Shown piece after piece: positions 1-64,000 of a stretch of DNA of 64,000 bases. This DNA comes from Fictibacillus enclensis. GTDB taxonomy: Bacteria; Bacillota; Bacilli; Bacillales; Fictibacillaceae. Below the pieces are notes generated by a model, which was given only the letters and a program-made list of their open reading frames with translations, did not search any database and had not been told where the DNA came from. The position numbers were made by a program, and so were the translations under genes. Where the stretch lies: NCBI RefSeq assembly GCF_001457035.1, contig NZ_KQ758617.1, forward strand, positions 992,001-1,056,000, in the 5' to 3' direction. The stretch's first letter is position 1. Each line of letters opens with the position of its first letter.

Positions 1-1
1 G

Positions 2-508
2 CTTCAAACTGAAGACCTGAAGAATTATATTAAACTTTTTATTGCAAGGCCCATCGTTCCGGTGGGGAAAGATATTGGATATCTGCCTGGGGAAAAGGAT
101 GAGAAGCTGAAGCCGTGGATGCAGCCCATCTACGATAATTTGGAGTATTTGTTTAATGCAAAAAAACAGGGTGAGATTGAAAAAATATTGGCAGGAATCG
201 GCTCCATTCATGTCGAGGCGTTAACCTATATACGGGGGAGAAGCCTTCCGGATCAATTTATCATCATCGATGAAGCGCAAAACCTGACCAAGCATGAGGT
301 CAAGACCATTCTGACAAGGGTGGGAGAAGGAAGCAAAGTCATCCTATTGGGAGATCCAAAGCAAATCGATCATCCGTATTTGGATGAGTTTACGAACGGA
401 CTCACGTATGTGGTTGAAAAATTCAAAGACCAAAGCATCAGCGGTCATGTGAGGCTCGAGAAGGGTGAACGATCAAGCCTGGCGCAGCTGGCAGCGGATT
501 TGCTTTAA
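2..508 (+). CDS. ylaK: PhoH-family ATPase YlaK, C-terminal part (5' end outside window)
   Basis: The reading frame is open from base 2, so the gene starts left of the window; 168 residues are visible. PhoH-family proteins are cytoplasmic P-loop ATPases often linked to RNA metabolism; the long form has an N-terminal PIN domain, which would lie outside. Visible are the conserved block around RPIVPVGKDIGYLPG and the Walker B-like IIIDEAQNL, followed by a sensor-like GDPKQID. The Walker A motif is not in view. The gene ends in a 19-bp-stem terminator shared with the convergent ylaL. The GTG at 62 is internal, not a start, because homology continues upstream of it. The symbol rests on the protein match and on the ylaK-ylaL-ylaN-ftsW-pycA order. 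Confidence 0.9.
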   Translation, partial: LQTEDLKNYIKLFIARPIVPVGKDIGYLPGEKDEKLKPWMQPIYDNLEYLFNAKKQGEIEKILAGIGSIHVEALTYIRGRSLPDQFIIIDEAQNLTKHEVKTILTRVGEGSKVILLGDPKQIDHPYLDEFTNGLTYVVEKFKDQSISGHVRLEKGERSSLAQLAADLL

Positions 509-514
509 TCGGGA

Positions 515-556
515 TATTAAATAAACCTGATGCAGGTGCATCAGGTTTATTTAATA
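515..556. terminator. Bidirectional terminator between ylaK and ylaL
   Basis: A perfect 19-bp stem (515-533 with 538-556) closes on the 4-base loop AGGT. Both flanks are A/T-rich, so it can serve the convergent ylaK and ylaL transcripts. The right arm runs into a 15-bp perfect tandem duplication (544-558 and 559-573) that reaches the ylaL stop codon. Confidence 0.85.
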
Positions 557-561
557 ATGGT

Positions 562-1059
562 TTATTTAATAATGAATTTTCGAATGTTTTTTATTGGGTT
601 ATCCTTGTTTCTTCCGTCTCCATAATAAAAATGGACCGGACCGTCTTCTCTAAGGGGTTTTCCATTTAAAGAGAATCCCAATATAGCCTTCATTCCATCT
701 TCCAACGACAGTTCCACATCGCCGTCTTCTGACTGCACTTCAAGGACAGACGCATTGGCATCAGGTACGGCATTTTTAATAAAATGGGACAGGGCAATAG
801 CAAACGTACCGGTTGAAATCGTTTCTTTTAACGATTTATTGGGTTTGCTTTTCTTTTCCGGAGGAGCAGAGCCTTCTATCAATTCTCTGTCCCAATGGGA
901 GGATACTGCTTTTAAATATTTTTCCTCTTCGCTTTCCAGATCTTCGTCGCGGTCAAAATAAGTGGTCAAATCAAATTTTCTCTCATCAAAAATAAAAACA
1001 CCCGGATCGATGGCAAGTTTGTATTTTACGTTTCCCGTCATTTCCAGAACAAAATCCAT
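562..1059 (-). CDS. ylaL: YlaL-like protein
   Basis: 165-residue acidic soluble protein with no signal peptide or membrane segment. It matches the B. subtilis YlaL type in size, strand and position (convergent with ylaK, divergent from ylaN). Visible features are a charged middle segment (residues about 35-80) and a C-terminal part ending in FIIK; I see no catalytic motif. The ATG at 1059 is preceded by AGGAG nine bases upstream. Its 3' end carries a short tandem duplication just past the stop codon. Function is unknown to me; the name rests mostly on synteny. Confidence 0.75.
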   Translation of the reverse strand: MDFVLEMTGNVKYKLAIDPGVFIFDERKFDLTTYFDRDEDLESEEEKYLKAVSSHWDRELIEGSAPPEKKSKPNKSLKETISTGTFAIALSHFIKNAVPDANASVLEVQSEDGDVELSLEDGMKAILGFSLNGKPLREDGPVHFYYGDGRNKDNPIKNIRKFIIK

Positions 1060-1139
1060 AGTACCAAGCTCCTATATGTTGTATAGTTATGTTATATCTT
1101 CATTTATTCTAACATGAATAAGCATAATACGGTAATTTG

Positions 1140-1168
1140 TTGATTTTTTGCCTGTGTCACGCTATATT
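1140..1168 (+). promoter_or_regulatory. SigA-type promoter of ylaN
   Basis: TTGATT (1140-1145) and TATATT (1163-1168) are separated by 17 bp, about 38 bases before the ylaN start. This is the best housekeeping promoter in the ylaL-ylaN divergent region. Confidence 0.65.
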
Positions 1169-1205
1169 AAAGAGTAGAAAGCCAGAGTAGAACGGAGGGA
1201 TTATA

Positions 1206-1487
1206 TTGTCACCTGAGATGGCAACAGGACATCGTGAAAAGGCATTTGAACTGTTACAGGCAGATGCAGCGAAGATTCTGAAATTAATCGAAGTGCAGAT
1301 GGAAAACCTGACAATGCCGCAATGTCCCCTCTATGAGGAAGTGCTGGATACCCAGATGTTCGGACTCTCCCGGGAGATTGATTTTGCAGTAAGGCTGAAC
1401 CTGGTGGATGAAGAAGATGGAAAAGGTTTGCTAGAATCACTTGAACGCCAGCTAACCGCTTTGCATGAAGCATCCATGCGGAAATAA
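1206..1487 (+). CDS. ylaN: YlaN family protein (UPF0358)
   Basis: 93-residue helical cytoplasmic protein of the YlaN/UPF0358 family, at full family length and in its usual place upstream of ftsW. In Firmicutes YlaN is linked to iron homeostasis: it is needed under iron limitation and has been connected to Fe(II) and the Fur repressor (family knowledge, not visible here). The start is TTG at 1206, supported by the ribosome site GGAGGG directly upstream; the ATG at 1218 would cut off the conserved N-terminus. It has its own promoter and terminator, so it is a single-gene unit. Confidence 0.9.
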
Positions 1488-1493
1488 TAAATG

Positions 1494-1528
1494 ACTCAAA
1501 CCGTCGGCGACTGGTTTGAGTTTTTTTA
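1494..1528 (+). terminator. Terminator of ylaN
   Basis: ACTCAAACC pairs with GGTTTGAGT around a GC-rich loop and is followed by a run of seven T. Confidence 0.85.
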
Positions 1529-1639
1529 TTTTGTTGTCGTAATCTGTGTTAAACTATTTTTAACTTCATCATACAGTGGAAAAGCGTAGAGCAGGTACGA
1601 AAACTGTTAGGGAAAAGACTACATAAAGGATGTAAGAGC

Positions 1640-2797
1640 ATGTTAAAGAAAATGTTTCGCCACTATGACTATTCACTCGTCATTGCTATTTTAGTGTTGT
1701 GTGCAATCGGGCTTGTCATGGTGTACAGTGCAAGTATTATTGTGTCGATTAACCGCTTTGGCTATGAAAGCAACTTCTTTTTTATTCGGCAGCTTGTCTT
1801 TCTCATTGCTGGTCTGTTTTGCTTCTTGATCGCAATGATCATTCCCTACCATCTATATAAGAAATTGATCATTCCTATTGTTTTTGGGTCAATCGCGCTA
1901 TTGGCAGCTGTTCTTTTTATCGGACGTACAACCAACAATGCGCAGAGTTGGATTTATATCGGGAGCATCGGATTCCAGCCTTCGGAATTTGTGAAACTTG
2001 GACTGACGATCTATCTGGCAGCCATTTTTTCAAAGAAAAAGGACAAGCTCGAAAATTTTGCAGCCAGTGCTCCGCCTTTAAGTATATTCGGTATTATTTT
2101 TATACTGATTATGAAGCAGCCTGACTTGGGGACCGGTATGATTATTGCCGCCACTACAGGAATTATCATTCTAAGTTCTAGAATGAAGCCAGTTCACAAG
2201 CTGCTGCTGATTGTGTCGGCGGTGGTAGTTATTGCTCTCGGATCACAGGTTTTGACAGATGAACAAAAATCCAGATTTACTGCAGCCTATGCCCCTTTTA
2301 CAGATCCAGAAGGACAAGGATTTCAGCTTGTAAACTCGTATCTTGCCATCGCCCATGGCGGAATAACTGGTACTGGATTAGGGCAAAGCATACAGAAGTA
2401 TGGGTTTTTGCCTGAACCGCAAACTGACTTTATTATTGCTGTCATTGCCGAAGAACTTGGCTTTTGGGGTGTTGCGATTGTAGTTGGGTTAATTGCTTTT
2501 GTTGTGATCAAAGGGTTTATTACTGGTTTACGCAGCAGGGATACATACGGCAGCTTGCTGGCGTTTGGCATCTCGGGAATGGTCGGCATTCAGGCGACTG
2601 TAAACCTGGGGGCTGCAATCGGCCTTCTTCCGGTTACTGGTGTACCGCTGCCGTTTATTTCATATGGTGGTTCATCTCTAGTTTTGCTGTTAATTTCCAT
2701 GGGGATTCTCGTCAATATATCCTGTCATGTGAATTATAAAAGAAAGCATCAAAACCCGGAACAAGCATCCGTAAAGGAAAATTTGCGAGCGGTCTGA
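1640..2797 (+). CDS. ftsW: Cell-division glycosyltransferase FtsW (SEDS family)
   Basis: 385-residue polytopic membrane protein with about ten hydrophobic segments. SEDS proteins polymerise lipid II into glycan strands at the septum together with a class B penicillin-binding protein, here probably PBP2B encoded at 38 kb. Family signatures include VMVYSAS near the N-terminus, QPSEFVKLG, the conserved loop PEPQTDFIIAVIAEELG, and the C-terminal PFISYGGSS. The window has a second SEDS gene at 47.4 kb inside the dcw cluster (spoVE). This copy sits directly before pycA, the B. subtilis position of the vegetative ftsW, so I assign it as ftsW. ATG at 1640 follows AAAGGATG. Confidence 0.92.
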   Translation: MLKKMFRHYDYSLVIAILVLCAIGLVMVYSASIIVSINRFGYESNFFFIRQLVFLIAGLFCFLIAMIIPYHLYKKLIIPIVFGSIALLAAVLFIGRTTNNAQSWIYIGSIGFQPSEFVKLGLTIYLAAIFSKKKDKLENFAASAPPLSIFGIIFILIMKQPDLGTGMIIAATTGIIILSSRMKPVHKLLLIVSAVVVIALGSQVLTDEQKSRFTAAYAPFTDPEGQGFQLVNSYLAIAHGGITGTGLGQSIQKYGFLPEPQTDFIIAVIAEELGFWGVAIVVGLIAFVVIKGFITGLRSRDTYGSLLAFGISGMVGIQATVNLGAAIGLLPVTGVPLPFISYGGSSLVLLLISMGILVNISCHVNYKRKHQNPEQASVKENLRAV

Positions 2798-2824
2798 TTC
2801 CGGTAAAAAGAGGGAGAGATACCG

Positions 2825-5800
2825 ATGTCACAAAAGCAGATCAGAAAAATACTCGTGGCCAACCGCGGTGAAATTGCCATTCGTATTTTCCGTGCCTGCA
2901 CGGAATTGGGGATACGGACTGTAGCGGTATATTCAAAGGAAGATTCTGGGTCATATCATCGCTACAAAGCAGATGAAGCTTACTTGGTCGGAGAAGGAAA
3001 AAAGCCAATTGATGCTTATCTGGATATAGAAGGCATTATCGGCATTGCCAAAAAGAACGGGATTGATGCGATCCATCCCGGGTACGGCTTCTTATCTGAG
3101 AATATTCATTTTGCAAAACGCTGCGCCGAGGAAAACATTGTTTTCATTGGGCCCAAAGAAGAGCATCTGATCATGTTTGGTGACAAGGTGAAAGCAAGAG
3201 AAGTGGCGGTCAGTGCCGGGCTGCCGGTTATACCGGGCAGCGATGGCCCGGTAGGCAGCCTGGAAGAAGTAAAAGCTTTTGCCCAAGCCCATGGATATCC
3301 TGTTATTATTAAAGCCTCGCTCGGAGGCGGCGGAAGAGGCATGAGAATTGTCCGAAGCGAAAATTCACTCGCCGAGGGCTATGAACGTGCGAAATCTGAA
3401 GCAAAAGCGGCATTTGGCGAGGATCAGGTATATGTTGAAAGGTTTATTGAAAAGCCAAAACATATCGAGGTTCAAATACTGGCGGATTCATCAGGCAATA
3501 TCGTTCACCTCTTTGAAAGGGACTGTTCCGTACAGAGAAGACATCAAAAGGTGGTTGAAGTTGCGCCGAGTGTAGGTCTTGTTACCGGCTTGCGCGATGA
3601 GATCTGTCGGTCGGCTGTTCAGCTCATGTCGCATATCAGCTATTTGAATGCAGGAACGGTGGAGTTTTTGGTAACCGGCAGCGGTGAATTTTATTTTATT
3701 GAAGTGAATCCAAGAGTGCAGGTAGAACATACGGTTACCGAAATGATTACAGGTGTCGACATTGTTCAATCACAAATCTTGATTGCCCAAGGGAATGAAC
3801 TGCATGGTGACGTGATTGGTGTTCCAAGGCAGGAAGAGATCGCCTGTCATGGCTATGCCATCCAGTGCAGGGTGACTACTGAAGATCCGTCCAATCAATT
3901 TATGCCCGATACAGGGAGAATCAATGTGTATCGGTCAGGGGGCGGATTTGGGGTCAGGCTTGATGCAGGAAACGGATTCCAGGGGGCTGTGATTACCCCA
4001 CACTATGACTCATTGCTGGTTAAACTCTCAACATGGGCGCTTACCTTTGAACAGGCTGCAGCCAAAATGCTGAGGAATTTAAAGGAGTTCCGGATCAGGG
4101 GGATTAAAACCAACATTGAATTTCTTGAAAATGTGGTAAAACACGAGTCCTTCCTTTCAGGGGATTATGACACTTCTTTTATTGACACGTCGAGCGAGCT
4201 GTTTATTTTTCCAAAGAAAAAAGACCGCGGAACGAAGATGCTCAGTTACATAGGTTCTACGACCATTAATGGTTTTCCGGGCATTGAGAAAGTGAAAGTG
4301 AAAGCTTTTCAAAAGCCCAGTGTGCTATCTGTTTCCATATCAGACTCGTTCCCTGATGGGACGAAGCAAATCCTTGAACACAAAGGTGCCGAAGGGCTGG
4401 CTCAATGGATTCAGGAACAAAAGAACGTTCTACTTACCGATACGACATTTCGGGACAGCCATCAATCTCTCTTGGCTACAAGAGTAAGAACGCACGACCT
4501 TCTTCAAGCGGCAGAGCCGACGGCAAAACTGTGGCCCGCTATGTTTTCCATGGAGATGTGGGGGGGAGCAACGTTTGATGTTGCCTACCGTTTTTTAAAT
4601 GAAGATCCATGGGAAAGGCTATTGAAGCTTCGTGAAAGAGTTCCCAATATTTTGTTTCAGATGCTTCTCAGGGCATCCAATGCAGTTGGTTATAAAAACT
4701 ATCCCGATAATGTGATCGAAGAATTTGTTGAAAAATCAAGTGAAGCCGGTATTGATGTTTTCAGGATATTTGACAGCCTGAACTGGATCAAAGGCATGAC
4801 AGTTGCCATCGATTCGGTGAGAAAAAGCGGAAAGGTTGCAGAGGCAGCCGTATGCTATACTGGAGATATTCTCGATCCCGGCCGTACCAAATATAATGCA
4901 CAATATTATATTGATATGGCGAAGGAGCTGGAGGCATCTGGCGCCCATATTCTCGGCATAAAAGATATGGCAGGGCTGCTTAAGCCACAGGCTGCCTATG
5001 AACTTGTTTCACGATTAAAGGATAATGTGGGGATTCCTATTCACCTCCATACCCATGATACGAGCGGAAATGGTATTTTTACGTATTCCAAGGCTATAGA
5101 TGCAGGCGTTGACATTGTGGATGTTGCGGTCAGTTCCATGGCAGGAGGCACTTCCCAGCCTTCAGCTAATTCATTATATTATGCGTTGTCCGGCCATGAA
5201 CGCCAGCCGGAAGTTAACATCAATAACTTGCAGCGCTTGAGTTCCTATTGGGAGGATGTCCGCCATTACTATCAAGGGTTTGAAAGCGGCATGAACGCTC
5301 CGGATCCGGAAGTATATGAACATGAAATGCCGGGCGGACAATTCAGCAATTTGAAGCAGCAAGCCAAAGCTGTTGGACTGGAAGAGAAATGGGACCTTGT
5401 CAAGCAAATGTACCGTCGTGTAAACGATATGTTTGGTGATGTGGTTAAAGTGACACCTTCATCTAAAATTGTGGGTGACATGGCCTTGTTTATGGTTCAA
5501 AACCAATTGAGCGAGGATGATGTATATGAACAAGGAGAGAAGCTTGACTTTCCGGATTCTGTTGTGGAGTTCTTCCAAGGGTACATCGGACAGCCGTACC
5601 AAGGCTTTCCTAAAGAGCTTCAGCAGCTGATCTTAAAAGGAAGGGAGCACATCACCAAGCGCCCTGGAGAATTACTTGAAGCGGCCGACTTTTTGGATAT
5701 TAAGGAAACCCTGTTCCATAAGCTTAACCGGCAGGTCACGAGCTTCGACGCAATATCCTATGCGCTTTATCCAAAGGTGTTTTTGGATCGGGAAAAAATG

Positions 5801-6271
5801 TTCGACCAATTCGGTGACCTTTCCGTCCTTGACACTCCGACCTTCTTCTATGGAATGAGTCTGGGTGAAGAACTTAATGTGGAGATTGAACAGGGTAAAA
5901 CACTGATCGTCCGTCTTGTTTCTATTGGAGAGCCACAGCTTGACGGTACACGAGTTGTTTATTTTGAACTAAACGGCCAGCCCCGGGAAGTGGTAATTAA
6001 AGATGAAAGCATAAAGTCTTCAGTTGCAGCCAAGCAAAAAGTCGATCAGGCGAATCCGGCCCATATTGGTGCAGGAATGCCTGGGACTGTCGTAAAGGTA
6101 CTGGTTGAAAAAGGGGAAAGGGTTAAAAAGGGAGATCACTTAATGATCACTGAAGCCATGAAGATGGAAACCACGGTACAAGCTCCATTTGACGGTGTTG
6201 TAAAAGAGATTTATGCAAGCAACAGTGAACCAATAAGTCCGGGAGATTTATTGATCGAGCTGGAAAAGTAG
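2825..6271 (+). CDS. pycA: Pyruvate carboxylase
   Basis: 1148-residue multidomain biotin enzyme that carboxylates pyruvate to oxaloacetate to refill the TCA cycle. Domains in order: biotin carboxylase with ATP-grasp fold (about residues 5-455, glycine-rich loop GGGGRGM), carboxyltransferase (about 530-800, opening with DTTFRDSHQS near residue 539), the allosteric/tetramerisation region, and a C-terminal biotinyl domain with the EAMKM motif, whose Lys1113 is the biotin site. Length equals the usual single-chain form. It begins 27 bases after ftsW with GGGAGAG as ribosome site, and ends at a strong terminator. Confidence 0.98.
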   Translation: MSQKQIRKILVANRGEIAIRIFRACTELGIRTVAVYSKEDSGSYHRYKADEAYLVGEGKKPIDAYLDIEGIIGIAKKNGIDAIHPGYGFLSENIHFAKRCAEENIVFIGPKEEHLIMFGDKVKAREVAVSAGLPVIPGSDGPVGSLEEVKAFAQAHGYPVIIKASLGGGGRGMRIVRSENSLAEGYERAKSEAKAAFGEDQVYVERFIEKPKHIEVQILADSSGNIVHLFERDCSVQRRHQKVVEVAPSVGLVTGLRDEICRSAVQLMSHISYLNAGTVEFLVTGSGEFYFIEVNPRVQVEHTVTEMITGVDIVQSQILIAQGNELHGDVIGVPRQEEIACHGYAIQCRVTTEDPSNQFMPDTGRINVYRSGGGFGVRLDAGNGFQGAVITPHYDSLLVKLSTWALTFEQAAAKMLRNLKEFRIRGIKTNIEFLENVVKHESFLSGDYDTSFIDTSSELFIFPKKKDRGTKMLSYIGSTTINGFPGIEKVKVKAFQKPSVLSVSISDSFPDGTKQILEHKGAEGLAQWIQEQKNVLLTDTTFRDSHQSLLATRVRTHDLLQAAEPTAKLWPAMFSMEMWGGATFDVAYRFLNEDPWERLLKLRERVPNILFQMLLRASNAVGYKNYPDNVIEEFVEKSSEAGIDVFRIFDSLNWIKGMTVAIDSVRKSGKVAEAAVCYTGDILDPGRTKYNAQYYIDMAKELEASGAHILGIKDMAGLLKPQAAYELVSRLKDNVGIPIHLHTHDTSGNGIFTYSKAIDAGVDIVDVAVSSMAGGTSQPSANSLYYALSGHERQPEVNINNLQRLSSYWEDVRHYYQGFESGMNAPDPEVYEHEMPGGQFSNLKQQAKAVGLEEKWDLVKQMYRRVNDMFGDVVKVTPSSKIVGDMALFMVQNQLSEDDVYEQGEKLDFPDSVVEFFQGYIGQPYQGFPKELQQLILKGREHITKRPGELLEAADFLDIKETLFHKLNRQVTSFDAISYALYPKVFLDREKMFDQFGDLSVLDTPTFFYGMSLGEELNVEIEQGKTLIVRLVSIGEPQLDGTRVVYFELNGQPREVVIKDESIKSSVAAKQKVDQANPAHIGAGMPGTVVKVLVEKGERVKKGDHLMITEAMKMETTVQAPFDGVVKEIYASNSEPISPGDLLIELEK

Positions 6272-6283
6272 TTCAGACTCCCT

Positions 6284-6335
6284 AAAAGAAGCTGATGAAG
6301 AGAATGTTATCCTTCTTCTCATCAGCTTCTTTTTT
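6284..6335 (+). terminator. Terminator of pycA
   Basis: 14-bp stem (6284-6297 with 6320-6333) around GAAGCTGATG/CATCAGCTTC, ending in a T-run. It closes the ftsW-pycA unit. Confidence 0.9.
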
Positions 6336-6653
6336 GTTGGAGTGAGAGATCGATAAGAAAATTCACAAATTTGTTAAAATTTAAACATATGCCAATGGCT
6401 CCCAAATCATAGATATGGCAGGGAGCCTAAGGTGTCTGGGATGAAGTATACAAACCTTCTAAATTGTTTTATAATGATTTTGAAACCTGTCTATCATATC
6501 ACATCATTATGTGATAAATTTCGACATTATGTGAAAAAAGATAGGCATTTTACATATTGATTTCCGTTTCATTACTATTTAGAATAAAATATGGCATTTT
6601 AAATGGATAATTTTGAAATGGATGGAAACTTACCTGTAAAGGAGGTGTATGCG
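6336..6653 (+). promoter_or_regulatory. ctaB upstream region: SigA promoter plus operator-like repeats; no gene
   Basis: No gene lies here, although this is where ctaA is normally found. A SigA-type promoter is visible: TTGATT (6557-6562), 17 bp, TAGAAT (6580-6585). Upstream lie a perfect 20-bp palindrome, TATCACAT-CATT-ATGTGATA (6497-6516), and a second copy of its right part, CATTATGTGA (6525-6534), exactly 20 bp from the first. This places them about 60-95 bases before the predicted transcript start, an activator-like position. Further upstream GGCTCCC (6397-6403) pairs with GGGAGCC (6421-6427). B. subtilis cta genes are controlled by ResD, but I cannot say which protein binds here. Confidence 0.55.
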
Positions 6654-7589
6654 GTGAGCAAAACGGAAACAACTCTTGGTGCAGCTGATAAAGTGGTGAA
6701 GCCGAACTCTTTAACCGAAGCAAATCCGGCAGGTACGTGGAGAGACTATCTAACTCTTGCGAAAATGGGAATTGTAATCTCCAACCTCATTACCGTCTTT
6801 GCAGGATCCTTCCTTGCAATCAAGTACAACCATCTCCTGTTTATGGATAAGCTTGCAGTTCTATCATTGGCTGTATTGGGTTCTGCACTTGTCATTGCCG
6901 GGGGCTGCTCTCTCAACAATTACATAGACCGTGATATCGACGGCCTGATGGAACGAACAAAGGAAAGACCGACAGTAACCGGGAAAATAGAAGCAAACCA
7001 GGCGTTGTGGATGGGAATTATATTATCTGCCCTGGGCGTTATCTTTCTTGCAATGACAACGCTAACAGCTGCTGTTTTTGGACTGATTGGACTTTTTGTA
7101 TACGTGGCTGTATATACGATGTGGCTGAAGAGAACCCATTCTATCAACACGGTGATTGGAGGAATTTCCGGTGCAATGCCTCCGCTGATCGGGTGGGCGG
7201 CAGTGGACCCGGGTCTTGCTCATACGGCCTGGATCCTGTTCTTGATCATGTTCTTATGGCAGCCTCCTCATTTTCTTGCCCTCGCCATGAAGCGTTGCGA
7301 GGAATACAGAAATGCAGGCATTCCGATGCTTCCTGTAGTGTCGGGATTTAGAATGACAAAACGCCAGATGATCTGGTATGTATCCGCTTTAATTCCAGTC
7401 TCTCTCTATCTTTATCCATTTGGCAAAGTGTACACCATCTTAGCTGCCATCATGGGTTTATGCTGGCTGGCCCTTGGTTTATCCGGACTCAGGTCAACGA
7501 ATGACATCAAATGGGCAAGACAGATGTTTGTCTACTCGCTCAACTATTTGACTATTCTCTTCGTGGCTATGATTCTCGTAAACATATGA
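6654..7589 (+). CDS. ctaB: Heme O synthase (protoheme IX farnesyltransferase)
   Basis: 311-residue UbiA-family prenyltransferase with about nine membrane segments. It adds a farnesyl group to heme B to make heme O, precursor of the heme A used by the oxidase encoded downstream. The Mg/diphosphate-binding motif [13 protein letters not shown] and a second conserved region ([14 protein letters not shown]) are present. I place the start at GTG 6654, eight bases after GGAGG (6641-6645). The in-frame ATG at 6603 has no ribosome site and lies only about 11 bases after the predicted transcript start. The next gene, ctaC, is 180 bases downstream after a region of interleaved repeats. Confidence 0.93.
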
Positions 7590-7591
7590 TA

Positions 7592-7660
7592 CTGGATTTT
7601 AATGAGGAAGCCCTTGTTGGAAAAATCCAGATCTTGAAGACCTTTTACATAAAAGGGCTT
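7592..7660 (+). repeat. Interleaved inverted repeats between ctaB and ctaC
   Basis: Two perfect inverted repeats overlap in A1-B1-A2-B2 order. CTGGATTTT (7592-7600) pairs with AAAATCCAG (7622-7630), and AAGCCCTT (7608-7615) pairs with AAGGGCTT (7653-7660). In RNA they would form an H-type pseudoknot or two mutually exclusive hairpins; the second is followed by ACATTTTTC and could act as a terminator. Two further inverted repeats follow: TTACATT/AATGTAA (7659-7665, 7686-7692) and CTGCTTA/TAAGCAG (7680-7686, 7715-7721). Confidence 0.6.
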
Positions 7661-7774
7661 ACATTTTTCTAGCTATTTGCTGCTTAATGTAAATGAGACA
7701 TTCGACGTTTATGCTAAGCAGGTAATAGATAATAACAGCTGAACTACAACGAGAAAGTGGGGTTTTATGAAGTG

Positions 7775-8791
7775 ATGAGAAAATTGCTGCGTAAAGGGCG
7801 GCTGGTTCCTTTGTTTGCAATGTTGGCGCTTCTCTTGATGGGTTGCGGTGATCCAACGCTTTCTGCGCTTATGCCGCAGGGTGAAGTTGCCGACAAGCAA
7901 TATTCATTAATGGTTCTCAGCTTGGCAATCATGATCTTTGTTTTGTTGGTCGTATTTGTAATTTATGTATTTGTCATTATTAAGTTCAGAAAACGCAAAG
8001 GTGATGACACGATCCCTGAGCAAGTGGAAGGGAATCATTTGCTTGAAATTCTATGGACAGCAATTCCAATTTTGCTGTTGATCATACTTGCAGTGCCAAC
8101 CGTTATGCAAACCTTTGATCTATCAGCGAAGGATAAGCCGAAAAAGGGCGAATTGGCGCTAAAAGTAACGGGCCATCAGTATTGGTGGGAGTTTGAGTAT
8201 CCGAAAGAGGAAATTATCACTTCCCAGGAACTTGTGCTTCCGGTTAATACAAAAGTCCATGTGGAATTATCTTCTGCTGATGTTATCCATTCATTCTGGA
8301 TTCCTTCACTTGCCGGGAAAACGGACACAAATCCTGGTGACGGCAGCAAAAACTACATGTGGATCGAAACAGGAAGCAAGGAACAAGTTTACAAGGGTAA
8401 ATGTGCCGAGCTTTGCGGAGCTTCACATGCTTTGATGGACTTTAAAGTAAAGGTCGTGTCCAAGGATAAGTATCAGGCCTGGGTAAGCTCTTTCAAAAAA
8501 GCAAGCGGAAAAGCAACAGGCAATGCTGCTGAAGGACAAAAGATCTTTGAAAAGAACTGCCTGTCCTGCCATGCTGTTGGAAAAGAAGGCGGAAACACCG
8601 GTCCTAACCTGACAGGGTTTGGTGACAAGCAGCGAGTAGCGGGTGTTCTCGAGCACGACAAAGATAATGTTAAAAAGTGGATTGAAGATCCTCAAAAAGT
8701 AAAACCAGGCAACAACATGCCGAACGTGCCCCTTAACGATGAAGAAGTTGATGCAGTTGCTGACTATCTTCTTAGTCTAAAACTTCAATAG
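7775..8791 (+). CDS. ctaC: caa3 cytochrome c oxidase subunit II with fused cytochrome c
   Basis: 338-residue lipoprotein, the electron-entry subunit of caa3 oxidase. Order of parts: lipoprotein signal peptide with lipobox LLMGC (Cys about residue 25), two membrane helices, CuA cupredoxin domain (about 125-235) with the copper ligands in CAELCGASHALM, and a C-terminal cytochrome c domain with heme motif CLSCH (about residue 260). The heme domain distinguishes caa3 from quinol oxidases, so electrons come from cytochrome c. Start codons GTG 7772 and ATG 7775 are adjacent and both possible; the GTG at 7757 lies in the weak ribosome-site region. Confidence 0.95.
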   Translation: MRKLLRKGRLVPLFAMLALLLMGCGDPTLSALMPQGEVADKQYSLMVLSLAIMIFVLLVVFVIYVFVIIKFRKRKGDDTIPEQVEGNHLLEILWTAIPILLLIILAVPTVMQTFDLSAKDKPKKGELALKVTGHQYWWEFEYPKEEIITSQELVLPVNTKVHVELSSADVIHSFWIPSLAGKTDTNPGDGSKNYMWIETGSKEQVYKGKCAELCGASHALMDFKVKVVSKDKYQAWVSSFKKASGKATGNAAEGQKIFEKNCLSCHAVGKEGGNTGPNLTGFGDKQRVAGVLEHDKDNVKKWIEDPQKVKPGNNMPNVPLNDEEVDAVADYLLSLKLQ

Positions 8792-8827
8792 ACATTAGGA
8801 GCTGTTTGTAAAAAGGGAGGTAAAAAG

Positions 8828-10672
8828 GTGTCTACTCATGCAAGTCACAAAAAGAGAAGCGGGCTGATGGACTGGCTCACTACTGTCGATCACAAGAAAA
8901 TAGGTATACTTTACCTAATTGCCGGGGGATTCTTCTTCATCATCGGTGGACTTGAAGCCATGTTCATGCGAATTCAGCTGTTTAAACCGGAGAATGATTT
9001 TGTAGCAGCTGAAACTTTTAACCAATTGCTTACCATGCATGGAACCACAATGATTTTCTTTGCGGCCATGCCACTTATATTTGCCTTTATGAACGCTGTT
9101 GTTCCGTTACAAATCGGAGCAAGGGACGTAGCGTTCCCGTTTGTTAATGCGCTCGGTTTCTGGCTGTTCTTTTTTGGGGGAGTTCTCCTCAACCTGAGCT
9201 GGCTGTTAGGCGGCGCGCCTGATGCCGGATGGACAGCGTATGCGCCTCTTTCTACCACGTCCGAAGGGTCCGGTGTGGATTTCTACGTGCTTGGTTTGCA
9301 GATTTCCGGAGCGGGTACGTTAGTAGGGGGGATTAACTTCCTCGTTACCATTATCAACATGCGCGCACCAGGGATGACCTTCATGCGTATGCCGTTGTTC
9401 ACCTGGACAGCATTTGTAACTTCTGGTTTGATTTTGTTCGCGTTTCCTCCACTAACCATTGGATTGTTCATGCTTATGTTTGAAAGGGTTTTTGATGCCA
9501 ACTTCTTTAACCCTGACAATGGCGGTAACATTCTGATCTGGGAGCATATTTTCTGGATTTTCGGCCACCCCGAGGTTTATATCCTGATTCTTCCGTCCTT
9601 TGGAGCGATCAGTGAAGTGGTGGCAACCTTTTCAAGAAAGCGCCTTTTTGGATACAGCGCAATGGTATTTGCAACGGTGCTCATCGGTTTCCTAGGTTTC
9701 ATGGTATGGGTTCACCATATGTTTACTGTAGGTCTTGGACCGGTAGCCAACTCCATTTTCGCCGTAGCAACGATGGCGATTGCTGTACCGACGGGTGTTA
9801 AAATCTTCAACTGGCTCTTCACCATGTGGGGAGGAAAAATCGTTTTCTCGACTGCTATGTTATGGGCGGTTGGATTTATTCCTACCTTTGTTATGGGTGG
9901 AGTAACAGGAGTTATGCTTGCGATTCCTTCTGCAGACTACCAGTTCCATGACAGCTACTTTGTTGTTGCCCACTTTCACTATGTTATTGTCGGTGGGGTA
10001 ATTCTGGGTCTGTTTGCCGGATTGTATTACTGGTATCCAAGAATGTTCAACCGTGTTCTTAATGAAACCTTGGGAAAAATTCACTTCTGGACGTTTTTTA
10101 TCGGCTTTCACCTAACTTTCTTCCCTCAGCATTTCTTGGGATTAATGGGTATGCCGCGCCGGGTATTTACATATCTTTCCGGACAGGATCTTGACCAGTT
10201 AAACTTTATCAGTACGATTGGTGCATTCCTGATGGCAATTGGAACCATTGTTTTGTTTGTCAATGTTATCATCTCAACTTCTAAAAAGTATGCACCATCT
10301 TCTGATCCATGGCATGGCCGCACATTGGAGTGGGCGATCCCGTATCCAACACCTGAATACAACTTTGCCCAAACTCCTCTTGTGCGTGGTCTGGATGCAT
10401 TCTGGATTGAAAAAGCAGCAGGTAATAAAGGTATGACACCGGCAGAACCAGTGGGAGACATTCATATGCCGAACCCATCAATTCTTCCGCTAATCATGTC
10501 CATCGGATTATTTGTAGCTGCATTCGGTTTAATTTATGACACAATGACAGTCGTAGTAATTGGGATGGCAATAACCTTTATCAGCATGTTCTTTCGTTCT
10601 GTTATTGATGATCATGGCTTCCATATTCATAAAGAAGAAGTGGAAGAAGATCTTAAGGGGGTTAAGCTATAA
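8828..10672 (+). CDS. ctaD: caa3 cytochrome c oxidase subunit I
   Basis: 614-residue heme-copper oxidase catalytic subunit with twelve or more membrane helices. It holds heme a and the heme a3-CuB centre where oxygen is reduced and protons are pumped. Visible signatures are the N-terminal DHKKIG, the helix VI segment WIFGHPEVYILILPS with the His-Tyr pair typical of A-type oxidases, VWVHHMFTVG (CuB histidines) and DSYFVVAHFHYVIVGG (heme ligands). GTG start after GGGAGG. Its stop shares one base with the ctaE start (TAATG), indicating translational coupling. Confidence 0.97.
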   Translation: MSTHASHKKRSGLMDWLTTVDHKKIGILYLIAGGFFFIIGGLEAMFMRIQLFKPENDFVAAETFNQLLTMHGTTMIFFAAMPLIFAFMNAVVPLQIGARDVAFPFVNALGFWLFFFGGVLLNLSWLLGGAPDAGWTAYAPLSTTSEGSGVDFYVLGLQISGAGTLVGGINFLVTIINMRAPGMTFMRMPLFTWTAFVTSGLILFAFPPLTIGLFMLMFERVFDANFFNPDNGGNILIWEHIFWIFGHPEVYILILPSFGAISEVVATFSRKRLFGYSAMVFATVLIGFLGFMVWVHHMFTVGLGPVANSIFAVATMAIAVPTGVKIFNWLFTMWGGKIVFSTAMLWAVGFIPTFVMGGVTGVMLAIPSADYQFHDSYFVVAHFHYVIVGGVILGLFAGLYYWYPRMFNRVLNETLGKIHFWTFFIGFHLTFFPQHFLGLMGMPRRVFTYLSGQDLDQLNFISTIGAFLMAIGTIVLFVNVIISTSKKYAPSSDPWHGRTLEWAIPYPTPEYNFAQTPLVRGLDAFWIEKAAGNKGMTPAEPVGDIHMPNPSILPLIMSIGLFVAAFGLIYDTMTVVVIGMAITFISMFFRSVIDDHGFHIHKEEVEEDLKGVKL

Positions 10673-11292
10673 TGGATGCTGGACAACGTTTAACGGATGC
10701 TAATTTTCCGGAACATCCCGAAAAAGCCACCCTTGAAGGAAAAAACAAGTTTCTGGGATTCTGGCTGTTCCTCGGTGGTGAAACCGTATTATTTGCCACA
10801 TTGTTTGGTACGTACCTGGGTCTGCGCCATATGAATATGGATGGGCCATCCACGGAGGAGCTGTTCAAGCTCCCTACCGTGTTCCTGGCAACCATGCTTC
10901 TTTTAACGAGTTCATTAACCAGTGTGTATGCTGTGCTTGCCTTAAAGCAAAATCGCGTACGCACGCTGCAAAAATGGTTTATTATCACGCTCATCCTAGG
11001 ACTTGGTTTCCTTGGACTTGAAGTATATGAATTTATGGAATATGTGCATGAAGGGCATACTTTTACGAGCAGTGCTTTTGGTTCTGCCTTTTACACGCTG
11101 GTCGGGTTCCATGGAGGACACGTGGCGTTCGGATGTCTCTGGATCATCACATTGCTTATCCGGAACTGGAACCGTGGAATTACCCTTGTTAATGCACCAA
11201 AGTATTATTTGTTCGCCTTATACTGGCACTTTGTTGATGTCGTGTGGGTGTTCATCTTTACGGTAGTGTATCTTATGGGGAAGGTGGGTTAA
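10672..11292 (+). CDS. ctaE: caa3 cytochrome c oxidase subunit III
   Basis: 206-residue membrane protein of the CoxC family with five hydrophobic helices, the five-helix form typical of Bacillus caa3 oxidases. Typical segments are FLGFWLFLGGETVLFATLFG near the N-terminus, GFHGGHVAFG, and the C-terminal YWHFVDVVWVFIF. It is translated from an ATG overlapping the ctaD stop by one base, and ctaF begins three bases after its stop, so D-E-F form one tightly coupled unit. Confidence 0.96.
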   Translation: MDAGQRLTDANFPEHPEKATLEGKNKFLGFWLFLGGETVLFATLFGTYLGLRHMNMDGPSTEELFKLPTVFLATMLLLTSSLTSVYAVLALKQNRVRTLQKWFIITLILGLGFLGLEVYEFMEYVHEGHTFTSSAFGSAFYTLVGFHGGHVAFGCLWIITLLIRNWNRGITLVNAPKYYLFALYWHFVDVVWVFIFTVVYLMGKVG

Positions 11293-11295
11293 CCT

Positions 11296-11637
11296 ATGGC
11301 TGATCATAACAACACTGAAACCAATATTCACCGCAATGAAGCACTGCAGCGGAAGCTTGCATTCAAGGAAGAAAGAAAACATCACAACGTTTCATTCATT
11401 ATGATGATTCTTTTGACACTGGTTGCTTTTTACGCCATCTGGAGTGATAAGGTAGCGGATTCGTTCGCTGTACTGTTTATTCTGGTGCTCGCTGTTGTTC
11501 AAGTTTTCTTCCAATTGTATATCTGGATGCATTTGAGCCATAAAGGCCACGATTTTCCTCTTTGGGGAATGATCAGCGGTATATTATTCGCTGCCATTAC
11601 CGTGGTTGGCATTGCAGGATTGATCTGGACGTCTTAA
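11296..11637 (+). CDS. ctaF: caa3 cytochrome c oxidase subunit IV
   Basis: 113-residue protein of the prokaryotic COX4 family with a hydrophilic N-terminus and three membrane helices. The segment QVFFQLYIWMHLSHKGH is characteristic of the family. It helps assemble or stabilise the CuB centre in related oxidases (family knowledge). ATG at 11296 follows AAGGTGGG in the end of ctaE. A bidirectional-looking terminator follows directly. Confidence 0.94.
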   Translation: MADHNNTETNIHRNEALQRKLAFKEERKHHNVSFIMMILLTLVAFYAIWSDKVADSFAVLFILVLAVVQVFFQLYIWMHLSHKGHDFPLWGMISGILFAAITVVGIAGLIWTS

Positions 11638-11641
11638 AACG

Positions 11642-11672
11642 AAAAATGGCTGCTGAATCGGCAGCCATTTTT
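11642..11672. terminator. Terminator after ctaF
   Basis: AAAAATGGCTGC pairs with GCAGCCATTTTT around a 7-base loop, starting four bases after the ctaF stop. ctaG follows 48 bases later with its own ribosome site, so it depends on read-through or a separate promoter. Confidence 0.88.
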
Positions 11673-11719
11673 CATAACTATCGAATATCCCTGCTTTCCG
11701 TGGGAAAGGAGTTGCTATA

Positions 11720-12577
11720 ATGAACCATCATATGATGGCACCTGAAAAACTGAGCGATTTCAGTTTTTACAGTCTGTACCGGCCGGATATTTTTTTGATT
11801 ATCCTCGTCATTGGCATTTTGTATTACCGGTTTTACGGGGTTCAAAGCAGCGAGTTAAAAGCCACCCTGCTTCAAAAAATATTTTTCACTGTAGGACTTG
11901 TTTTTCTTTATATTTCCAAAGGAAGTCCGCTGAATGTGATTGGCCACCATTATTTATTTAGTGTGCACATGCTGGAAATGGCCATCAGCTATCTTGTTGT
12001 ACCCCCATTCCTTATCCTGGGAATGCCTCATGATTTTTATTTGAAATGGATGAAGAGGGACAAAGGTCTGATCAGACTTATTCATTTCCTGACCCAACCG
12101 CTTATTGCCATTCTGGTTTTTATCGCGTTGTTTTCTATTTATCATATGCCGGTGATCTTTGATGCCATCATGGCAAACGGCCTATTAATGTTTTTCAGCC
12201 ACTCACTATTGTTCATCACCGCATTTACGATGTGGTGGCCGGTACTTTGTCCGGTCGAAGAACTAACCACTCTGTCCGAACTGAAAAAAGTGGGGTATGT
12301 GTTTGCCAGCGGCGTTCTGTTGACACCTGCCTGTGCTCTCATTATGTTTTCAAGCCATGTGCTGTATGACACTTACGCACATGCGCCTCTGCTTTTTTCA
12401 TTCCTGCCGCCGCTTGAAGACCAAAATTCTGGCGGAATCTTAATGAAGGTATTGCAGGAAGCGGTATACGGTACCGTGCTTGGCCATATTTTTTACAAAT
12501 GGGTGAAAAAAGAGCGGGCCAAAGACAAGGAAGACTTGGTTAAGATCAAGTTGACTGCTGCAGCCAAGAATTCCTGA
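11720..12577 (+). CDS. ctaG: Cytochrome c oxidase assembly factor CtaG
   Basis: 285-residue membrane protein of the caa3_CtaG family (unrelated to the mitochondrial Cox11-type CtaG), with about seven hydrophobic helices. In B. subtilis it is required for active caa3 oxidase, probably for CuB assembly. Conserved histidine-containing membrane segments are visible, for example HYLFSVHMLEMAISYL and FFSHSLLF. AAAGGAG precedes ATG 11720 by nine bases. It ends the cta gene group and is closed by its own terminator. Confidence 0.93.
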   Translation: MNHHMMAPEKLSDFSFYSLYRPDIFLIILVIGILYYRFYGVQSSELKATLLQKIFFTVGLVFLYISKGSPLNVIGHHYLFSVHMLEMAISYLVVPPFLILGMPHDFYLKWMKRDKGLIRLIHFLTQPLIAILVFIALFSIYHMPVIFDAIMANGLLMFFSHSLLFITAFTMWWPVLCPVEELTTLSELKKVGYVFASGVLLTPACALIMFSSHVLYDTYAHAPLLFSFLPPLEDQNSGGILMKVLQEAVYGTVLGHIFYKWVKKERAKDKEDLVKIKLTAAAKNS

Positions 12578-12579
12578 AG

Positions 12580-12609
12580 GGTAACCGGGCAACCGGTTAT
12601 CTTTTTTTG
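12580..12609 (+). terminator. Terminator of ctaG
   Basis: TAACCGG pairs with CCGGTTA around a short loop, followed by C and a run of seven T. Confidence 0.8.
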
Positions 12610-12673
12610 GAAAAATAGATGATTAAACGTCTTGATGTCGAAGTAGTTGGTAATGAGAACAGGAGGAGAAGCA

Positions 12674-13861
12674 TTGATCAGGAATCTTCAACGCGACGAA
12701 TTACTGGAATCGATTGAGCTTTCACAATATGCATTCAGGTATTCCTTAACCCCTGAGGAGGTTGAAAAACGTCTGTCAAATACTGACCCGATGACGATTT
12801 ATGGTGCTTTTGATCAAGAACAGAGATTGCTGGCAAAATATCATCTGCTGCCATTTGACGCCTATTTTTCTGGTAAAGCAGTAAAAATGGGTGGGTTGGC
12901 AGGGGTGGCAACCTGGCCGGAAAATAGAAGAACGGGACTGGTCAGAAAGCTGCTGATGCATGCTTTACAGACAATGAACCTATCTGGAATCTACCTTTCC
13001 ATGCTTCATCCGTTCTCGGTCTCTTTCTACCGGGGCTTTGGGTGGGAACTCACCTGTGATTACAAAATGTACAACATACATAAAAAGCAGTTCCCTCCTT
13101 TTGAAAGAGTGGAAGGCAAGGTAGTGCGGCATGGTTCTGAGGATTGGATGACGCTAAAGCCCATCTATGAGAAATTTGCAGCTCGATATAATGGCACGCT
13201 GAAACGCACCGAAGTCTGGTGGAAGAACAACATATTAAACAAAAAACAGATAGCGGTTTATAAAAACAGCAGAAGTCAGGCGCTCGGCTATATTGTTTAT
13301 TCAATTAAAGAAGATGAAATGGAAATTAAAGAATTTGTCTTTCTGGACAAAGAAGGGTTTACCGGGTTGTGGAACTTTATAGGTAACCATGATTCGATGA
13401 TTGAGAATGTGACCATTGTGGTTCCTCCTGACGATGAAATGGGGTATTTCTTGGGGGACCCGAAGATTCATCAAGAACAGCGCAGCTATTTTATGGGGCG
13501 AATTGTGAACGTTCTCGAAGCATTGAAGGATTACCCTTTTACGTGCAAGAGCAATGTAACCTTGTTTCTTCATGTAAACGACCCGGTTGCCGAGTGGAAT
13601 GCAGGATCGTATTCCATTTCTTTTCAGAAAGGAGAAAAATCGATTAACTTTTTCCCGGCGAAAACAGGAAATTCTTCCTGCACGGTGACACCTCAAAGAG
13701 GCATATCCCTAAACATACAGGAGCTGAGCGCTATTCTGTTCAATTATAAAACACCGGATCAGTTGTACCGCTTTGGGAGAATTTCGGGAAAAGACGAAGA
13801 CATCAAGCTGCTGCAATCCATTCTGCCGGCAGGGACCCCTTTTATATACGACTTTTTTTAA
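12674..13861 (+). CDS. Eis-like GNAT N-acetyltransferase
   Basis: 395-residue protein with the three-part layout of Eis-type acetyltransferases: an N-terminal GNAT domain with acetyl-CoA motif (GVATWPENRRTGLVRKLL, residues about 77-95), a second GNAT-like domain, and a C-terminal sterol-carrier-like domain (from about residue 300). It ends in a C-terminal Phe, as in Eis proteins, where the terminal carboxylate acts in catalysis (family knowledge). The substrate cannot be inferred. Start is TTG 12674, seven bases after AGGAGG (12661-12666); upstream in-frame codons lack a ribosome site. The downstream nucleotidyltransferase begins 13 bases after the stop, so the two are probably co-transcribed. 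Confidence 0.85.
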   Translation: MIRNLQRDELLESIELSQYAFRYSLTPEEVEKRLSNTDPMTIYGAFDQEQRLLAKYHLLPFDAYFSGKAVKMGGLAGVATWPENRRTGLVRKLLMHALQTMNLSGIYLSMLHPFSVSFYRGFGWELTCDYKMYNIHKKQFPPFERVEGKVVRHGSEDWMTLKPIYEKFAARYNGTLKRTEVWWKNNILNKKQIAVYKNSRSQALGYIVYSIKEDEMEIKEFVFLDKEGFTGLWNFIGNHDSMIENVTIVVPPDDEMGYFLGDPKIHQEQRSYFMGRIVNVLEALKDYPFTCKSNVTLFLHVNDPVAEWNAGSYSISFQKGEKSINFFPAKTGNSSCTVTPQRGISLNIQELSAILFNYKTPDQLYRFGRISGKDEDIKLLQSILPAGTPFIYDFF

Positions 13862-13874
13862 GGAGATTATTCCA

Positions 13875-14600
13875 ATGACAATAAGAGACAGTGCAGTCCA
13901 TGCTGCAAAGAAATTTATTGAGCAATATTTTCCTGTGGCTGAGGTTGTATTTTTAGCCGGAAGCATTGTGAGAGGTGAAGCAACTGAAAGCTCGGACTTG
14001 GACATTATCGTGTTTGACGGATCCCTGGACCATTCTTATCGAAAGTCATTTGTCGAATTCGGCTGGCCTATCGAAGTGTTTGTCCACAGCTTTCATACGT
14101 ATAAAGACTTCTTTAAGGAAAACAGGGACCGTGCTCGCCCCTCGCTTCCTCAAATGTGTGCAGAAGGTATCATCCTTAAGGATAACGGTCGGGCGGCATC
14201 CATTAAAAATGAAGCACTTGCCCTCTTGAAGAGAGGTCCGCTGCCTTGGAAATCAAAGGAAGTGGATTCGGCGCGGTATGAAATCACCAACTTGCTGGAT
14301 GATTTAGAAGGTTCAACCAACCCGGCAGAAGATTTATTTACAGTATCCCGGCTCGCTGCCAAAATTCATGAGTTTGTTCTCCGCGTCAACGGCTGCTGGA
14401 TTGGGGAAGGAAAATGGATTGTCAGGGCGCTCAAGGAATTTAATGAAGAGTTTGCGGAGTGCTTTGTCTCTATCTTTGATGAATATTACAAGACCCGCCA
14501 AAAGCACCGGGTGATCGGATTTGCCGACAATGTTCTGAAGCCGTATGGCGGGCGGCTGTTTGAAGGCTACTCGATCGGAAAAAGCAGACCAAAAGAGTAA
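13875..14600 (+). CDS. Nucleotidyltransferase-domain protein
   Basis: 241-residue soluble protein. The N-terminal domain has the Pol beta-type nucleotidyltransferase signature: GSIVRGEA followed by SSDLDIIV, giving the G-S...D-x-D metal-binding pattern at about residues 34-51. The C-terminal helical part resembles the second domain of aminoglycoside nucleotidyltransferases, but substrate is unknown. ATG 13875 follows AGGAGA, which overlaps the stop of the preceding acetyltransferase gene. Pairing with a GNAT gene suggests small-molecule modification, but that is inference. No HEPN partner gene is adjacent, so an MNT/HEPN toxin-antitoxin reading is not supported. Confidence 0.82.
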   Translation: MTIRDSAVHAAKKFIEQYFPVAEVVFLAGSIVRGEATESSDLDIIVFDGSLDHSYRKSFVEFGWPIEVFVHSFHTYKDFFKENRDRARPSLPQMCAEGIILKDNGRAASIKNEALALLKRGPLPWKSKEVDSARYEITNLLDDLEGSTNPAEDLFTVSRLAAKIHEFVLRVNGCWIGEGKWIVRALKEFNEEFAECFVSIFDEYYKTRQKHRVIGFADNVLKPYGGRLFEGYSIGKSRPKE

Positions 14601-14634
14601 CCCCTCCCAGCCGGGAAGGGTTACTCTTTTTCTG
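14591..14634. terminator. Terminator after the nucleotidyltransferase gene
   Basis: AAAAGAGTAACCC (14591-14603, including the stop codon) pairs with GGGTTACTCTTTT. The A-run on one side and T-run on the other make it work on both strands; it also faces the leftward ylbA transcript. Confidence 0.9.
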
Positions 14635-14661
14635 TTTGCATCCTTCGGTTGTACTTTGCTG

Positions 14662-14866
14662 CAAGAAAGCTTACTTAATCTCTTCAGTAACCGAGTTGCT
14701 GACAAGAAAGCTTATTTAATCTCTTCAGCAACCGAGTTGCTGGCAAGAAAGCATACTTAATCTCTTCAGCAACCGAGTTGCTGGCAGGAAAGCTTACTTA
14801 ATCTCTTCAGCAACCGAGTTGCTGGCAAGAAAGCTTACTTAATCTCTTCAGCAACCAAGTTAATGG
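14662..14866. repeat. Five-copy 41-bp tandem repeat overlapping the 3' end of ylbA
   Basis: Five head-to-tail 41-bp units begin at 14662, 14703, 14744, 14785 and 14826. The last unit includes the ylbA stop codon and its last coding triplets; the other four lie beyond the stop in non-coding DNA. Copies 1-4 share CGAGTTGCTG where the coding copy has CAAGTTAATG. This change creates a hairpin, CAGCAAC-CGA-GTTGCTG, perfect in copies 2-4 and with one changed base in copy 1. A degenerate fragment precedes copy 1. Single-base differences between copies show the array is not freshly made. There are no unique spacers, so it is not CRISPR. Confidence 0.92.
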
Positions 14867-15182
14867 TTTGAATACAGTGGTCTACGATGTTCTTTGGGAA
14901 CTCCTCGTCATATTCCACACCGTGCGGGTAATAGTGTTTTCCAAGGTAGGGGTCGCCAAGTTCAATTTTTGCATAGGGACGTTCAATCTCACCTTCGGCC
15001 ACGATGCAAGGGAAGCGCAAGTAGTAAACGTCTCCATTTGTCATGTCTTCAAATTTATAATCGTATGTAATTCTTTCATAATCCCATTGTCCAGCCCGGA
15101 CGATTCCGTGGTTGTTCATGATATGCTCCAGGATTGAAAATTGGACAACTTGCCCTTTTAGGCCGCTTTCTTCAAATACCAT
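14835..15182 (-). CDS. ylbA: YugN-like family protein, probably YlbA
   Basis: 115-residue soluble protein with conserved aromatic blocks GQWDYERITYDYKF and YLGKHYYPHGVEYDEE. I recognise these as YugN-like family features, and position and strand after ctaG match ylbA. Function is unknown; no catalytic motif or membrane segment is visible. The ATG at 15182 follows GGGAGG by seven bases on the minus strand; the in-frame TTG at 15197 overlaps that ribosome site and is rejected. The last coding bases lie inside copy 5 of a 41-bp tandem repeat that continues past the stop. Confidence 0.75.
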   Translation of the reverse strand: MVFEESGLKGQVVQFSILEHIMNNHGIVRAGQWDYERITYDYKFEDMTNGDVYYLRFPCIVAEGEIERPYAKIELGDPYLGKHYYPHGVEYDEEFPKNIVDHCIQTINLVAEEIK

Positions 15183-15345
15183 TACACTACCTCCCAATGT
15201 TCATGTAAACCTTCACTTTTCTATGATAGTATGAAAATCTTGAAGATGCAATCGTTGTCAAAATATTTCCCCTTTATCCATCCTTGTATAATTTTTCATC
15301 AGCAGATCACACTAAATGTGAAAAATTGAATGGGAGGATATCCTT

Positions 15346-15774
15346 TTGAAAACTTTAAGAGATATAATGACCACTAATGTGGATACTTGTTCGCCACAAG
15401 ACAACATTTATGAAACTGCGGTTAAAATGAAGCAGGACGATGTAGGAGTAATTCCAGTATGTGAAGGGAAAAAGCTTCTTGGCGTCATTACCGACCGCGA
15501 TATTGTTATTCGCGCAGTGGCTGAAAAGAAACAGGGATCAACGAAGGTCAGCGATGTAATGAGCAGCCGCCTCATAACCGGATCTCCCGATATGAGCGTG
15601 GAAGAAGCATCCGAGTTGATGTCACGTGATCAAATTCGCCGTCTTCCGATCGTTGAAAACAGCGATTTGGTCGGAATTGTGTCTCTGGGGGACATCGCGG
15701 TGCATAAACAAACCGATTCCAAAGCCGGTGTTGCTCTGAGTGAAATTTCCGAGCAGAGAGACCAGCTTCAATAA
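15346..15774 (+). CDS. ylbB: CBS-domain protein YlbB
   Basis: 142-residue cytoplasmic protein made of two CBS domains (about residues 7-62 and 72-128), containing the typical segments GVITDRDIVIRAVA and GIVSLGDIAV. CBS pairs bind adenosine nucleotides and usually act as energy or ligand sensors; no effector domain is attached. TTG start at 15346 is preceded by GGGAGG. Position after ylbA, length and domain layout match ylbB. It is closed by a strong terminator, so it is a single-gene unit. Confidence 0.88.
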   Translation: MKTLRDIMTTNVDTCSPQDNIYETAVKMKQDDVGVIPVCEGKKLLGVITDRDIVIRAVAEKKQGSTKVSDVMSSRLITGSPDMSVEEASELMSRDQIRRLPIVENSDLVGIVSLGDIAVHKQTDSKAGVALSEISEQRDQLQ

Positions 15775-15786
15775 CCCATGAACTTG

Positions 15787-15816
15787 AAAAAACACCCTGG
15801 AAAATGGGTGTTTTTT
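15787..15816. terminator. Terminator of ylbB
   Basis: AAAAAACACCC pairs perfectly with GGGTGTTTTTT around an 8-base loop. Confidence 0.92.
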
Positions 15817-15889
15817 CGCTTTAATGGACAAAATCCCTTAAAGTACAGTACAGTTAGGAAAGGTATGTATTTTGAAGGGAGTACAGCTT

Positions 15890-16909
15890 TTGAAGAAAAC
15901 AGCAATTCTGACGCTTTTGGGTTTGCTTGCAATTTTTTTCTTTTTGGATACCCGTGAACAGCATCCCAATCATTCACCTGAGGAAACCAAACAGAAGATC
16001 CCAAAGGAAAGTATCCAAACATTACGAGTTGAAAAATCCACTGTCGCCAACTTTATGGGCAAGAGCAAGGATTACTTAAACGACCGTCTTGGCCCGGCCG
16101 ACAGAGTAGAACCTTCAGGCTATGGCTATGACTGGTATGTTTACTCCAACACAGATGGCTATCTGCAGGCCGGTGTTAAAAACAATAAAGTGGTCACGGT
16201 TTTTGCCGCAGGTAAAGGAGTACCGGTAAAACCTTTCAAAATCGGCCAGTCTGTCACTTCCATCCTTAAAAAGTTACAAGTTAAAAGTGAGATAACCGTA
16301 AAGCAGGGTGATGATTTTTATCGTTTTGAACTGTCGGAAGAAGAAATGAACACCCGCCCGCTCATTCCGTTAAATGATATTTTTGCCCAGCTTTATTTTG
16401 ATAAATTTTCTCAGAAGTTGTTCAGTATCCGATATATGGATAAAGAAACGCTACTGGCACAAAGACCGTACTCTGTTGTTTACAGAGGCAGCTTGAAGCC
16501 ACAGCCTGAGTTTAAGGGAAGCATGAAGCGCAAAATCGAAAAAGGGCAGGAAAAGCAAATTCTTGATCTTACCAATGTGATCAGGAAAGACCATGGGCTT
16601 ACCCCTTTGAAATGGGATGCCAAAACAGCTAAAGTCGCCTATCTTCACAGCAGGGAAATGGCGAGGCTTGATTATTTTTCCCATACATCCCCAAAGGCAG
16701 GAGACTTGTCTGACAGGCTGAAAGATGGTGGTGTAAGTTACAACGAGGCCGGGGAAAACATCGCAGCCCAGTATACGGATGGACTTGCAGCAGTAGGTGG
16801 CTGGCTCAACAGCCAGGGGCATCGTGAAGCACTGTTAAATGAGAACTATACAGAACTCGGTGTAGGTGTTTATGACAGCTATTACACGCAAAATTTTATA
16901 AAACCATAA
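15890..16909 (+). CDS. ylbC: YlbC-like secreted CAP/SCP-domain protein
   Basis: 339-residue exported or membrane-anchored protein: a basic N-terminus and hydrophobic segment (residues about 4-20), a middle domain of the CAP-associated type (about 55-190), and a C-terminal SCP/CAP domain (about 215-335) with LTNVIRKDHGLTPLKWD and GENIAAQY. Function of bacterial CAP proteins is largely unknown. I chose TTG 15890, eight bases after AAGGGAG; TTG 15872 is an alternative adding six residues. Length matches B. subtilis YlbC. A bidirectional terminator separates it from the convergent thioesterase gene. Confidence 0.88.
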   Translation: MKKTAILTLLGLLAIFFFLDTREQHPNHSPEETKQKIPKESIQTLRVEKSTVANFMGKSKDYLNDRLGPADRVEPSGYGYDWYVYSNTDGYLQAGVKNNKVVTVFAAGKGVPVKPFKIGQSVTSILKKLQVKSEITVKQGDDFYRFELSEEEMNTRPLIPLNDIFAQLYFDKFSQKLFSIRYMDKETLLAQRPYSVVYRGSLKPQPEFKGSMKRKIEKGQEKQILDLTNVIRKDHGLTPLKWDAKTAKVAYLHSREMARLDYFSHTSPKAGDLSDRLKDGGVSYNEAGENIAAQYTDGLAAVGGWLNSQGHREALLNENYTELGVGVYDSYYTQNFIKP

Positions 16910-16946
16910 AGTAAGGAAAAGCCATTTGGCTTTTCCTTACTTTTTT
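16909..16946. terminator. Bidirectional terminator, ylbC and thioesterase gene
   Basis: AAGTAAGGAAAAGCC pairs with GGCTTTTCCTTACTT around a 4-base loop. The right arm overlaps the last bases of the leftward thioesterase gene. Confidence 0.9.
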
Positions 16947-17416
16947 ATGATGAAGAATGTGCCAGTTGATAAGGATATGAGCTGTTCTTGATCGCCGTAT
17001 ACCTTCGCTTCTGTAACGATCACATTTTTGCCATGGTGAAGCACCTGGGCAATACAGCGCAGGAATTTTCCTGTTCCGGGGGATGTGTAATTGATTTTCA
17101 TTTCCGAGGTGACGGCTGCTGAATTTTCGGGCAGTGAAAGGTTGGCAGCTGTTCCCATCGCCGTGTCCATTAACGTAGCGGTTAAGCCGCCATGAACAAT
17201 TCCAATTGTATTATCTAAAAAAGGAGTAACAGGTATAGTGATTTCCACTGTGCTTTCGTTCAGCTTTCTCAGCTGCATATCCATCAGGCTGGAAATATAC
17301 GTTGAATATGTATTTTCTCTTTTCCTTTTCAGGCCTTTCATAATACCGGTAAGCACCATTTTTTCTTCCTCTGATGCTTCATTCCAATAGGCTTCCATTT
17401 CGTTCTTCAAATCCAT
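16937..17416 (-). CDS. PaaI-type hotdog-fold thioesterase
   Basis: 159-residue soluble protein. The C-terminal 115 residues form a hotdog fold with the motif GIVHGGLTATLMD, typical of PaaI/YbgC-like acyl-CoA thioesterases, preceded by about 40 helical residues. It probably hydrolyses an acyl- or aryl-CoA; the substrate is unknown. ATG at 17416 has GAGGG seven bases upstream. It sits between ylbC and ylbD, where I do not expect a gene in B. subtilis, so it looks like a lineage-specific insertion. Confidence 0.88.
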   Translation of the reverse strand: MDLKNEMEAYWNEASEEEKMVLTGIMKGLKRKRENTYSTYISSLMDMQLRKLNESTVEITIPVTPFLDNTIGIVHGGLTATLMDTAMGTAANLSLPENSAAVTSEMKINYTSPGTGKFLRCIAQVLHHGKNVIVTEAKVYGDQEQLISLSTGTFFIIKK

Positions 17417-17590
17417 GTTCTAACCCTCTCTCTCTGCCTTGCAGCGAACTGTTGCTCTTTTATATTGACATAAATGGAATCGCTTCACAATGAGGGACTC
17501 TGCAAAAAAATAGGCGCACCTTTTTATAGGCGGAACTGTATCATGTAATAGGTGAATTGGAGTCGTTGAAGGACAGCCGGGGGTGAGAAG

Positions 17591-18025
17591 ATGAAAAAAG
17601 ACGTTGAGGCATTTCGAATATTTGTTCAGAAGCATCCTAAGCTGATTAGAGAAGTCCGTTCAAATACGCGTTCGTGGAGGGATGTGTACGAAGATTGGGT
17701 CGTCCTTGGAGAACACCATGACATCTGGAACGAATATAAACCTAAACAAAAAAGCAAGGAAGAGTATACTCATTTTAGAGGATTGAAGGAACGAAAGCAG
17801 AAGCAGGAGCCTGACGCTTCAGAAACAAAAAAAGAAATCACCATCGGGGACCTTTTTAGCATGTTCCGGGATATCAATGTAAGTGAGATCGGCCAGCATT
17901 TAGCGCAGTTCAGCGGTGCAATCGAAGGGATTCACCAGTTATTAAAACAATTTCAAGGTTCCAAAACGTATGATAGTCCGTCATCCACATCCAAAGACAA
18001 TTATTTTTCATCGTATAAAGACTAA
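17591..18025 (+). CDS. ylbD: YlbD-family putative coat protein
   Basis: 144-residue hydrophilic, charged protein with no membrane segment. The N-terminal part (KDVEAFRIFVQKHPKLI) and the conserved SWRDVYEDWVVLGE block match the YlbD family, annotated as a spore coat protein in B. subtilis. A variable charged linker follows (residues 55-80), and a Ser/Tyr-rich tail is common among coat-associated proteins. ATG 17591 follows GGGGGTGAG. ylbE begins 15 bases after the stop, so the two form an operon, as in B. subtilis. Confidence 0.87.
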   Translation: MKKDVEAFRIFVQKHPKLIREVRSNTRSWRDVYEDWVVLGEHHDIWNEYKPKQKSKEEYTHFRGLKERKQKQEPDASETKKEITIGDLFSMFRDINVSEIGQHLAQFSGAIEGIHQLLKQFQGSKTYDSPSSTSKDNYFSSYKD

Positions 18026-18040
18026 TGGGGAGTGTGACCA

Positions 18041-18286
18041 ATGAGGAGAGAGATCATTGATTATCTGCACAGCCGGCCGGACTTGAAGTTTTTTATGAGG
18101 GAGCAGCCCAAATGGTACAGGGATCTTTCAAGGAATCCCATGCTTTTGGAAGACATGGTAAAGGAAGCGGATGTTTTCTTTGGAAGGACCTTCGGCCAGC
18201 GCGTCGATAAGTTTCACAATCAGGTAAAAACTGTCGGACTTTTGATGGATTTTTTAAGCATGATGGGAAAAGGAGAAGACCTATAA
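18041..18286 (+). CDS. ylbE: YlbE-family small protein
   Basis: 81-residue basic soluble protein. The segment LKFFMREQPKWYRDLSRNP and the size match the YlbE family, which always accompanies ylbD in Bacillaceae; function is unknown. ATG 18041 follows GGGGAGTG. The convergent ATP-grasp gene ends 41 bases downstream. A short hairpin-like stretch around 18278-18302 may end this operon, but I see no clear T-run. Confidence 0.87.
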   Translation: MRREIIDYLHSRPDLKFFMREQPKWYRDLSRNPMLLEDMVKEADVFFGRTFGQRVDKFHNQVKTVGLLMDFLSMMGKGEDL

Positions 18287-18326
18287 AGGAATAGGCTTCT
18301 CCTCAAACATAAAAGCATGCTTACTG

Positions 18327-19091
18327 TCAGGCTTCTGCCTTTACCAGGTATTCATATATTTTTTTCTCGGGAGAAACTTCAAGGTGGTTAAATGCATGGT
18401 TCCCAAAAAGGACATTGAATTCGAGGATATAGTACTTGCCATTGGCGGCTACAATATCGAATCCCGCATGATTGACATTTAGCGCTTTGGCTGTCTGCCG
18501 GACAAGCTCCAGTGCCTCTTCCGGAATCTGGTCAAAAGAAATAGTCCCCCCCTGGCTGACATTGTTGTGAAAGCCGTTGCTTCCGATACGCCAATAGCTG
18601 CCAATGATTTCATCTCCTACGACACACACACGAAGATCACGGTCGATCGGCAAATATTCCTGAACATACAGTACATCGTTCGCTTCTGCATAATTGTAGA
18701 AGTCCTCTTCATTGTTAACAAGAAAAACGCCTTTGCCCATGGAGTTTCTGATTTCTTTGGCAACAAATGGGAAAGAGAAGGTTTCCAGGACTTTTTGTCT
18801 GCTATCTTTTGAATTGCCAAGTATCTCAGTATAAGGTACATTCTCTGGACACACTGTCCACAGAGCCCTCGTCATTTCCATTTTGCTGTAGCCCAGCTGG
18901 ATGCTTTCAATGCTTGGGAAAATTCTTTTTTTCATTCCATAGACCAGGGAGTTGACTTGCCAGTTTTCAGGAAATAAAAGAACATCCGCTTGTTTTATCT
19001 TTTCTAGTTCTTTGAACATATGATCGGGTTTTACATATTGGACGTTGGGAATGCCAATCGTCCGGAATGGGTTAAACGTTACAAGTTTCAT
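18327..19091 (-). CDS. ATP-grasp (RimK-like) ligase-family protein
   Basis: 254-residue soluble protein with an ATP-grasp fold: the nucleotide-binding Lys region FPFVAKEIRNSMGKGVFLV (residues about 120-138), a VQEYLP hinge, and the C-terminal metal site FDIVAANGKYYILEFN. ATP-grasp ligases of this size join a carboxylate to an amine or thiol, as in RimK; the substrate here is unknown. ATG 19091 follows GTGAGG by seven bases; the upstream in-frame ATG at 19157 would add 22 residues not typical of the family. It sits between ylbE and ricF, an apparent lineage-specific insertion. Confidence 0.83.
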   Translation of the reverse strand: MKLVTFNPFRTIGIPNVQYVKPDHMFKELEKIKQADVLLFPENWQVNSLVYGMKKRIFPSIESIQLGYSKMEMTRALWTVCPENVPYTEILGNSKDSRQKVLETFSFPFVAKEIRNSMGKGVFLVNNEEDFYNYAEANDVLYVQEYLPIDRDLRVCVVGDEIIGSYWRIGSNGFHNNVSQGGTISFDQIPEEALELVRQTAKALNVNHAGFDIVAANGKYYILEFNVLFGNHAFNHLEVSPEKKIYEYLVKAEA

Positions 19092-19249
19092 TCTTGTCCT
19101 CACTCTCAATATCATACAAACGAGAGTATTATACGTTTTTTTTGAGATCAGAGTCAATCCTGAATGTCATTTTCCTTTTAACTCGTTTCATATTCAGTTA
19201 TAATGATAGAAATATTTATAGTTGAGTAAACCCATCAAGGAGTGAGAGG

Positions 19250-19690
19250 ATGCTGGGAACAGTATTAGACGTAAGTCTTTTGGATGAATCTTATTTTCTC
19301 GGGAAAATGATAGCCGAATCAGAGGCCGCTATTCAATACCGGGGAACTAAATATAAACTGGAACAAGATACAGAAGCACAAAACCTGATCAAAGAATTCA
19401 ACAAGGTGAAAGAATTGTATGAAGAAGTTCAGCGGTTTGGAAAATATCATCCAGACTATAAAACGGTTTCCACGAATGTGAGAGTGTTAAAACGGGAGCT
19501 TGACTTTAATGAGACCATCTCCAGCTTTAAAAAAGCTGAAAAGGAGCTGGAAAATCTGTTAAACGAATGCAGCTCGCTCATTGCGGGCAGTGTATCTGAA
19601 CAAATTAAAGTTCCTACCGGGAATCCCTTTTTTGATTCACGAAGCTGTTCTGGCGGATGCGGAAGCGGAGGCGCATGCAGCTGCGGATAA
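19250..19690 (+). CDS. ricF: RicF (YlbF), Y-complex subunit
   Basis: 146-residue helical protein of the YlbF/YmcA family. In B. subtilis RicF forms a complex with RicA and RicT that carries iron-sulfur clusters and is required for mRNA maturation by RNase Y and for competence, biofilm formation and sporulation. The C-terminal cysteine-rich tail SCSGGCGSGGACSCG is visible and is the likely cluster ligand region. ATG 19250 follows GGAGTGAGAGG. The terminator hairpin overlaps its stop codon. RicA and RicT are not encoded in this window. Confidence 0.92.
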   Translation: MLGTVLDVSLLDESYFLGKMIAESEAAIQYRGTKYKLEQDTEAQNLIKEFNKVKELYEEVQRFGKYHPDYKTVSTNVRVLKRELDFNETISSFKKAEKELENLLNECSSLIAGSVSEQIKVPTGNPFFDSRSCSGGCGSGGACSCG

Positions 19691-19713
19691 GAGCTCAAAC
19701 AGAGCTCTTATTT
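19687..19713. terminator. Bidirectional terminator at the ricF stop codon
   Basis: ATAAGAGCTC pairs perfectly with GAGCTCTTAT around AAACA. It includes the ricF stop codon and sits directly before the stop of the leftward gene starting at 20039. Confidence 0.8.
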
Positions 19714-20039
19714 CATGTGGCGGATTGGTAGCGTATACAATCTTCGCAGAGGTTGCCGCAGCAAAACATTTTTTCCTGAGGAACAAGAAAGCGAAAACGG
19801 TAAACATATAGTAAAGCCTCTTTTCGTACGTAAATGATTTCCGCATTGAGCCGCATTCCTTTTATGGCACGGATGGCCTCCTGTTTGATCGTTTCTTCAA
19901 TCATCTCTTTTGAGACAGTGCCACTGGTCAGGATATAAAGGAATGGGAGGCCGGCAACCAGCTTTTTTTCAATGGAAACGATAAAATCTGCCTGGCGAAA
20001 TGCGGTAAGAAAACGTGTCCATATGTCATCCAGGTTCAT
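19713..20039 (-). CDS. Uncharacterised 108-residue protein with a C-terminal CxxxC-xx-C motif
   Basis: I do not recognise this protein. It is a small, slightly basic soluble protein whose C-terminus holds four cysteines within CCGNLCEDC, which could bind zinc or an iron-sulfur cluster. A hydrophobic stretch around [16 protein letters not shown] is too short and polar for a membrane helix. ATG 20039 has AAAGGAG nine bases upstream, so it is very likely translated. It lies between ricF and ylbG on the opposite strand, a place where B. subtilis has no gene that I recall. Its neighbour RicF is itself a cysteine-tailed iron-sulfur protein, which is suggestive only. Confidence 0.7.
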
Positions 20040-20131
20040 TTTTGCTTTCTCCTTTCCAATCTGGGATTAAATTGCAGGACGCTCTTAATCATGCTAGACT
20101 GAATGAAAAGATGGTGTTAAAGGAGTACATT

Positions 20132-20407
20132 ATGATAGGTAATCGAATGGGTCTTGCGGTCTATTTGCATTCTCTGAAATTTTCCAAGCAGCTGAGGCGC
20201 TATGGAAATGTCCATTACATTTCAAAACGAATGAAATATGCCGTCATTTATTGTGATGCTGCAAAAATTGAAGAAGTAGCCAACAAACTGGAATCCCTCC
20301 ATTTCGTTAAAGAAGTAAAGAGATCCCATAAGCATGAAATTAAAACAGAATATGAAAGCAAAATCCCGGATAAAGCCAAGGAATACGATTATAAAATGGG
20401 ATTATAA
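20132..20407 (+). CDS. ylbG: YlbG family protein (UPF0298)
   Basis: 91-residue basic protein of the YlbG/UPF0298 family, full length, with the conserved blocks [20 protein letters not shown] and MKYAVIYCD. Function is unknown. ATG 20132 follows AAAGGAG by six bases; the longer in-frame extension starting at 20015 overlaps the divergent gene's 5' end and lacks a ribosome site. It keeps its B. subtilis place after ylbF but is separated from it here by a leftward gene. Confidence 0.9.
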
Positions 20408-20412
20408 AAAGT

Positions 20413-20449
20413 GATGACCCACGTGTTTTGAAAGGGGTCATCTTTTTTT
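20413..20449 (+). terminator. Terminator of ylbG
   Basis: GATGACCC pairs with GGGTCATC around a 14-base loop and is followed by seven T. Confidence 0.85.
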
Positions 20450-20462
20450 ACATGGGAGATTC

Positions 20463-20840
20463 TTAAATTAACGGGGGAATCAAGTAATTCAATCGCAAGA
20501 TGCCCGTAAGGTAATGGTAATAAAGCTCCTTTTCCTGAAATTCGCCGGAAGACTTAACATCAAAGGTGATAATGTCCTTTTCTACGGCTCTGGCCAGATC
20601 TTCAAAAAGCTCATAGCGTTTGGATGGAACAGGAACGCCTTCACGGCAGAGGTAAAGCGGCTGGAAGTTACCTTCTGGGGCAGGGTGAAGAACAACGAGT
20701 AGGGATGCTTGAGATCGTCCGTTTATATCAGTTTTAAGGCAGAGTAATTGGCTGATTCTATTTTGGTTGGAACGTGCAATTTCCAACAGTTCGTAAATAT
20801 CGGAATATCCTTCACCAAGTTCAATAAATCGCTGGATCAT
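20463..20840 (-). CDS. Conserved small Bacillaceae protein of unknown function (DUF7147-like)
   Basis: 125-residue soluble protein beginning MIQRFIELGEGYSDIYELLE, which I recall as a conserved Bacillaceae family sometimes misnamed methylthioribose kinase (DUF7147). No kinase motif is visible, and its length is far below that of a kinase, so the enzyme name should not be used. ATG 20840 has AAGGAGG 12 bases upstream, a rather long gap. It is leftward, between ylbG and the csfG RNA gene, so read-through from csfG is possible but the csfG terminator intervenes. Confidence 0.72.
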   Translation of the reverse strand: MIQRFIELGEGYSDIYELLEIARSNQNRISQLLCLKTDINGRSQASLLVVLHPAPEGNFQPLYLCREGVPVPSKRYELFEDLARAVEKDIITFDVKSSGEFQEKELYYHYLTGILRLNYLIPPLI

Positions 20841-20929
20841 AAGTAAATAAAGCCTCCTTCATGTTAAAACTGTATCACAGAAGGTACAGGCTGAAAAGGG
20901 TATGAAAAACGGGACATATAAAGATAAAA

Positions 20930-21076
20930 AAAACCCCGCAGACGATCTGCGGGGTGCCTTTAGGATTAGTAAACAATCACTATCGTTAAGGCGATGGGAG
21001 AGGAGAAACCGGAGGAAGAACTTATGGGGAAGTAAGTCTTCTCCGCGGTTGGCAACAACATCTTAGGGATGTTGTT
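20930..21076 (-). ncRNA. csfG: CsfG sporulation small RNA
   Basis: The ylbG-rsmD gap holds a leftward RNA gene of about 145 bases. Its 5' part forms a 9-bp hairpin (AACAACATC with GATGTTGTT), the middle is pyrimidine-rich with several runs such as CTTCCTCC and TCTCCTCTCCC that could pair with ribosome-binding sites, and the 3' end is a GC-rich terminator, CCCCGCAGA-TCG-TCTGCGGGG plus eight T (20930-20953). In endospore formers this gap encodes csfG, a conserved forespore-specific RNA of unknown target; the region is also listed as a ylbH leader. Both ends are inferred from motifs. Confidence 0.85.
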
Positions 21077-21081
21077 ATCTT

Positions 21082-21110
21082 TAGTATGACCGGGCAGGCA
21101 TTTTCTATAC
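21082..21110 (-). promoter_or_regulatory. SigG-type promoter of csfG
   Basis: On the minus strand GTATA (21110-21106) and CATACTA (21088-21082) are separated by 17 bp. This matches the SigG pattern GHATR and CATNNTA. The -10 region also begins GGTCATAC, which partly suits SigF. The predicted start lies near 21075, giving an RNA that runs to the terminator at 20930. Confidence 0.75.
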
Positions 21111-21195
21111 GGGTTGCAGTGTTTATTCTGAAAAATTTGTGATAGGATAATGAAGAACTACAGACAAGTAATTATGAACGGTAAGGTGTGGGAAA

Positions 21196-23512
<2,317 letters not shown>

Positions 23513-23639
23513 TTTGATCCCCCCGATCATAAAGAACAATCTCTGACCATACATCCCCTTGTCCATCCATATATTTATACGTATAGCTTAGGTTTTTAGA
23601 CCATATCTTAAAAAGGACAACAGTTAGGAGGTAACCCCA

Positions 23640-24467
23640 ATGCACAGGCCAATTGTCGGTTTGGCACTAGGTTCAGGAGGAGCACGGGGCTTTGCACATA
23701 TCGGTGTGATCAAAGCGCTCCGTGAGGCGGGAATTCCCATTGACATGATCGCGGGAAGCAGCATGGGTGCACTTGTGGGAGCGATGGTGGGAATGGGCCA
23801 TAATAATGAAAATCTGATAAAAATGGCAACTTTGTTTAAAAGAAAGTATTATATGGATTATACAGTTCCAAAAATGGGTTTTGTTTCTGGCAAAAAAATA
23901 AAGGAATTGATCCGGCTCCTTACACAAAATAAAAGGATAGAAGATACCATTATTCCGATTTCCATAGTAGCTACGGACCTGATCAAGGGCGAAAAAATCG
24001 TCTTTCGAAATGGACCGATTGCTGAAGCAGTCCGGGCCAGCATCTCTATACCGGGTATCTTTGTTCCCGAAAAGATAGATGGAAGGCTGCTGGTCGACGG
24101 GGGAGTCATTGAAAGGGTACCTGCTGCAGTCGTCAGGGAAATGGGTGCGGATATCGTGGTTGCTGTGGACATTTCCCATTTTAAAGCTCAGCCTGAGATG
24201 GCTTCCATTTTGGACGTGATTGTTCAAAGCATTGATATTATGCAAAGAGAGATTGTGCGGTATCATGAAATCTCTGCTGATATTATGGTGCGGCCCATGG
24301 TTGAACAATTCAGTTCCACCGCTTTTAAAAATGTGAACGAAATCATATCAATCGGGGAAGAGGCAGGAAAAAGCAAAATTGAGAGCATTAAGCATAAAAT
24401 TGAGACCTGGAAGGAGAACAATCATGAAAGATACACAGAATCCCCGGAAGATGGGATGGGTCAATAG
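23640..24467 (+). CDS. ylbK: Patatin-like phospholipase family protein YlbK
   Basis: 275-residue protein with the patatin/RssA serine-hydrolase layout: glycine-rich oxyanion loop LGSGGARGFAHIG, nucleophile elbow GSSMG with Ser41, and the catalytic Asp in VDGGVIERVP (about residue 154). It is probably a lipid acyl-hydrolase, but no substrate is known for YlbK. ATG 23640 follows TAGGAGG. The 3' end overlaps the start of ylbL by 44 bases, implying coupled translation. Confidence 0.92.
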   Translation: MHRPIVGLALGSGGARGFAHIGVIKALREAGIPIDMIAGSSMGALVGAMVGMGHNNENLIKMATLFKRKYYMDYTVPKMGFVSGKKIKELIRLLTQNKRIEDTIIPISIVATDLIKGEKIVFRNGPIAEAVRASISIPGIFVPEKIDGRLLVDGGVIERVPAAVVREMGADIVVAVDISHFKAQPEMASILDVIVQSIDIMQREIVRYHEISADIMVRPMVEQFSSTAFKNVNEIISIGEEAGKSKIESIKHKIETWKENNHERYTESPEDGMGQ

Positions 24468-25476
24468 ACTTTCACTGATCGGCATTATCGTAATTGCCCT
24501 AGTGATTGGCTTGTACCCATTGCCCTACTACGTAACATCACCTGGCAGTGCCAATGAACTGGCACCGATTATCCATGTCAAAGGCGGGGATAAAGAACAA
24601 GGAAGCTTTATGCTGACGACTGTCCGAATTGGCAAAGCCAATATTCCGCAGTATTTGTATGCAAAAGTAAGTGATTACAGGGAACTGCTTCCCGCTGATA
24701 ATGTAAGAGCAGAAGACGAAACTGACGAAGAATACAATCAGCGCCAGCTGCAAATGATGCAGGACTCCCAGCACGCTGCTACCGTTGTTGCCTACAGGAA
24801 GGCCGGTAAGAAAGTGGATATCATCAGCAAAGGTGTCTACGTTACCGGCATCATTTCCGGCATGCCTGCCGAAGGGAAACTGAAGGTCGGAGACGAAATT
24901 GTGGAGCTCGAAGGAAAGCCGGTTAAAACAACAGAGGAGCTTTTGAAATGGTTGGCCGATAAGAAAGCGGGAGACAAAGTAAAACTGAAGGTGCTAAGAG
25001 GCAAGAAAACGCTGAACCGGACGGTGGCGCTTGAAAAATTCCCGAAAAAGCTGAGCCAGAATAACGAAAAACGGGCGGGAATTGGTATTACATATCCTGT
25101 GACAGACGTAGAAATCAAGGTAGACCCACCAATCAACATAAAAACGAGCGAAATTGGAGGACCATCAGCCGGACTTATGTTCTCTCTTGAAATTTTGAAC
25201 CAGTTAACTGAGGGAGACATGACAAAGGGCCATAAAATTGCGGGTACCGGTACCATCAACATCAATGAGGAGGTTGGTCCAATTGGCGGCATCCAGCAAA
25301 AAATTGTTGCTGCTGACAAAGCGGGAGCTGAAATCTTCTTCGCACCGGTAAGCGACAATAATTATAAAGATGCCTTAAAGGCTGCCAAGGATATTAACAC
25401 CTCCATGAAAATTGTTCCGATTAAGAAAATGGATGATGCTCTGGATTATTTAAAAAAATTAAAAACTAAAAAATAA
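24424..25476 (+). CDS. ylbL: Membrane-anchored PDZ-Lon protease YlbL
   Basis: 350-residue protein: one N-terminal membrane helix (residues about 15-33), a PDZ domain (about 120-200, GIISGMPAEGKLKVGDEI) and a C-terminal Lon-type protease domain with catalytic dyad Ser248 (in GGPSAGLMF) and Lys293. In B. subtilis YlbL and CtpA degrade the division inhibitor YneA after DNA damage, letting division resume. ATG 24424 has AAGGAG seven bases upstream and lies inside ylbK; the longer frame from 24379 is rejected. A terminator overlaps the stop codon. Confidence 0.94.
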   Translation: MKDTQNPRKMGWVNRLSLIGIIVIALVIGLYPLPYYVTSPGSANELAPIIHVKGGDKEQGSFMLTTVRIGKANIPQYLYAKVSDYRELLPADNVRAEDETDEEYNQRQLQMMQDSQHAATVVAYRKAGKKVDIISKGVYVTGIISGMPAEGKLKVGDEIVELEGKPVKTTEELLKWLADKKAGDKVKLKVLRGKKTLNRTVALEKFPKKLSQNNEKRAGIGITYPVTDVEIKVDPPINIKTSEIGGPSAGLMFSLEILNQLTEGDMTKGHKIAGTGTININEEVGPIGGIQQKIVAADKAGAEIFFAPVSDNNYKDALKAAKDINTSMKIVPIKKMDDALDYLKKLKTKK

Positions 25477-25505
25477 GGGTCAAATGAATAGACCCTTATC
25501 TTTTT
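25473..25505. terminator. Bidirectional terminator between ylbL and tmcAL
   Basis: ATAAGGGTC pairs perfectly with GACCCTTAT around a 9-base loop, with an A-run before and a T-run after. It includes the stop codons of both convergent genes, which end three bases apart. Confidence 0.88.
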
Positions 25506-26721
25506 GAAAGCGTAAAGGAGGGGTACTGTATTCCTCCTTTATTTTTTTTGTAAGAACGGTTTGCGGATAACCGCCGAAGTAAACCGCCGATACACGCTTT
25601 TCCAGGTCGATCAACGGGTGCTGCATTTTGGAAAGAGTCGTAAGAACGGGAAGATCCGCCTGCTTTTTAACGGCATTTAAATAGCATTGTCCTACATCGC
25701 TCATCCCCAGTATCCGGAGGTAAGGGGGACCATCCTTTAAAGCCGCCTCTGCATCGGTTCTTGAGATATGATTCAGGATGTGAAGACACATGCGCTGCAG
25801 CCTTGTCCATGTGTATCGTTTGGTTTTTAAAGCAGTCATGAAAGAATGAAAAGAATCAGCGTGCCGGATGGTCTCCTTCAGCCGGTATTCCAAACCTTCT
25901 TCAACCTCATAAAGTTTTCGCAGTTCTTCAGCAGATGTAGCCAGCAGCTTGTAACGCAAGAGGGGAAACAGGGAATCCCATGTCGTGAACTGTCCATTTT
26001 CCTTCAGGTAGTGTGAAAGGATCAAGGATGTATCGGAAGGAACAGCTTGTTCAATGGAAGAAACGCAAGGCTTCTTGGAGCTGTTCAAGGTTTTTCGAAT
26101 GGCAGTTGCACTGGCAATCTGATGGGCGTCCATGCGTTCTTCATGGAAAGATGCACCAATGCGTTTGATGGTATGTGCCTCCATTGGTACATGGCTGTTA
26201 ACGATCGCTTTTACATATTCCATTCCCAATATATTGTTTGGTTGTGATAAATCCAGGGCAGCGGAATCCCATGATAGGGAATCGGCGGCAAGAGAGGAAG
26301 CTTTAGGAAAGGAGTATCCTTGTTTGCTGTATGAATGGAACGCTTCATCATATAAATCCTTTTGCTTCTCCAATTGGGAGATCGTATGGTAAAATAAATC
26401 AATATTTCCGGACTCGCTTCCAAAACAAAGAGTCTTTGCTCTTAAGGCCTGAAGCAGTCTGACGCCCGCTTGTGCGAAAACCGGAGCAGGCGACACCGCG
26501 TACAAATAGGGAAGTTCTATAATAAGATCCGCGCCGCCCATAAGGGCTGTCTTTGCTCTTTCCCATTTAGACATAATGGCAGGTTCTCCACGCTGAAGAA
26601 AGTTGCCGCTCATGACTGCGATTATACAATCGCTTTCTGTTTGTTTTTTTGATAGTTGTAAATGATAAGAATGACCGTTATGAAATGGATTGTACTCAAC
26701 GATGATGCCGCAGGCTTTCAT
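25480..26721 (-). CDS. tmcAL: tRNA(Met) cytidine acetate ligase TmcAL (YlbM)
   Basis: 413-residue cytoplasmic enzyme that makes N4-acetylcytidine at the wobble position of elongator tRNA(Met), using acetate and ATP. The N-terminal nucleotidyltransferase motif IVEYNPFHNGH (HxGH type), SGNFLQRGEPA and ADLIIELP are characteristic, followed by CFGSESG. ATG 26721 follows AAGGAGG. It is leftward, convergent with ylbL and divergent from yceD (ylbN), as in B. subtilis. Confidence 0.93.
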   Translation of the reverse strand: MKACGIIVEYNPFHNGHSYHLQLSKKQTESDCIIAVMSGNFLQRGEPAIMSKWERAKTALMGGADLIIELPYLYAVSPAPVFAQAGVRLLQALRAKTLCFGSESGNIDLFYHTISQLEKQKDLYDEAFHSYSKQGYSFPKASSLAADSLSWDSAALDLSQPNNILGMEYVKAIVNSHVPMEAHTIKRIGASFHEERMDAHQIASATAIRKTLNSSKKPCVSSIEQAVPSDTSLILSHYLKENGQFTTWDSLFPLLRYKLLATSAEELRKLYEVEEGLEYRLKETIRHADSFHSFMTALKTKRYTWTRLQRMCLHILNHISRTDAEAALKDGPPYLRILGMSDVGQCYLNAVKKQADLPVLTTLSKMQHPLIDLEKRVSAVYFGGYPQTVLTKKIKEEYSTPPLRFQKDKGLFI

Positions 26722-26867
26722 GATCTGCCTCCTTGTTGATTGCTGTAATGGTACTTTTATTTTAACTTTAAATGCCTAAGCTTGAAAGAATATGCTGTAA
26801 AGATATTATGTTGACATTTCTCTTTATGGCCGATATAATTATTACTGTTGCCTTGAGGTGAAACGAT

Positions 26868-27389
26868 ATGAAATGGTCACTACAGGAATTAAAAAACTTT
26901 TATCGAAAACCGCTTGAATTTGATGAGTATGTTGATGCAAGTGAACTTAAGTCGCTTGATAAAGAAATACGCGATATACCACCTGTTCATGTTAGCGGAC
27001 ATGCTGATGTAACACAGCAAAGAGCTACCTTTTACCTGAACATTCAGGGAGAAATGACGCTTCCTTGTGCGAATACATTAGCGGATGTCCATTTTCCATT
27101 TTCGATAAAAACAACCGAACTCTTTCTTCTTGATCCTTCCTATACGGTACCGGTGGATGAGGAGAACCTTCATACTGTAGAAGGTCACTTTCTCGATCTG
27201 ATGCCATATATACAAGAGCAAATTCTGCTTGAAAAGCCGATCAAGGTGGTTGCCGGGGCTGATGCGCCGGATAAAAAAGCACCGCCTGAGGGAGAAGGAT
27301 GGCAGGTCGTTACCGAGGAAGACCGCAAGAACCGGATTGACCCGAGACTTGCCGATCTTGCGAAGTTTTTTGACAAAGACAAATTGTAA
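26868..27389 (+). CDS. ylbN: YceD/DUF177 family protein YlbN
   Basis: 173-residue soluble protein of the YceD (DUF177) family, linked to accumulation of large ribosomal subunits and encoded directly before rpmF in very many bacteria. The conserved LPCANTLADVHFPF segment carries the family cysteine; the C-terminus ends in a charged DPRLADLAKFF helix. ATG 26868 follows TTGAGGTG. rpmF begins 54 bases after its stop and is probably co-transcribed. Confidence 0.93.
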   Translation: MKWSLQELKNFYRKPLEFDEYVDASELKSLDKEIRDIPPVHVSGHADVTQQRATFYLNIQGEMTLPCANTLADVHFPFSIKTTELFLLDPSYTVPVDEENLHTVEGHFLDLMPYIQEQILLEKPIKVVAGADAPDKKAPPEGEGWQVVTEEDRKNRIDPRLADLAKFFDKDKL

Positions 27390-27443
27390 AAAATGGTGAT
27401 CTGAATGATTCGGACCCATACCTATTTTAAGGAGGTGGATAAC

Positions 27444-27617
27444 ATGGCAGTACCTTTTCGCAGAACGTCCCAAACCCGCCAAGCCAAGCGCCGTACACAC
27501 TACAAGCTTGAAATGCCTGGTATGGTAAAATGTCCACAATGTGGAGAATACAAACTATCTCACCGAGTATGCCGTGAATGCGGTTCTTACAAAGGAAAAG
27601 AAGTAATCAGCAAATAA
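27444..27617 (+). CDS. rpmF: 50S ribosomal protein L32
   Basis: 57-residue basic ribosomal protein bL32 of the zinc-binding type: the four cysteines occur as CPQC and CREC (residues 30-46). The N-terminus [17 protein letters not shown] is typical. ATG 27444 follows AAGGAGG; the extension upstream to 27405 is not part of L32. A terminator follows at once. Confidence 0.97.
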
Positions 27618-27622
27618 TGAAG

Positions 27623-27658
27623 AACAGGAAGCCCTATGAGGTTTCCTGTTTTTTTTAT
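27623..27658 (+). terminator. Terminator of rpmF
   Basis: AACAGGAAGCC pairs with GGTTTCCTGTT (one G-T pair) around CTATGA and is followed by a long T-run. Confidence 0.9.
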
Positions 27659-27749
27659 TTTTTTTACGCAGTGGTGAACTCTTTGCTTGTTTAAAGGAGT
27701 TTTTCAGTTGAAAAACGAACTATATGGATGAAGCGAAGGGGGAATTTTT

Positions 27750-28514
27750 ATGGTAAAAGTCTTGTATGAAATCAAGCAAAACATAGGCTGGATTACAATC
27801 AACCGGCCCCACGTGAGAAATGCCGTGGATTTTGAAGTCATCCAGCTATTGGAGAATTACATAGACCAAGCACGCCATAATGGCGAAATTAAAATCCTGG
27901 TCATCAGGGGAGCAGGTCATGATGTATTCTGCGCGGGCGGTGATTTGAAAGCATTTTCCGGTCTAAAAACCTCAGATGAGGCATATAGCATGTTATCCAA
28001 GATGGGAAAGGTTTTAAAAAAGCTATTTTACTTTCCAAAGCCGACTGTGGCACTTTTGAATGGAACAGCAGTTGGAGGAGGGTGTGAGATTGCCGCGGCC
28101 TGTGATCTGCGAATTGCCTCGGCAAATGCCAAGGTGGGCTTCATTCAAGGAACACTGGGGATTACAACAGGATGGGGCGGAGGCACTTATCTGATGGAAA
28201 GAATCCCAAAACTGCAAGCTCTTGATTTGTTGTGGTCAGCCGGAAAAATCACGGCCAAACAAGCAGCAGAAAAAGGATTTTTGCAGCATTTAATCAAAAA
28301 TGGAAGCCTGGTTGAAGAATGCTGCAGCTATTTGAACAGATATACAGAACACGCAGTTGAAGTACTTGAGGCCTATAAAAAAGTATATCTGGACAGCCTG
28401 CAAGGAAGAAACGTCGACAAAAGGGTGGAGGATGAAATAAAAGCGTGTGCCCAACTGTGGGAATCGGATGTTCATCACCATGCGGTTTCAGCCTTCTTTA
28501 ATAACAATATTTAA
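27750..28514 (+). CDS. Enoyl-CoA hydratase/isomerase family protein
   Basis: 254-residue crotonase-fold protein. The oxyanion-hole segments are visible (AGGDLKAFSG near residue 55-64, and GGGCEIAAACDLRIA near 110-124), followed by GFIQGTLGITTGWGGGTYL, where hydratases carry active-site acids. Glu112 (in GCEIA) is present, but a second glutamate in the usual later position is not clear, so the reaction (hydration, isomerisation or hydrolysis) cannot be fixed. ATG 27750 follows GAAGGGGG. It lies between rpmF and gerR, about 1.5 kb before the acyl-CoA carboxylase operon, with which it may share a pathway. Confidence 0.85.
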   Translation: MVKVLYEIKQNIGWITINRPHVRNAVDFEVIQLLENYIDQARHNGEIKILVIRGAGHDVFCAGGDLKAFSGLKTSDEAYSMLSKMGKVLKKLFYFPKPTVALLNGTAVGGGCEIAAACDLRIASANAKVGFIQGTLGITTGWGGGTYLMERIPKLQALDLLWSAGKITAKQAAEKGFLQHLIKNGSLVEECCSYLNRYTEHAVEVLEAYKKVYLDSLQGRNVDKRVEDEIKACAQLWESDVHHHAVSAFFNNNI

Positions 28515-28586
28515 GCGGATATTACGGTCAAATTGCTAAGTATAGTATCCTGGCGATTGGGAAAACGTACGATGGAGACGTTCATC

Positions 28587-28618
28587 TTACTAGAACTAAA
28601 GTCTATCTTATCTAGTAA
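28587..28618. promoter_or_regulatory. Inverted repeat upstream of gerR
   Basis: TTACTAGA (28587-28594) and TCTAGTAA (28611-28618) form a perfect 8-bp inverted repeat with a 16-base spacer, 45 bases before the gerR start. It has no T-run, so an operator or leader hairpin is more likely than a terminator. No confident SigE promoter could be placed in this gap. Confidence 0.4.
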
Positions 28619-28662
28619 TAGCATATCTATGTAAAAACGACATAAACAATGGAGGGATTAGG

Positions 28663-29268
28663 TTGACTGTAGTTCGCCAGGATGCTTGGAATCAGGAAGA
28701 GGATGTATTGCTAGCAGAAGTTGTTCTTCGCCATATCAGAGAAGGGAGCACACAGCTTGCAGCATTTGAAGAAGTGGGAGAAAAGCTTTCAAGAACATCT
28801 GCTGCCTGTGGGTTCCGATGGAACTCACTGATTCGCAAACGGTATGAATCTGCAATTGCCATTGCCAAAAGGCAAAGAAAAGAAAGAAGCAAAGGCAAAA
28901 GTACGTCCGAGGAAAGCAATGACCAGATGGTAGATCAGGCTGCAAAGCAGGAAGATTATAGGGTTGCGAAAGAAAAGGTTTTGTCGTTGGATGATGTTAT
29001 TGTCTTCCTGAAAAATTTCAAATCTTCCGAAGAAAGGCGTTCCGATCAAGAAATGATTAAACTCCGGAACCAGGTGGAAGAGCTAAAGTCCCAAAATGCC
29101 CAATACCAGACCCACCTTCAAAAACTGAATCATGAATACAAACTGGTATGTGAGGACTATAAGGCGCTCATTGAAATTATGGACCGGGCCAGAAAAATTG
29201 TCGGGACAGAGGAAGAATCCGGTTCTCTCATGTTTCAGATGGAAGGACTTCAGAAACTGGAAAAATAA
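28663..29268 (+). CDS. gerR: RsfA-family sporulation transcription regulator GerR (YlbO)
   Basis: 201-residue protein of the RsfA/GerR family: an N-terminal Myb/SANT-like DNA-binding domain ([33 protein letters not shown]; residues about 5-60), a charged linker, and a C-terminal coiled coil (about 125-175). GerR in B. subtilis is made in the mother cell under SigE and represses some SigE genes while activating others. TTG 28663 follows GGAGGG. Position before ylbP matches ylbO. Confidence 0.9.
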
Positions 29269-29295
29269 AAAAGATGGCGAACCCGCCATCTTTTT
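29268..29295. terminator. Bidirectional terminator, gerR and ylbP
   Basis: AAAAAGATGGCG pairs perfectly with CGCCATCTTTTT around a short loop, beginning at the gerR stop codon. Confidence 0.92.
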
Positions 29296-29313
29296 GCTGT
29301 CATGAGATCGGTT

Positions 29314-29799
29314 TTAACGTGTTTGTTCTGTAACACCCTTTGGAAAATAGACATATGGATTTTCCCCACGGTCTCGTTCTTCATTATACGTTACCGCTTC
29401 GAAGCCCATCTTCTCCCAAAAACCGCTTGATTGCTGTCTGCCATTCGTTTTGACAGGAAGGTTTAATGACTGCGCAAATTGAACGAGCGCTCTTCCATAG
29501 CCTTTGCCGTGGAATTGAGGCAGTACTTCAAGCTTCCACAACTCGAAATAATCCTGCGGAGGGCTAAAATAACGGTCGTAAGCAGCCTCAATTCGATATA
29601 AACTCATTCGGGCAACCAATTTGTCGCCAAAATAAATTCCGTAAAATGGAGACTCACTGTCATTTTCAATAATGTTGTCCTGAAGGTCTTCGAGCATCGA
29701 CAATTCCTGTATGCCATATTCCTTGAACTGCTTGAACTCTTCAAGTGTTTTATAGTTGACTACCAAGCGTTTTACGGCGTACTTTTCTTTGGTGTTCAT
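29314..29799 (-). CDS. ylbP: GNAT family N-acetyltransferase YlbP
   Basis: 161-residue GNAT protein with acetyl-CoA-binding motif LPQFHGKGYGRALVQFA (residues about 100-116) and a C-terminal GFEAVTY strand. Acceptor substrate is unknown. ATG 29799 on the minus strand follows GAGGGGG; the ORF extension to 29838 is not supported. It sits opposite gerR as in B. subtilis and is divergent from the acyl-CoA carboxylase operon. Confidence 0.88.
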   Translation of the reverse strand: MNTKEKYAVKRLVVNYKTLEEFKQFKEYGIQELSMLEDLQDNIIENDSESPFYGIYFGDKLVARMSLYRIEAAYDRYFSPPQDYFELWKLEVLPQFHGKGYGRALVQFAQSLNLPVKTNGRQQSSGFWEKMGFEAVTYNEERDRGENPYVYFPKGVTEQTR

Positions 29800-29927
29800 T
29801 TTCAGTTCCCCCTCTAATGACTCTGTTGAAGATCTCACTTTTAGTATATACTAATTATGCTAAAAATTCTTTAAAAAAGAAATATTCGTTTTGTTGGCGT
29901 TTCCGCAAAAGGAATTTTGGTTGGTTT

Positions 29928-29934
29928 TGTCGAA
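29928..29934 (+). promoter_or_regulatory. Spo0A box upstream of the acyl-CoA carboxylase operon
   Basis: The heptamer TGTCGAA, inside TTTTGTCGAAA, is a perfect Spo0A box 35 bases before the biotin carboxylase start. A single 7-base match is weak on its own: about eight are expected by chance in 64 kb counting both strands. Confidence 0.4.
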
Positions 29935-29968
29935 ATAGCTTATTTAGGCAGCGAAGGGAGGATATATA

Positions 29969-31321
29969 GTGAAAAAAATACTAATTGCAAACAGGGGAGA
30001 AATAACGGCCAGGATTGTACGCACCTGTCAAGAGATGGGGATAGAATCCATAGTGGTATATTCGGATGCTGACAAAGATTTGCCTTATGTACAGCAGGCC
30101 ACACGCTCCTATCATCTTGGGGAGCCTCCGGTTGTAAAATCCTATTTGAATCAGGACAAAATCATTGAAATTGCCCAAAAGGAAAATGTGGACGCTATCC
30201 ATCCGGGCTACGGCTTCCTCTCTGAAAATGGAACATTTGTTAAACAAATAGAAGAGCTCGGAATCACGTTTATCGGTCCGTCATGGCAAGTAGTAGAAGC
30301 TATGGGAGATAAGGTAGAGGCAAGACGAACGATGGAAAAAGCGGGGGTTCCGGTAGTGCCGGGAACGATCGATCCAATTAATGATGCAGAAGAAGCACTG
30401 ACCATTGCCAGTCAAATAGGCTACCCAGTGATGCTGAAGGCAAGCGCAGGTGGCGGCGGAATCGGAATGGTAAAGTGTGACAATGAAGAAACATTAAAAA
30501 AACAATTTGTATCCAGCCAGCAAAGGGCCAAGATGTATTTTGGCAATGACCGCATGTTTATTGAAAAATACATCAGTCCGGCACGGCATATTGAAGTTCA
30601 GGTGTTTGGTGATCAACAGGGCAATGTCATCCATTTGTTCGAGAGAGATTGTTCCATTCAAAGGCGTCATCAAAAAGTTATTGAAGAATCGCCATCCCCG
30701 TATTTAACAGAGGAATTGCGCGTGAAGATGGGAAGAGCCGCAGTAAGGGCAGCCCAGTCGGTATCTTACACCAATGCCGGGACTGTCGAATTCATTGTCG
30801 ACGAGAACGCAAATTTCTTTTTTCTGGAGATGAATACCCGGCTGCAGGTGGAGCATCCGGTTACCGAAATGACAACAGGCCTTGACCTGGTGAGGTGGCA
30901 GATCGAAGTCGCTGAAGGAAAACCACTGGCACTCCTGCAGAATGAAGTGCAGCAGCAAGGCCACAGTATCGAATTCCGTCTGTATGCTGAAGATCCGGCA
31001 AAGTTCCTGCCATCACCAGGAAAGATTAAGGATCTGCGCCTTCCGGAAGGAGAAGGAATCCGGATCGACGCTGGATATGAAAAAGGAAATACGGTTTCAC
31101 CTTTCTACGATCCAATGATTGCGAAAATTATTGTAAGCGATTCCAACAGGGCCGATTGTCTCAAAAAAGCCTCTGAATTCTTTGATTCATTTTATTTGGA
31201 AGGAATCAAAACCAACGCCCCGCTGTTCAAAAAAATACTGGAAGATACCGATTTTCAACAAGGAAACTATACAACGGGTTTTTTAATGGAAAAGCCCAAG
31301 CTGATTGAACAAAACCAATAA
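29969..31321 (+). CDS. Acyl-CoA carboxylase, biotin carboxylase subunit
   Basis: 450-residue biotin carboxylase with pre-ATP-grasp, ATP-grasp and C-terminal domains. It carries the glycine-rich loop [10 protein letters not shown], the bicarbonate/biotin region [10 protein letters not shown] and [19 protein letters not shown]. It carboxylates the biotin of the small carrier encoded next. Length and gene order (biotin carboxylase, 70-residue carrier, 513-residue carboxyltransferase) resemble B. subtilis yngH-yngHB-yngE rather than the essential accC-accB pair. The actual acyl-CoA substrate (propionyl, methylcrotonyl or acetyl) cannot be told. GTG 29969 follows GGGAGG. Confidence 0.9.
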
Positions 31322-31338
31322 GAGTGGAGTGTTTGAAC

Positions 31339-31551
31339 ATGAAACAGGTAACAGCATCTATGGCAGGAACAGTATGGAATATCGCGGTTTCAGAGGGGGA
31401 TCAAGTCACTGCCGGGCAAAGTGTGGTTGTTCTTGAATCCATGAAAATGGAAATTCCTATTGAAGCGGAAGCAGCAGGTACGGTAGAAGAAATAAAAGTA
31501 GCCGTTGGGGATTTCGTAAATGAAGGAGATGTGCTGGTCACTCTGGCCTGA
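31339..31551 (+). CDS. Biotin carboxyl carrier protein (small, biotin/lipoyl domain only)
   Basis: 70-residue single-domain biotinyl protein with the biotinylation motif ESMKME; the lysine is in the hairpin turn. It shuttles CO2 from the biotin carboxylase to the carboxyltransferase on either side of it. It lacks the long N-terminal region of AccB, as YngHB does. ATG 31339 is preceded by GAGTGGAG; the frame start at 31324 is too close to that site. It lies 17 bases after the biotin carboxylase gene. Confidence 0.92.
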
Positions 31552-31567
31552 TGGGTTGGATATGAAC

Positions 31568-31585
31568 TGAACGAGCGCTCACTCT
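31568..31585. promoter_or_regulatory. FadR-like operator before the carboxyltransferase gene
   Basis: TGAACGA-GCGC-TCACTCT is close to the Bacillus FadR operator pattern TGAATGA-N4-TCATTCA, with one mismatch in the left half and two in the right. Its core GAGCGCTC is a perfect palindrome. It lies in the 56-base gap between the carrier and carboxyltransferase genes, so it could repress an internal promoter or block transcription. Confidence 0.5.
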
Positions 31586-31607
31586 TTAATGCAAACGGAG
31601 GGATACC

Positions 31608-33149
31608 ATGGATTCTACAAAAACAGATGTGTCGTACGAAACACTAGTCAGCAAGATTAAGGAAGGCGGGGCACAAAAGTATCACGCCAAAAATGATTCT
31701 CAAAATAAACTATTTGCCAGAGAGCGCCTTTCGCTATTATTTGATGAAGGGGAATTTTATGAGGAAGATGGATTGTTCGCCAATAATCAGGCTGGCGATC
31801 TTCCGGCAGACGGAGTCATTACGGTAACAGGAAAAATAAACGGTCAGACCGTTTGTGCCATGGCTAACGATTCGACTGTCAAAGCGGGGTCATGGGGAGC
31901 GCGGACAGTTGAAAAAATTATCCGCATTCAGGAAACGGCACAGCGCCTGAAGGTTCCAATGCTCTATTTGGTCGACTCGGCCGGTGCACGGATTACAGAC
32001 CAAATTGATATGTTTCCCAACCGCCGGGGGGCAGGAAGAATATTTTACAACCAGGTGAAAATGTCCGGCATGGTTCCGCAGGTCTGCCTGTTATTTGGAC
32101 CTTCAGCAGCAGGAGGGGCTTATATCCCTGCGTTTTGTGACGTGGTCATCATGGTGGATCAAAATGCTTCCATGTATCTTGGATCACCGAGAATGGCGGA
32201 AAAAGTCATTGGTGAAAAAGTGACGCTGGAAGAAATGGGCGGAGCAAGAATGCATTGTACAGTAAGCGGGTGCGGAGATATTCTCGCAGCGGATGAAAAG
32301 GAAGCCATCGCTCATGCAAGAACCTATTTATCGTATTTTCCAGCCAATTATAAGCACAAGCCGGAAATTACGGAGGAAAAACCACCTGCGCCCGGAAGGG
32401 AAATTGGCGAGATCGTACCCAAAAACCAGAACGTTCCTTTTGATATGTACGAGTTTATCAACAGGGTAGCGGATGAAGGCAGCTTTTTTGAAATCAAGAA
32501 ACTTTTTGCGGCCGAACTTGTCACCGGCTTTGCAAGGATCAAAGGTCGGCCGGTAGGATTGATCGCCAACCAGCCGAAAGTAAAAGGCGGCGTGCTGTTT
32601 GTTGACTCTGCTGATAAAGCAGCTAAATTTATCACGCTATGCGACGCGTTTAACATTCCGGTCCTCTTTCTCGCGGATGTACCAGGCTTCATGATTGGTA
32701 CAAAAGTGGAGCGTGCAGGAATTATCCGCCACGGAGCGAAGCTTATTGCCGCGATGAGTGATGTGACTGTGCCTAAAATTTCCGTTATTGTGCGGAAGGC
32801 CTATGGAGCAGGCCTTTATGCGATGGCCGGCCCGGCGTTTGAACCGGACTGCTGTATTGCCCTGCCTACTGCACAGATTGCTGTAATGGGACCGGAGGCA
32901 GCTGTTAATGCCGTATACTCCAACAAGATCAATGAAATTGAAGATCCAAAAGAACGCGTGATGTATGTTCAGCAAAAGCAGCAGGAGTACAAAGAACATA
33001 TTGACGTTTATAAGCTCGCATCCGAGCTGATCATCGATGATATTGTTGAGCCGTCTCATTTAAGAGAAACGCTTTATCAACGACTTGTTTTCTTTGGTTC
33101 AAAAGAAATGGTATTCAGCGAAAGAAAGCATCCTGTTTACCCTGTATAA
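31608..33149 (+). CDS. Acyl-CoA carboxylase, carboxyltransferase subunit
   Basis: 513-residue carboxyltransferase of the propionyl/methylcrotonyl-CoA carboxylase beta type, made of two crotonase-like halves (about 20-260 and 270-505). Family segments SAGARITDQ, GPSAAGGAYIPAFCD and VRKAYGAGLYAMAGPAF are present. It transfers CO2 from biotin to an acyl-CoA. ATG 31608 follows GGAGGG. It is the last gene of the three-gene operon, ended by a strong terminator; the gap before it holds a FadR-like operator, consistent with a role in acyl-CoA breakdown. Confidence 0.92.
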   Translation: MDSTKTDVSYETLVSKIKEGGAQKYHAKNDSQNKLFARERLSLLFDEGEFYEEDGLFANNQAGDLPADGVITVTGKINGQTVCAMANDSTVKAGSWGARTVEKIIRIQETAQRLKVPMLYLVDSAGARITDQIDMFPNRRGAGRIFYNQVKMSGMVPQVCLLFGPSAAGGAYIPAFCDVVIMVDQNASMYLGSPRMAEKVIGEKVTLEEMGGARMHCTVSGCGDILAADEKEAIAHARTYLSYFPANYKHKPEITEEKPPAPGREIGEIVPKNQNVPFDMYEFINRVADEGSFFEIKKLFAAELVTGFARIKGRPVGLIANQPKVKGGVLFVDSADKAAKFITLCDAFNIPVLFLADVPGFMIGTKVERAGIIRHGAKLIAAMSDVTVPKISVIVRKAYGAGLYAMAGPAFEPDCCIALPTAQIAVMGPEAAVNAVYSNKINEIEDPKERVMYVQQKQQEYKEHIDVYKLASELIIDDIVEPSHLRETLYQRLVFFGSKEMVFSERKHPVYPV

Positions 33150-33159
33150 CATAAAGGTT

Positions 33160-33190
33160 GCCCCGCTGCTGGTAAGCAGCGGGGCTTTTT
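33160..33190 (+). terminator. Terminator of the acyl-CoA carboxylase operon
   Basis: GCCCCGCTGCT pairs perfectly with AGCAGCGGGGC around GGTA and is followed by five T. Confidence 0.93.
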
Positions 33191-33294
33191 ATCGTTGATG
33201 GCGGGAATATCCCTTTGAAAGATTTAGCACACTAACTGAAATCTTTCTTTGTGATAAGATGAAGAATAATACAAAAAGACAGGGGACGAACAAA

Positions 33295-34197
33295 ATGAAG
33301 GTTGCGGTCATAGGAGGGGGAGCTATTGGACTTCTTTTTGCGTCCTTTTTCAGTCAAGAGGGATTGGACGTAACAGTATGTACAAGAACAAAAGATCAAG
33401 CAGATCTTCTAAATAAAGACGGGATTAGCGTAAAAACGGGAACAGAGGAAGAGGAGAATTACAAAATTTGTGCAGTTGTTCTGCCCGAGTACGATGAACT
33501 CCCGGATTATGCGGTTGTTTGTGTGAAGCAGAATGGATTGGAAACTGTTATTTGTGATTTGCGCCAAAGGCAGGTATTTCAGAGAAGCACCCTGGTTTTT
33601 ATCCAGAACGGAATGAGTCATCTTGAAAAGCTGCAAACCTTGCCACAGGATAACATCATCGCAGCTGTAGTGGAGCACGGGGTGAGCAAAATGAGTGAAA
33701 GCAAGGTAAACCATACCGGATGGGGGAAAGTGAGGGCATCTTCCTTCAGAGGAAGCATCGAGTTGCTGTTTTGGGAAAGAATGAAAAAGTATGGCTTCGA
33801 AGTGGCACTGGCAGAGCAATTGTCTGGAATCATGCAGGAAAAGCTGGTCGTAAACAGTGTGATTAACCCGATCACTGCCTTGTTCGGCGTAAAGAATGGC
33901 GAAGTGTTGACCAACCCTCATTTAACAATACTGGCAGAAAGGCTTTTTGATGAAGCCTACATCTGTCTAGGAAGAACCGATCGGCAGTCTCTCTGGTCGT
34001 ATGTTCTGAAAATCTGCACAAAAACAGGAGAAAACCGGTCATCCATGCTCAGGGACATAGATAATGGACGTGAGACAGAGATAGACGCAATCAGCGGTTA
34101 CCTGATGTCGCAGGGCAAAAAGCAAGGTTTTGATCTCCCGTATACGTCATTTGTTTATTACGGGATAAAAGCACTTGAGCAGAAGAACAAAGAGTAA
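33295..34197 (+). CDS. panE: 2-dehydropantoate 2-reductase (PanE/ApbA family)
   Basis: 300-residue NADPH-dependent reductase that converts ketopantoate to pantoate in pantothenate (and so coenzyme A) synthesis. The Rossmann motif GGGAIGLLFASFFS is at the N-terminus, and the C-terminal helical domain contains KLVVNSVINPITALF, holding the catalytic Lys and conserved Asn. ATG 33295 follows AGGGG; the extension to 33259 is not conserved. It corresponds in place to B. subtilis ylbQ before bshC. Confidence 0.88.
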   Translation: MKVAVIGGGAIGLLFASFFSQEGLDVTVCTRTKDQADLLNKDGISVKTGTEEEENYKICAVVLPEYDELPDYAVVCVKQNGLETVICDLRQRQVFQRSTLVFIQNGMSHLEKLQTLPQDNIIAAVVEHGVSKMSESKVNHTGWGKVRASSFRGSIELLFWERMKKYGFEVALAEQLSGIMQEKLVVNSVINPITALFGVKNGEVLTNPHLTILAERLFDEAYICLGRTDRQSLWSYVLKICTKTGENRSSMLRDIDNGRETEIDAISGYLMSQGKKQGFDLPYTSFVYYGIKALEQKNKE

Positions 34198-34343
34198 TCG
34201 GGTGATTGCTGCCCCTTCTTTTGCATACAGTGACAGTAAGAAAATAACGTGTGCTGAAAACGCGAGCATTTCATTTTGGTGGAGATACTGTAGTTTGCTA
34301 TACTCTATAAGCAGTTGCATACATAGAGAAAGGACGTACTTTT

Positions 34344-35972
34344 ATGAGGATCGATGAATTCCCTCTGCAAGATAAAAATCAAATAGCATCAACTTATTCA
34401 GCTGCTGCCCCTACAGTTGAGCACCTCTATGACTATCCTCGGTTTTCCCAGGATATCATGGAACAAAGAATGCGGGATCTCAGCAGCCGTGAGTTTGAGC
34501 GTGAAAAATTGGCGAATTATCTTTCTGATTATAATTTTCAATTTTCCTGCTCAAAACAAACTCTGCGCAATATTGATAAACTGAAAGATCCTAAAACAGT
34601 AGCGGTTATCGGCGGGCAGCAGGCCGGCTTATTGACCGGGCCTCTTCTTACTGTTCATAAGTGCATCAGTATCATCCAGTTTGCCAGATTGCAGGAACGT
34701 CAGCTCGGAGTTCCTGTTGTCCCTGTGTTCTGGATTGCGGGGGAAGATCATGATTATGATGAAATTAACCATGTGAATGTCCTGAAAAATGGGCATCCGG
34801 AAAAAATTTCATTGCCTCCTCTAAATTCGTTGAAAACGTCTGCCACATTAATGGAATGGGACAGCGGGAAAGCGGCCGAGTGGGCAGAAACGGTGTTTAG
34901 GGAATTCGGAGAGACGGCTGAAACCAAAACGCTTCTTTCAAAGGTAAAAGAAACCTTTGCCTCTTCAAAAACTGTCGTTCATTCCTTTGCTCAATTAATT
35001 TCAGAACTGTTTGGGGAGTTCGGCTTGATTGTGGTGGATTCCGGTGAACCTCATTTCAAGCGGCTTCAAACTGGCATGCTGGAAAAAATGGTGTCCCGGA
35101 ACAAGGACCTTGATCAGGCATTTGTAAAAGGGATGGAAAAACTCGCAGAACAAGGGCTGCCAGCACCGGTGGAGCTTCAGGAAAATAATGCCCATCTGTT
35201 TATTTATCATAATCAGGAGAGGCAGCTGTTGTTCCGGAACGAAAACGGAGATTTTCACACGAAAAGCAATGAAGTTTCGTATAGTGCCCAGGAGCTTTTG
35301 TCCTGTACGAAAGATAAGCCAGAACTGTTCAGCAACAATGTGGTTACACGTCCCGTCATGCAGGAAAGCTTGTTTCCAACCTTGGCTTTCATAGCCGGTT
35401 CTGGTGAAATTGCCTATTGGTCGGCGCTGAAAGAAGTATTTCATCTTTTTGGCTTTAAAATGCCTCCGCTCGTTCCAAGGCTGTCCATTACACTTATAAC
35501 CGAGAAAAACGAGAAACAGATGCAAGAAACGGGTTTAACGCCAAGAAAAGTTCTTCAGCAAGGAACAGATTCCAGTAAACAGGAGTGGTACGAAACCCAC
35601 AAGCCGTATGAAACGGAAAAGATGTATGCGGAGACGATTGCCGAAATGGAAAGGGCGCATGAACGCATGAGATCATTGGCAACTGAGATCAGCCCTTCCC
35701 TTCAAAAGGTGTCGGAAGTCAATTTGAACCGCATTAAAAAAGAAATCGCGTATTTACACACCAAGATGGACCATGCGGTTCGAAAGCAATTTGTGGAGCC
35801 TCTCTCGGTTTTTGATCAGCTTCAAAATGACCTTGCTCCATCCGGTGTGCTTCAGGAAAGAGTTTGGAATGCCTTCCTTTATATCAACCAGTATGGGAGC
35901 GGCTGGATCGGACGGCTCGCAAACGAAAACCTGGCGTTTAACGGCATGCATAAGCTGGTGTACCTGCCATAG
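34344..35972 (+). CDS. bshC: Bacillithiol biosynthesis cysteine-adding enzyme BshC
   Basis: 542-residue enzyme (YllA) that adds cysteine to glucosaminyl-malate in the last step of bacillithiol synthesis, the main low-molecular-weight thiol of Bacillus. Typical segments are VAVIGGQQAGLLTGPLLT, PVFWIAGEDHDYDEINHV (substrate site) and a C-terminal coiled coil (about residues 425-500). ATG 34344 has GAAAGGACG upstream. It is the last gene before the mraZ cluster and ends at a strong terminator. BshA and BshB are not in this window. Confidence 0.95.
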   Translation: MRIDEFPLQDKNQIASTYSAAAPTVEHLYDYPRFSQDIMEQRMRDLSSREFEREKLANYLSDYNFQFSCSKQTLRNIDKLKDPKTVAVIGGQQAGLLTGPLLTVHKCISIIQFARLQERQLGVPVVPVFWIAGEDHDYDEINHVNVLKNGHPEKISLPPLNSLKTSATLMEWDSGKAAEWAETVFREFGETAETKTLLSKVKETFASSKTVVHSFAQLISELFGEFGLIVVDSGEPHFKRLQTGMLEKMVSRNKDLDQAFVKGMEKLAEQGLPAPVELQENNAHLFIYHNQERQLLFRNENGDFHTKSNEVSYSAQELLSCTKDKPELFSNNVVTRPVMQESLFPTLAFIAGSGEIAYWSALKEVFHLFGFKMPPLVPRLSITLITEKNEKQMQETGLTPRKVLQQGTDSSKQEWYETHKPYETEKMYAETIAEMERAHERMRSLATEISPSLQKVSEVNLNRIKKEIAYLHTKMDHAVRKQFVEPLSVFDQLQNDLAPSGVLQERVWNAFLYINQYGSGWIGRLANENLAFNGMHKLVYLP

Positions 35973-36011
35973 TTTGGCAGTTCAAAATGAAACATAATTA
36001 TCCTGTAAAAA

Positions 36012-36043
36012 AATCCTGCTGCGACAGCAGGATTCTTTTTTTT
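36012..36043 (+). terminator. Terminator of bshC
   Basis: AATCCTGCTG pairs with CAGCAGGATT around CGA and is followed by C and eight T. It isolates the dcw cluster from bshC. Confidence 0.92.
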
Positions 36044-36062
36044 GTCGGCGAATAATTTGGTA

Positions 36063-36109
36063 GTGGTGGAAAGTGGGGCGTTGTGGTAGAGTTAGGGGAG
36101 AAAGTGGGG
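36063..36109 (+). promoter_or_regulatory. Phased MraZ-type repeats upstream of mraZ
   Basis: GTGG cores begin at 36063, 36073 and 36083, an AGGGG variant lies at 36094, and AAAGTGGGG recurs at 36101. Spacing is 10 bp, one helical turn, slipping by one base only at the last copy. MraZ proteins bind such 10-bp direct repeats in front of their own operon, so this is very likely the autoregulatory site. Confidence 0.7.
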
Positions 36110-36117
36110 GATGTCCT

Positions 36118-36549
36118 ATGTTCATGGGTGAATATCAACATAACATCGATGAAAAAGGACGCATGATCATCCCTGCTAAGTTCCGTGAGAACCTGGGCTC
36201 AACCTTTATTCTTACACGAGGTATGGATCAGTGTATCTTCGGCTACCCCCTGGAAGAATGGCAGGTTATTGAAGAAAAGCTGAAAAGTCTGCCCTTTACC
36301 AAAAAAGATGCACGAGCTTTCACCCGCTTCTTCTTTTCCGGTGCAGCAGAATGCCAGTTGGACAAACAGGGGAGAGTAAATGTAGCTCCACAGCTCAGAG
36401 AATACGCCAAACTAGAAAAAGATTGCGTAGTGATAGGTGTATCGAATAGAATTGAGATTTGGAGCAAACCAATTTGGGAGAACTATTTTGCAGCTTCCGA
36501 GGAATCTTTTGGTGAAATTGCCGAGAGCCTTATGGATTTTGACCTGTAA
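36118..36549 (+). CDS. mraZ: Transcriptional regulator MraZ
   Basis: 143-residue protein of two AbrB-like half domains, with [22 protein letters not shown] and the second repeat [19 protein letters not shown]. MraZ forms ring-shaped oligomers that bind direct repeats upstream of the dcw cluster and control it. ATG 36118 gives the usual N-terminus MFMGEYQHN; the extension upstream to 36073 runs through the binding repeats and is not coding. rsmH follows 43 bases later. Confidence 0.95.
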
Positions 36550-36592
36550 CAGTTCCCAAGCTCTCTGACTACATACAAGGAAGGATAACAAC

Positions 36593-37525
36593 ATGTTTGA
36601 CCATATAACTGTACTGAAAGAAGAAGCCGTTGACGCATTGAATGTGAAACCAGACGGAGTTTATGTTGATTGCACTCTTGGAGGAGCAGGACACAGCGCA
36701 TTAATACTCTCAAAACTGACATCAGGCCACTTGTTTGCTTTCGACCAGGATGACACGGCCATTGACCATGCAAAAGCTGCACTTCAAGAATATGAAGGAA
36801 ACTTCACCATCATCAAAAGCAATTTCCGCTACATTAAAGAAGAACTGAAGGAACGTGGAGTTACAAAAGTGGATGGAATTTTGTTTGATCTTGGCGTCTC
36901 TTCTCCTCAATTGGATGAAGCAGACAGGGGGTTCAGCTATCAGTATGATGCGCCGCTAGATATGAGAATGGATCAAAGCGCAGCCTTATCAGCTCATGAA
37001 GTCGTAAATGAATGGCCGTATGAAAAGCTTGTTAAGATTATTTTTCAATATGGCGAAGAGAAGTTCGCAAAGCAAATCGCAAGGAAAATTGAGGCTGCCC
37101 GCAAAAGTCATGTGATAGAGTCGACCGGTGAGCTGGTTGAATTGATTAAAGATGCAATACCTGCACCGGCCAGAAGGACTGGAGGACATCCGGCAAAGCG
37201 AACCTTTCAAGCCATACGGATAGCGGTAAATGATGAATTGAAGGCATTCGAAGAAGCACTTGAAAATTCTGTTGAACTGCTGTCGGTGGGAGGCAGGCTC
37301 AGTGTCATCACCTTCCATTCACTCGAAGACAGAGCCTGCAAAACGATTATCAAAAAACACAGCACAGGCCCAGCATTACCGCCGGGGCTACCCATCATAC
37401 CGGAGGAATACCAACCGGTGTTAAAGAACATCACGAGAAAGCCGATACTACCACGTGAAGAAGAAATTGATGTCAACAGACGTTCACGTTCGGCCAAACT
37501 GCGAATCGCAGAAAAACAAAAATAA
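36593..37525 (+). CDS. rsmH: 16S rRNA (cytosine1402-N4)-methyltransferase RsmH
   Basis: 310-residue SAM-dependent methyltransferase (MraW) modifying C1402 in the decoding centre of 16S rRNA. The N-terminal [18 protein letters not shown] motif [35 protein letters not shown] and the C-terminal SFHSLEDR are all present. ATG 36593 follows AAGGA. ftsL begins 13 bases after its stop. Confidence 0.97.
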
Positions 37526-37538
37526 AGGAGAGTTATGG

Positions 37539-37907
37539 GTGAGTAATTTAGCGTATCAAACACAGAGACAACAACAAGAACCGAAACAAACTTACGTGCA
37601 ACAGCCTCAGGCACAGCCGAGAGTCAGAACCTCACGTGTAACAAAAGGGGAAAAAATTCTATGGAGTTTTGCCTCCCTATTATTGATTGCCGGTGCGATC
37701 CTTATGGTTTCCAACTATGCCTCCATCTACAAAGTGAACGCCAGCATTCAATCGGTTGAACGTTCAATTTCTTACGAAAACAAAGTGGTGGACGACCTAA
37801 AGCTCCAGGTTACTGAACTCAGTGCACCAAACCGCATTCTAAAAATCGCTAAAGAAAAGCTGGGGATGACTCTTAACGATAAAAACGTAAAAGTGCTGGA
37901 AAACTAA
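37539..37907 (+). CDS. ftsL: Cell division protein FtsL
   Basis: 122-residue bitopic membrane protein: a cytoplasmic Gln-rich N-terminus (to about residue 40), one membrane helix (about 42-60), and an extracytoplasmic coiled coil of the leucine-zipper type. FtsL forms the divisome core with DivIC and DivIB and is unstable in B. subtilis, setting the timing of division. GTG 37539 follows AAAGGAG by eight bases; an ATG at 37535 in another frame ends after three codons, and the long frame from 37455 lies inside rsmH. Confidence 0.92.
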   Translation: MSNLAYQTQRQQQEPKQTYVQQPQAQPRVRTSRVTKGEKILWSFASLLLIAGAILMVSNYASIYKVNASIQSVERSISYENKVVDDLKLQVTELSAPNRILKIAKEKLGMTLNDKNVKVLEN

Positions 37908-37918
37908 GCGGGATTCAG

Positions 37919-40093
37919 GTGTTGAAAATGGAGAAAAAATTCAAATTCAATTGGGGAGCAGGGGCGATATTAGCTGTTTTTATCCTGCTCTTTTTTGTAT
38001 TGATGGGAAGGTTTTTCTATATTGCCTATACAAAGAATATAGAGAATGTCGATTTGGTCGCCTATGCAGAAAAAAAGTGGACACGGTATCAGACACTGGA
38101 TGCAAACCGCGGGACAATCTACGACCACCGCGGACAGCCGCTAGCTGAGGACATTCCTTCTTATACGCTCTATGCCGTTTTGGATAAAAAGTTTCAGCAT
38201 ATTAAAGATCCCGAAAAAACGGCGGAGCAGTTAGCTCCCATTCTGGATCGGGAACCGGATGAAATTGAAGAAACACTTTCCAAACCGAAACGGTTTGAAG
38301 TACAGGTACCAGGAGGAAGACAGTTAAGCCACAGCAAAAAGGAGAAAATCGACAAACTGAAAATTGACGGCCTTGAGTTCAAAGAAGAAACCAAGAGATA
38401 TTACCCGAATCAAACGTTTGCTCCCTTTGTCCTCGGTTATACCAATGAAACCGGTCAGAATGAGATCACAGGGGCATTGGGGCTCGAAAAGACGCTTGAT
38501 AAATACTTAAAAGAAACCAATGGAAGCCTGTCGTTTAAAAGCGATACAAAAGGTGTGAAGCTTCCAGATCCGAAAGAAAAAGTGAAAAAGCCTAAAAATG
38601 GATCAAATGTATACCTGACGCTGGATGAAAAAATACAGCTTGTCCTGGAACAGGCCATGACGAAGGCTGATAAGAAATACAACCCAGAGAAGATCATCGG
38701 CATCGTGGCAGATCCAAAAACTGGGAAGATTCTTGCCATGAGCAACAGGCCTGCATTTAATCCGAACAAGCGGGATATTAAAGATTTTACAAACCGTGCC
38801 ATTTCGGATCCATATGAACCCGGTTCCACAATGAAAATCTTTACACTGGCCGCAGCGATTGAAGAGGGCGTTTACAACGGTAACGAAACCTACAAATCCG
38901 GGCAATATAAAATTCCTCACAACCGCCCGATCAGTGACCATAATAAGGTGGGCTGGGGAACCATAACCTTCAATGAAGGGGTCCAAAACTCTTCCAATGT
39001 TCTGTTCTCCAAACTTGCAAGGGAGAAGCTGGGCTATGACCGGCTGTTGAACTATTTGAAAAAGTTCGGACTCGACAAGCCGACAGGAATTGATTTGCCG
39101 AACGAAAAATCCGGAAGAATTCTATATAATTATGAAATTGAAAAGTTGACAACCGCCTTTGGACAAGGTACCACGGTTACGCCGATCCAACAGATCCAGG
39201 CGGCCACTGCGATTGCCAACGGAGGCAAGATGATGAAGCCGTTTGTAATCGACAAGGTGGTAGATCCGGCAACCAAAAAAGTCCTGCTGCAGCATAAACC
39301 GGAAGTTGTTGGAAATCCTATTTCGGCAGAAACAGCAAAAGAAGAAAGAGATATCCTGGAAACGGTTGTAACAAAAGGGACCGGAAAGCCCTACCAAATT
39401 AAGGGATATTCCATCGCCGGAAAAACGGGAACCGCACAGGTGGTAGATAAAGAGACGGGTCAATATGCACATGGTTGGGGACAAAACATATTCTCCTTCA
39501 TGGGGATGGCCCCGAAAGATGATCCTAAATTGCTTGTTTATGTGGCGGTGGATCGGCCTCATCTTAAGCCGACGGAGCTGGGTTCTTACCCTGTTGCCGA
39601 TATTTTTACGACCGTTATGAAAAACAGTCTGCAATATATGAACATTGAGCCGAAAGAAGAAAAGAAAGAGAAAAAAACGGTATCTGACAGCTCTGTCAAA
39701 ATAAATGATTATACGAATAAAGCGGCATCCGCTGCTGAAAGTGAACTGAAGAGCTCAGGGATGAAACCTGTGACGCTGGGAAGTGGTTCAGAAGTGGTTT
39801 CCCAACAGCCTGCCGCAGGGGAGCGCCTGCTTCCTGGAGAGAGGGTTATTTTGCGCACGGATGGTAATGTGCAAATGCCGGATCTTACGGGCTGGTCACT
39901 CTCCGACGTTTTGAAATTTTCCAAGATGATGGATCTGGATGCATCGGTTAAAGGAACAGGCTACGCCGTTAGCCAAAGCCTGAAAAAGGGTTCAATCGTC
40001 AAAGAGAAGGATTATCTCACCGTTGATTTTCAAAAACCGGAAATGCCGTCTGTCAATTTGAGTGACGAAGAGGAAAGCGGAACATCTCAATAG
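37919..40093 (+). CDS. pbpB: Penicillin-binding protein 2B (septal transpeptidase)
   Basis: 724-residue class B PBP that crosslinks septal peptidoglycan with FtsW. Parts: short cytoplasmic tail, membrane helix (about 15-37), dimerisation domain, transpeptidase domain with SxxK motif GSTMK (Ser303), SSN and KTGTAQV, and two C-terminal PASTA domains (from about 600). Starts GTG 37919 and ATG 37928 are both possible; I keep GTG because B. subtilis PbpB has the same three-residue lead before a second Met. It lies 11 bases after ftsL. Confidence 0.95.
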   Translation: MLKMEKKFKFNWGAGAILAVFILLFFVLMGRFFYIAYTKNIENVDLVAYAEKKWTRYQTLDANRGTIYDHRGQPLAEDIPSYTLYAVLDKKFQHIKDPEKTAEQLAPILDREPDEIEETLSKPKRFEVQVPGGRQLSHSKKEKIDKLKIDGLEFKEETKRYYPNQTFAPFVLGYTNETGQNEITGALGLEKTLDKYLKETNGSLSFKSDTKGVKLPDPKEKVKKPKNGSNVYLTLDEKIQLVLEQAMTKADKKYNPEKIIGIVADPKTGKILAMSNRPAFNPNKRDIKDFTNRAISDPYEPGSTMKIFTLAAAIEEGVYNGNETYKSGQYKIPHNRPISDHNKVGWGTITFNEGVQNSSNVLFSKLAREKLGYDRLLNYLKKFGLDKPTGIDLPNEKSGRILYNYEIEKLTTAFGQGTTVTPIQQIQAATAIANGGKMMKPFVIDKVVDPATKKVLLQHKPEVVGNPISAETAKEERDILETVVTKGTGKPYQIKGYSIAGKTGTAQVVDKETGQYAHGWGQNIFSFMGMAPKDDPKLLVYVAVDRPHLKPTELGSYPVADIFTTVMKNSLQYMNIEPKEEKKEKKTVSDSSVKINDYTNKAASAAESELKSSGMKPVTLGSGSEVVSQQPAAGERLLPGERVILRTDGNVQMPDLTGWSLSDVLKFSKMMDLDASVKGTGYAVSQSLKKGSIVKEKDYLTVDFQKPEMPSVNLSDEEESGTSQ

Positions 40094-40148
40094 CAACGAT
40101 GAAGGACTGATCAGGACTTGTCCTTCGTTCTAATCGCCTATGTACAAG

Positions 40149-40156
40149 CATATATT
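40149..40156 (+). promoter_or_regulatory. SigE-like -10 element upstream of spoVD
   Basis: CATATATT resembles the SigE -10 pattern CATACANT, 30 bases before spoVD, which is SigE-dependent in B. subtilis. A matching -35 could not be placed with confidence. Confidence 0.35.
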
Positions 40157-40185
40157 GGAACGAGCCATGTGGAGGAGGTAATCAT

Positions 40186-42120
40186 GTGCGTGTTTCAAAT
40201 GTGACGGTGCGTAGGCGATTAATTTTGGTGTTAACTTTCGGTCTTTGTATCTTTTTTATCATCGGTGTCCGCCTGGGATATGTGCAATTTGTGATTGGTG
40301 ACTGGCTTACGGGAAAAGCCTTGGACTCATGGAGCCGGAACATCCCGTTTGAACCGCAGCGGGGTGAAATTTTGGACAGGAATGATGTACCACTGGCGAC
40401 CAATGTCAGTGCCCCCACCGTTTTTGTCATCCCCAAACAGATTTCGGAGCCTGTGGAAACATCAAAAAAACTTGCTGCTGTGCTGGATATTTCCCAGCTT
40501 GATGTATATAAAAAAATAACAAAAAAGTCTTCCATCATCCGCATGGATCAGGGTGGGAGAAAAATCAGCAATGAAAAGGCAAACCAAGTGAGGGAGCTTA
40601 ACCTCTCCGGCGTCTTTATTGCAGAAGACAGCAAAAGACATTATCCTTTTGGCAGCTATCTGTCCCATGTTCTCGGATTTGCCGGGATCGACAACCAGGG
40701 GCTTATGGGGCTTGAAGCCTATTATGACAAAGAACTAAAAGGCACAAAGGGGCATGTCTCGTTTTTCTCTGATGCAAGGGGACGCCGAATGCCTTCGCTT
40801 TCCGATGATTATGAACGCCCGAAAGATGGATACAACCTTAAATTGACCATTGATTCCAAGGTACAAACGATCATTGAACGGGAGCTGGACATTGCACAGG
40901 CAAAATATAATCCAGACGGCGCTGTAGCGATTGCGATGAACCCGAATACAGGGGAAATTCTGGGCATGACGAGCCGGCCGGATTTTAATCCTGAAGAATA
41001 CCGGAAAGTATCGCCGGAGGTTTATAACCGGAATTTGCCGGTTTGGGCGAACTATGAGCCAGGATCTACGTTTAAAATTATAACTTTGGCAGCGGCCATT
41101 GAAGAAAATAAGGTCGACCTTGAAAAGGATCACTTTCATGATCCCGGTTCCATTGAAGTGGGAGGCAGAAAGCTGCGCTGCTGGAAAAGAGGAGGACACG
41201 GCAGCCAGTCATTTTTAGAAGGTGTACAGAATTCATGCAACCCCGGCTTCGTCATTCTCGGTCAGCGGCTGGGCAAGGAAAAACTGTTTTCCTATATCAA
41301 AAATTTTGGCTTCGGCCAGAAAACGGGCATCGATCTTCAGGGAGAAGGAACAGGAATTTTGTTTAATTTAAAAAATGTTGGACCCCTTGAACTCGCGACC
41401 ACAGCTTTTGGCCAGGGGGTGTCGGTGACACCGATTCAACAGGTCACTGCGGTATCTGCAGCCATAAATGGCGGCTTTCTGTATGAACCCTATATTGCCA
41501 AAGAACTCGTCGACCCGGCAACAGGGAAAACCGTGATGAAGCAAACGCCTAAACTGAAGAGGAGGGTTATCTCGGAAAAAACATCTGAAGAAGTCCGCCA
41601 TGCACTGGAGACAGTAGTTGCCCAAGGAACTGGTGGCAATGCCTTTGTCGATGGCTACAGGGTTGGAGGCAAAACAGGAACAGCACAGAAAGCCAAAGAC
41701 GGGAAATATCTTCAAAACAATCATATTGTATCGTTTATCGGTATGGCGCCGGCGGATGACCCACAGCTGGTTGTGTATGTAGCGGTCGATAACCCGAAAG
41801 ACACCATACAGTTCGGTGGAACAGTGGCTGCTCCAATTGTAGGGAAAATCATCGATGACAGCCTGCGCGCCATGGGGGTTGAAAAAAGAAAGAATCAGAT
41901 CGAAAAGAAAAAATCCTGGCTGGATCAGGAGCTGATCAAGGTTCCAAACCTGGTTGGAAAAACAGCCAAAGAAATAAAGGGTTCATTGTATGATTTGAAA
42001 ATCCAGAGTTCGGGTAGCGGAAAGTATGTTGTTAAACAGGCACCTGCTCCTGGCGTAAAATTGAAACCCGGATCGGTTATTCGCCTGTTTATGGGTGACA
42101 AACCGGGTTCGGAGGATTAA
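40186..42120 (+). CDS. spoVD: Stage V sporulation protein D (sporulation-specific PBP)
   Basis: 644-residue class B PBP made in the mother cell, needed for spore cortex synthesis with SpoVE. It has one N-terminal membrane helix, the PBP dimer domain, the transpeptidase domain (EPGSTFKII for SxxK, NSCNPG for SxN, KTGTAQK) and a single PASTA domain at the end. Identity to B. subtilis SpoVD is obvious over the whole length. The start is GTG 40186, seven bases after GGAGGAGG; the overlapping ATG at 40184 gives a six-codon frame only. Confidence 0.96.
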   Translation: MRVSNVTVRRRLILVLTFGLCIFFIIGVRLGYVQFVIGDWLTGKALDSWSRNIPFEPQRGEILDRNDVPLATNVSAPTVFVIPKQISEPVETSKKLAAVLDISQLDVYKKITKKSSIIRMDQGGRKISNEKANQVRELNLSGVFIAEDSKRHYPFGSYLSHVLGFAGIDNQGLMGLEAYYDKELKGTKGHVSFFSDARGRRMPSLSDDYERPKDGYNLKLTIDSKVQTIIERELDIAQAKYNPDGAVAIAMNPNTGEILGMTSRPDFNPEEYRKVSPEVYNRNLPVWANYEPGSTFKIITLAAAIEENKVDLEKDHFHDPGSIEVGGRKLRCWKRGGHGSQSFLEGVQNSCNPGFVILGQRLGKEKLFSYIKNFGFGQKTGIDLQGEGTGILFNLKNVGPLELATTAFGQGVSVTPIQQVTAVSAAINGGFLYEPYIAKELVDPATGKTVMKQTPKLKRRVISEKTSEEVRHALETVVAQGTGGNAFVDGYRVGGKTGTAQKAKDGKYLQNNHIVSFIGMAPADDPQLVVYVAVDNPKDTIQFGGTVAAPIVGKIIDDSLRAMGVEKRKNQIEKKKSWLDQELIKVPNLVGKTAKEIKGSLYDLKIQSSGSGKYVVKQAPAPGVKLKPGSVIRLFMGDKPGSED

Positions 42121-42136
42121 AATAGATAAGAATGCA

Positions 42137-42169
42137 AAATAGCCGGGCGCAAGCCATGGCTTCTTTTTC
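42137..42169 (+). terminator. Weak terminator-like hairpin between spoVD and murE
   Basis: The palindrome AAGCCATGGCTT (42151-42162) is followed by CTTTTT. An alternative stem uses AGCC at 42140. It may partly separate the sporulation gene spoVD from the vegetative mur genes. Confidence 0.4.
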
Positions 42170-42202
42170 TGATGAGAACACTTTTAGAAAGGTCTTGATA
42201 AC

Positions 42203-43669
42203 GTGGAACTTAAAACACTAGTAAATCATTTAATAAACTATAAAACAGATGATGAAATGAACGTGGAAATTACATCGATTGAAATGGATTCAAGAACAGC
42301 AGGGCCAGGAAGTCTGTTTGTATGCATTGAGGGCTACACCGTAGATGGGCATAACTATGCCAGGCAGGCGGTTGAAAACGGTGCTTCAGCGATTCTTGCT
42401 GAAAAACCGCTTGAGGAAATTGATTCTGTGCCCGTCGTTATCGTTAATGATACCAAAAGGTCTCTGGCGGTTCTGGCCAATGTCTTCTATGATCATCCCA
42501 CTACGAAACTTCATTTGATCGGCGTGACGGGCACAAATGGGAAAACAACAACCTCCCATCTGATTGAGCAGATATTTGCAGATGCGGGCAAAAGAACAGG
42601 AATGATCGGTACCATCGACATGAAAATAAACGGTGTGAGCCATAAAGTCTCCAATACCACACCCGAATCTCTTTTTCTGCAAAAGGCATTCAAAGAAATG
42701 AATGACCAGAAAGTGGAAGCCGCCGTTATGGAAGTTTCATCCCATGCTCTTGATATGGGCCGTGTGCGGGGCTGTGATTACGATATTGCGGTATTTACCA
42801 ATTTAACACAGGATCACCTGGACTATCACAAGGATATGGAAACCTACTTGAGGGCAAAAGGCCTTCTGTTCGCACAGCTTGGCAATACATACGCCGGGAA
42901 GAAGGAAAAAATCGCGATTCTAAACCGAGATGACAAAGCATCCAAAGAATTTGAGAAAATGACAGCCGCTCAAATTTTAACCTACGGTATTGAACAAAAA
43001 AGTGATATTATGGCGAAGGATATTAAGGTGACCGGAAAAGGCACGACCTTTACGCTGGTTACACCTTTTGAAGAAAAACAGGTCTCACTGAAGCTTGTTG
43101 GGAAATTTTCAGTATACAATGTTCTGGCTGCTGTTTCGGCCACGCTTTTATCCGGAATTCCGATTGACTCCATCATCAGAACCATGGAAAATGTTAAGGG
43201 AGTACCGGGGCGGTTTGAAACGGTGGATGAAGGCCAATGTTTCACGGTTATTGTGGATTATGCCCATACACCCGACAGCCTGGAGAATGCTCTCGTTACC
43301 GTGAAGGAGTTTGCGGTCGGAAAAGTGATTTCAGTAGTAGGCTGCGGCGGAGACCGTGACCGCACTAAACGGCCGCTGATGGCAAAGATTGCGGCGGAGT
43401 ATTCCGACATCGCCATCTTTACTTCAGATAATCCACGGACAGAAGATCCAGAAGCCATATTGCAGGATATGCAAGCCGGAGTGGAAGACAGAGAATATAA
43501 AGTCATAATGGACCGCAGAGATGCGATCAACTATGCAGTTAACCTGGCAGAAGAAAATGATATTATCTTAATTGCCGGAAAAGGACATGAAACCTACCAG
43601 ATCATCGGAAAAGATGTGCTGGATTTTGATGACAGGAAAGTAGCTGCAGAAGCGATTGGAGCGAAATAG
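42203..43669 (+). CDS. murE: UDP-MurNAc-tripeptide synthetase MurE (meso-DAP adding)
   Basis: 488-residue ligase that adds meso-diaminopimelate to UDP-MurNAc-L-Ala-D-Glu. The ATP motif [14 protein letters not shown], the central VVDYAHTPD segment and the DAP-recognition motif DNPR (in [14 protein letters not shown]) are present, so the cell wall uses DAP and not lysine. GTG 42203 follows AAAGG. murF starts two bases after the stop. Confidence 0.97.
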
Positions 43670-43671
43670 TA

Positions 43672-45054
43672 ATGAAACTCGATTTAAAAGAATTGATAGG
43701 GATAGCTGCGTCCACACGCGGAAATATTGAGAGTACAGTGATTCAGGAAGTAACCAAGGATTCAAGGGTGAACTCCCCTCAGTCGCTGTACATTCCGATT
43801 GCAGGAGAGAAATTTGATGGGCATAACTTCTTATTACAGGCGATTGAGCAGGGAGCGGTAGCCTCACTTTGGCAGGAAGGTACGCCGATTCCCCAAGAGC
43901 TGGACCCAGCGTTTCCTCTTCTCATTGTGAAGGACACCATTGAAGCGCTTCAGCAGGCGGCCAGGGTATTTTTGAAAAAGGTCAAACCAGTTGTGATTGG
44001 TGTAACAGGCTCCAATGGGAAAACAACAACAAAAGATCTGCTTGAAGCGGTAGTTTCCACCTCCTTTAAGACACACAAAACCAAAGGCAATTATAACAAT
44101 CATATTGGTCTGCCACTTACGATTTTATCCATGGACAATGATACGCAAGTGATCATTCTTGAAATGGGAATGAGCAACTTCGGAGAAATATCACTGCTCA
44201 GCAAGCTGTCACAGCCCGACTTGGCGATTGTGACCAACATCGGTGAGTCGCATATTGAATATTTGGGGAGCAGGGAAGGTATCGCAAAAGCGAAACTCGA
44301 GATTAAAGATGGTTTGAAAGAAGGCGGCCTTTTAATCGTAGATGGAGATGAGCCTTTGCTTTCCCATCTTTCCTCACCGAACGTTCTCAAATGCGGATAT
44401 GATGAAGACTGCACGGTGAAAATTGTGAATCAGGAAGGCGACGAAGATGGATTCACGTTTGGCCTTGAGGGAGAATCAACGATCTATTCCTTGCCGCTTT
44501 TAGGTACACATAATGTGAAGAATGCTGCCTATGCCATTGCGGTCGGTCACTATTTGAATATCGAAGACAGCGCGATTAATGAAGGACTGAAAAATATTAC
44601 CCTGACGAACATGCGTCTGGAAAAATATCGCGGGCAGCACGGAGCACTTTTAATCAATGATGCTTACAATGCGAGCCCGACCAGTATGATAGCTGCGATC
44701 CAGGCTGTTAAAGACTTGCAAAATTACAAGAAAAAAGTATTGGTGCTTGGGGACATGTATGAGCTTGGCCCTTCCGAGGAAGAGATGCACCGGAAAGTCG
44801 CTGCCCATATTGACGAAACCATTTCAGAGGTCATAACGGTAGGGGAAAAAGGCAAATGGATTGGCGAAGAGATTAAGAAAAAAAATATTCCTGGCCAGAA
44901 TGTTTCTGTTTTCCTTACCAAAGAAGAAGCAGCCGGGGCCATTTCCTCTCTTTTATCAGAAGACACGGTTGTTTTGTTTAAAGCATCACGCGGTATGGCG
45001 CTTGAATCCATTGTGAAACCATTTATTGATGATGTCCAGGAGGCAGGAAAATGA
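43672..45054 (+). CDS. murF: UDP-MurNAc-tripeptide-D-Ala-D-Ala ligase MurF
   Basis: 460-residue Mur ligase that adds D-Ala-D-Ala to complete the UDP-MurNAc-pentapeptide. It shows the ATP-binding [38 protein letters not shown] and the late [13 protein letters not shown] motif typical of MurF. It starts two bases after murE and overlaps mraY by four bases (ATGA), implying coupled translation. Confidence 0.97.
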
Positions 45055-46025
45055 TTGAACAAGTATTATTATTTACACTTCTTGCTTCTTTTCTCATTGC
45101 TGTATTAAGCTCGCCATTTTTTATTCCTTTCTTGCGAAAATTGAAATTCGGGCAAAGCATTCGTGAAGAGGGGCCGAAATCGCATCAAAAAAAGTCAGGT
45201 ACGCCAACAATGGGCGGCATTATTATCATTGTCGCGCTCGCGCTTGCCACTTATATCATGACATGGAAGTTCTTCGGATTGAAAACAGAAACATACCTCC
45301 TTCTGCTGGTGACCATCGGGTATGGCATTGTCGGTTTTCTTGATGATTTTATTAAAGTGGCCAAGAAAAGAAATCTGGGGCTTACTTCCAAGCAAAAGCT
45401 GGTGGGCCAGCTGGTTATTGCAGCCATCTTCTACATTGGCTTGATCAAAACCGGCTTTTCAACTGAAATTAATGTACCGGGAACCGATTTTTCTTTTGAT
45501 GTCGGCTGGTTTTATCCTGTTCTCGTTGTCGTTATGCTGATTGGGGCTAGCAACGCTGTCAATTTGACCGACGGACTTGACGGGCTTCTTTCCGGTACAG
45601 CTGCAATTGCCTTTGGCGCTTTTGCAGTGCTTGCATCAAACCTTCATCATTATGAAACTGCTCTGTTTTCTGTGGCAGTGGTTGGTGGCGTTTTGGGCTT
45701 CCTTGTATTTAATGCACATCCTGCAAAAGTATTTATGGGAGACACCGGGTCGCTCGCGCTTGGCGGAGCGATTAGTGCCATCGCCATTATTTTAAAGCTG
45801 GAGCTGCTCTTAGTGATTATCGGCGGGGTATTTGTCATTGAAACCTTGTCGGTTATGCTTCAGGTTGCGTCATTTAAGACGAGAGGAAAACGAATCTTTA
45901 AAATGAGTCCTCTTCACCACCATTATGAACTTAGCGGCTGGTCGGAGTGGAGAATTGTAGTAACGTTCTGGAGCGTTGGTCTGCTGTTTGCAGCCCTTGG
46001 AATCTATTTAGAGGTGTGGGTATAA
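45051..46025 (+). CDS. mraY: Phospho-MurNAc-pentapeptide translocase MraY
   Basis: 324-residue membrane enzyme with ten helices that attaches the MurNAc-pentapeptide to undecaprenyl phosphate (lipid I). Motifs include SGTPTMGGI, the aspartate-rich GFLDDFIKV, the catalytic NLTDGLDGL and the C-terminal [15 protein letters not shown]. The ATG overlaps the murF stop. murD begins one base after its stop. Confidence 0.97.
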
Positions 46026-46026
46026 A

Positions 46027-47379
46027 ATGAATGAAATGAATGCTTTTCAAGGGAAACATGTGCTGGTTCTCGGGTTGGCTAAAAGCGGTTTTGCTGCAGC
46101 CAAACTTCTTAAGTCCTATGGAGCTCAAGTCGTTGTTAATGACCGAACTCCATTCGAAGAAAATGAGCAGGCTAAGGTTTTGTCCAATGAAGGATATGAG
46201 GTGATTTGCGGAGAACATCCTCTTTCCTTATTGGACCGTCCTACTGATTTTGTGGTTAAGAATCCTGGAATCCCTTATAGCAATCCAATTGTGAGTGAAG
46301 CCGTAAAGCGGGAGATTCCTGTGATCACTGAGGTAGAGATCGCAGGGCTGGTGTCGCGTGCGGAAATGATCGGCATTACAGGATCAAATGGCAAAACAAC
46401 GACGACAACCCTTATTGGAGAAATGCTGAAAAACAGCGGTCGAGAACCGGTTGTTGCCGGGAATATTGGCACCGTTCTTAGTGAGGTGGCCGATCGTTCC
46501 AAGGCATCGGAAATTATTGTGGCAGAGCTGTCCAGTTTTCAATTGATGGGCACCCAAGCCTTTGCACCAAAAATTGCGGTGCTTCTTAATCTGTTTGAGG
46601 CCCACCTTGACTATCATGGGTCTTTTGAAGACTATGCAGCTGCCAAAGGGAAAATTTTCGGCAACCAGCAGGAAAGCGATTTTGCCGTTTATAACCAGGA
46701 CGATGAAGCGGTGTTAAATCTTGTTCTTCAGTCAAAAGGAACAAAAGTACCGTTTTCTGTGAAGTCGGAATGTCCGGAAGGGGCATACATAAAAGCAGGA
46801 AGCCTTTACTTTAAAGGTGAAGAAATCATTTCATTGAAAGAGATCGTGCTGCCAGGTCAGCACAATTTGGAGAACATTCTTGCAGCGGTTGCAGCTTCCA
46901 AGCTGGCGGGTGCGAAAAATGAGCAGATCCGAAAGACATTAAAAACCTTTACCGGAGTTAAACACCGCCTACAATATGTGGATACCATACAGGGACGAAA
47001 GTTCTATAACGACTCTAAGGCCACAAACATTCTGGCTACACAAAAGGCGATTTCGGCATTTGGCCAAAAAATCATCCTGCTTGCCGGCGGGCTGGACAGA
47101 GGAAATGAATTTGACGATCTCGTTCCGCAGCTGAAGCAGGTCAAGACGATCGTTTTGTTCGGCCAGACTGCTCCAAAGCTTGAGCGTGCAGCCAAAGCTG
47201 CGGGAATAGAAGACATCAAACTGGTTGATAATGTGGAGGAAGCCGTTCCTGCCGCTTATCAGAGCTCTACTGAAGGCGACGTTATCCTTCTTTCCCCGGC
47301 TTGTGCAAGCTGGGACCAGTTTAAAACTTTTGAACAAAGAGGGGACATCTTTATCAACTCTGTGCATAAACTTAAATAG
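46027..47379 (+). CDS. murD: UDP-MurNAc-L-Ala-D-Glu ligase MurD
   Basis: 450-residue cytoplasmic Mur ligase adding D-glutamate. It has an N-terminal Rossmann-like domain ([15 protein letters not shown]), the ATP site [19 protein letters not shown], and the C-terminal NDSKATN block that distinguishes MurD. It follows mraY by one base. The gap to spoVE is 56 bases and holds no terminator. Confidence 0.97.
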
Positions 47380-47435
47380 AGTTTGTACATGCTGGTTTTG
47401 GAACGAGCAAATACAGTAGAGTTGAGGTGTTTCTT

Positions 47436-48536
47436 TTGCCTGCGACACGAAGCACACCGGATATTATTTTAATTGGCACCACCTTGCTTTTGTTATCTAT
47501 AGGTATCGTAATGGTTTACAGCGCCAGTGCGGACTGGGCTTTAGTAAAGTTCAATGATCCGTTCTTCTTTGCCAAACGGCAGTTGCTTTTTGCCGGGGTA
47601 GGGGTGGCTGCTATGTTTTTCATCATGAATGTCAATTATATGACCTGGCGCACCTGGGCCAAGATCCTTTTAATTATTTGTTTTGTCTTGCTCATTGGTG
47701 TGTTGATTCCCGGTGTGGGAATGGTGCGCGGAGGCGCAAGAAGCTGGATTGGCGTTGGCGCATTTTCCATTCAGCCTTCAGAATTTATGAAACTTGCAAT
47801 GATCACTTTTTTGGCTAAATATTTGGCAGAACACCAGAAAAAGATTACATCCTTTAAGAAAGGGCTGATTCCAACACTTGGACTCGTCATGATTGCTTTC
47901 GCCATGATCATGCTGCAGCCTGACCTCGGAACAGGCTCGGTGATGGTCGGTACGAGCATTGTCATGATTTTTGTAGCAGGAGCAAGAATCTCCCATTTTG
48001 TTGGATTGGGATTTGTAGGGCTGGTTGGATTTGCCGGCCTGATTATCTCAGCTCCTTACCGTATTAAAAGGATCACGTCCTTTCTGGATCCATGGAGCGA
48101 TGAACTGGGCAGCGGTTTTCAGATTATCCAGTCGCTTTATTCATTGGGACCGGGCGGTTTGATGGGGCTTGGACTCGGACAAAGCCGGCAGAAGTTTGGC
48201 TATTTGCCCGAGCCGCAGACCGATTTTATTTTTGCGATTCTATCAGAAGAATTAGGCTTCATCGGCGGGGCACTCGTCCTTCTTTTGTTCAGCATTTTGC
48301 TGTGGCGTGGTGTACGTATTGCTCTTGGGGCTCCGGATTTGTTCGGCAGTTTTTTGGCGATTGGGATCATCGGAATGGTTGCCATTCAGGTAATGATCAA
48401 TATAGGGGTTGTTACAGGCTTGATACCAGTAACAGGGATTACGCTCCCGCTGATCAGCTATGGAGGATCGTCGTTGACATTGATGCTTGCCTCCATCGGT
48501 GTTTTGCTGAACATCAGTCGGTACGCCAAGCATTAA
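47436..48536 (+). CDS. spoVE: Stage V sporulation protein E (SEDS glycosyltransferase)
   Basis: 366-residue polytopic membrane protein of the FtsW/RodA family, needed for spore cortex synthesis with SpoVD. It matches B. subtilis SpoVE throughout (VMVYSASADWALVKFNDPF, IPGVGMVRGGARSWIGVG, PEPQTDFIFAILSEELGF) and has the same length. Its place in the dcw cluster between murD and murG is the spoVE position; the vegetative ftsW is at 1.6 kb. TTG 47436 is six bases after GAGGTG, whose GTG (47427) would be a poor start. About 160 bases with a terminator-like hairpin separate it from murG. Confidence 0.95.
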   Translation: MPATRSTPDIILIGTTLLLLSIGIVMVYSASADWALVKFNDPFFFAKRQLLFAGVGVAAMFFIMNVNYMTWRTWAKILLIICFVLLIGVLIPGVGMVRGGARSWIGVGAFSIQPSEFMKLAMITFLAKYLAEHQKKITSFKKGLIPTLGLVMIAFAMIMLQPDLGTGSVMVGTSIVMIFVAGARISHFVGLGFVGLVGFAGLIISAPYRIKRITSFLDPWSDELGSGFQIIQSLYSLGPGGLMGLGLGQSRQKFGYLPEPQTDFIFAILSEELGFIGGALVLLLFSILLWRGVRIALGAPDLFGSFLAIGIIGMVAIQVMINIGVVTGLIPVTGITLPLISYGGSSLTLMLASIGVLLNISRYAKH

Positions 48537-48636
48537 ATGCAACAAGTAGTGCCGGAATTTTATGGACAAAGAAGTGAAACAGCTGCAGTTTCAGGGTCAA
48601 CGGTGTTAGCGGCTATAACTTATTTGTCTTTCACAT

Positions 48637-48673
48637 GCCCTGTCATTGTGATGACAGGGCTGTCTTGTTTTTA
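48637..48673 (+). terminator. Terminator-like hairpin between spoVE and murG
   Basis: GCCCTGTCAT pairs perfectly with ATGACAGGGC around TGTG. The T-rich tail TGTCTTGTTTTT follows after five bases. It may reduce read-through from spoVE into murG. Confidence 0.65.
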
Positions 48674-48695
48674 TATACGGTAACGGAGGTGCTTT

Positions 48696-49787
48696 ATGAG
48701 AATTGTATTGAGCGGCGGTGGTACAGGGGGACATATATATCCTGCGCTTGCACTGGCCAAGGAAATTAAAAAAATTCATCCGGATGCGGAGATCTTATAT
48801 ATTGGCACGGAAAAAGGCTTGGAGAGCAAGCTTGTGCCCAGGGAGAACATCCCTTTTAATAGCATTCACATTACCGGCTTCAAGAGAAGTCTTTCAATGG
48901 AAAACGCCAAAACTGTGATGCGGTTTTTAAAAGGAGTTTCAAAGTGCAAGAAAATTATGAAGGAATTTAAGCCGGATGTGGTAGTAGGAACAGGGGGATA
49001 TGTGTGCGGACCGGTTGTATATGCAGCAAGCAGTCTGAACATCCCTTCCTTGATCCACGAACAAAACAGTGTGCCGGGTCTTACGAATAAATTCTTGAGC
49101 CGTTATGTGAAGAAGATTGCGATTTCGTTCGAAGAGAGTGCATCATTCTTTCCACAGGAAAAGGTGGTATTTACCGGTAATCCTCGTGCATCTGAAGTGA
49201 TGGGCACGGACGGCGCAAAAGGGAAACGGTCTTTAAACCTTGATCCCGGGAAAAAGACGGTATTGATTGTCGGAGGAAGCCGCGGGGCACGGCCGATCAA
49301 CGAAGCCTTTCTTGATGTGCTCTCGGAAGCAGGCCAAAAAAGCTACCAGTTCGTTTATGTGACAGGAGATGTCCATTACGAAAATGTACTTAAAGCAGTG
49401 AACGAGTCAGGCAGTCCGGCGAACGTGACCATTGTTCCTTTCGTTCACAATATGCCGGAACTTCTTGCAGGGGTGGACCTGGTGGTGGCCCGTGCCGGCG
49501 CAACCTCCATCGCGGAATTGACGGCGCTCGGAATTCCTAGTATTTTAATACCGAGTCCTTATGTAACCAACAACCATCAGGAAAAGAATGCGCGTGCTCT
49601 GGAAAAAAACGGGGCAGCGGTTGTAGTCCTTGAAAAGGATATGAACGGTTCCCGTCTGCTTGAAGAAGTAGACCGTATTTTGGATAACCAGGAAAACTGG
49701 AGCCATATGCACCAGGCATCCAAAGAGCTTGGAATGCCACAGGCGGCAGCCAACGTGGTTAAACTTATGGAAAACATAAAACGCTAA
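48696..49787 (+). CDS. murG: Lipid II-forming glycosyltransferase MurG
   Basis: 363-residue peripheral membrane enzyme that adds GlcNAc to lipid I to make lipid II. The glycine-rich [19 protein letters not shown], the second [13 protein letters not shown] and the C-terminal [19 protein letters not shown] are diagnostic. ATG 48696 follows ACGGAGG. murB begins 35 bases downstream. Confidence 0.97.
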
Positions 49788-49822
49788 AGCGTTGATATAA
49801 AAGAATATAGGGGGGGATTTTT

Positions 49823-50731
49823 TTGACGACACTTGCAGAACAGCTGCGGGGCGAGAACTTGGGAAAAGTTCTGGAAAACGAACCGCTGAAACATCATACA
49901 ACATTAAAAATCGGAGGACCTGCCGATCTGTTTTTTGAACCAAACAGCACAAATTCTCTGAAAAAAGCAATGAACTATATTAAGGATTCAGGTGTTCCTT
50001 TCCGGGCGATCGGGAGAGGATCTAACCTGCTCGTTTCCGATGAAGGAATCGAGGGAGTTGTCATTAAGCTCGGGGACGGGCTGGACGGACTTGAACGAAA
50101 TGGGGATGAATTTACAGTTGGTGGCGGATATTCCATCGTAAAACTGGCAACTGTATTGTCCAGAGAGGGATACTCCGGTCTTGAATTTTCCGCAGGAATC
50201 CCTGGCTCAGTCGGTGGGGCGGTCTTCATGAATGCCGGTGCCCACGGCTCCGATATGTCAAAAATTCTGAAGAAAGCTCTCGTACTCTTACCTGATGGAG
50301 ATTTAAAGTGGTATACGAACGAAGAAATGAAATTTTCATACCGAACCTCCATCCTTCAAAAAACAGGAGGAATCTGTGTGGAAGCGGTGCTGGTATTGGA
50401 AAAAGGCGACCGTGAAACCATTATGGCGGAGCTGAAAAAGAACAAGGATTACCGCAGAAATACACAGCCTTGGAATTACCCTTGCTGTGGAAGTGTGTTT
50501 CGAAATCCGCTCCCTAATTATGCCGGCCAGCTGATCGAATCTTCGGGATTAAAAGGAACCTCAGTGGGTGGTGCACAAATCTCGGATATGCATGCCAACT
50601 TTATTGTGAACACTGGGGATGCTAAGGCCGTAGATGTGCTGGGGCTGATTTCTCTCATTAAGAAAAAAATCAAAGAGCTCCATAATATTGATATCGAAAC
50701 CGAAGTGGAGATAATCGGCAGGAAAAGCTAA
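49823..50731 (+). CDS. murB: UDP-N-acetylenolpyruvoylglucosamine reductase MurB
   Basis: 302-residue FAD enzyme that completes UDP-MurNAc. It contains the FAD-binding IGRGSNLLVSDEGIEGVV, FSAGIPGSVGGAVFMNAGA, FSYRTSILQ and the NYPCCGSVFRNP segment with the catalytic serine; it lacks the extra tyrosine-loop insert, so it is the type II form usual in Gram-positives. TTG 49823 follows GGGGGGA. Downstream lies a separate promoter and hairpin leader before divIB. Confidence 0.96.
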   Translation: MTTLAEQLRGENLGKVLENEPLKHHTTLKIGGPADLFFEPNSTNSLKKAMNYIKDSGVPFRAIGRGSNLLVSDEGIEGVVIKLGDGLDGLERNGDEFTVGGGYSIVKLATVLSREGYSGLEFSAGIPGSVGGAVFMNAGAHGSDMSKILKKALVLLPDGDLKWYTNEEMKFSYRTSILQKTGGICVEAVLVLEKGDRETIMAELKKNKDYRRNTQPWNYPCCGSVFRNPLPNYAGQLIESSGLKGTSVGGAQISDMHANFIVNTGDAKAVDVLGLISLIKKKIKELHNIDIETEVEIIGRKS

Positions 50732-50758
50732 AAAATGCCACATCGAGCCCTTCGAATT

Positions 50759-50768
50759 ATGTTATAAT
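50759..50768 (+). promoter_or_regulatory. Extended -10 promoter upstream of divIB
   Basis: TATAAT at 50763-50768 is preceded by TG one base earlier (TGTTATAAT), the extended -10 form. No good -35 is seen 17 bases upstream. It would give a 5' leader of about 125 bases for divIB. Confidence 0.5.
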
Positions 50769-50809
50769 TTAATAGACTTGACTCAAACTGGATGTTGACC
50801 TTTGAAGAA

Positions 50810-50844
50810 GAAGAAGAACAGCTGACAAAACGCTGTTTTTCTTC
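50810..50844 (+). terminator. Attenuator-like hairpin in the divIB leader
   Basis: GAAGAAGAACAGC (50810-50822) pairs with GCTGTTTTTCTTC (50832-50844), 13 bp with one G-T pair, around a 9-base loop; the tail is pyrimidine-rich. It lies between the extended -10 promoter and divIB, so it could stop part of the transcripts. Confidence 0.5.
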
Positions 50845-50899
50845 CTCTTTCCATAAGAAGGAAAGTGTTCAGTTATTTGCATTTACATGGGGGAAGGAC

Positions 50900-51667
50900 A
50901 TGGACAAGCATAAGGTTGTGCCGATTGAAGACCGTATTCCCAAATTAAAGACACAACGGAAACAAAAAACGAACAGAAGAATGGTTATTTACTTGTCCCT
51001 TTTCTTTTTGCTGATCATGATTTTTGTTTATTTTCAATCCAGTTTCAGTGATGTAAAAAAAATAACGGTAACTGGAAATGAAAATATTAGCGACGAGGCG
51101 ATTATCAAGGCCGGAAAAATCGAACCCCATACCAGTTTCCTGAATCTTTCGGATAAAGATATCGAAAAAAATATTGGCAAACTGCAGGAAATTTCCTCTG
51201 TTGCAGTACATAAATCGTTTTATAATCATCTCCAAATTCAAGTGAAGGAATATCATAGAGTGGCTTACCTGGAGGAGAAAAGCAAATATTATCCTGTGTT
51301 GGAAAGCGGTAAAGCACTGGCTCCCATGGGTAAGAAATACATGCCTGTAAACGCACCGATCATTGCGGACTGGAAGGATAAAGGCCAGCTGAAATCAATG
51401 GCAAAGGAGCTGGCAAAACTATCACAAGGGGTGGCACACCGTATTTCCGAGATTCATTTGGACAGCAAGGATAAGGCTGGCAAAAAAGTCATTTTATACA
51501 TGACGGATGGCTACGTGGTCCGTTCTTCCATCAGCCATTTCTCACGAAAAATGGAGGAATACCCTTCGATTGTCCAGCAGCTTGGCCCGCATCGGAAAGG
51601 GGTCATCAATATGGATATTAGTACGTACTTCCGCGAATACGGCGATGAGGAGGCACCGAAAGAGTGA
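50900..51667 (+). CDS. divIB: Cell division protein DivIB (FtsQ)
   Basis: 255-residue bitopic divisome protein: basic cytoplasmic N-terminus (to about 30), one membrane helix (about 32-50), a POTRA domain (about 55-125, beginning VKKITVTGNENISDEAI) and the beta/FtsQ domain after it. It forms the DivIB-DivIC-FtsL complex. ATG 50900 has GGGGGAAGG upstream; the longer frame from 50792 runs through the leader hairpin and has no ribosome site. Its stop overlaps the ylxW start by four bases (GTGA). Confidence 0.93.
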   Translation: MDKHKVVPIEDRIPKLKTQRKQKTNRRMVIYLSLFFLLIMIFVYFQSSFSDVKKITVTGNENISDEAIIKAGKIEPHTSFLNLSDKDIEKNIGKLQEISSVAVHKSFYNHLQIQVKEYHRVAYLEEKSKYYPVLESGKALAPMGKKYMPVNAPIIADWKDKGQLKSMAKELAKLSQGVAHRISEIHLDSKDKAGKKVILYMTDGYVVRSSISHFSRKMEEYPSIVQQLGPHRKGVINMDISTYFREYGDEEAPKE

Positions 51668-52356
51668 GACCGACTGGCAAGTACGTTTTTTTTTCGATCA
51701 TCATGCTCGTGACTGGCTTTTTTTTATCGTATTCTTACCAGACGACGAAGAAAGAAGCGGGTACACATGAGACCAGCAGCGAGTGGAAACAGGAAGACAG
51801 CTTACGCAGTGCAATCTTGAAAACCCAGAAAACGAACAGAGAGTTAAACAATGAATTAAAAAAAATCCAGCTTCAGATTCAAAACCGGGAAAACAAATTG
51901 GCCGATCAGGAGAAAAAATCGTTTAACCTTGTGGAGGATTTGAAGAAATTGAGAGAAGTAACCGGCGGAATAAAAGTTAAAGGTCCTGGAATTGAAGTGA
52001 CCTTATCGGATGCTTCCTATGTTCCGGAAGGAGAAAATCCAAACAATTATATCGTTCATGAAGAACATATTCGAAGCGTCATTTATGAAATGCTCGTGTC
52101 TGGTGCCGAAGCGGTTGCGGTCAACGGGCAGAGAATATCCCATACCAGCTATATCAGCTGCATCGGACCTGTAGTCAGTGTGGACGGAAACCAGTATCCG
52201 GCACCGTTTACGATTACGGCGATTGGCGACAAAACTGTCCTTGAAAAATCCCTGAACCTTTCTGTCGTCAATGAACTGGTCAATGATGGGGTAGAGGTTC
52301 GAATCGCAAAGAAGGATGAAATTACAATGGATCCTTATTTAAGCAAAGAAGGATGA
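51664..52356 (+). CDS. ylxW: DUF881 family protein YlxW
   Basis: 230-residue protein with one N-terminal membrane helix (residues 7-24), a coiled coil (about 50-95) and an extracytoplasmic DUF881 domain (from about 100: GIKVKGPGIEVTLSDA and EAVAVNGQRIS). Function is unknown. It belongs to a pair of DUF881 genes that sit between divIB and sbp in Bacillaceae. GTG 51664 overlaps the divIB stop, and its own stop overlaps the next ATG. Confidence 0.88.
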   Translation: MRPTGKYVFFSIIMLVTGFFLSYSYQTTKKEAGTHETSSEWKQEDSLRSAILKTQKTNRELNNELKKIQLQIQNRENKLADQEKKSFNLVEDLKKLREVTGGIKVKGPGIEVTLSDASYVPEGENPNNYIVHEEHIRSVIYEMLVSGAEAVAVNGQRISHTSYISCIGPVVSVDGNQYPAPFTITAIGDKTVLEKSLNLSVVNELVNDGVEVRIAKKDEITMDPYLSKEG

Positions 52357-53054
52357 GTAAATTGAACAGAAAAAGAAGGGCAGTGTTTTCTGGTGTTGCC
52401 TGTGTGCTCGGCCTGATGCTTGCTGTTCAGTTTCAGACAACCAACAATCCGGTCACACGGGACACCAGAGACACCTGGGAGCTTCGTGCGGATTTGGAAA
52501 AGGAAAAACAGCGGCAGCAGGATTTGAATAATGAAATCAAGAAATACCAGGCCCTGCTCGACAATTATGAGCAATCACGGAAGAAAGAAAAAATAGAGGC
52601 CATGCAAAAAGCCCTCGATGATTTAAAAGAAGAAGCAGGTTTGACAGAAGTGAGCGGACAAGGAATTGTAATCACCATCGAACCCTTTAATGAGGGTGAA
52701 ATGCCTAAAGTGTATCCAGAATTAATCAGAAGGTTAATCAATGAGTTGAACAGATATGATGCTAAAGATATTTCAGTCGATGGACAGCGGATCATCACGA
52801 CCACGCCCATCCGGGAGGTAAATGGGGAAACGTATATTAACAACCAGCCCATTTCATCCTTCCCAATTGAGATAAAAGTGCTGTCTGATGATGCACAGAA
52901 ACTTCAGAATAAGATTATTGCCTCAGAATCTGCCGAAGACTTTGTTAGGGAAAACCTCTATATTGATTCAAAGCCTGAAAACCAGCTGACACTGCCCGCT
53001 TATGACAAACCCATTCGTGTGAAATACATGAAGCAGGCAAAGGAGGAATTGTAA
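52353..53054 (+). CDS. ylxX: DUF881 family protein YlxX
   Basis: 233-residue paralogue of the preceding protein, with the same plan: membrane helix (about 10-28), coiled coil (about 45-90), DUF881 domain (GQGIVITIEPF, AKDISVDGQRII). The two probably arose by tandem duplication long ago and are now clearly different in sequence. It starts with ATG 52353 overlapping ylxW by four bases and abuts sbp with no gap. Role in division is inferred only from context. Confidence 0.88.
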   Translation: MSKLNRKRRAVFSGVACVLGLMLAVQFQTTNNPVTRDTRDTWELRADLEKEKQRQQDLNNEIKKYQALLDNYEQSRKKEKIEAMQKALDDLKEEAGLTEVSGQGIVITIEPFNEGEMPKVYPELIRRLINELNRYDAKDISVDGQRIITTTPIREVNGETYINNQPISSFPIEIKVLSDDAQKLQNKIIASESAEDFVRENLYIDSKPENQLTLPAYDKPIRVKYMKQAKEEL

Positions 53055-53408
53055 ATGTGGCTGCCGGTCTTGGCTTTAATCATTGGTTTGGTTTTGGGGT
53101 TTTTATCAGAGATACGTATTCCCCTCGAATATTCCAATTACCTGTCCATTGCAGTACTGGCAGCGCTGGACACATTGTTCGGCGGTATCCGTGCCCATTT
53201 GCAGGGGAACTTTGAAGATAAAGTATTTATCAGCGGATTTTTCTTCAATATTTTGCTTGCTGCCGCACTGGCTTATCTTGGTGTGCATCTTGGAATTGAT
53301 TTATATTTAGCTGCTATATTTGCATTTGGCGTGAGATTGTTTAATAATATAGCTGTCATTCGGCGGCTTGTTATTTCGAAATGGAGCGATTCAAGAAAAA
53401 AGAGTTAA
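53055..53408 (+). CDS. sbp: Small basic protein Sbp (DUF1290)
   Basis: 117-residue hydrophobic protein with three or four membrane helices and a basic C-terminus (VIRRLVISKWSDSRKKS). The segment SIAVLAALDTLFGGIRAHL is the DUF1290 signature. The gene always sits just before ftsA in Bacillus; function is unknown. ATG 53055 has AAGGAGG within the end of ylxX. An A/T-rich hairpin at 53408-53429 follows without a T-run. Confidence 0.9.
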   Translation: MWLPVLALIIGLVLGFLSEIRIPLEYSNYLSIAVLAALDTLFGGIRAHLQGNFEDKVFISGFFFNILLAAALAYLGVHLGIDLYLAAIFAFGVRLFNNIAVIRRLVISKWSDSRKKS

Positions 53409-53432
53409 CTTTTCTTAAAAACTTAAGAAAAA

Positions 53433-53496
53433 AAAGAGGGAATATTCCTTGTTTGTGGAATTTATTTCTTAATTAACCCACTCGTATACCGATATA
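53433..53496 (+). promoter_or_regulatory. ftsA-ftsZ promoter region with SigA and SigH-like sites
   Basis: A SigA-type pair TTAATT (53467-53472) and TATAAT (53491-53496) has an 18-bp spacer. Upstream, AGAGGGAAT (53433-53441), 13 bp, GGAAT (53455-53459) resembles a SigH promoter, with mismatches at the expected W, A and H positions. B. subtilis ftsAZ has both promoter types, the SigH one raising FtsZ at sporulation. GGAATATTCC (53437-53446) is a perfect palindrome inside it. Confidence 0.5.
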
Positions 53497-53559
53497 ATTA
53501 CATAACGGATAAACGAATATTGTATAACGGACATTTTAAACTTAGGGAGGTGCCAAAGA

Positions 53560-54840
53560 ATGAACAGCAATGAGATTTATGTTAGTTTAGACATCGGTAC
53601 ATCCAATATTAAAGTTATCATTGGAGAAATGACCAGTGAATCCTTTAATGTAATTGGTGTAGGTCACTCAAAATCAGCAGGAATAAAAAAGGGATCTATT
53701 GTTGATATCGATGAAACAGTTCGTTCCATAAAAAAAGCGGTAGATCAAGCAGAGCGAATGCTTGGTATACCGATTAATGCAGTAATAGTAGGTGTAAAAG
53801 GAAACCACATCCAGCTTCAGCCATGCCATGGTGTTGTCGCCGTTTCCAGCGAGGACCGGGAGATCGGAGATGAAGACATTGCACGTGTGATTGATGCAGC
53901 GCAAGTGGTTTCAATTCCTCCTGAACGGGAAATTATTGATGTCATACCTGGCCAGTTTATTGTAGATGGTACAGATGAAATTATTGATCCACGCGGAATG
54001 CTTGGAGTCAGGCTTGAAATGGAAGGTACAATTGTAACAGGATCCAAGACCATATTACATAATTTATTAAGGTGTGTGGAAAGAGCCGGGTTGCAGGTTG
54101 CTGATATCTGCCTTGAACCGCTGGCGACTGCATCCATTGCCCTGACACGAGATGAAATGGATTTGGGTACGGCGTTAATTGATATCGGAGGCGGTTCCAC
54201 TACTGTCTCGGTCTTCGATCAAGGCACCATGCAGATGACCACTGTCCTTCCTTTTGGCGGCGAATTCATTTCCAAAGATATTTCGATCGGCCTCAGGACG
54301 ACGGCAGAAGATGCAGAAAAAATTAAACTGAAACATGGACATGCATTTGTGGACCATGCGTCCAAGGATGAAACGTTTTCAGTAGCTCAAATCGGATCAT
54401 CATCAGAACAGGAAATCAGCCAGTATGATTTGGCTTTAATTATTGAAGCACGTATCGCTGAAATGCTTGAATTGGCGGATGAAGAGCTGATTCGGCAAGG
54501 TTATGGCGATCTTCCGGGAGGATTTGTTATCACCGGAGGCGTAGCAGCCATGCCTGGCCTGCTTGAGCTGGCACAGGAAATCTTCCAAAATAATGTCAGA
54601 GTTTCCTTGCCGGATTATATTGGGGTGAGAGAGCCGCAATATACTACAGGAATCGGTCTCATACAGTTTACGTACCGAAATATTAAGGTACAGGGTAAAG
54701 AGGTCGCTTCTGCTCTTACAGAGGGTGCAGAAATCCAGCAGCACCGCAAGAAACAGCCTCAGCCCGCCAAGCAAAGCGAAAAAGCTGGAGGCGGCATGAA
54801 ATCCAAAGTGAAAAACTGGTTTGGTTTATTTTTCGAATAA
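53560..54840 (+). CDS. ftsA: Cell division protein FtsA
   Basis: 426-residue actin-like ATPase that tethers FtsZ filaments to the membrane. Actin-fold motifs are the N-terminal VSLDIGTSNIKVIIGE, the phosphate-2 loop ALIDIGGGSTTVSVF and the adenosine segment GFVITGGVAAMPGL. The C-terminal amphipathic helix KSKVKNWFGLFFE is the membrane anchor. ATG 53560 follows AGGGAGG. ftsZ begins 35 bases later in the same operon. Confidence 0.97.
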   Translation: MNSNEIYVSLDIGTSNIKVIIGEMTSESFNVIGVGHSKSAGIKKGSIVDIDETVRSIKKAVDQAERMLGIPINAVIVGVKGNHIQLQPCHGVVAVSSEDREIGDEDIARVIDAAQVVSIPPEREIIDVIPGQFIVDGTDEIIDPRGMLGVRLEMEGTIVTGSKTILHNLLRCVERAGLQVADICLEPLATASIALTRDEMDLGTALIDIGGGSTTVSVFDQGTMQMTTVLPFGGEFISKDISIGLRTTAEDAEKIKLKHGHAFVDHASKDETFSVAQIGSSSEQEISQYDLALIIEARIAEMLELADEELIRQGYGDLPGGFVITGGVAAMPGLLELAQEIFQNNVRVSLPDYIGVREPQYTTGIGLIQFTYRNIKVQGKEVASALTEGAEIQQHRKKQPQPAKQSEKAGGGMKSKVKNWFGLFFE

Positions 54841-54875
54841 GAGACAGGGTTAACTAGTCATTAGGAGGAACGCTC

Positions 54876-56027
54876 ATGTTAGAGTTTGATATGAACATGG
54901 ATTCATTAGCGACAATTAAAGTAATCGGAGTTGGGGGCGGCGGAAGCAACGCTGTTAACCGTATGATTGAGCATGGAGTACAGGGTGTAGAATTTATTTG
55001 CGTCAATACGGACGCACAGGCGCTTAATCTTTCTAAAGCTCAGATCAAAATGCAAATCGGTTCCAAATTGACAAGAGGATTGGGAGCCGGGGCAAATCCT
55101 GACATCGGGAAAAAAGCGGCGGAAGAAAGCAGGGAACAGGTTGAAGAAGCCTTGCGTGGAGCCGATATGGTCTTTGTTACAGCAGGAATGGGAGGCGGAA
55201 CCGGAACAGGCGCAGCTCCGGTTATTGCTGAAATCGCCAAGGAAATGGGCGCATTGACGGTAGGCGTAGTAACACGCCCGTTTACTTTTGAAGGACGCAA
55301 GCGTTCCACTCAAGCCATTGGCGGAATCAGCGTTTTTAAAGAAAAAGTAGATACATTGATTGTGATTCCAAATGACAGATTGCTAGAGATTGTGGATAAA
55401 AACACACCGATGCTTGAAGCATTTCGTGAAGCAGATAATGTATTGCGCCAAGGTGTTCAGGGGATTTCCGACCTGATTGCCGTTCCTGGACTAATCAACC
55501 TTGACTTTGCCGATGTTAAAACCATCATGACGGAAAAAGGTTCCGCACTGATGGGTATCGGGATTGCGACAGGTGAAAATCGTGCAGCTGAAGCGGCGCG
55601 TAAAGCCATTTCTTCACCATTGCTTGAGACATCGATCGACGGTGCAAAAGGCGTGCTGATGAATATTACTGGCGGGGCGAACCTCAGCCTTTATGAAGTC
55701 AACGAAGCGGCGGATATTGTTTCTACAGCATCCGATCCTGAAGTCAACATGATCTTTGGTTCCGTGATTAACGAGGAATTAAAAGATGAGATCCTGGTTA
55801 CGGTAATTGCTACCGGATTTGATGAAAGAGAAAACATGCAGGCTATGCAGGCACAGGCTCAACGCCCTAAATTTCAGCAGCAGCCTCCGAAAGCACCGGC
55901 AAGCCAGAACGGCCAGCGCGAGGAAGTAACTAACGAAAGCAGACAGGCTCCGCCTTCCCAGCATGAAGCGGACACGCTTGATATTCCTACATTCCTGCGC
56001 AACCGTAACCGAAATCGCAGAAGATAA
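54876..56027 (+). CDS. ftsZ: Cell division protein FtsZ
   Basis: 383-residue tubulin-like GTPase forming the Z ring. It has the signature [18 protein letters not shown], the T7 synergy loop [11 protein letters not shown], a Gln/Pro-rich linker (about 318-365) and the conserved C-terminal peptide [11 protein letters not shown], which binds FtsA, SepF and other partners, followed by a basic tail. ATG 54876 follows AGGAGG. The gene is closed by a terminator; the next gene, spoIIGA, has its own regulated promoter. Confidence 0.98.
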
Positions 56028-56050
56028 CAGGAAAGAGAACGATTAAAGAA

Positions 56051-56082
56051 CGCCTTACTCCATGAGTAAGGTGTTTTTTTTT
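56051..56082 (+). terminator. Terminator of ftsZ
   Basis: CGCCTTACTC pairs with GAGTAAGGTG (one G-T pair) around CAT and is followed by about nine T. Confidence 0.9.
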
Positions 56083-56102
56083 GCTGTTATGAATAAAAAA
56101 AT

Positions 56103-56179
56103 TGTGACAAAATCTCTTAAAATTACAAGAAATCTTGTCTCATGAATTGACAGACTTCCTGTTATGCCTGTTTTATACT
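56103..56179 (+). promoter_or_regulatory. spoIIG promoter with Spo0A boxes
   Basis: TTGACA (56147-56152) and TATACT (56174-56179) are near-consensus SigA elements but 21 bp apart instead of 17. In B. subtilis the spoIIG promoter has the same unusual wide spacing (22 bp) and needs Spo0A. Spo0A-box-like sites on the minus strand lie at 56103-56112 (TTTTGTCACA) and at 56146-56152 (TGTCAAT, overlapping the -35); a weaker TGTCTCA is at 56136-56142. Confidence 0.8.
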
Positions 56180-56209
56180 AGGTTCATCTCATAGGAAAGG
56201 AGAAAACAA

Positions 56210-57136
56210 ATGGCACTATACCTCGATGTCATTTGGTTTCTTAATTTTTGCATCGATTTTCTGCTGATTGTTCTTACTGGGATGGTGTTAAAACGAAAAA
56301 TGCAAAAATGGAGACTGATTACAGGTTCCTTGATCGGTTCTTTGTATGTATTGCTGCTTTTCGTTCCAAGTGAAATCAGCATGTACCATCCATTGATTAA
56401 ATTTGGTTTTTCGCTCCTCATCATGGCCGTTTCATTCGGGTTTCAAAAGTTCTCATACTTTTTTAAAAATGTTGCCATGTTTTACTTTGTAAGCTTTGTA
56501 ACCGGAGGGGGATTGTTTGCCGCACATTATTTTTTGCAGAGTGATTTATCCATTATGAATGGGATGGTGGCCACGAAGGGGACTGGAATGGGGGACGTGC
56601 TAAGCTGGGCGTTTGTCTGCATTGGATTTCCGGCAGTCTGGTTGTTTTCAAAAAAGAGGGTTGATGATATCAAGGTACAAAAACTCCATTATACCGAATT
56701 GGTCCAGGTGGAGATTCGCATGGATGACACCACCATACATGCGACAGGCCTGATCGACAGCGGAAATAAACTTCATGACCCGATCACCAAGGTCCCTGTC
56801 ATGATTCTGGATATGAATCAGCATGATAAGCACTTTCCAGAGGAAATCATTTCTTTCTCAAAGGATATTCATGCATTTCCTGACGGTGAAGCCTGTGCCC
56901 ATCCTTGGGAAGCCCGGTTGAGAATTGTTCCGTTTCGTGCGGTGGGGAAAGACAATGAATTTCTTCCCGCCATAAAGCCTGATGAAGTGAGGATCAACAG
57001 CAGAGCAGGAGAGTTTTCATGCACAAAAGTGCTGATTGGCCTTAGCTATACAAGCCTGTCCAGTGAGAACAATTTCAGTTGTATTGTTCATCCTGAGGTG
57101 ATGTCAAACGGAATGGAACAAATTGCTGCATCATAG
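56210..57136 (+). CDS. spoIIGA: Sporulation sigma-E factor processing peptidase SpoIIGA
   Basis: 308-residue membrane aspartic protease that removes the pro-sequence of SigE after a signal from the forespore (SpoIIR). The N-terminal half has five hydrophobic segments (residues 1-150); the cytoplasmic half carries the aspartic protease motif GLIDSGNKL (Asp near residue 183) with LIDSGN as the DSG core. ATG 56210 follows GAAAGGAG. The sigE gene lies 54 bases downstream and is co-transcribed. Confidence 0.95.
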   Translation: MALYLDVIWFLNFCIDFLLIVLTGMVLKRKMQKWRLITGSLIGSLYVLLLFVPSEISMYHPLIKFGFSLLIMAVSFGFQKFSYFFKNVAMFYFVSFVTGGGLFAAHYFLQSDLSIMNGMVATKGTGMGDVLSWAFVCIGFPAVWLFSKKRVDDIKVQKLHYTELVQVEIRMDDTTIHATGLIDSGNKLHDPITKVPVMILDMNQHDKHFPEEIISFSKDIHAFPDGEACAHPWEARLRIVPFRAVGKDNEFLPAIKPDEVRINSRAGEFSCTKVLIGLSYTSLSSENNFSCIVHPEVMSNGMEQIAAS

Positions 57137-57190
57137 AGCAGTCATGGTGGACAAACGCTTATGATTTTAGGGAGAGGGGAGAAGAGCAAC

Positions 57191-57910
57191 ATGAAAAAAA
57201 TCCGGCTGAGACTGACACTATTGTGGTACAAACTGTTAATGAAACTGGGGATCAAAACAGAGGAAATCCACTATATTGGCGGCCACGAGGCACTTCCGCC
57301 GCCACTTAGCAAGGAAGAAGAAGCCGTTCTGCTGGAAAAGCTGCCTACTGGGGATAAAGCAGCAAAATCCTTGCTGATTGAGCGGAATTTACGGTTGGTG
57401 GTTTATATTGCAAGAAAGTTTGAAAATACAGGAATCAACATTGAAGATTTGATCAGCATAGGGACCATCGGTTTGATCAAAGCCGTCAACACGTTTAATC
57501 CCGAGAAAAAAATAAAACTGGCTACATATGCATCCCGATGCATAGAAAATGAAATTCTGATGTATTTGCGCAGAAACAATAAAACGAGGTCTGAAGTGTC
57601 ATTTGATGAACCTCTGAATGTAGACTGGGACGGAAACGAGCTGTTGCTGTCCGATGTGCTTGGGACGGAAGAGGATATTATTACGAGGAGACTAGAGGCC
57701 AATGTGGATCGCAAACTGCTGCTAAAAGCCTTGTTTACTCTGAATGACCGGGAAAAACAGATCATGGAGCTCCGGTTTGGGCTTTCCGGAGGAGAAGAAA
57801 AAACTCAAAAAGACGTCGCCGATATGCTCGGAATTTCGCAATCCTATATTTCCAGACTGGAAAAGAGGATCATCAAACGGCTTCAAAAGGAATTCAACAA
57901 AATGGTTTAA
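57191..57910 (+). CDS. sigE: RNA polymerase sigma-E factor precursor
   Basis: 239-residue precursor of the early mother-cell sigma factor. The first 27 or so residues form the pro-sequence, amphipathic and membrane-associating, removed by SpoIIGA near His27-Tyr28 (mature start YIGG). Region 2 contains [19 protein letters not shown] and [19 protein letters not shown], region 4 has [23 protein letters not shown] 57191 gives the same length as B. subtilis; the in-frame codon at 57161 is upstream of the ribosome site. It ends at a short terminator before sigG. Confidence 0.97.
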
Positions 57911-57936
57911 AAAGGGGCAGCCGCCTCTTTTTTTAT
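57911..57936 (+). terminator. Terminator of spoIIGA-sigE
   Basis: AGGGGC pairs with GCCTCT (one G-T pair) around AGCC and is followed by a run of seven or more T. Confidence 0.7.
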
Positions 57937-58020
57937 TTTGAAATATATTTCCATATTGATCCGCCTTACAGATACATGAATTGCTGCTGTTTTTTTAACT
58001 GAAGGCGATGCAGTGCCGCT

Positions 58021-58049
58021 GCATAAAAATTCCTGCCGGGGAGATACTG
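58021..58049 (+). promoter_or_regulatory. SigF/SigG-type promoter of sigG
   Basis: GCATA (58021-58025) is a consensus -35. With a 14-bp spacer it is followed by the SigF-like GGAGATACT (58040-58048), and with 17 bp by the SigG-like GATACTG (58043-58049). A one-base-short spacer for SigF is also described for B. subtilis sigG, where it weakens early expression. Confidence 0.65.
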
Positions 58050-58064
58050 ATTTTGACTTAAAAA

Positions 58065-58079
58065 CTCCCGGTAGGAGGG
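58065..58079 (+). promoter_or_regulatory. Hairpin masking the sigG ribosome site
   Basis: CTCC (58065-58068) can pair with GGAG (58074-58077) around CGGTA, hiding the ribosome site AGGAGGG eight bases before a TTG start. This would dampen translation of sigG. Confidence 0.45.
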
Positions 58080-58086
58080 AAATCCA

Positions 58087-58869
58087 TTGACCCGAAACAA
58101 AGTAGAGATCTGCGGAGTGGACACATCCAAACTTCCAGTATTAAAGAACCCCGAGATGCGTGAACTGTTCACCAAAATGCAGAATGGGGATCCTACTGCC
58201 CGCGAAACGCTTGTAAACGGCAACCTTCGCTTAGTGCTGAGCGTTATACAGCGATTTAACAACCGCGGGGAGTTTGTAGACGATTTGTTCCAGGTAGGAT
58301 GCATCGGCCTCATGAAATCCATTGATAATTTTGACCTGGGACAGAATGTAAAGTTCTCCACTTACGCTGTTCCAATGATCATCGGAGAAATTCGCAGATA
58401 TTTGCGGGATAACAATCCCATTCGGGTATCCCGTTCACTTCGTGATATTGCTTATAAAGCATTGCAGGTAAGGGATCAGTTAATGAACAAGCTTTCCAGG
58501 GAACCAACAGCACAGCAGATCGCCGAGGTGCTTGATGTGCCGAAGGAGGAAGTGGTTTTTGCCCTGGATGCCATCCAGGATCCCGTTTCCCTTTTCGAAC
58601 CGATCTATAATGATGGCGGAGATCCGATTTATGTAATGGATCAGATTTCTGATGATAAAGCGAAAGACTTTCAATGGATTGAGGAAATCGCACTGAAAGA
58701 GGCCATGCGCCGGCTGAATGAACGTGAAAAAATGATTCTGACCATGAGATTCTTCCAGGGCAAGACACAAATGGAAGTAGCAGATGAGATTGGAATCTCC
58801 CAAGCTCAGGTATCAAGGCTTGAAAAAGCGGCCATCTCTCAAATGAACAAAAATATTCAAAGCAGTTAA
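58087..58869 (+). CDS. sigG: RNA polymerase sigma-G factor
   Basis: 260-residue late forespore sigma factor. It carries the N-terminal RNKVEICGVDTSKLPVLKN typical of SigG, region 2 (DLFQVGCIGLMKSIDNFDL, FSTYAVPMIIGEIRRYLRD), region 3 and region 4 (EVADEIGISQAQVSRLEKAA). The TTG start, short-spaced SigF promoter and partly hidden ribosome site together suggest deliberately weak expression, as reported in B. subtilis. It has its own terminator; ylmA, which follows it in B. subtilis, is absent here. Confidence 0.97.
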   Translation: MTRNKVEICGVDTSKLPVLKNPEMRELFTKMQNGDPTARETLVNGNLRLVLSVIQRFNNRGEFVDDLFQVGCIGLMKSIDNFDLGQNVKFSTYAVPMIIGEIRRYLRDNNPIRVSRSLRDIAYKALQVRDQLMNKLSREPTAQQIAEVLDVPKEEVVFALDAIQDPVSLFEPIYNDGGDPIYVMDQISDDKAKDFQWIEEIALKEAMRRLNEREKMILTMRFFQGKTQMEVADEIGISQAQVSRLEKAAISQMNKNIQSS

Positions 58870-58872
58870 TCG

Positions 58873-58903
58873 CAGCCCGCTTATGCAAGCGGGCTGTTTG
58901 TTG
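58873..58903 (+). terminator. Terminator of sigG
   Basis: CAGCCCGCTT pairs perfectly with AAGCGGGCTG around ATGC, followed by TTTGTTG. Confidence 0.85.
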
Positions 58904-58956
58904 TACATGAAAAGGACTGCGCGCTCATATAGTGGTAACAGAAGGGCGGGGATATC

Positions 58957-59244
58957 ATGATCAAAATTTCTGATTTTCAGGTCAAAGACGTTGTGAACAT
59001 GTCAAACGGCAAAAAGCTTGGACACATTGCAGACTTGGAAATAAATTTAAATACAGGCAAAATAGAAGCACTGATCATCCCGGGGCCGGGAAAGATGCTA
59101 GGCTTTTTCGCAAGGGAGAGCGACATTGTCATTCCTTGGCGAAATATCGTGAAGATTGGAACAGATGTCATACTTGTTCGCTATATGGATGCCCAGGAAG
59201 CGACAGAGTATATTAAAGAGCCTTTTGACCAGCTGAAAAAATAA
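58957..59244 (+). CDS. ylmC: YlmC/YmxH family PRC-barrel sporulation protein
   Basis: 95-residue protein consisting of a PRC-barrel domain (DVVNMSNGKKLGHIADLEINL, then IPGPGKMLGFFARESDIVIPW). YlmC/YmxH proteins occur in endospore formers and are sporulation-associated, with no known activity. ATG 58957 follows GGCGGGG. It is about 14 residues longer at the C-terminus than the usual size I recall (about 81). A 14-bp direct repeat (59238-59251 and 59277-59290) starts at its stop codon. Confidence 0.88.
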   Translation: MIKISDFQVKDVVNMSNGKKLGHIADLEINLNTGKIEALIIPGPGKMLGFFARESDIVIPWRNIVKIGTDVILVRYMDAQEATEYIKEPFDQLKK

Positions 59245-59341
59245 ATAGCATTATACGCACATGGCCGTTCTGTGATAAAATAAATAGCATAATAACCCAA
59301 TATTCCTTGTAAAAGGAGAAAATTTTCAGAAGGAAGTGTGT

Positions 59342-60223
59342 GTGTTGAAAGCTGAACCATTTGTACAGCAAGATAGCTTGTTCAAACTGGATGACTGGAT
59401 GAGTCAGCTGCCCGGTTTAACAGCAGGAATTACATCACGGCATGATGGTTTTAGCCAGACTCCGTATTCCTCCCTGAATATGGGGTTCCATGTTGGAGAC
59501 GATCCATCAAATGTTCTGAAAAACCGACAAAGCGCGAGTAAGGCCATTCATGTCCCGCTAGAGTGTTGGGTGGGGACAGAACAGGTTCATGATTCGGTGA
59601 TCCAAAAAGTGACCAAAATGGATATCGGAAAAGGCGCAAAAGACTTGGAAAGCGCAATAAAAGGCACCGATGGAATATATACAGCAGAACAAGACGTGCT
59701 ATTAACTTCCTTATACGCCGACTGTGTGCCGCTTTTCTTTATGAGTCCCTCCCGACAGCTTGTCGGTCTTGCTCATGCAGGCTGGAAAGGTACAGTAGGG
59801 AGAATCGGGGCTAAAATGGTTGATTTATGGGTAAAGAATGAAGGGGTTCCGTCTGATGACATTTTTGCTGCAATGGGCCCATCCATTGGCAGCTGCTGTT
59901 ACGAGGTAGATGATTATGTGATGGAAAGAGTGCAGCAAGTCCTGCCAAAAGACAAGGTGGCACTTGTCTATGAGTCAAAAGGCGGTGGTCATTACATGCT
60001 CAATCTCAGGGAAGTCAACAAGCAAATCCTAATTCAGTCCGGAATTCATGAAAGCAGAATCATCGAAACTTCCTATTGTACGAGCTGCAGCAACCATCAC
60101 TTCTTTTCCCACCGCAGGGAAAATGGAAAAGCAGGCAGAATCATGAGCTACATCGGTCGTTTGAAAGGAGCAGAAAGTGAATATCCAGCAGAATCTGTCA
60201 GTCATTCAAAACAATATATCTGA
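59342..60223 (+). CDS. ylmD: Multicopper-oxidase-like / purine nucleoside phosphorylase family protein YlmD (DUF152)
   Basis: 293-residue cytoplasmic protein of the YfiH/YlmD laccase-domain family. The metal-binding residues are in TSLYADCVPLFF, GLAHAGWKGTVGRIG and IETSYCTSCSNHHFFSHRR. Members have been reported as laccase-like oxidases and as purine nucleoside phosphorylases/deaminases, or as peptidoglycan editing factors, so the reaction is not settled. Candidate starts GTG 59336, GTG 59342 and TTG 59345 crowd behind AAGGAAG; I chose 59342 by spacing. It overlaps ylmE by 47 bases. Confidence 0.87.
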   Translation: MLKAEPFVQQDSLFKLDDWMSQLPGLTAGITSRHDGFSQTPYSSLNMGFHVGDDPSNVLKNRQSASKAIHVPLECWVGTEQVHDSVIQKVTKMDIGKGAKDLESAIKGTDGIYTAEQDVLLTSLYADCVPLFFMSPSRQLVGLAHAGWKGTVGRIGAKMVDLWVKNEGVPSDDIFAAMGPSIGSCCYEVDDYVMERVQQVLPKDKVALVYESKGGGHYMLNLREVNKQILIQSGIHESRIIETSYCTSCSNHHFFSHRRENGKAGRIMSYIGRLKGAESEYPAESVSHSKQYI

Positions 60224-60854
60224 AGCTTGCAAGAAAAAAAACAGAAATCCACAGGACGTTAAAATCATTGCAGTTACGAAATATGTGAGTACAGAAACAG
60301 CACAGGAGGCAGTCTCCTCCGGAGTGGAACACATTGGTGAAAACCGCCAGGAAGGGCTTTTGGAAAAGCATAATGCCCTCGGCAGAGATGCCACCTGGCA
60401 CTTTATCGGTTCACTTCAGTCCAGAAAGGTGAAGGAAATCCTTCCGTATGTCGATTATATCCATTCCCTGGACAGGCTTTCCCTGGCCAAGGAAATTGAA
60501 AAAAGAGCAGACCGGACCATTAACTGTTTTATTCAGGTTAATGTATCCAAAGAAGAATCAAAACACGGATTGCCGGCTGAAGATCTTGTCAGTTTTGTCG
60601 ATAAAATAAAAGAGTATCCTCACATCCGGATTGTCGGGCTGATGACCATGGCGCCGCATACCGGAAATGAAGAGATCCTTCGTTCTGTATTCTCAACACT
60701 TAAACAGCTGCAGCAGGACATCCAGTCAAAGCAATACGAGCATGCGCCATGCACGGAATTATCCATGGGAATGTCCAATGATTACGAAATAGCTGTCCAG
60801 GAAGGAGCAACCTTCGTCAGAATTGGGACCAGCCTGGTCGGCAAAGAATTTTAG
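60177..60854 (+). CDS. ylmE: PLP homeostasis protein YlmE (YggS family)
   Basis: 225-residue pyridoxal phosphate-binding protein of the YggS/PROSC family with the alanine-racemase-like barrel. The PLP lysine is in [11 protein letters not shown], and [24 protein letters not shown] and [23 protein letters not shown] are conserved. It controls vitamin B6 and amino acid balance and has no enzyme activity known. GTG 60177 follows AAAGGAG by six bases and lies inside ylmD. sepF starts 13 bases after its stop. Confidence 0.94.
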
Positions 60855-60867
60855 GAGGTGCCAATCC

Positions 60868-61296
60868 ATGAGTATAAAAAACAAATTCAAGAGGTTCTTC
60901 GATCTTGAAGAAGACGAATATGTATATGAAGAGGTTGTAGAAGAAAACGGGGCGGAAATGGAAGAAGGTGAAACCATGCCTGCCCACAGCAAAAAAAACA
61001 AGCAGAATGTTGTCAGTCTGCAAAGTGTTCACCAGCAGTCCAAGGTGGTGCTGCTTGAGCCGAGAGTATATGCCGAGGCGCAGGATATTGCAGATCAGCT
61101 GAAAAACAGGCGTGCGGTTGTTATGAACCTGCAGCGCATTCCCCATGACCAGGCAAAGCGGATCGTTGACTTTTTAAGTGGGACCGTGTACGCGATTGGA
61201 GGAGACATTCAAAAGTTAGGTCCGAATACATTTCTATGCACACCGGAAAATGTAGATATATCCGGCTCGATTTCAGAAATGCTTGAAGGCGAATAA
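60868..61296 (+). CDS. sepF: Cell division protein SepF
   Basis: 142-residue FtsZ-bundling and membrane-tethering protein, partly redundant with FtsA. It has an N-terminal amphipathic helix ([12 protein letters not shown]), an acidic linker (about 12-45) and a C-terminal globular domain ([37 protein letters not shown]) that forms rings. ATG 60868 follows AGGAGGTG; the extension upstream to 60823 lies inside ylmE. Confidence 0.95.
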
Positions 61297-61320
61297 TAAG
61301 AACGAGGACGGTGGCATTTA

Positions 61321-61602
61321 TTGGTTGTTTACCAGATTGGAAATTTAATTACTGAACTTATCGGCATCTATCGGTATGTTATTATCGCGTACATATTAAT
61401 GTCCTGGTTCCCGAGCGCAAGGGAATCATCGATCGGACAATTCATAGCAAGAATTGTAGAACCCTATCTGGCTCCCTTCAGAAGGATCATTCCGCCGCTT
61501 GGCATGATCGACATTTCGCCGATTGTGGCCTTATTCGCGTTAACGTTTGCCTCTGCCGGTGTTCGAATTGTATTTAATTGGATCGCCCAGTCCGTATATT
61601 AA
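61321..61602 (+). CDS. ylmG: YggT family membrane protein YlmG
   Basis: 93-residue membrane protein with two YggT-type helices, containing ILMSWFPSARESSIG and the conserved VEPYLAPFRRIIPPLGMIDISP loop. Family function is unclear; some members affect division or thylakoid organisation. TTG 61321 has GGTGG upstream at a suitable distance. It lies between sepF and ylmH in the usual order. Confidence 0.9.
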   Translation: MVVYQIGNLITELIGIYRYVIIAYILMSWFPSARESSIGQFIARIVEPYLAPFRRIIPPLGMIDISPIVALFALTFASAGVRIVFNWIAQSVY

Positions 61603-61617
61603 AGGCAGCGTGGAAAA

Positions 61618-62391
61618 ATGAGTATATATCAGCATTTTCGCAAAGAAGAATATCCTTTTATTGATCAGGTATTGCAATGGAAAGATGAAGCTGAGGAGCG
61701 GTATTCGGTCAAGCTGACGGATTTTCTTGATCCGAGGGAGCAGGATATCGCCCAAAGCATCATCGGAAAGGATTCAGAAGCCTCTCTTTCGTTTTGGGGA
61801 GGCTCTTCTTTTTCGGAGAGAAAAAGAGCCCTCATCTATCCTTCCTATTTCCAGCCCGAGCCCAAAGATTTTGAGGTGTCGATCCTGGAAGTCCGCTATC
61901 CCTCCAAATTCGTCAGCATTGAACACCGTGATGTTCTTGGTTCTCTCATGAACCTCGGAATCAAGCGGGGGAAATTTGGTGACATCATCCAAAATGGGGA
62001 CAAGCTCCAGCTCATTGCAGCGGAAGAAATCAGTGATTATGTACTGCTGAATGTGGATCGCATCGGCAAAGCGGGCGTAAAGCTTGAAAGAGTTTCAGAA
62101 GGCGATTTGATGAAATCAACAGAGTCTTATGAAATAAGGGAGGGCACCGTATCGTCCCTCAGGCTTGATGTTGTCTTGTCGGAAATCTACAATCTGTCCC
62201 GTTCCAAAGTTAACCCGCTCATTCAGAGTTCAAAAGTAAAAGTGAACTGGAGAGTGACCGAAGAGGTGTCTTTCCCGGTCGAAGCGGGTGATTATTTATC
62301 TGTGAGAGGATTCGGGCGCAGCAAGCTTATGGCCATCGAAGGAAAAACAAAAAAAGATAAATGGCGTATTCAATATGGAGTTTTACAATAA
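61618..62391 (+). CDS. ylmH: S4-domain RNA-binding protein YlmH
   Basis: 257-residue cytoplasmic protein with a C-terminal S4 RNA-binding domain (about 180-245, SSLRLDVVLSEIYNLSRSKV). YlmH in B. subtilis binds the ribosome and has been linked to ribosome-associated quality control. The N-terminal half carries the family block PSYFQPEPKDFEVSILEVRYP. ATG 61618 follows AAGGCAGCGTGG, a weak ribosome site. It precedes divIVA by 82 bases. Confidence 0.93.
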   Translation: MSIYQHFRKEEYPFIDQVLQWKDEAEERYSVKLTDFLDPREQDIAQSIIGKDSEASLSFWGGSSFSERKRALIYPSYFQPEPKDFEVSILEVRYPSKFVSIEHRDVLGSLMNLGIKRGKFGDIIQNGDKLQLIAAEEISDYVLLNVDRIGKAGVKLERVSEGDLMKSTESYEIREGTVSSLRLDVVLSEIYNLSRSKVNPLIQSSKVKVNWRVTEEVSFPVEAGDYLSVRGFGRSKLMAIEGKTKKDKWRIQYGVLQ

Positions 62392-62423
62392 TTTATTCCC
62401 AATAGAAGGAATGGCATTACGAT

Positions 62424-62430
62424 TGTCGAA
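62424..62430 (+). promoter_or_regulatory. Spo0A-box-like heptamer upstream of divIVA
   Basis: TGTCGAA matches the Spo0A box perfectly, 44 bases before divIVA. Like the one at 29928 it is a short match and could be chance; no clear promoter could be placed next to it. Confidence 0.25.
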
Positions 62431-62473
62431 ACTAGGTAGATAAGAGAAAGCATCATTAGTGGAGGTGGCTTAA

Positions 62474-62971
62474 ATGCCTTTAACACCGTTAGATATACAC
62501 AATAAAGAGTTTACAAGGGGATTTCGCGGATATAATGAAGATGAGGTAAATGATTTTCTTGATCAGGTGATTAAGGATTATGAGCTCGTGATCCGTGAGA
62601 AAAGACACCTTGAAGAGACAGTCGAAAAATTGGAAGAGAAGCTTTCCTATTTTAAAAATATCGAAGAGACACTCAACAAATCCATTCTGGTTGCTCAGGA
62701 AACAGGCGAGGAAGTTAAGCGAAGTGCAACCAAGGAAGCCAGGCTGATTGTAAAGGAAGCGGAAAAGAACGCGGACCGCATCATCAATGAATCTCTGGCA
62801 AAATCCAGAAAAGTCGCCATGGAAATTGAAGAATTGAAAAAACAGTCTTCGGTCTACCGTACACGGTTTCGCATGCTGATTGAAGCACAGCTGGAAATGC
62901 TGAAGAATGAGGACTGGGATGCCCTTCATCCGGCTGACCCGGCGGAAGAATATGAACTGGAGATGAAGTAG
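62474..62971 (+). CDS. divIVA: Septum/pole-targeting protein DivIVA
   Basis: 165-residue coiled-coil protein that binds curved membrane at septa and poles, positions MinCD through MinJ, and in sporulation helps anchor the chromosome through RacA. The N-terminal lipid-binding domain PLTPLDIHNKEFTRGFRGY and the following coiled coil (about 30-150) are typical. ATG 62474 follows GGAGGTGG. A consensus SigA promoter for ileS begins six bases after its stop. Confidence 0.96.
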   Translation: MPLTPLDIHNKEFTRGFRGYNEDEVNDFLDQVIKDYELVIREKRHLEETVEKLEEKLSYFKNIEETLNKSILVAQETGEEVKRSATKEARLIVKEAEKNADRIINESLAKSRKVAMEIEELKKQSSVYRTRFRMLIEAQLEMLKNEDWDALHPADPAEEYELEMK

Positions 62972-62976
62972 AACGC

Positions 62977-63005
62977 TTGACGTTTAAGCTTCCTGCGCAT
63001 ATAAT
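62977..63005 (+). promoter_or_regulatory. SigA promoter of the ileS T-box unit
   Basis: TTGACG (62977-62982), 17 bp, TATAAT (63000-63005): a near-perfect housekeeping promoter directly after divIVA. Transcription should start near 63012. Confidence 0.9.
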
Positions 63006-63011
63006 TTTTAA

Positions 63012-63273
63012 AAGATTATCATATAGAGCAAACGATGAAGGGGAAAGTACGAACAGCACCCATTTTGAAGAAAGCGAGCCGGTGATGGTGGAAGACCGGT
63101 AAATGGCCTGTACGGAAGATCACCCCGGAGTTTCCAAGCTGAACGGATTAAAGTAAGCCTGGCGTTACTTCACGATACGACGACAAAGCGGGTTTTCAAT
63201 ATGGTTTGAAAACCTATTAGGGTGGTACCGCGGGTGGCCTTCTCGTCCCTTTATGTGACGAGAAGGCCTTTTT
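63012..63273 (+). promoter_or_regulatory. T-box riboswitch controlling ileS
   Basis: A T-box leader of about 260 bases: a long stem I with the specifier codon ATC (isoleucine, 63119-63121) in the specifier loop, the diagnostic T-box sequence AGGGTGGTACCGCG (63219-63232) that pairs with the 3' end of uncharged tRNA, and a terminator GGCCTTCTCGTC/GACGAGAAGGCC plus five T (63236-63273). Uncharged tRNA-Ile would stabilise the antiterminator and turn ileS on. Confidence 0.95.
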
Positions 63274-63315
63274 GTATGCTTGAAATGATTTTTTTATTGA
63301 TACAGGAGGATGACA

Positions 63316-64000
63316 ATGAATTACAAAGACACATTATTGATGCCAAAAACGGAATTTCCGATGCGGGGTAACCTGCCTCAAAGGGAGCCGCAGGTACAAG
63401 AGAAGTGGGAAGAACTGAACATCTACCAAAAGGTTCAGGAACATACAAAAGGGCGTCCTTCGTTTATTCTTCATGACGGACCTCCATATGCAAACGGCGA
63501 TATCCACGTTGGCCATGCGGAAAATAAAATCTTAAAGGACATCATCGTCCGCTACAAATCAATGAATGGATATAATGCACCTTATGTTCCGGGCTGGGAT
63601 ACTCATGGACTTCCGATTGAAACGGCTTTAACCAAAAGCGGTAAAGTCAAAAGGAAAGAAATGTCGGTAGCGGAGTTCCGCAAAAAATGTGAGGAGTATG
63701 CTCTGACACAAGTTGACCGCCAGCGCGGGCAGTTTAAACGCCTTGGCGTGCGCGGTGATTGGGAAAACCCGTATATCACACTGAACAAAGCCTATGAAGC
63801 CCGCCAGATCGAGGTTTTTGGCGAGATGGTAAAGAGAGGATTTATCTACAAAGGCTTAAAACCGGTGTATTGGTCACCATCCTCAGAGTCTGCTTTGGCT
63901 GAAGCTGAGATCGAATATTACGACAAACGGTCTGCCTCCATTTATGTTGCATTTCCGGTAAAAGACGGCAAAGGCGTACTGGATCAGGATGTGAGCATCG
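63316..64000 (+). CDS. ileS: Isoleucyl-tRNA synthetase, N-terminal part (3' end outside window)
   Basis: The first 228 codons of a class I synthetase charging tRNA-Ile; the gene runs past the right edge, where the full protein is about 920 residues. The N-terminus [20 protein letters not shown] is the bacterial IleS type, and the ATP-binding HIGH motif appears as HVGH in [22 protein letters not shown] 63316 is six bases after AGGAGG; an in-frame ATG at 63310 touches the ribosome site and is rejected. Expression is under the T-box upstream. Confidence 0.97.

Follow-up and report, generated by a model that had tools for sequence, protein, structure and literature searches.

A clade-specific 41-bp minisatellite, probably slippage-born and mostly neutral, in the predicted 3' UTR of Fictibacillus ylbA

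In Fictibacillus enclensis, the window analysed here (the whole stretch of 64,000 nucleotides) contains ylbA, a small uncharacterised gene on the minus strand (14835..15182) of which the 115-amino-acid product belongs to the YugN-like family, as judged from its open reading frame and a match to PF08868 (62 bits, E 6e-17). An SD-like GGGAGG precedes the ATG at 15182 and the stop codon is read at 14837-14835. According to the list of open reading frames and the domain matches, ylbA is flanked by a divergent CBS-domain gene and by a convergent nucleotidyltransferase-domain gene (13773..14600, plus strand, start codon uncertain), which ends at a terminator shared by the two convergent genes. This intrinsic terminator (14591..14630) has an 18-bp stem with a mean pair probability of 0.97 in the predicted ensemble; the terminator scan places it on the minus strand, a T-run is read on the plus strand, and it is probably bidirectional. 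The same genome encodes a relative of ylbA (33% identical, G000:C2:498659-498910, locus L010), and a counterpart of this gene was found in all six other genomes of the genus that were searched. In some Pseudalkalibacillus-type loci (L067, L069 and L103, from 2501) the ylbA frame is open for about 730 bases compared to about 350, which suggests that the protein may be longer or fused there.

Between the ylbA stop codon and the terminator lies one tandem array, detected by TRF at 14656-14861 with period 41, 5.0 copies, 93% matches, no indels and a score of 363. By this position the array belongs to the predicted 3' UTR; the terminator is not replaced by it but lies intact just beyond its end. 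The coding end of ylbA is the first copy; this founder consists of the last 24 bases of the gene (14838..14861, minus strand, AACTTGGTTGCTGAAGAGATTAAG) and the stop. Beyond the stop follow four complete 41-bp units on the same strand, each with the stop-codon region: unit 1 (14797..14837), which begins at the ylbA stop codon itself, unit 2 (14756..14796), unit 3 (14715..14755), a TATG variant, and unit 4 (14674..14714), which reads GTTACTG and has an imperfect dyad. A partial last unit (14655..14673, minus strand, TAAGCTTTCTTGCAGCAAA), with a similar ending present in F. fluitans, is taken to represent the flank that originally followed the segment on its 3' side, an ancestry that we infer. 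The initial annotation had described five 41-bp copies and a gene end, stop included, that was copied beyond ylbA while the protein stayed unchanged; all of this holds, the copies lying past a retained stop codon. A clean fit of the coding copy to the unit starts only at about CAAC (1-2 mismatches per 24 bases here, 1-4 across the three species that carry the array), and the bases upstream of CAAC, counted as substituted in the initial annotation, are more likely to have been at the border of the duplicated segment or beyond it.

A whole-genome search, one of the checks proposed initially, placed the 205-bp array at a single locus in the 4.5-Mb genome. Neither a match in plasmid or phage collections nor a second genomic copy was found, so there is no sign of a mobile repeat and this candidate was ruled out. 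In a wider TRF survey of a 400-kb genome sample plus the window (464 kb in all), one other array scored above 300, and arrays of this strength are thus uncommon but not unique. The assembly consists of 10 contigs and short arrays can be miscounted, which raises the question of an assembly artefact; however, the four full non-coding units are all distinct in sequence and the array is also found in two independently assembled related species, so that it is no isolated assembly error. We consider an artefact largely refuted and its remaining probability negligible.

These two species, F. solisalsi and F. fluitans, are among the 61 ylbA loci fetched for comparison. At the same site and with the same period, the 41-bp unit is present in six copies in F. 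fluitans, five in the window genome and two in F. solisalsi, compared to one copy only in F. terranigra, FJAT-27399, F. macauensis and the remaining Fictibacillus loci. Since TRF missed the two-copy array of F. solisalsi, the gene end was also searched for directly downstream of all 61 loci, which recovered it with 26/27 matches in F. solisalsi and 25/27 in F. fluitans. No array was found at the other 59 fetched loci, either by TRF or by this direct search (threshold at least 20/27), the best score outside the clade being 19/27 at a distance of 242 bases (locus L057). Arrays that had arisen repeatedly at ylbA, in genera besides Fictibacillus, would be an argument for a function; they were likewise looked for and do not occur among the fetched loci. 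In the order sample, a junction pattern of the dyad plus AAGA was found in 2 of 397 genomes, both of this clade, and was absent from the other 395. Locus identity to the window is 92.8% for F. solisalsi and about 86% for F. fluitans, compared to about 70% for the array-less F. terranigra and FJAT-27399. As the carriers, all soil bacteria, are the closest by locus identity and the next relatives have one copy, the best-fitting and simplest history would be that the array arose once, in the common ancestor of the three species, and changed in copy number afterwards. The initial annotation had called for a copy-number comparison in related strains and regarded random copy number among them, together with the lack of a transcript reaching the array, as refuting a role; the comparison made here is one between species, and its outcome (6, 5 and 2 against 1) comes close to that variability. 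A literature search returned nothing on a ylbA repeat locus in Fictibacillus. Upstream of ylbA in Pseudalkalibacillus decolorationis (L074:1880-2228) there is a 159-bp repeat in 2.2 copies, the consensus of which is unlike the 41-bp array.

Within the array, the dyad CAGCAAC-NNN-GTTGCTG occurs in perfect form at 14808..14824, at a unit junction, and again at 14767..14783 and 14726..14742, and with one mismatch at 14685..14701. As initially reported, it is thus perfect in three copies, and the coding copy lacks it. The genome-wide search found no perfect dyad elsewhere and, besides the array's own imperfect copy, two dyads with a single mismatch. A perfect 17-bp dyad present in several regularly spaced copies might suggest binding sites of a DNA-binding protein, but those two single-mismatch sites are all that exists outside the array, and the position is one between convergent gene ends and not at a promoter. 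The absence of other perfect genomic sites led us to rule out a regulator-binding dyad, and protein-binding sites in general are very improbable here.

Taken in isolation, each 17-nt dyad is predicted to fold (-7.4 kcal/mol), unlike the coding version. For the 3' UTR as a whole, the predicted ensemble gives the local hairpins a mean pair probability of only 0.0-0.34 and the dyad arms pair across copies into one long imperfect stem, at variance with the four stacked hairpins envisaged initially. A role in termination, also raised there, is not supported either: the 18-bp-stem terminator lies separately past the array and forms regardless of it, and where the array is absent in Fictibacillus relatives, a terminator-like hairpin mostly follows the ylbA stop at a short distance. 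An Rfam scan gave no match at the array, whereby a described RNA family was discarded; its only matches in the window are a ylbH leader RNA (RF00516, 20924-21048, 87.5 bits) and a T-box leader (RF00230, 63026-63253, 126 bits). Variable columns make up 1 of 14 in the hairpin arms against 14 of 27 in the rest of the unit (hypergeometric p 0.005, in a post hoc comparison of units that are not independent), which may be a weak hint of constraint or selection and could also result from homogenisation of the units. The 3-base loop varies (TCG, CTG, CCT, CTT), and no compensatory base changes were found in the dyad, the arms being nearly invariant, with change in a single column and double changes absent, in a comparison of low power.

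These data bear on the alternative of a 3' UTR structure under selection, in which the long imperfect stem alters ylbA mRNA decay, with the REP-type palindromes reported to stabilise other mRNAs (PMC2267715) as precedent. The strong predicted fold (z -7.8 over the whole stretch, to which the terminator and the repetition as such contribute), the conserved arms around a variable loop and the retention of the array in each of the three species, the loci of which are 86-93% identical, agree with such a role. Arguments against it are provided by the lack of compensatory pair changes, by a copy number ranging from 2 to 6, by the presence of one perfect dyad only in F. solisalsi, by a strong terminator stem that is there anyway and by relatives that do without any array. 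A selected role in mRNA decay is a weak possibility, which we consider unlikely.

Units are more alike within species than between them, with a mean difference of 2.3 compared to 7.8 (label permutation p 0.0005), which indicates that the array was homogenised or, by lineage-specific re-expansion, renewed, two processes that three species cannot separate. Bases that mark a species recur from unit to unit, in some cases in the coding copy as well: ATT in the window genome, a codon that the coding copy has in common with each of the four non-coding units, and ATCCA in F. solisalsi. The TATG variant unit is common to the window genome and F. fluitans, which hints weakly at an older unit shared by the two. 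Exchange between non-coding units and the coding copy might even feed changes into the C-terminal end of YlbA, although we hold this to be rather doubtful; F. solisalsi has a C-terminal Lys-to-Gln codon change (ATCCAG) and its non-coding unit reads ATCCAA.

Taken together, the array is most readily explained as a clade-specific, slippage-born and mostly neutral minisatellite in the ylbA 3' UTR, a reading to which we assign a probability of roughly three in four; a neutral minisatellite had been the fallback of the initial annotation. The array, where it lies, how it is distributed and the likeness of units within a species are observed, and the slippage mechanism and the near-neutrality are what we infer. 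In the ancestor of the window species, F. solisalsi and F. fluitans, a 41-bp segment comprising the last ylbA codons, the stop and a short 3' flank would have been tandemly duplicated, probably when replication slipped between two near-repeats, CCATCAA in the gene and CCAGCAA in its flank; in the inferred single-copy sequence their distance is exactly 41 bp. Since at least one pair of such 7-base near-repeats occurs at some spacing in 41% of shuffles, these slippage end-points are plausible, not proven. The junction would join CAG(CAA) of the 3' UTR to the coding CAAC, and the resulting CAG|CAAC, being complementary to the GTTGCTG of the gene's last codons, would have created the 17-bp palindrome at every junction and none in the coding copy. 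The initial annotation had instead attributed the hairpin to shared substitutions in a variant copy from which the array spread, in line with the difference between CATTAAC in the coding copy and CAGCAAC in the units. Such substitutions are not needed if the CAGCAAC arm is the expected junction of a 41-bp duplication, and the partial last unit already ends in CAGCAAA in both the window genome and F. fluitans; spread from a variant copy therefore seems improbable. When the collapsed array was compared with outgroups, the F. fluitans flank was supported (alignment scores 30-34) and the window's own flank, which has further changes before the terminator, was not (score 0). If the duplication junction made the palindrome, the 3' flank of a single-copy close relative would read CCAGCAAA, whereas a flank without CCAGCAAA would favour a variant copy. 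Tandem repeats with palindromes readily undergo additional slippage and unequal exchange, by which copy number would have drifted to 6, 5 and 2 and units would have been homogenised per lineage. Since the stop codon is kept and the array precedes the terminator, neither protein nor termination is disturbed, and the change would be tolerated.

The array consists of head-to-tail 41-bp units (5.0 copies), within the 10-100 bp range of bacterial minisatellites or VNTRs, and its copy number differs between related genomes (6, 5, 2 and 1, with one genome per species). In Yersinia pestis, ten VNTR loci overlap stop codons (PMC3689786), and there too the units hold the gene's stop, and a change in copy number alters the 3' flank and hardly affects the protein; these loci vary among strains of one species, whereas variation of the ylbA array is seen among species only, and the ylbA unit carries a palindrome probably made at its junction. 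With REP/BIME and other intergenic palindromic families the array shares palindromes after stop codons that can fold in mRNA, but REP/BIME are dispersed through the genome in many copies and the ylbA array is tandem at a single locus. Mycobacterial interspersed repetitive units are tandem, intergenic, about 40-100 bp long and can overlap the stop codons of neighbouring genes; they have tandem, stop-overlapping units in common with the ylbA array, but form a dispersed family at many loci. A stop-spanning minisatellite is thus of a kind already known in bacteria, and the ylbA array, most likely near-neutral, opens no new biological system. It does provide a small, phylogenetically bracketed case of minisatellite birth across a stop codon, in which near-repeats 41 bp apart, a palindrome-making junction and subsequent drift and homogenisation can be proposed as a sequence of events over three species, and it might be of use as a typing marker of the Fictibacillus clade concerned. 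Among other repeats, TRF reported a 15-bp repeat at 544-574 of the window (2.1 copies, 100% match) and, in the same genome, a stronger second array of a 122-bp repeat (3.3 copies, 96% matches; L129:7525-8021, G000:C1:1107525-1108021), which occupies the gap between apparent ftsY and ylxM-ffh genes.
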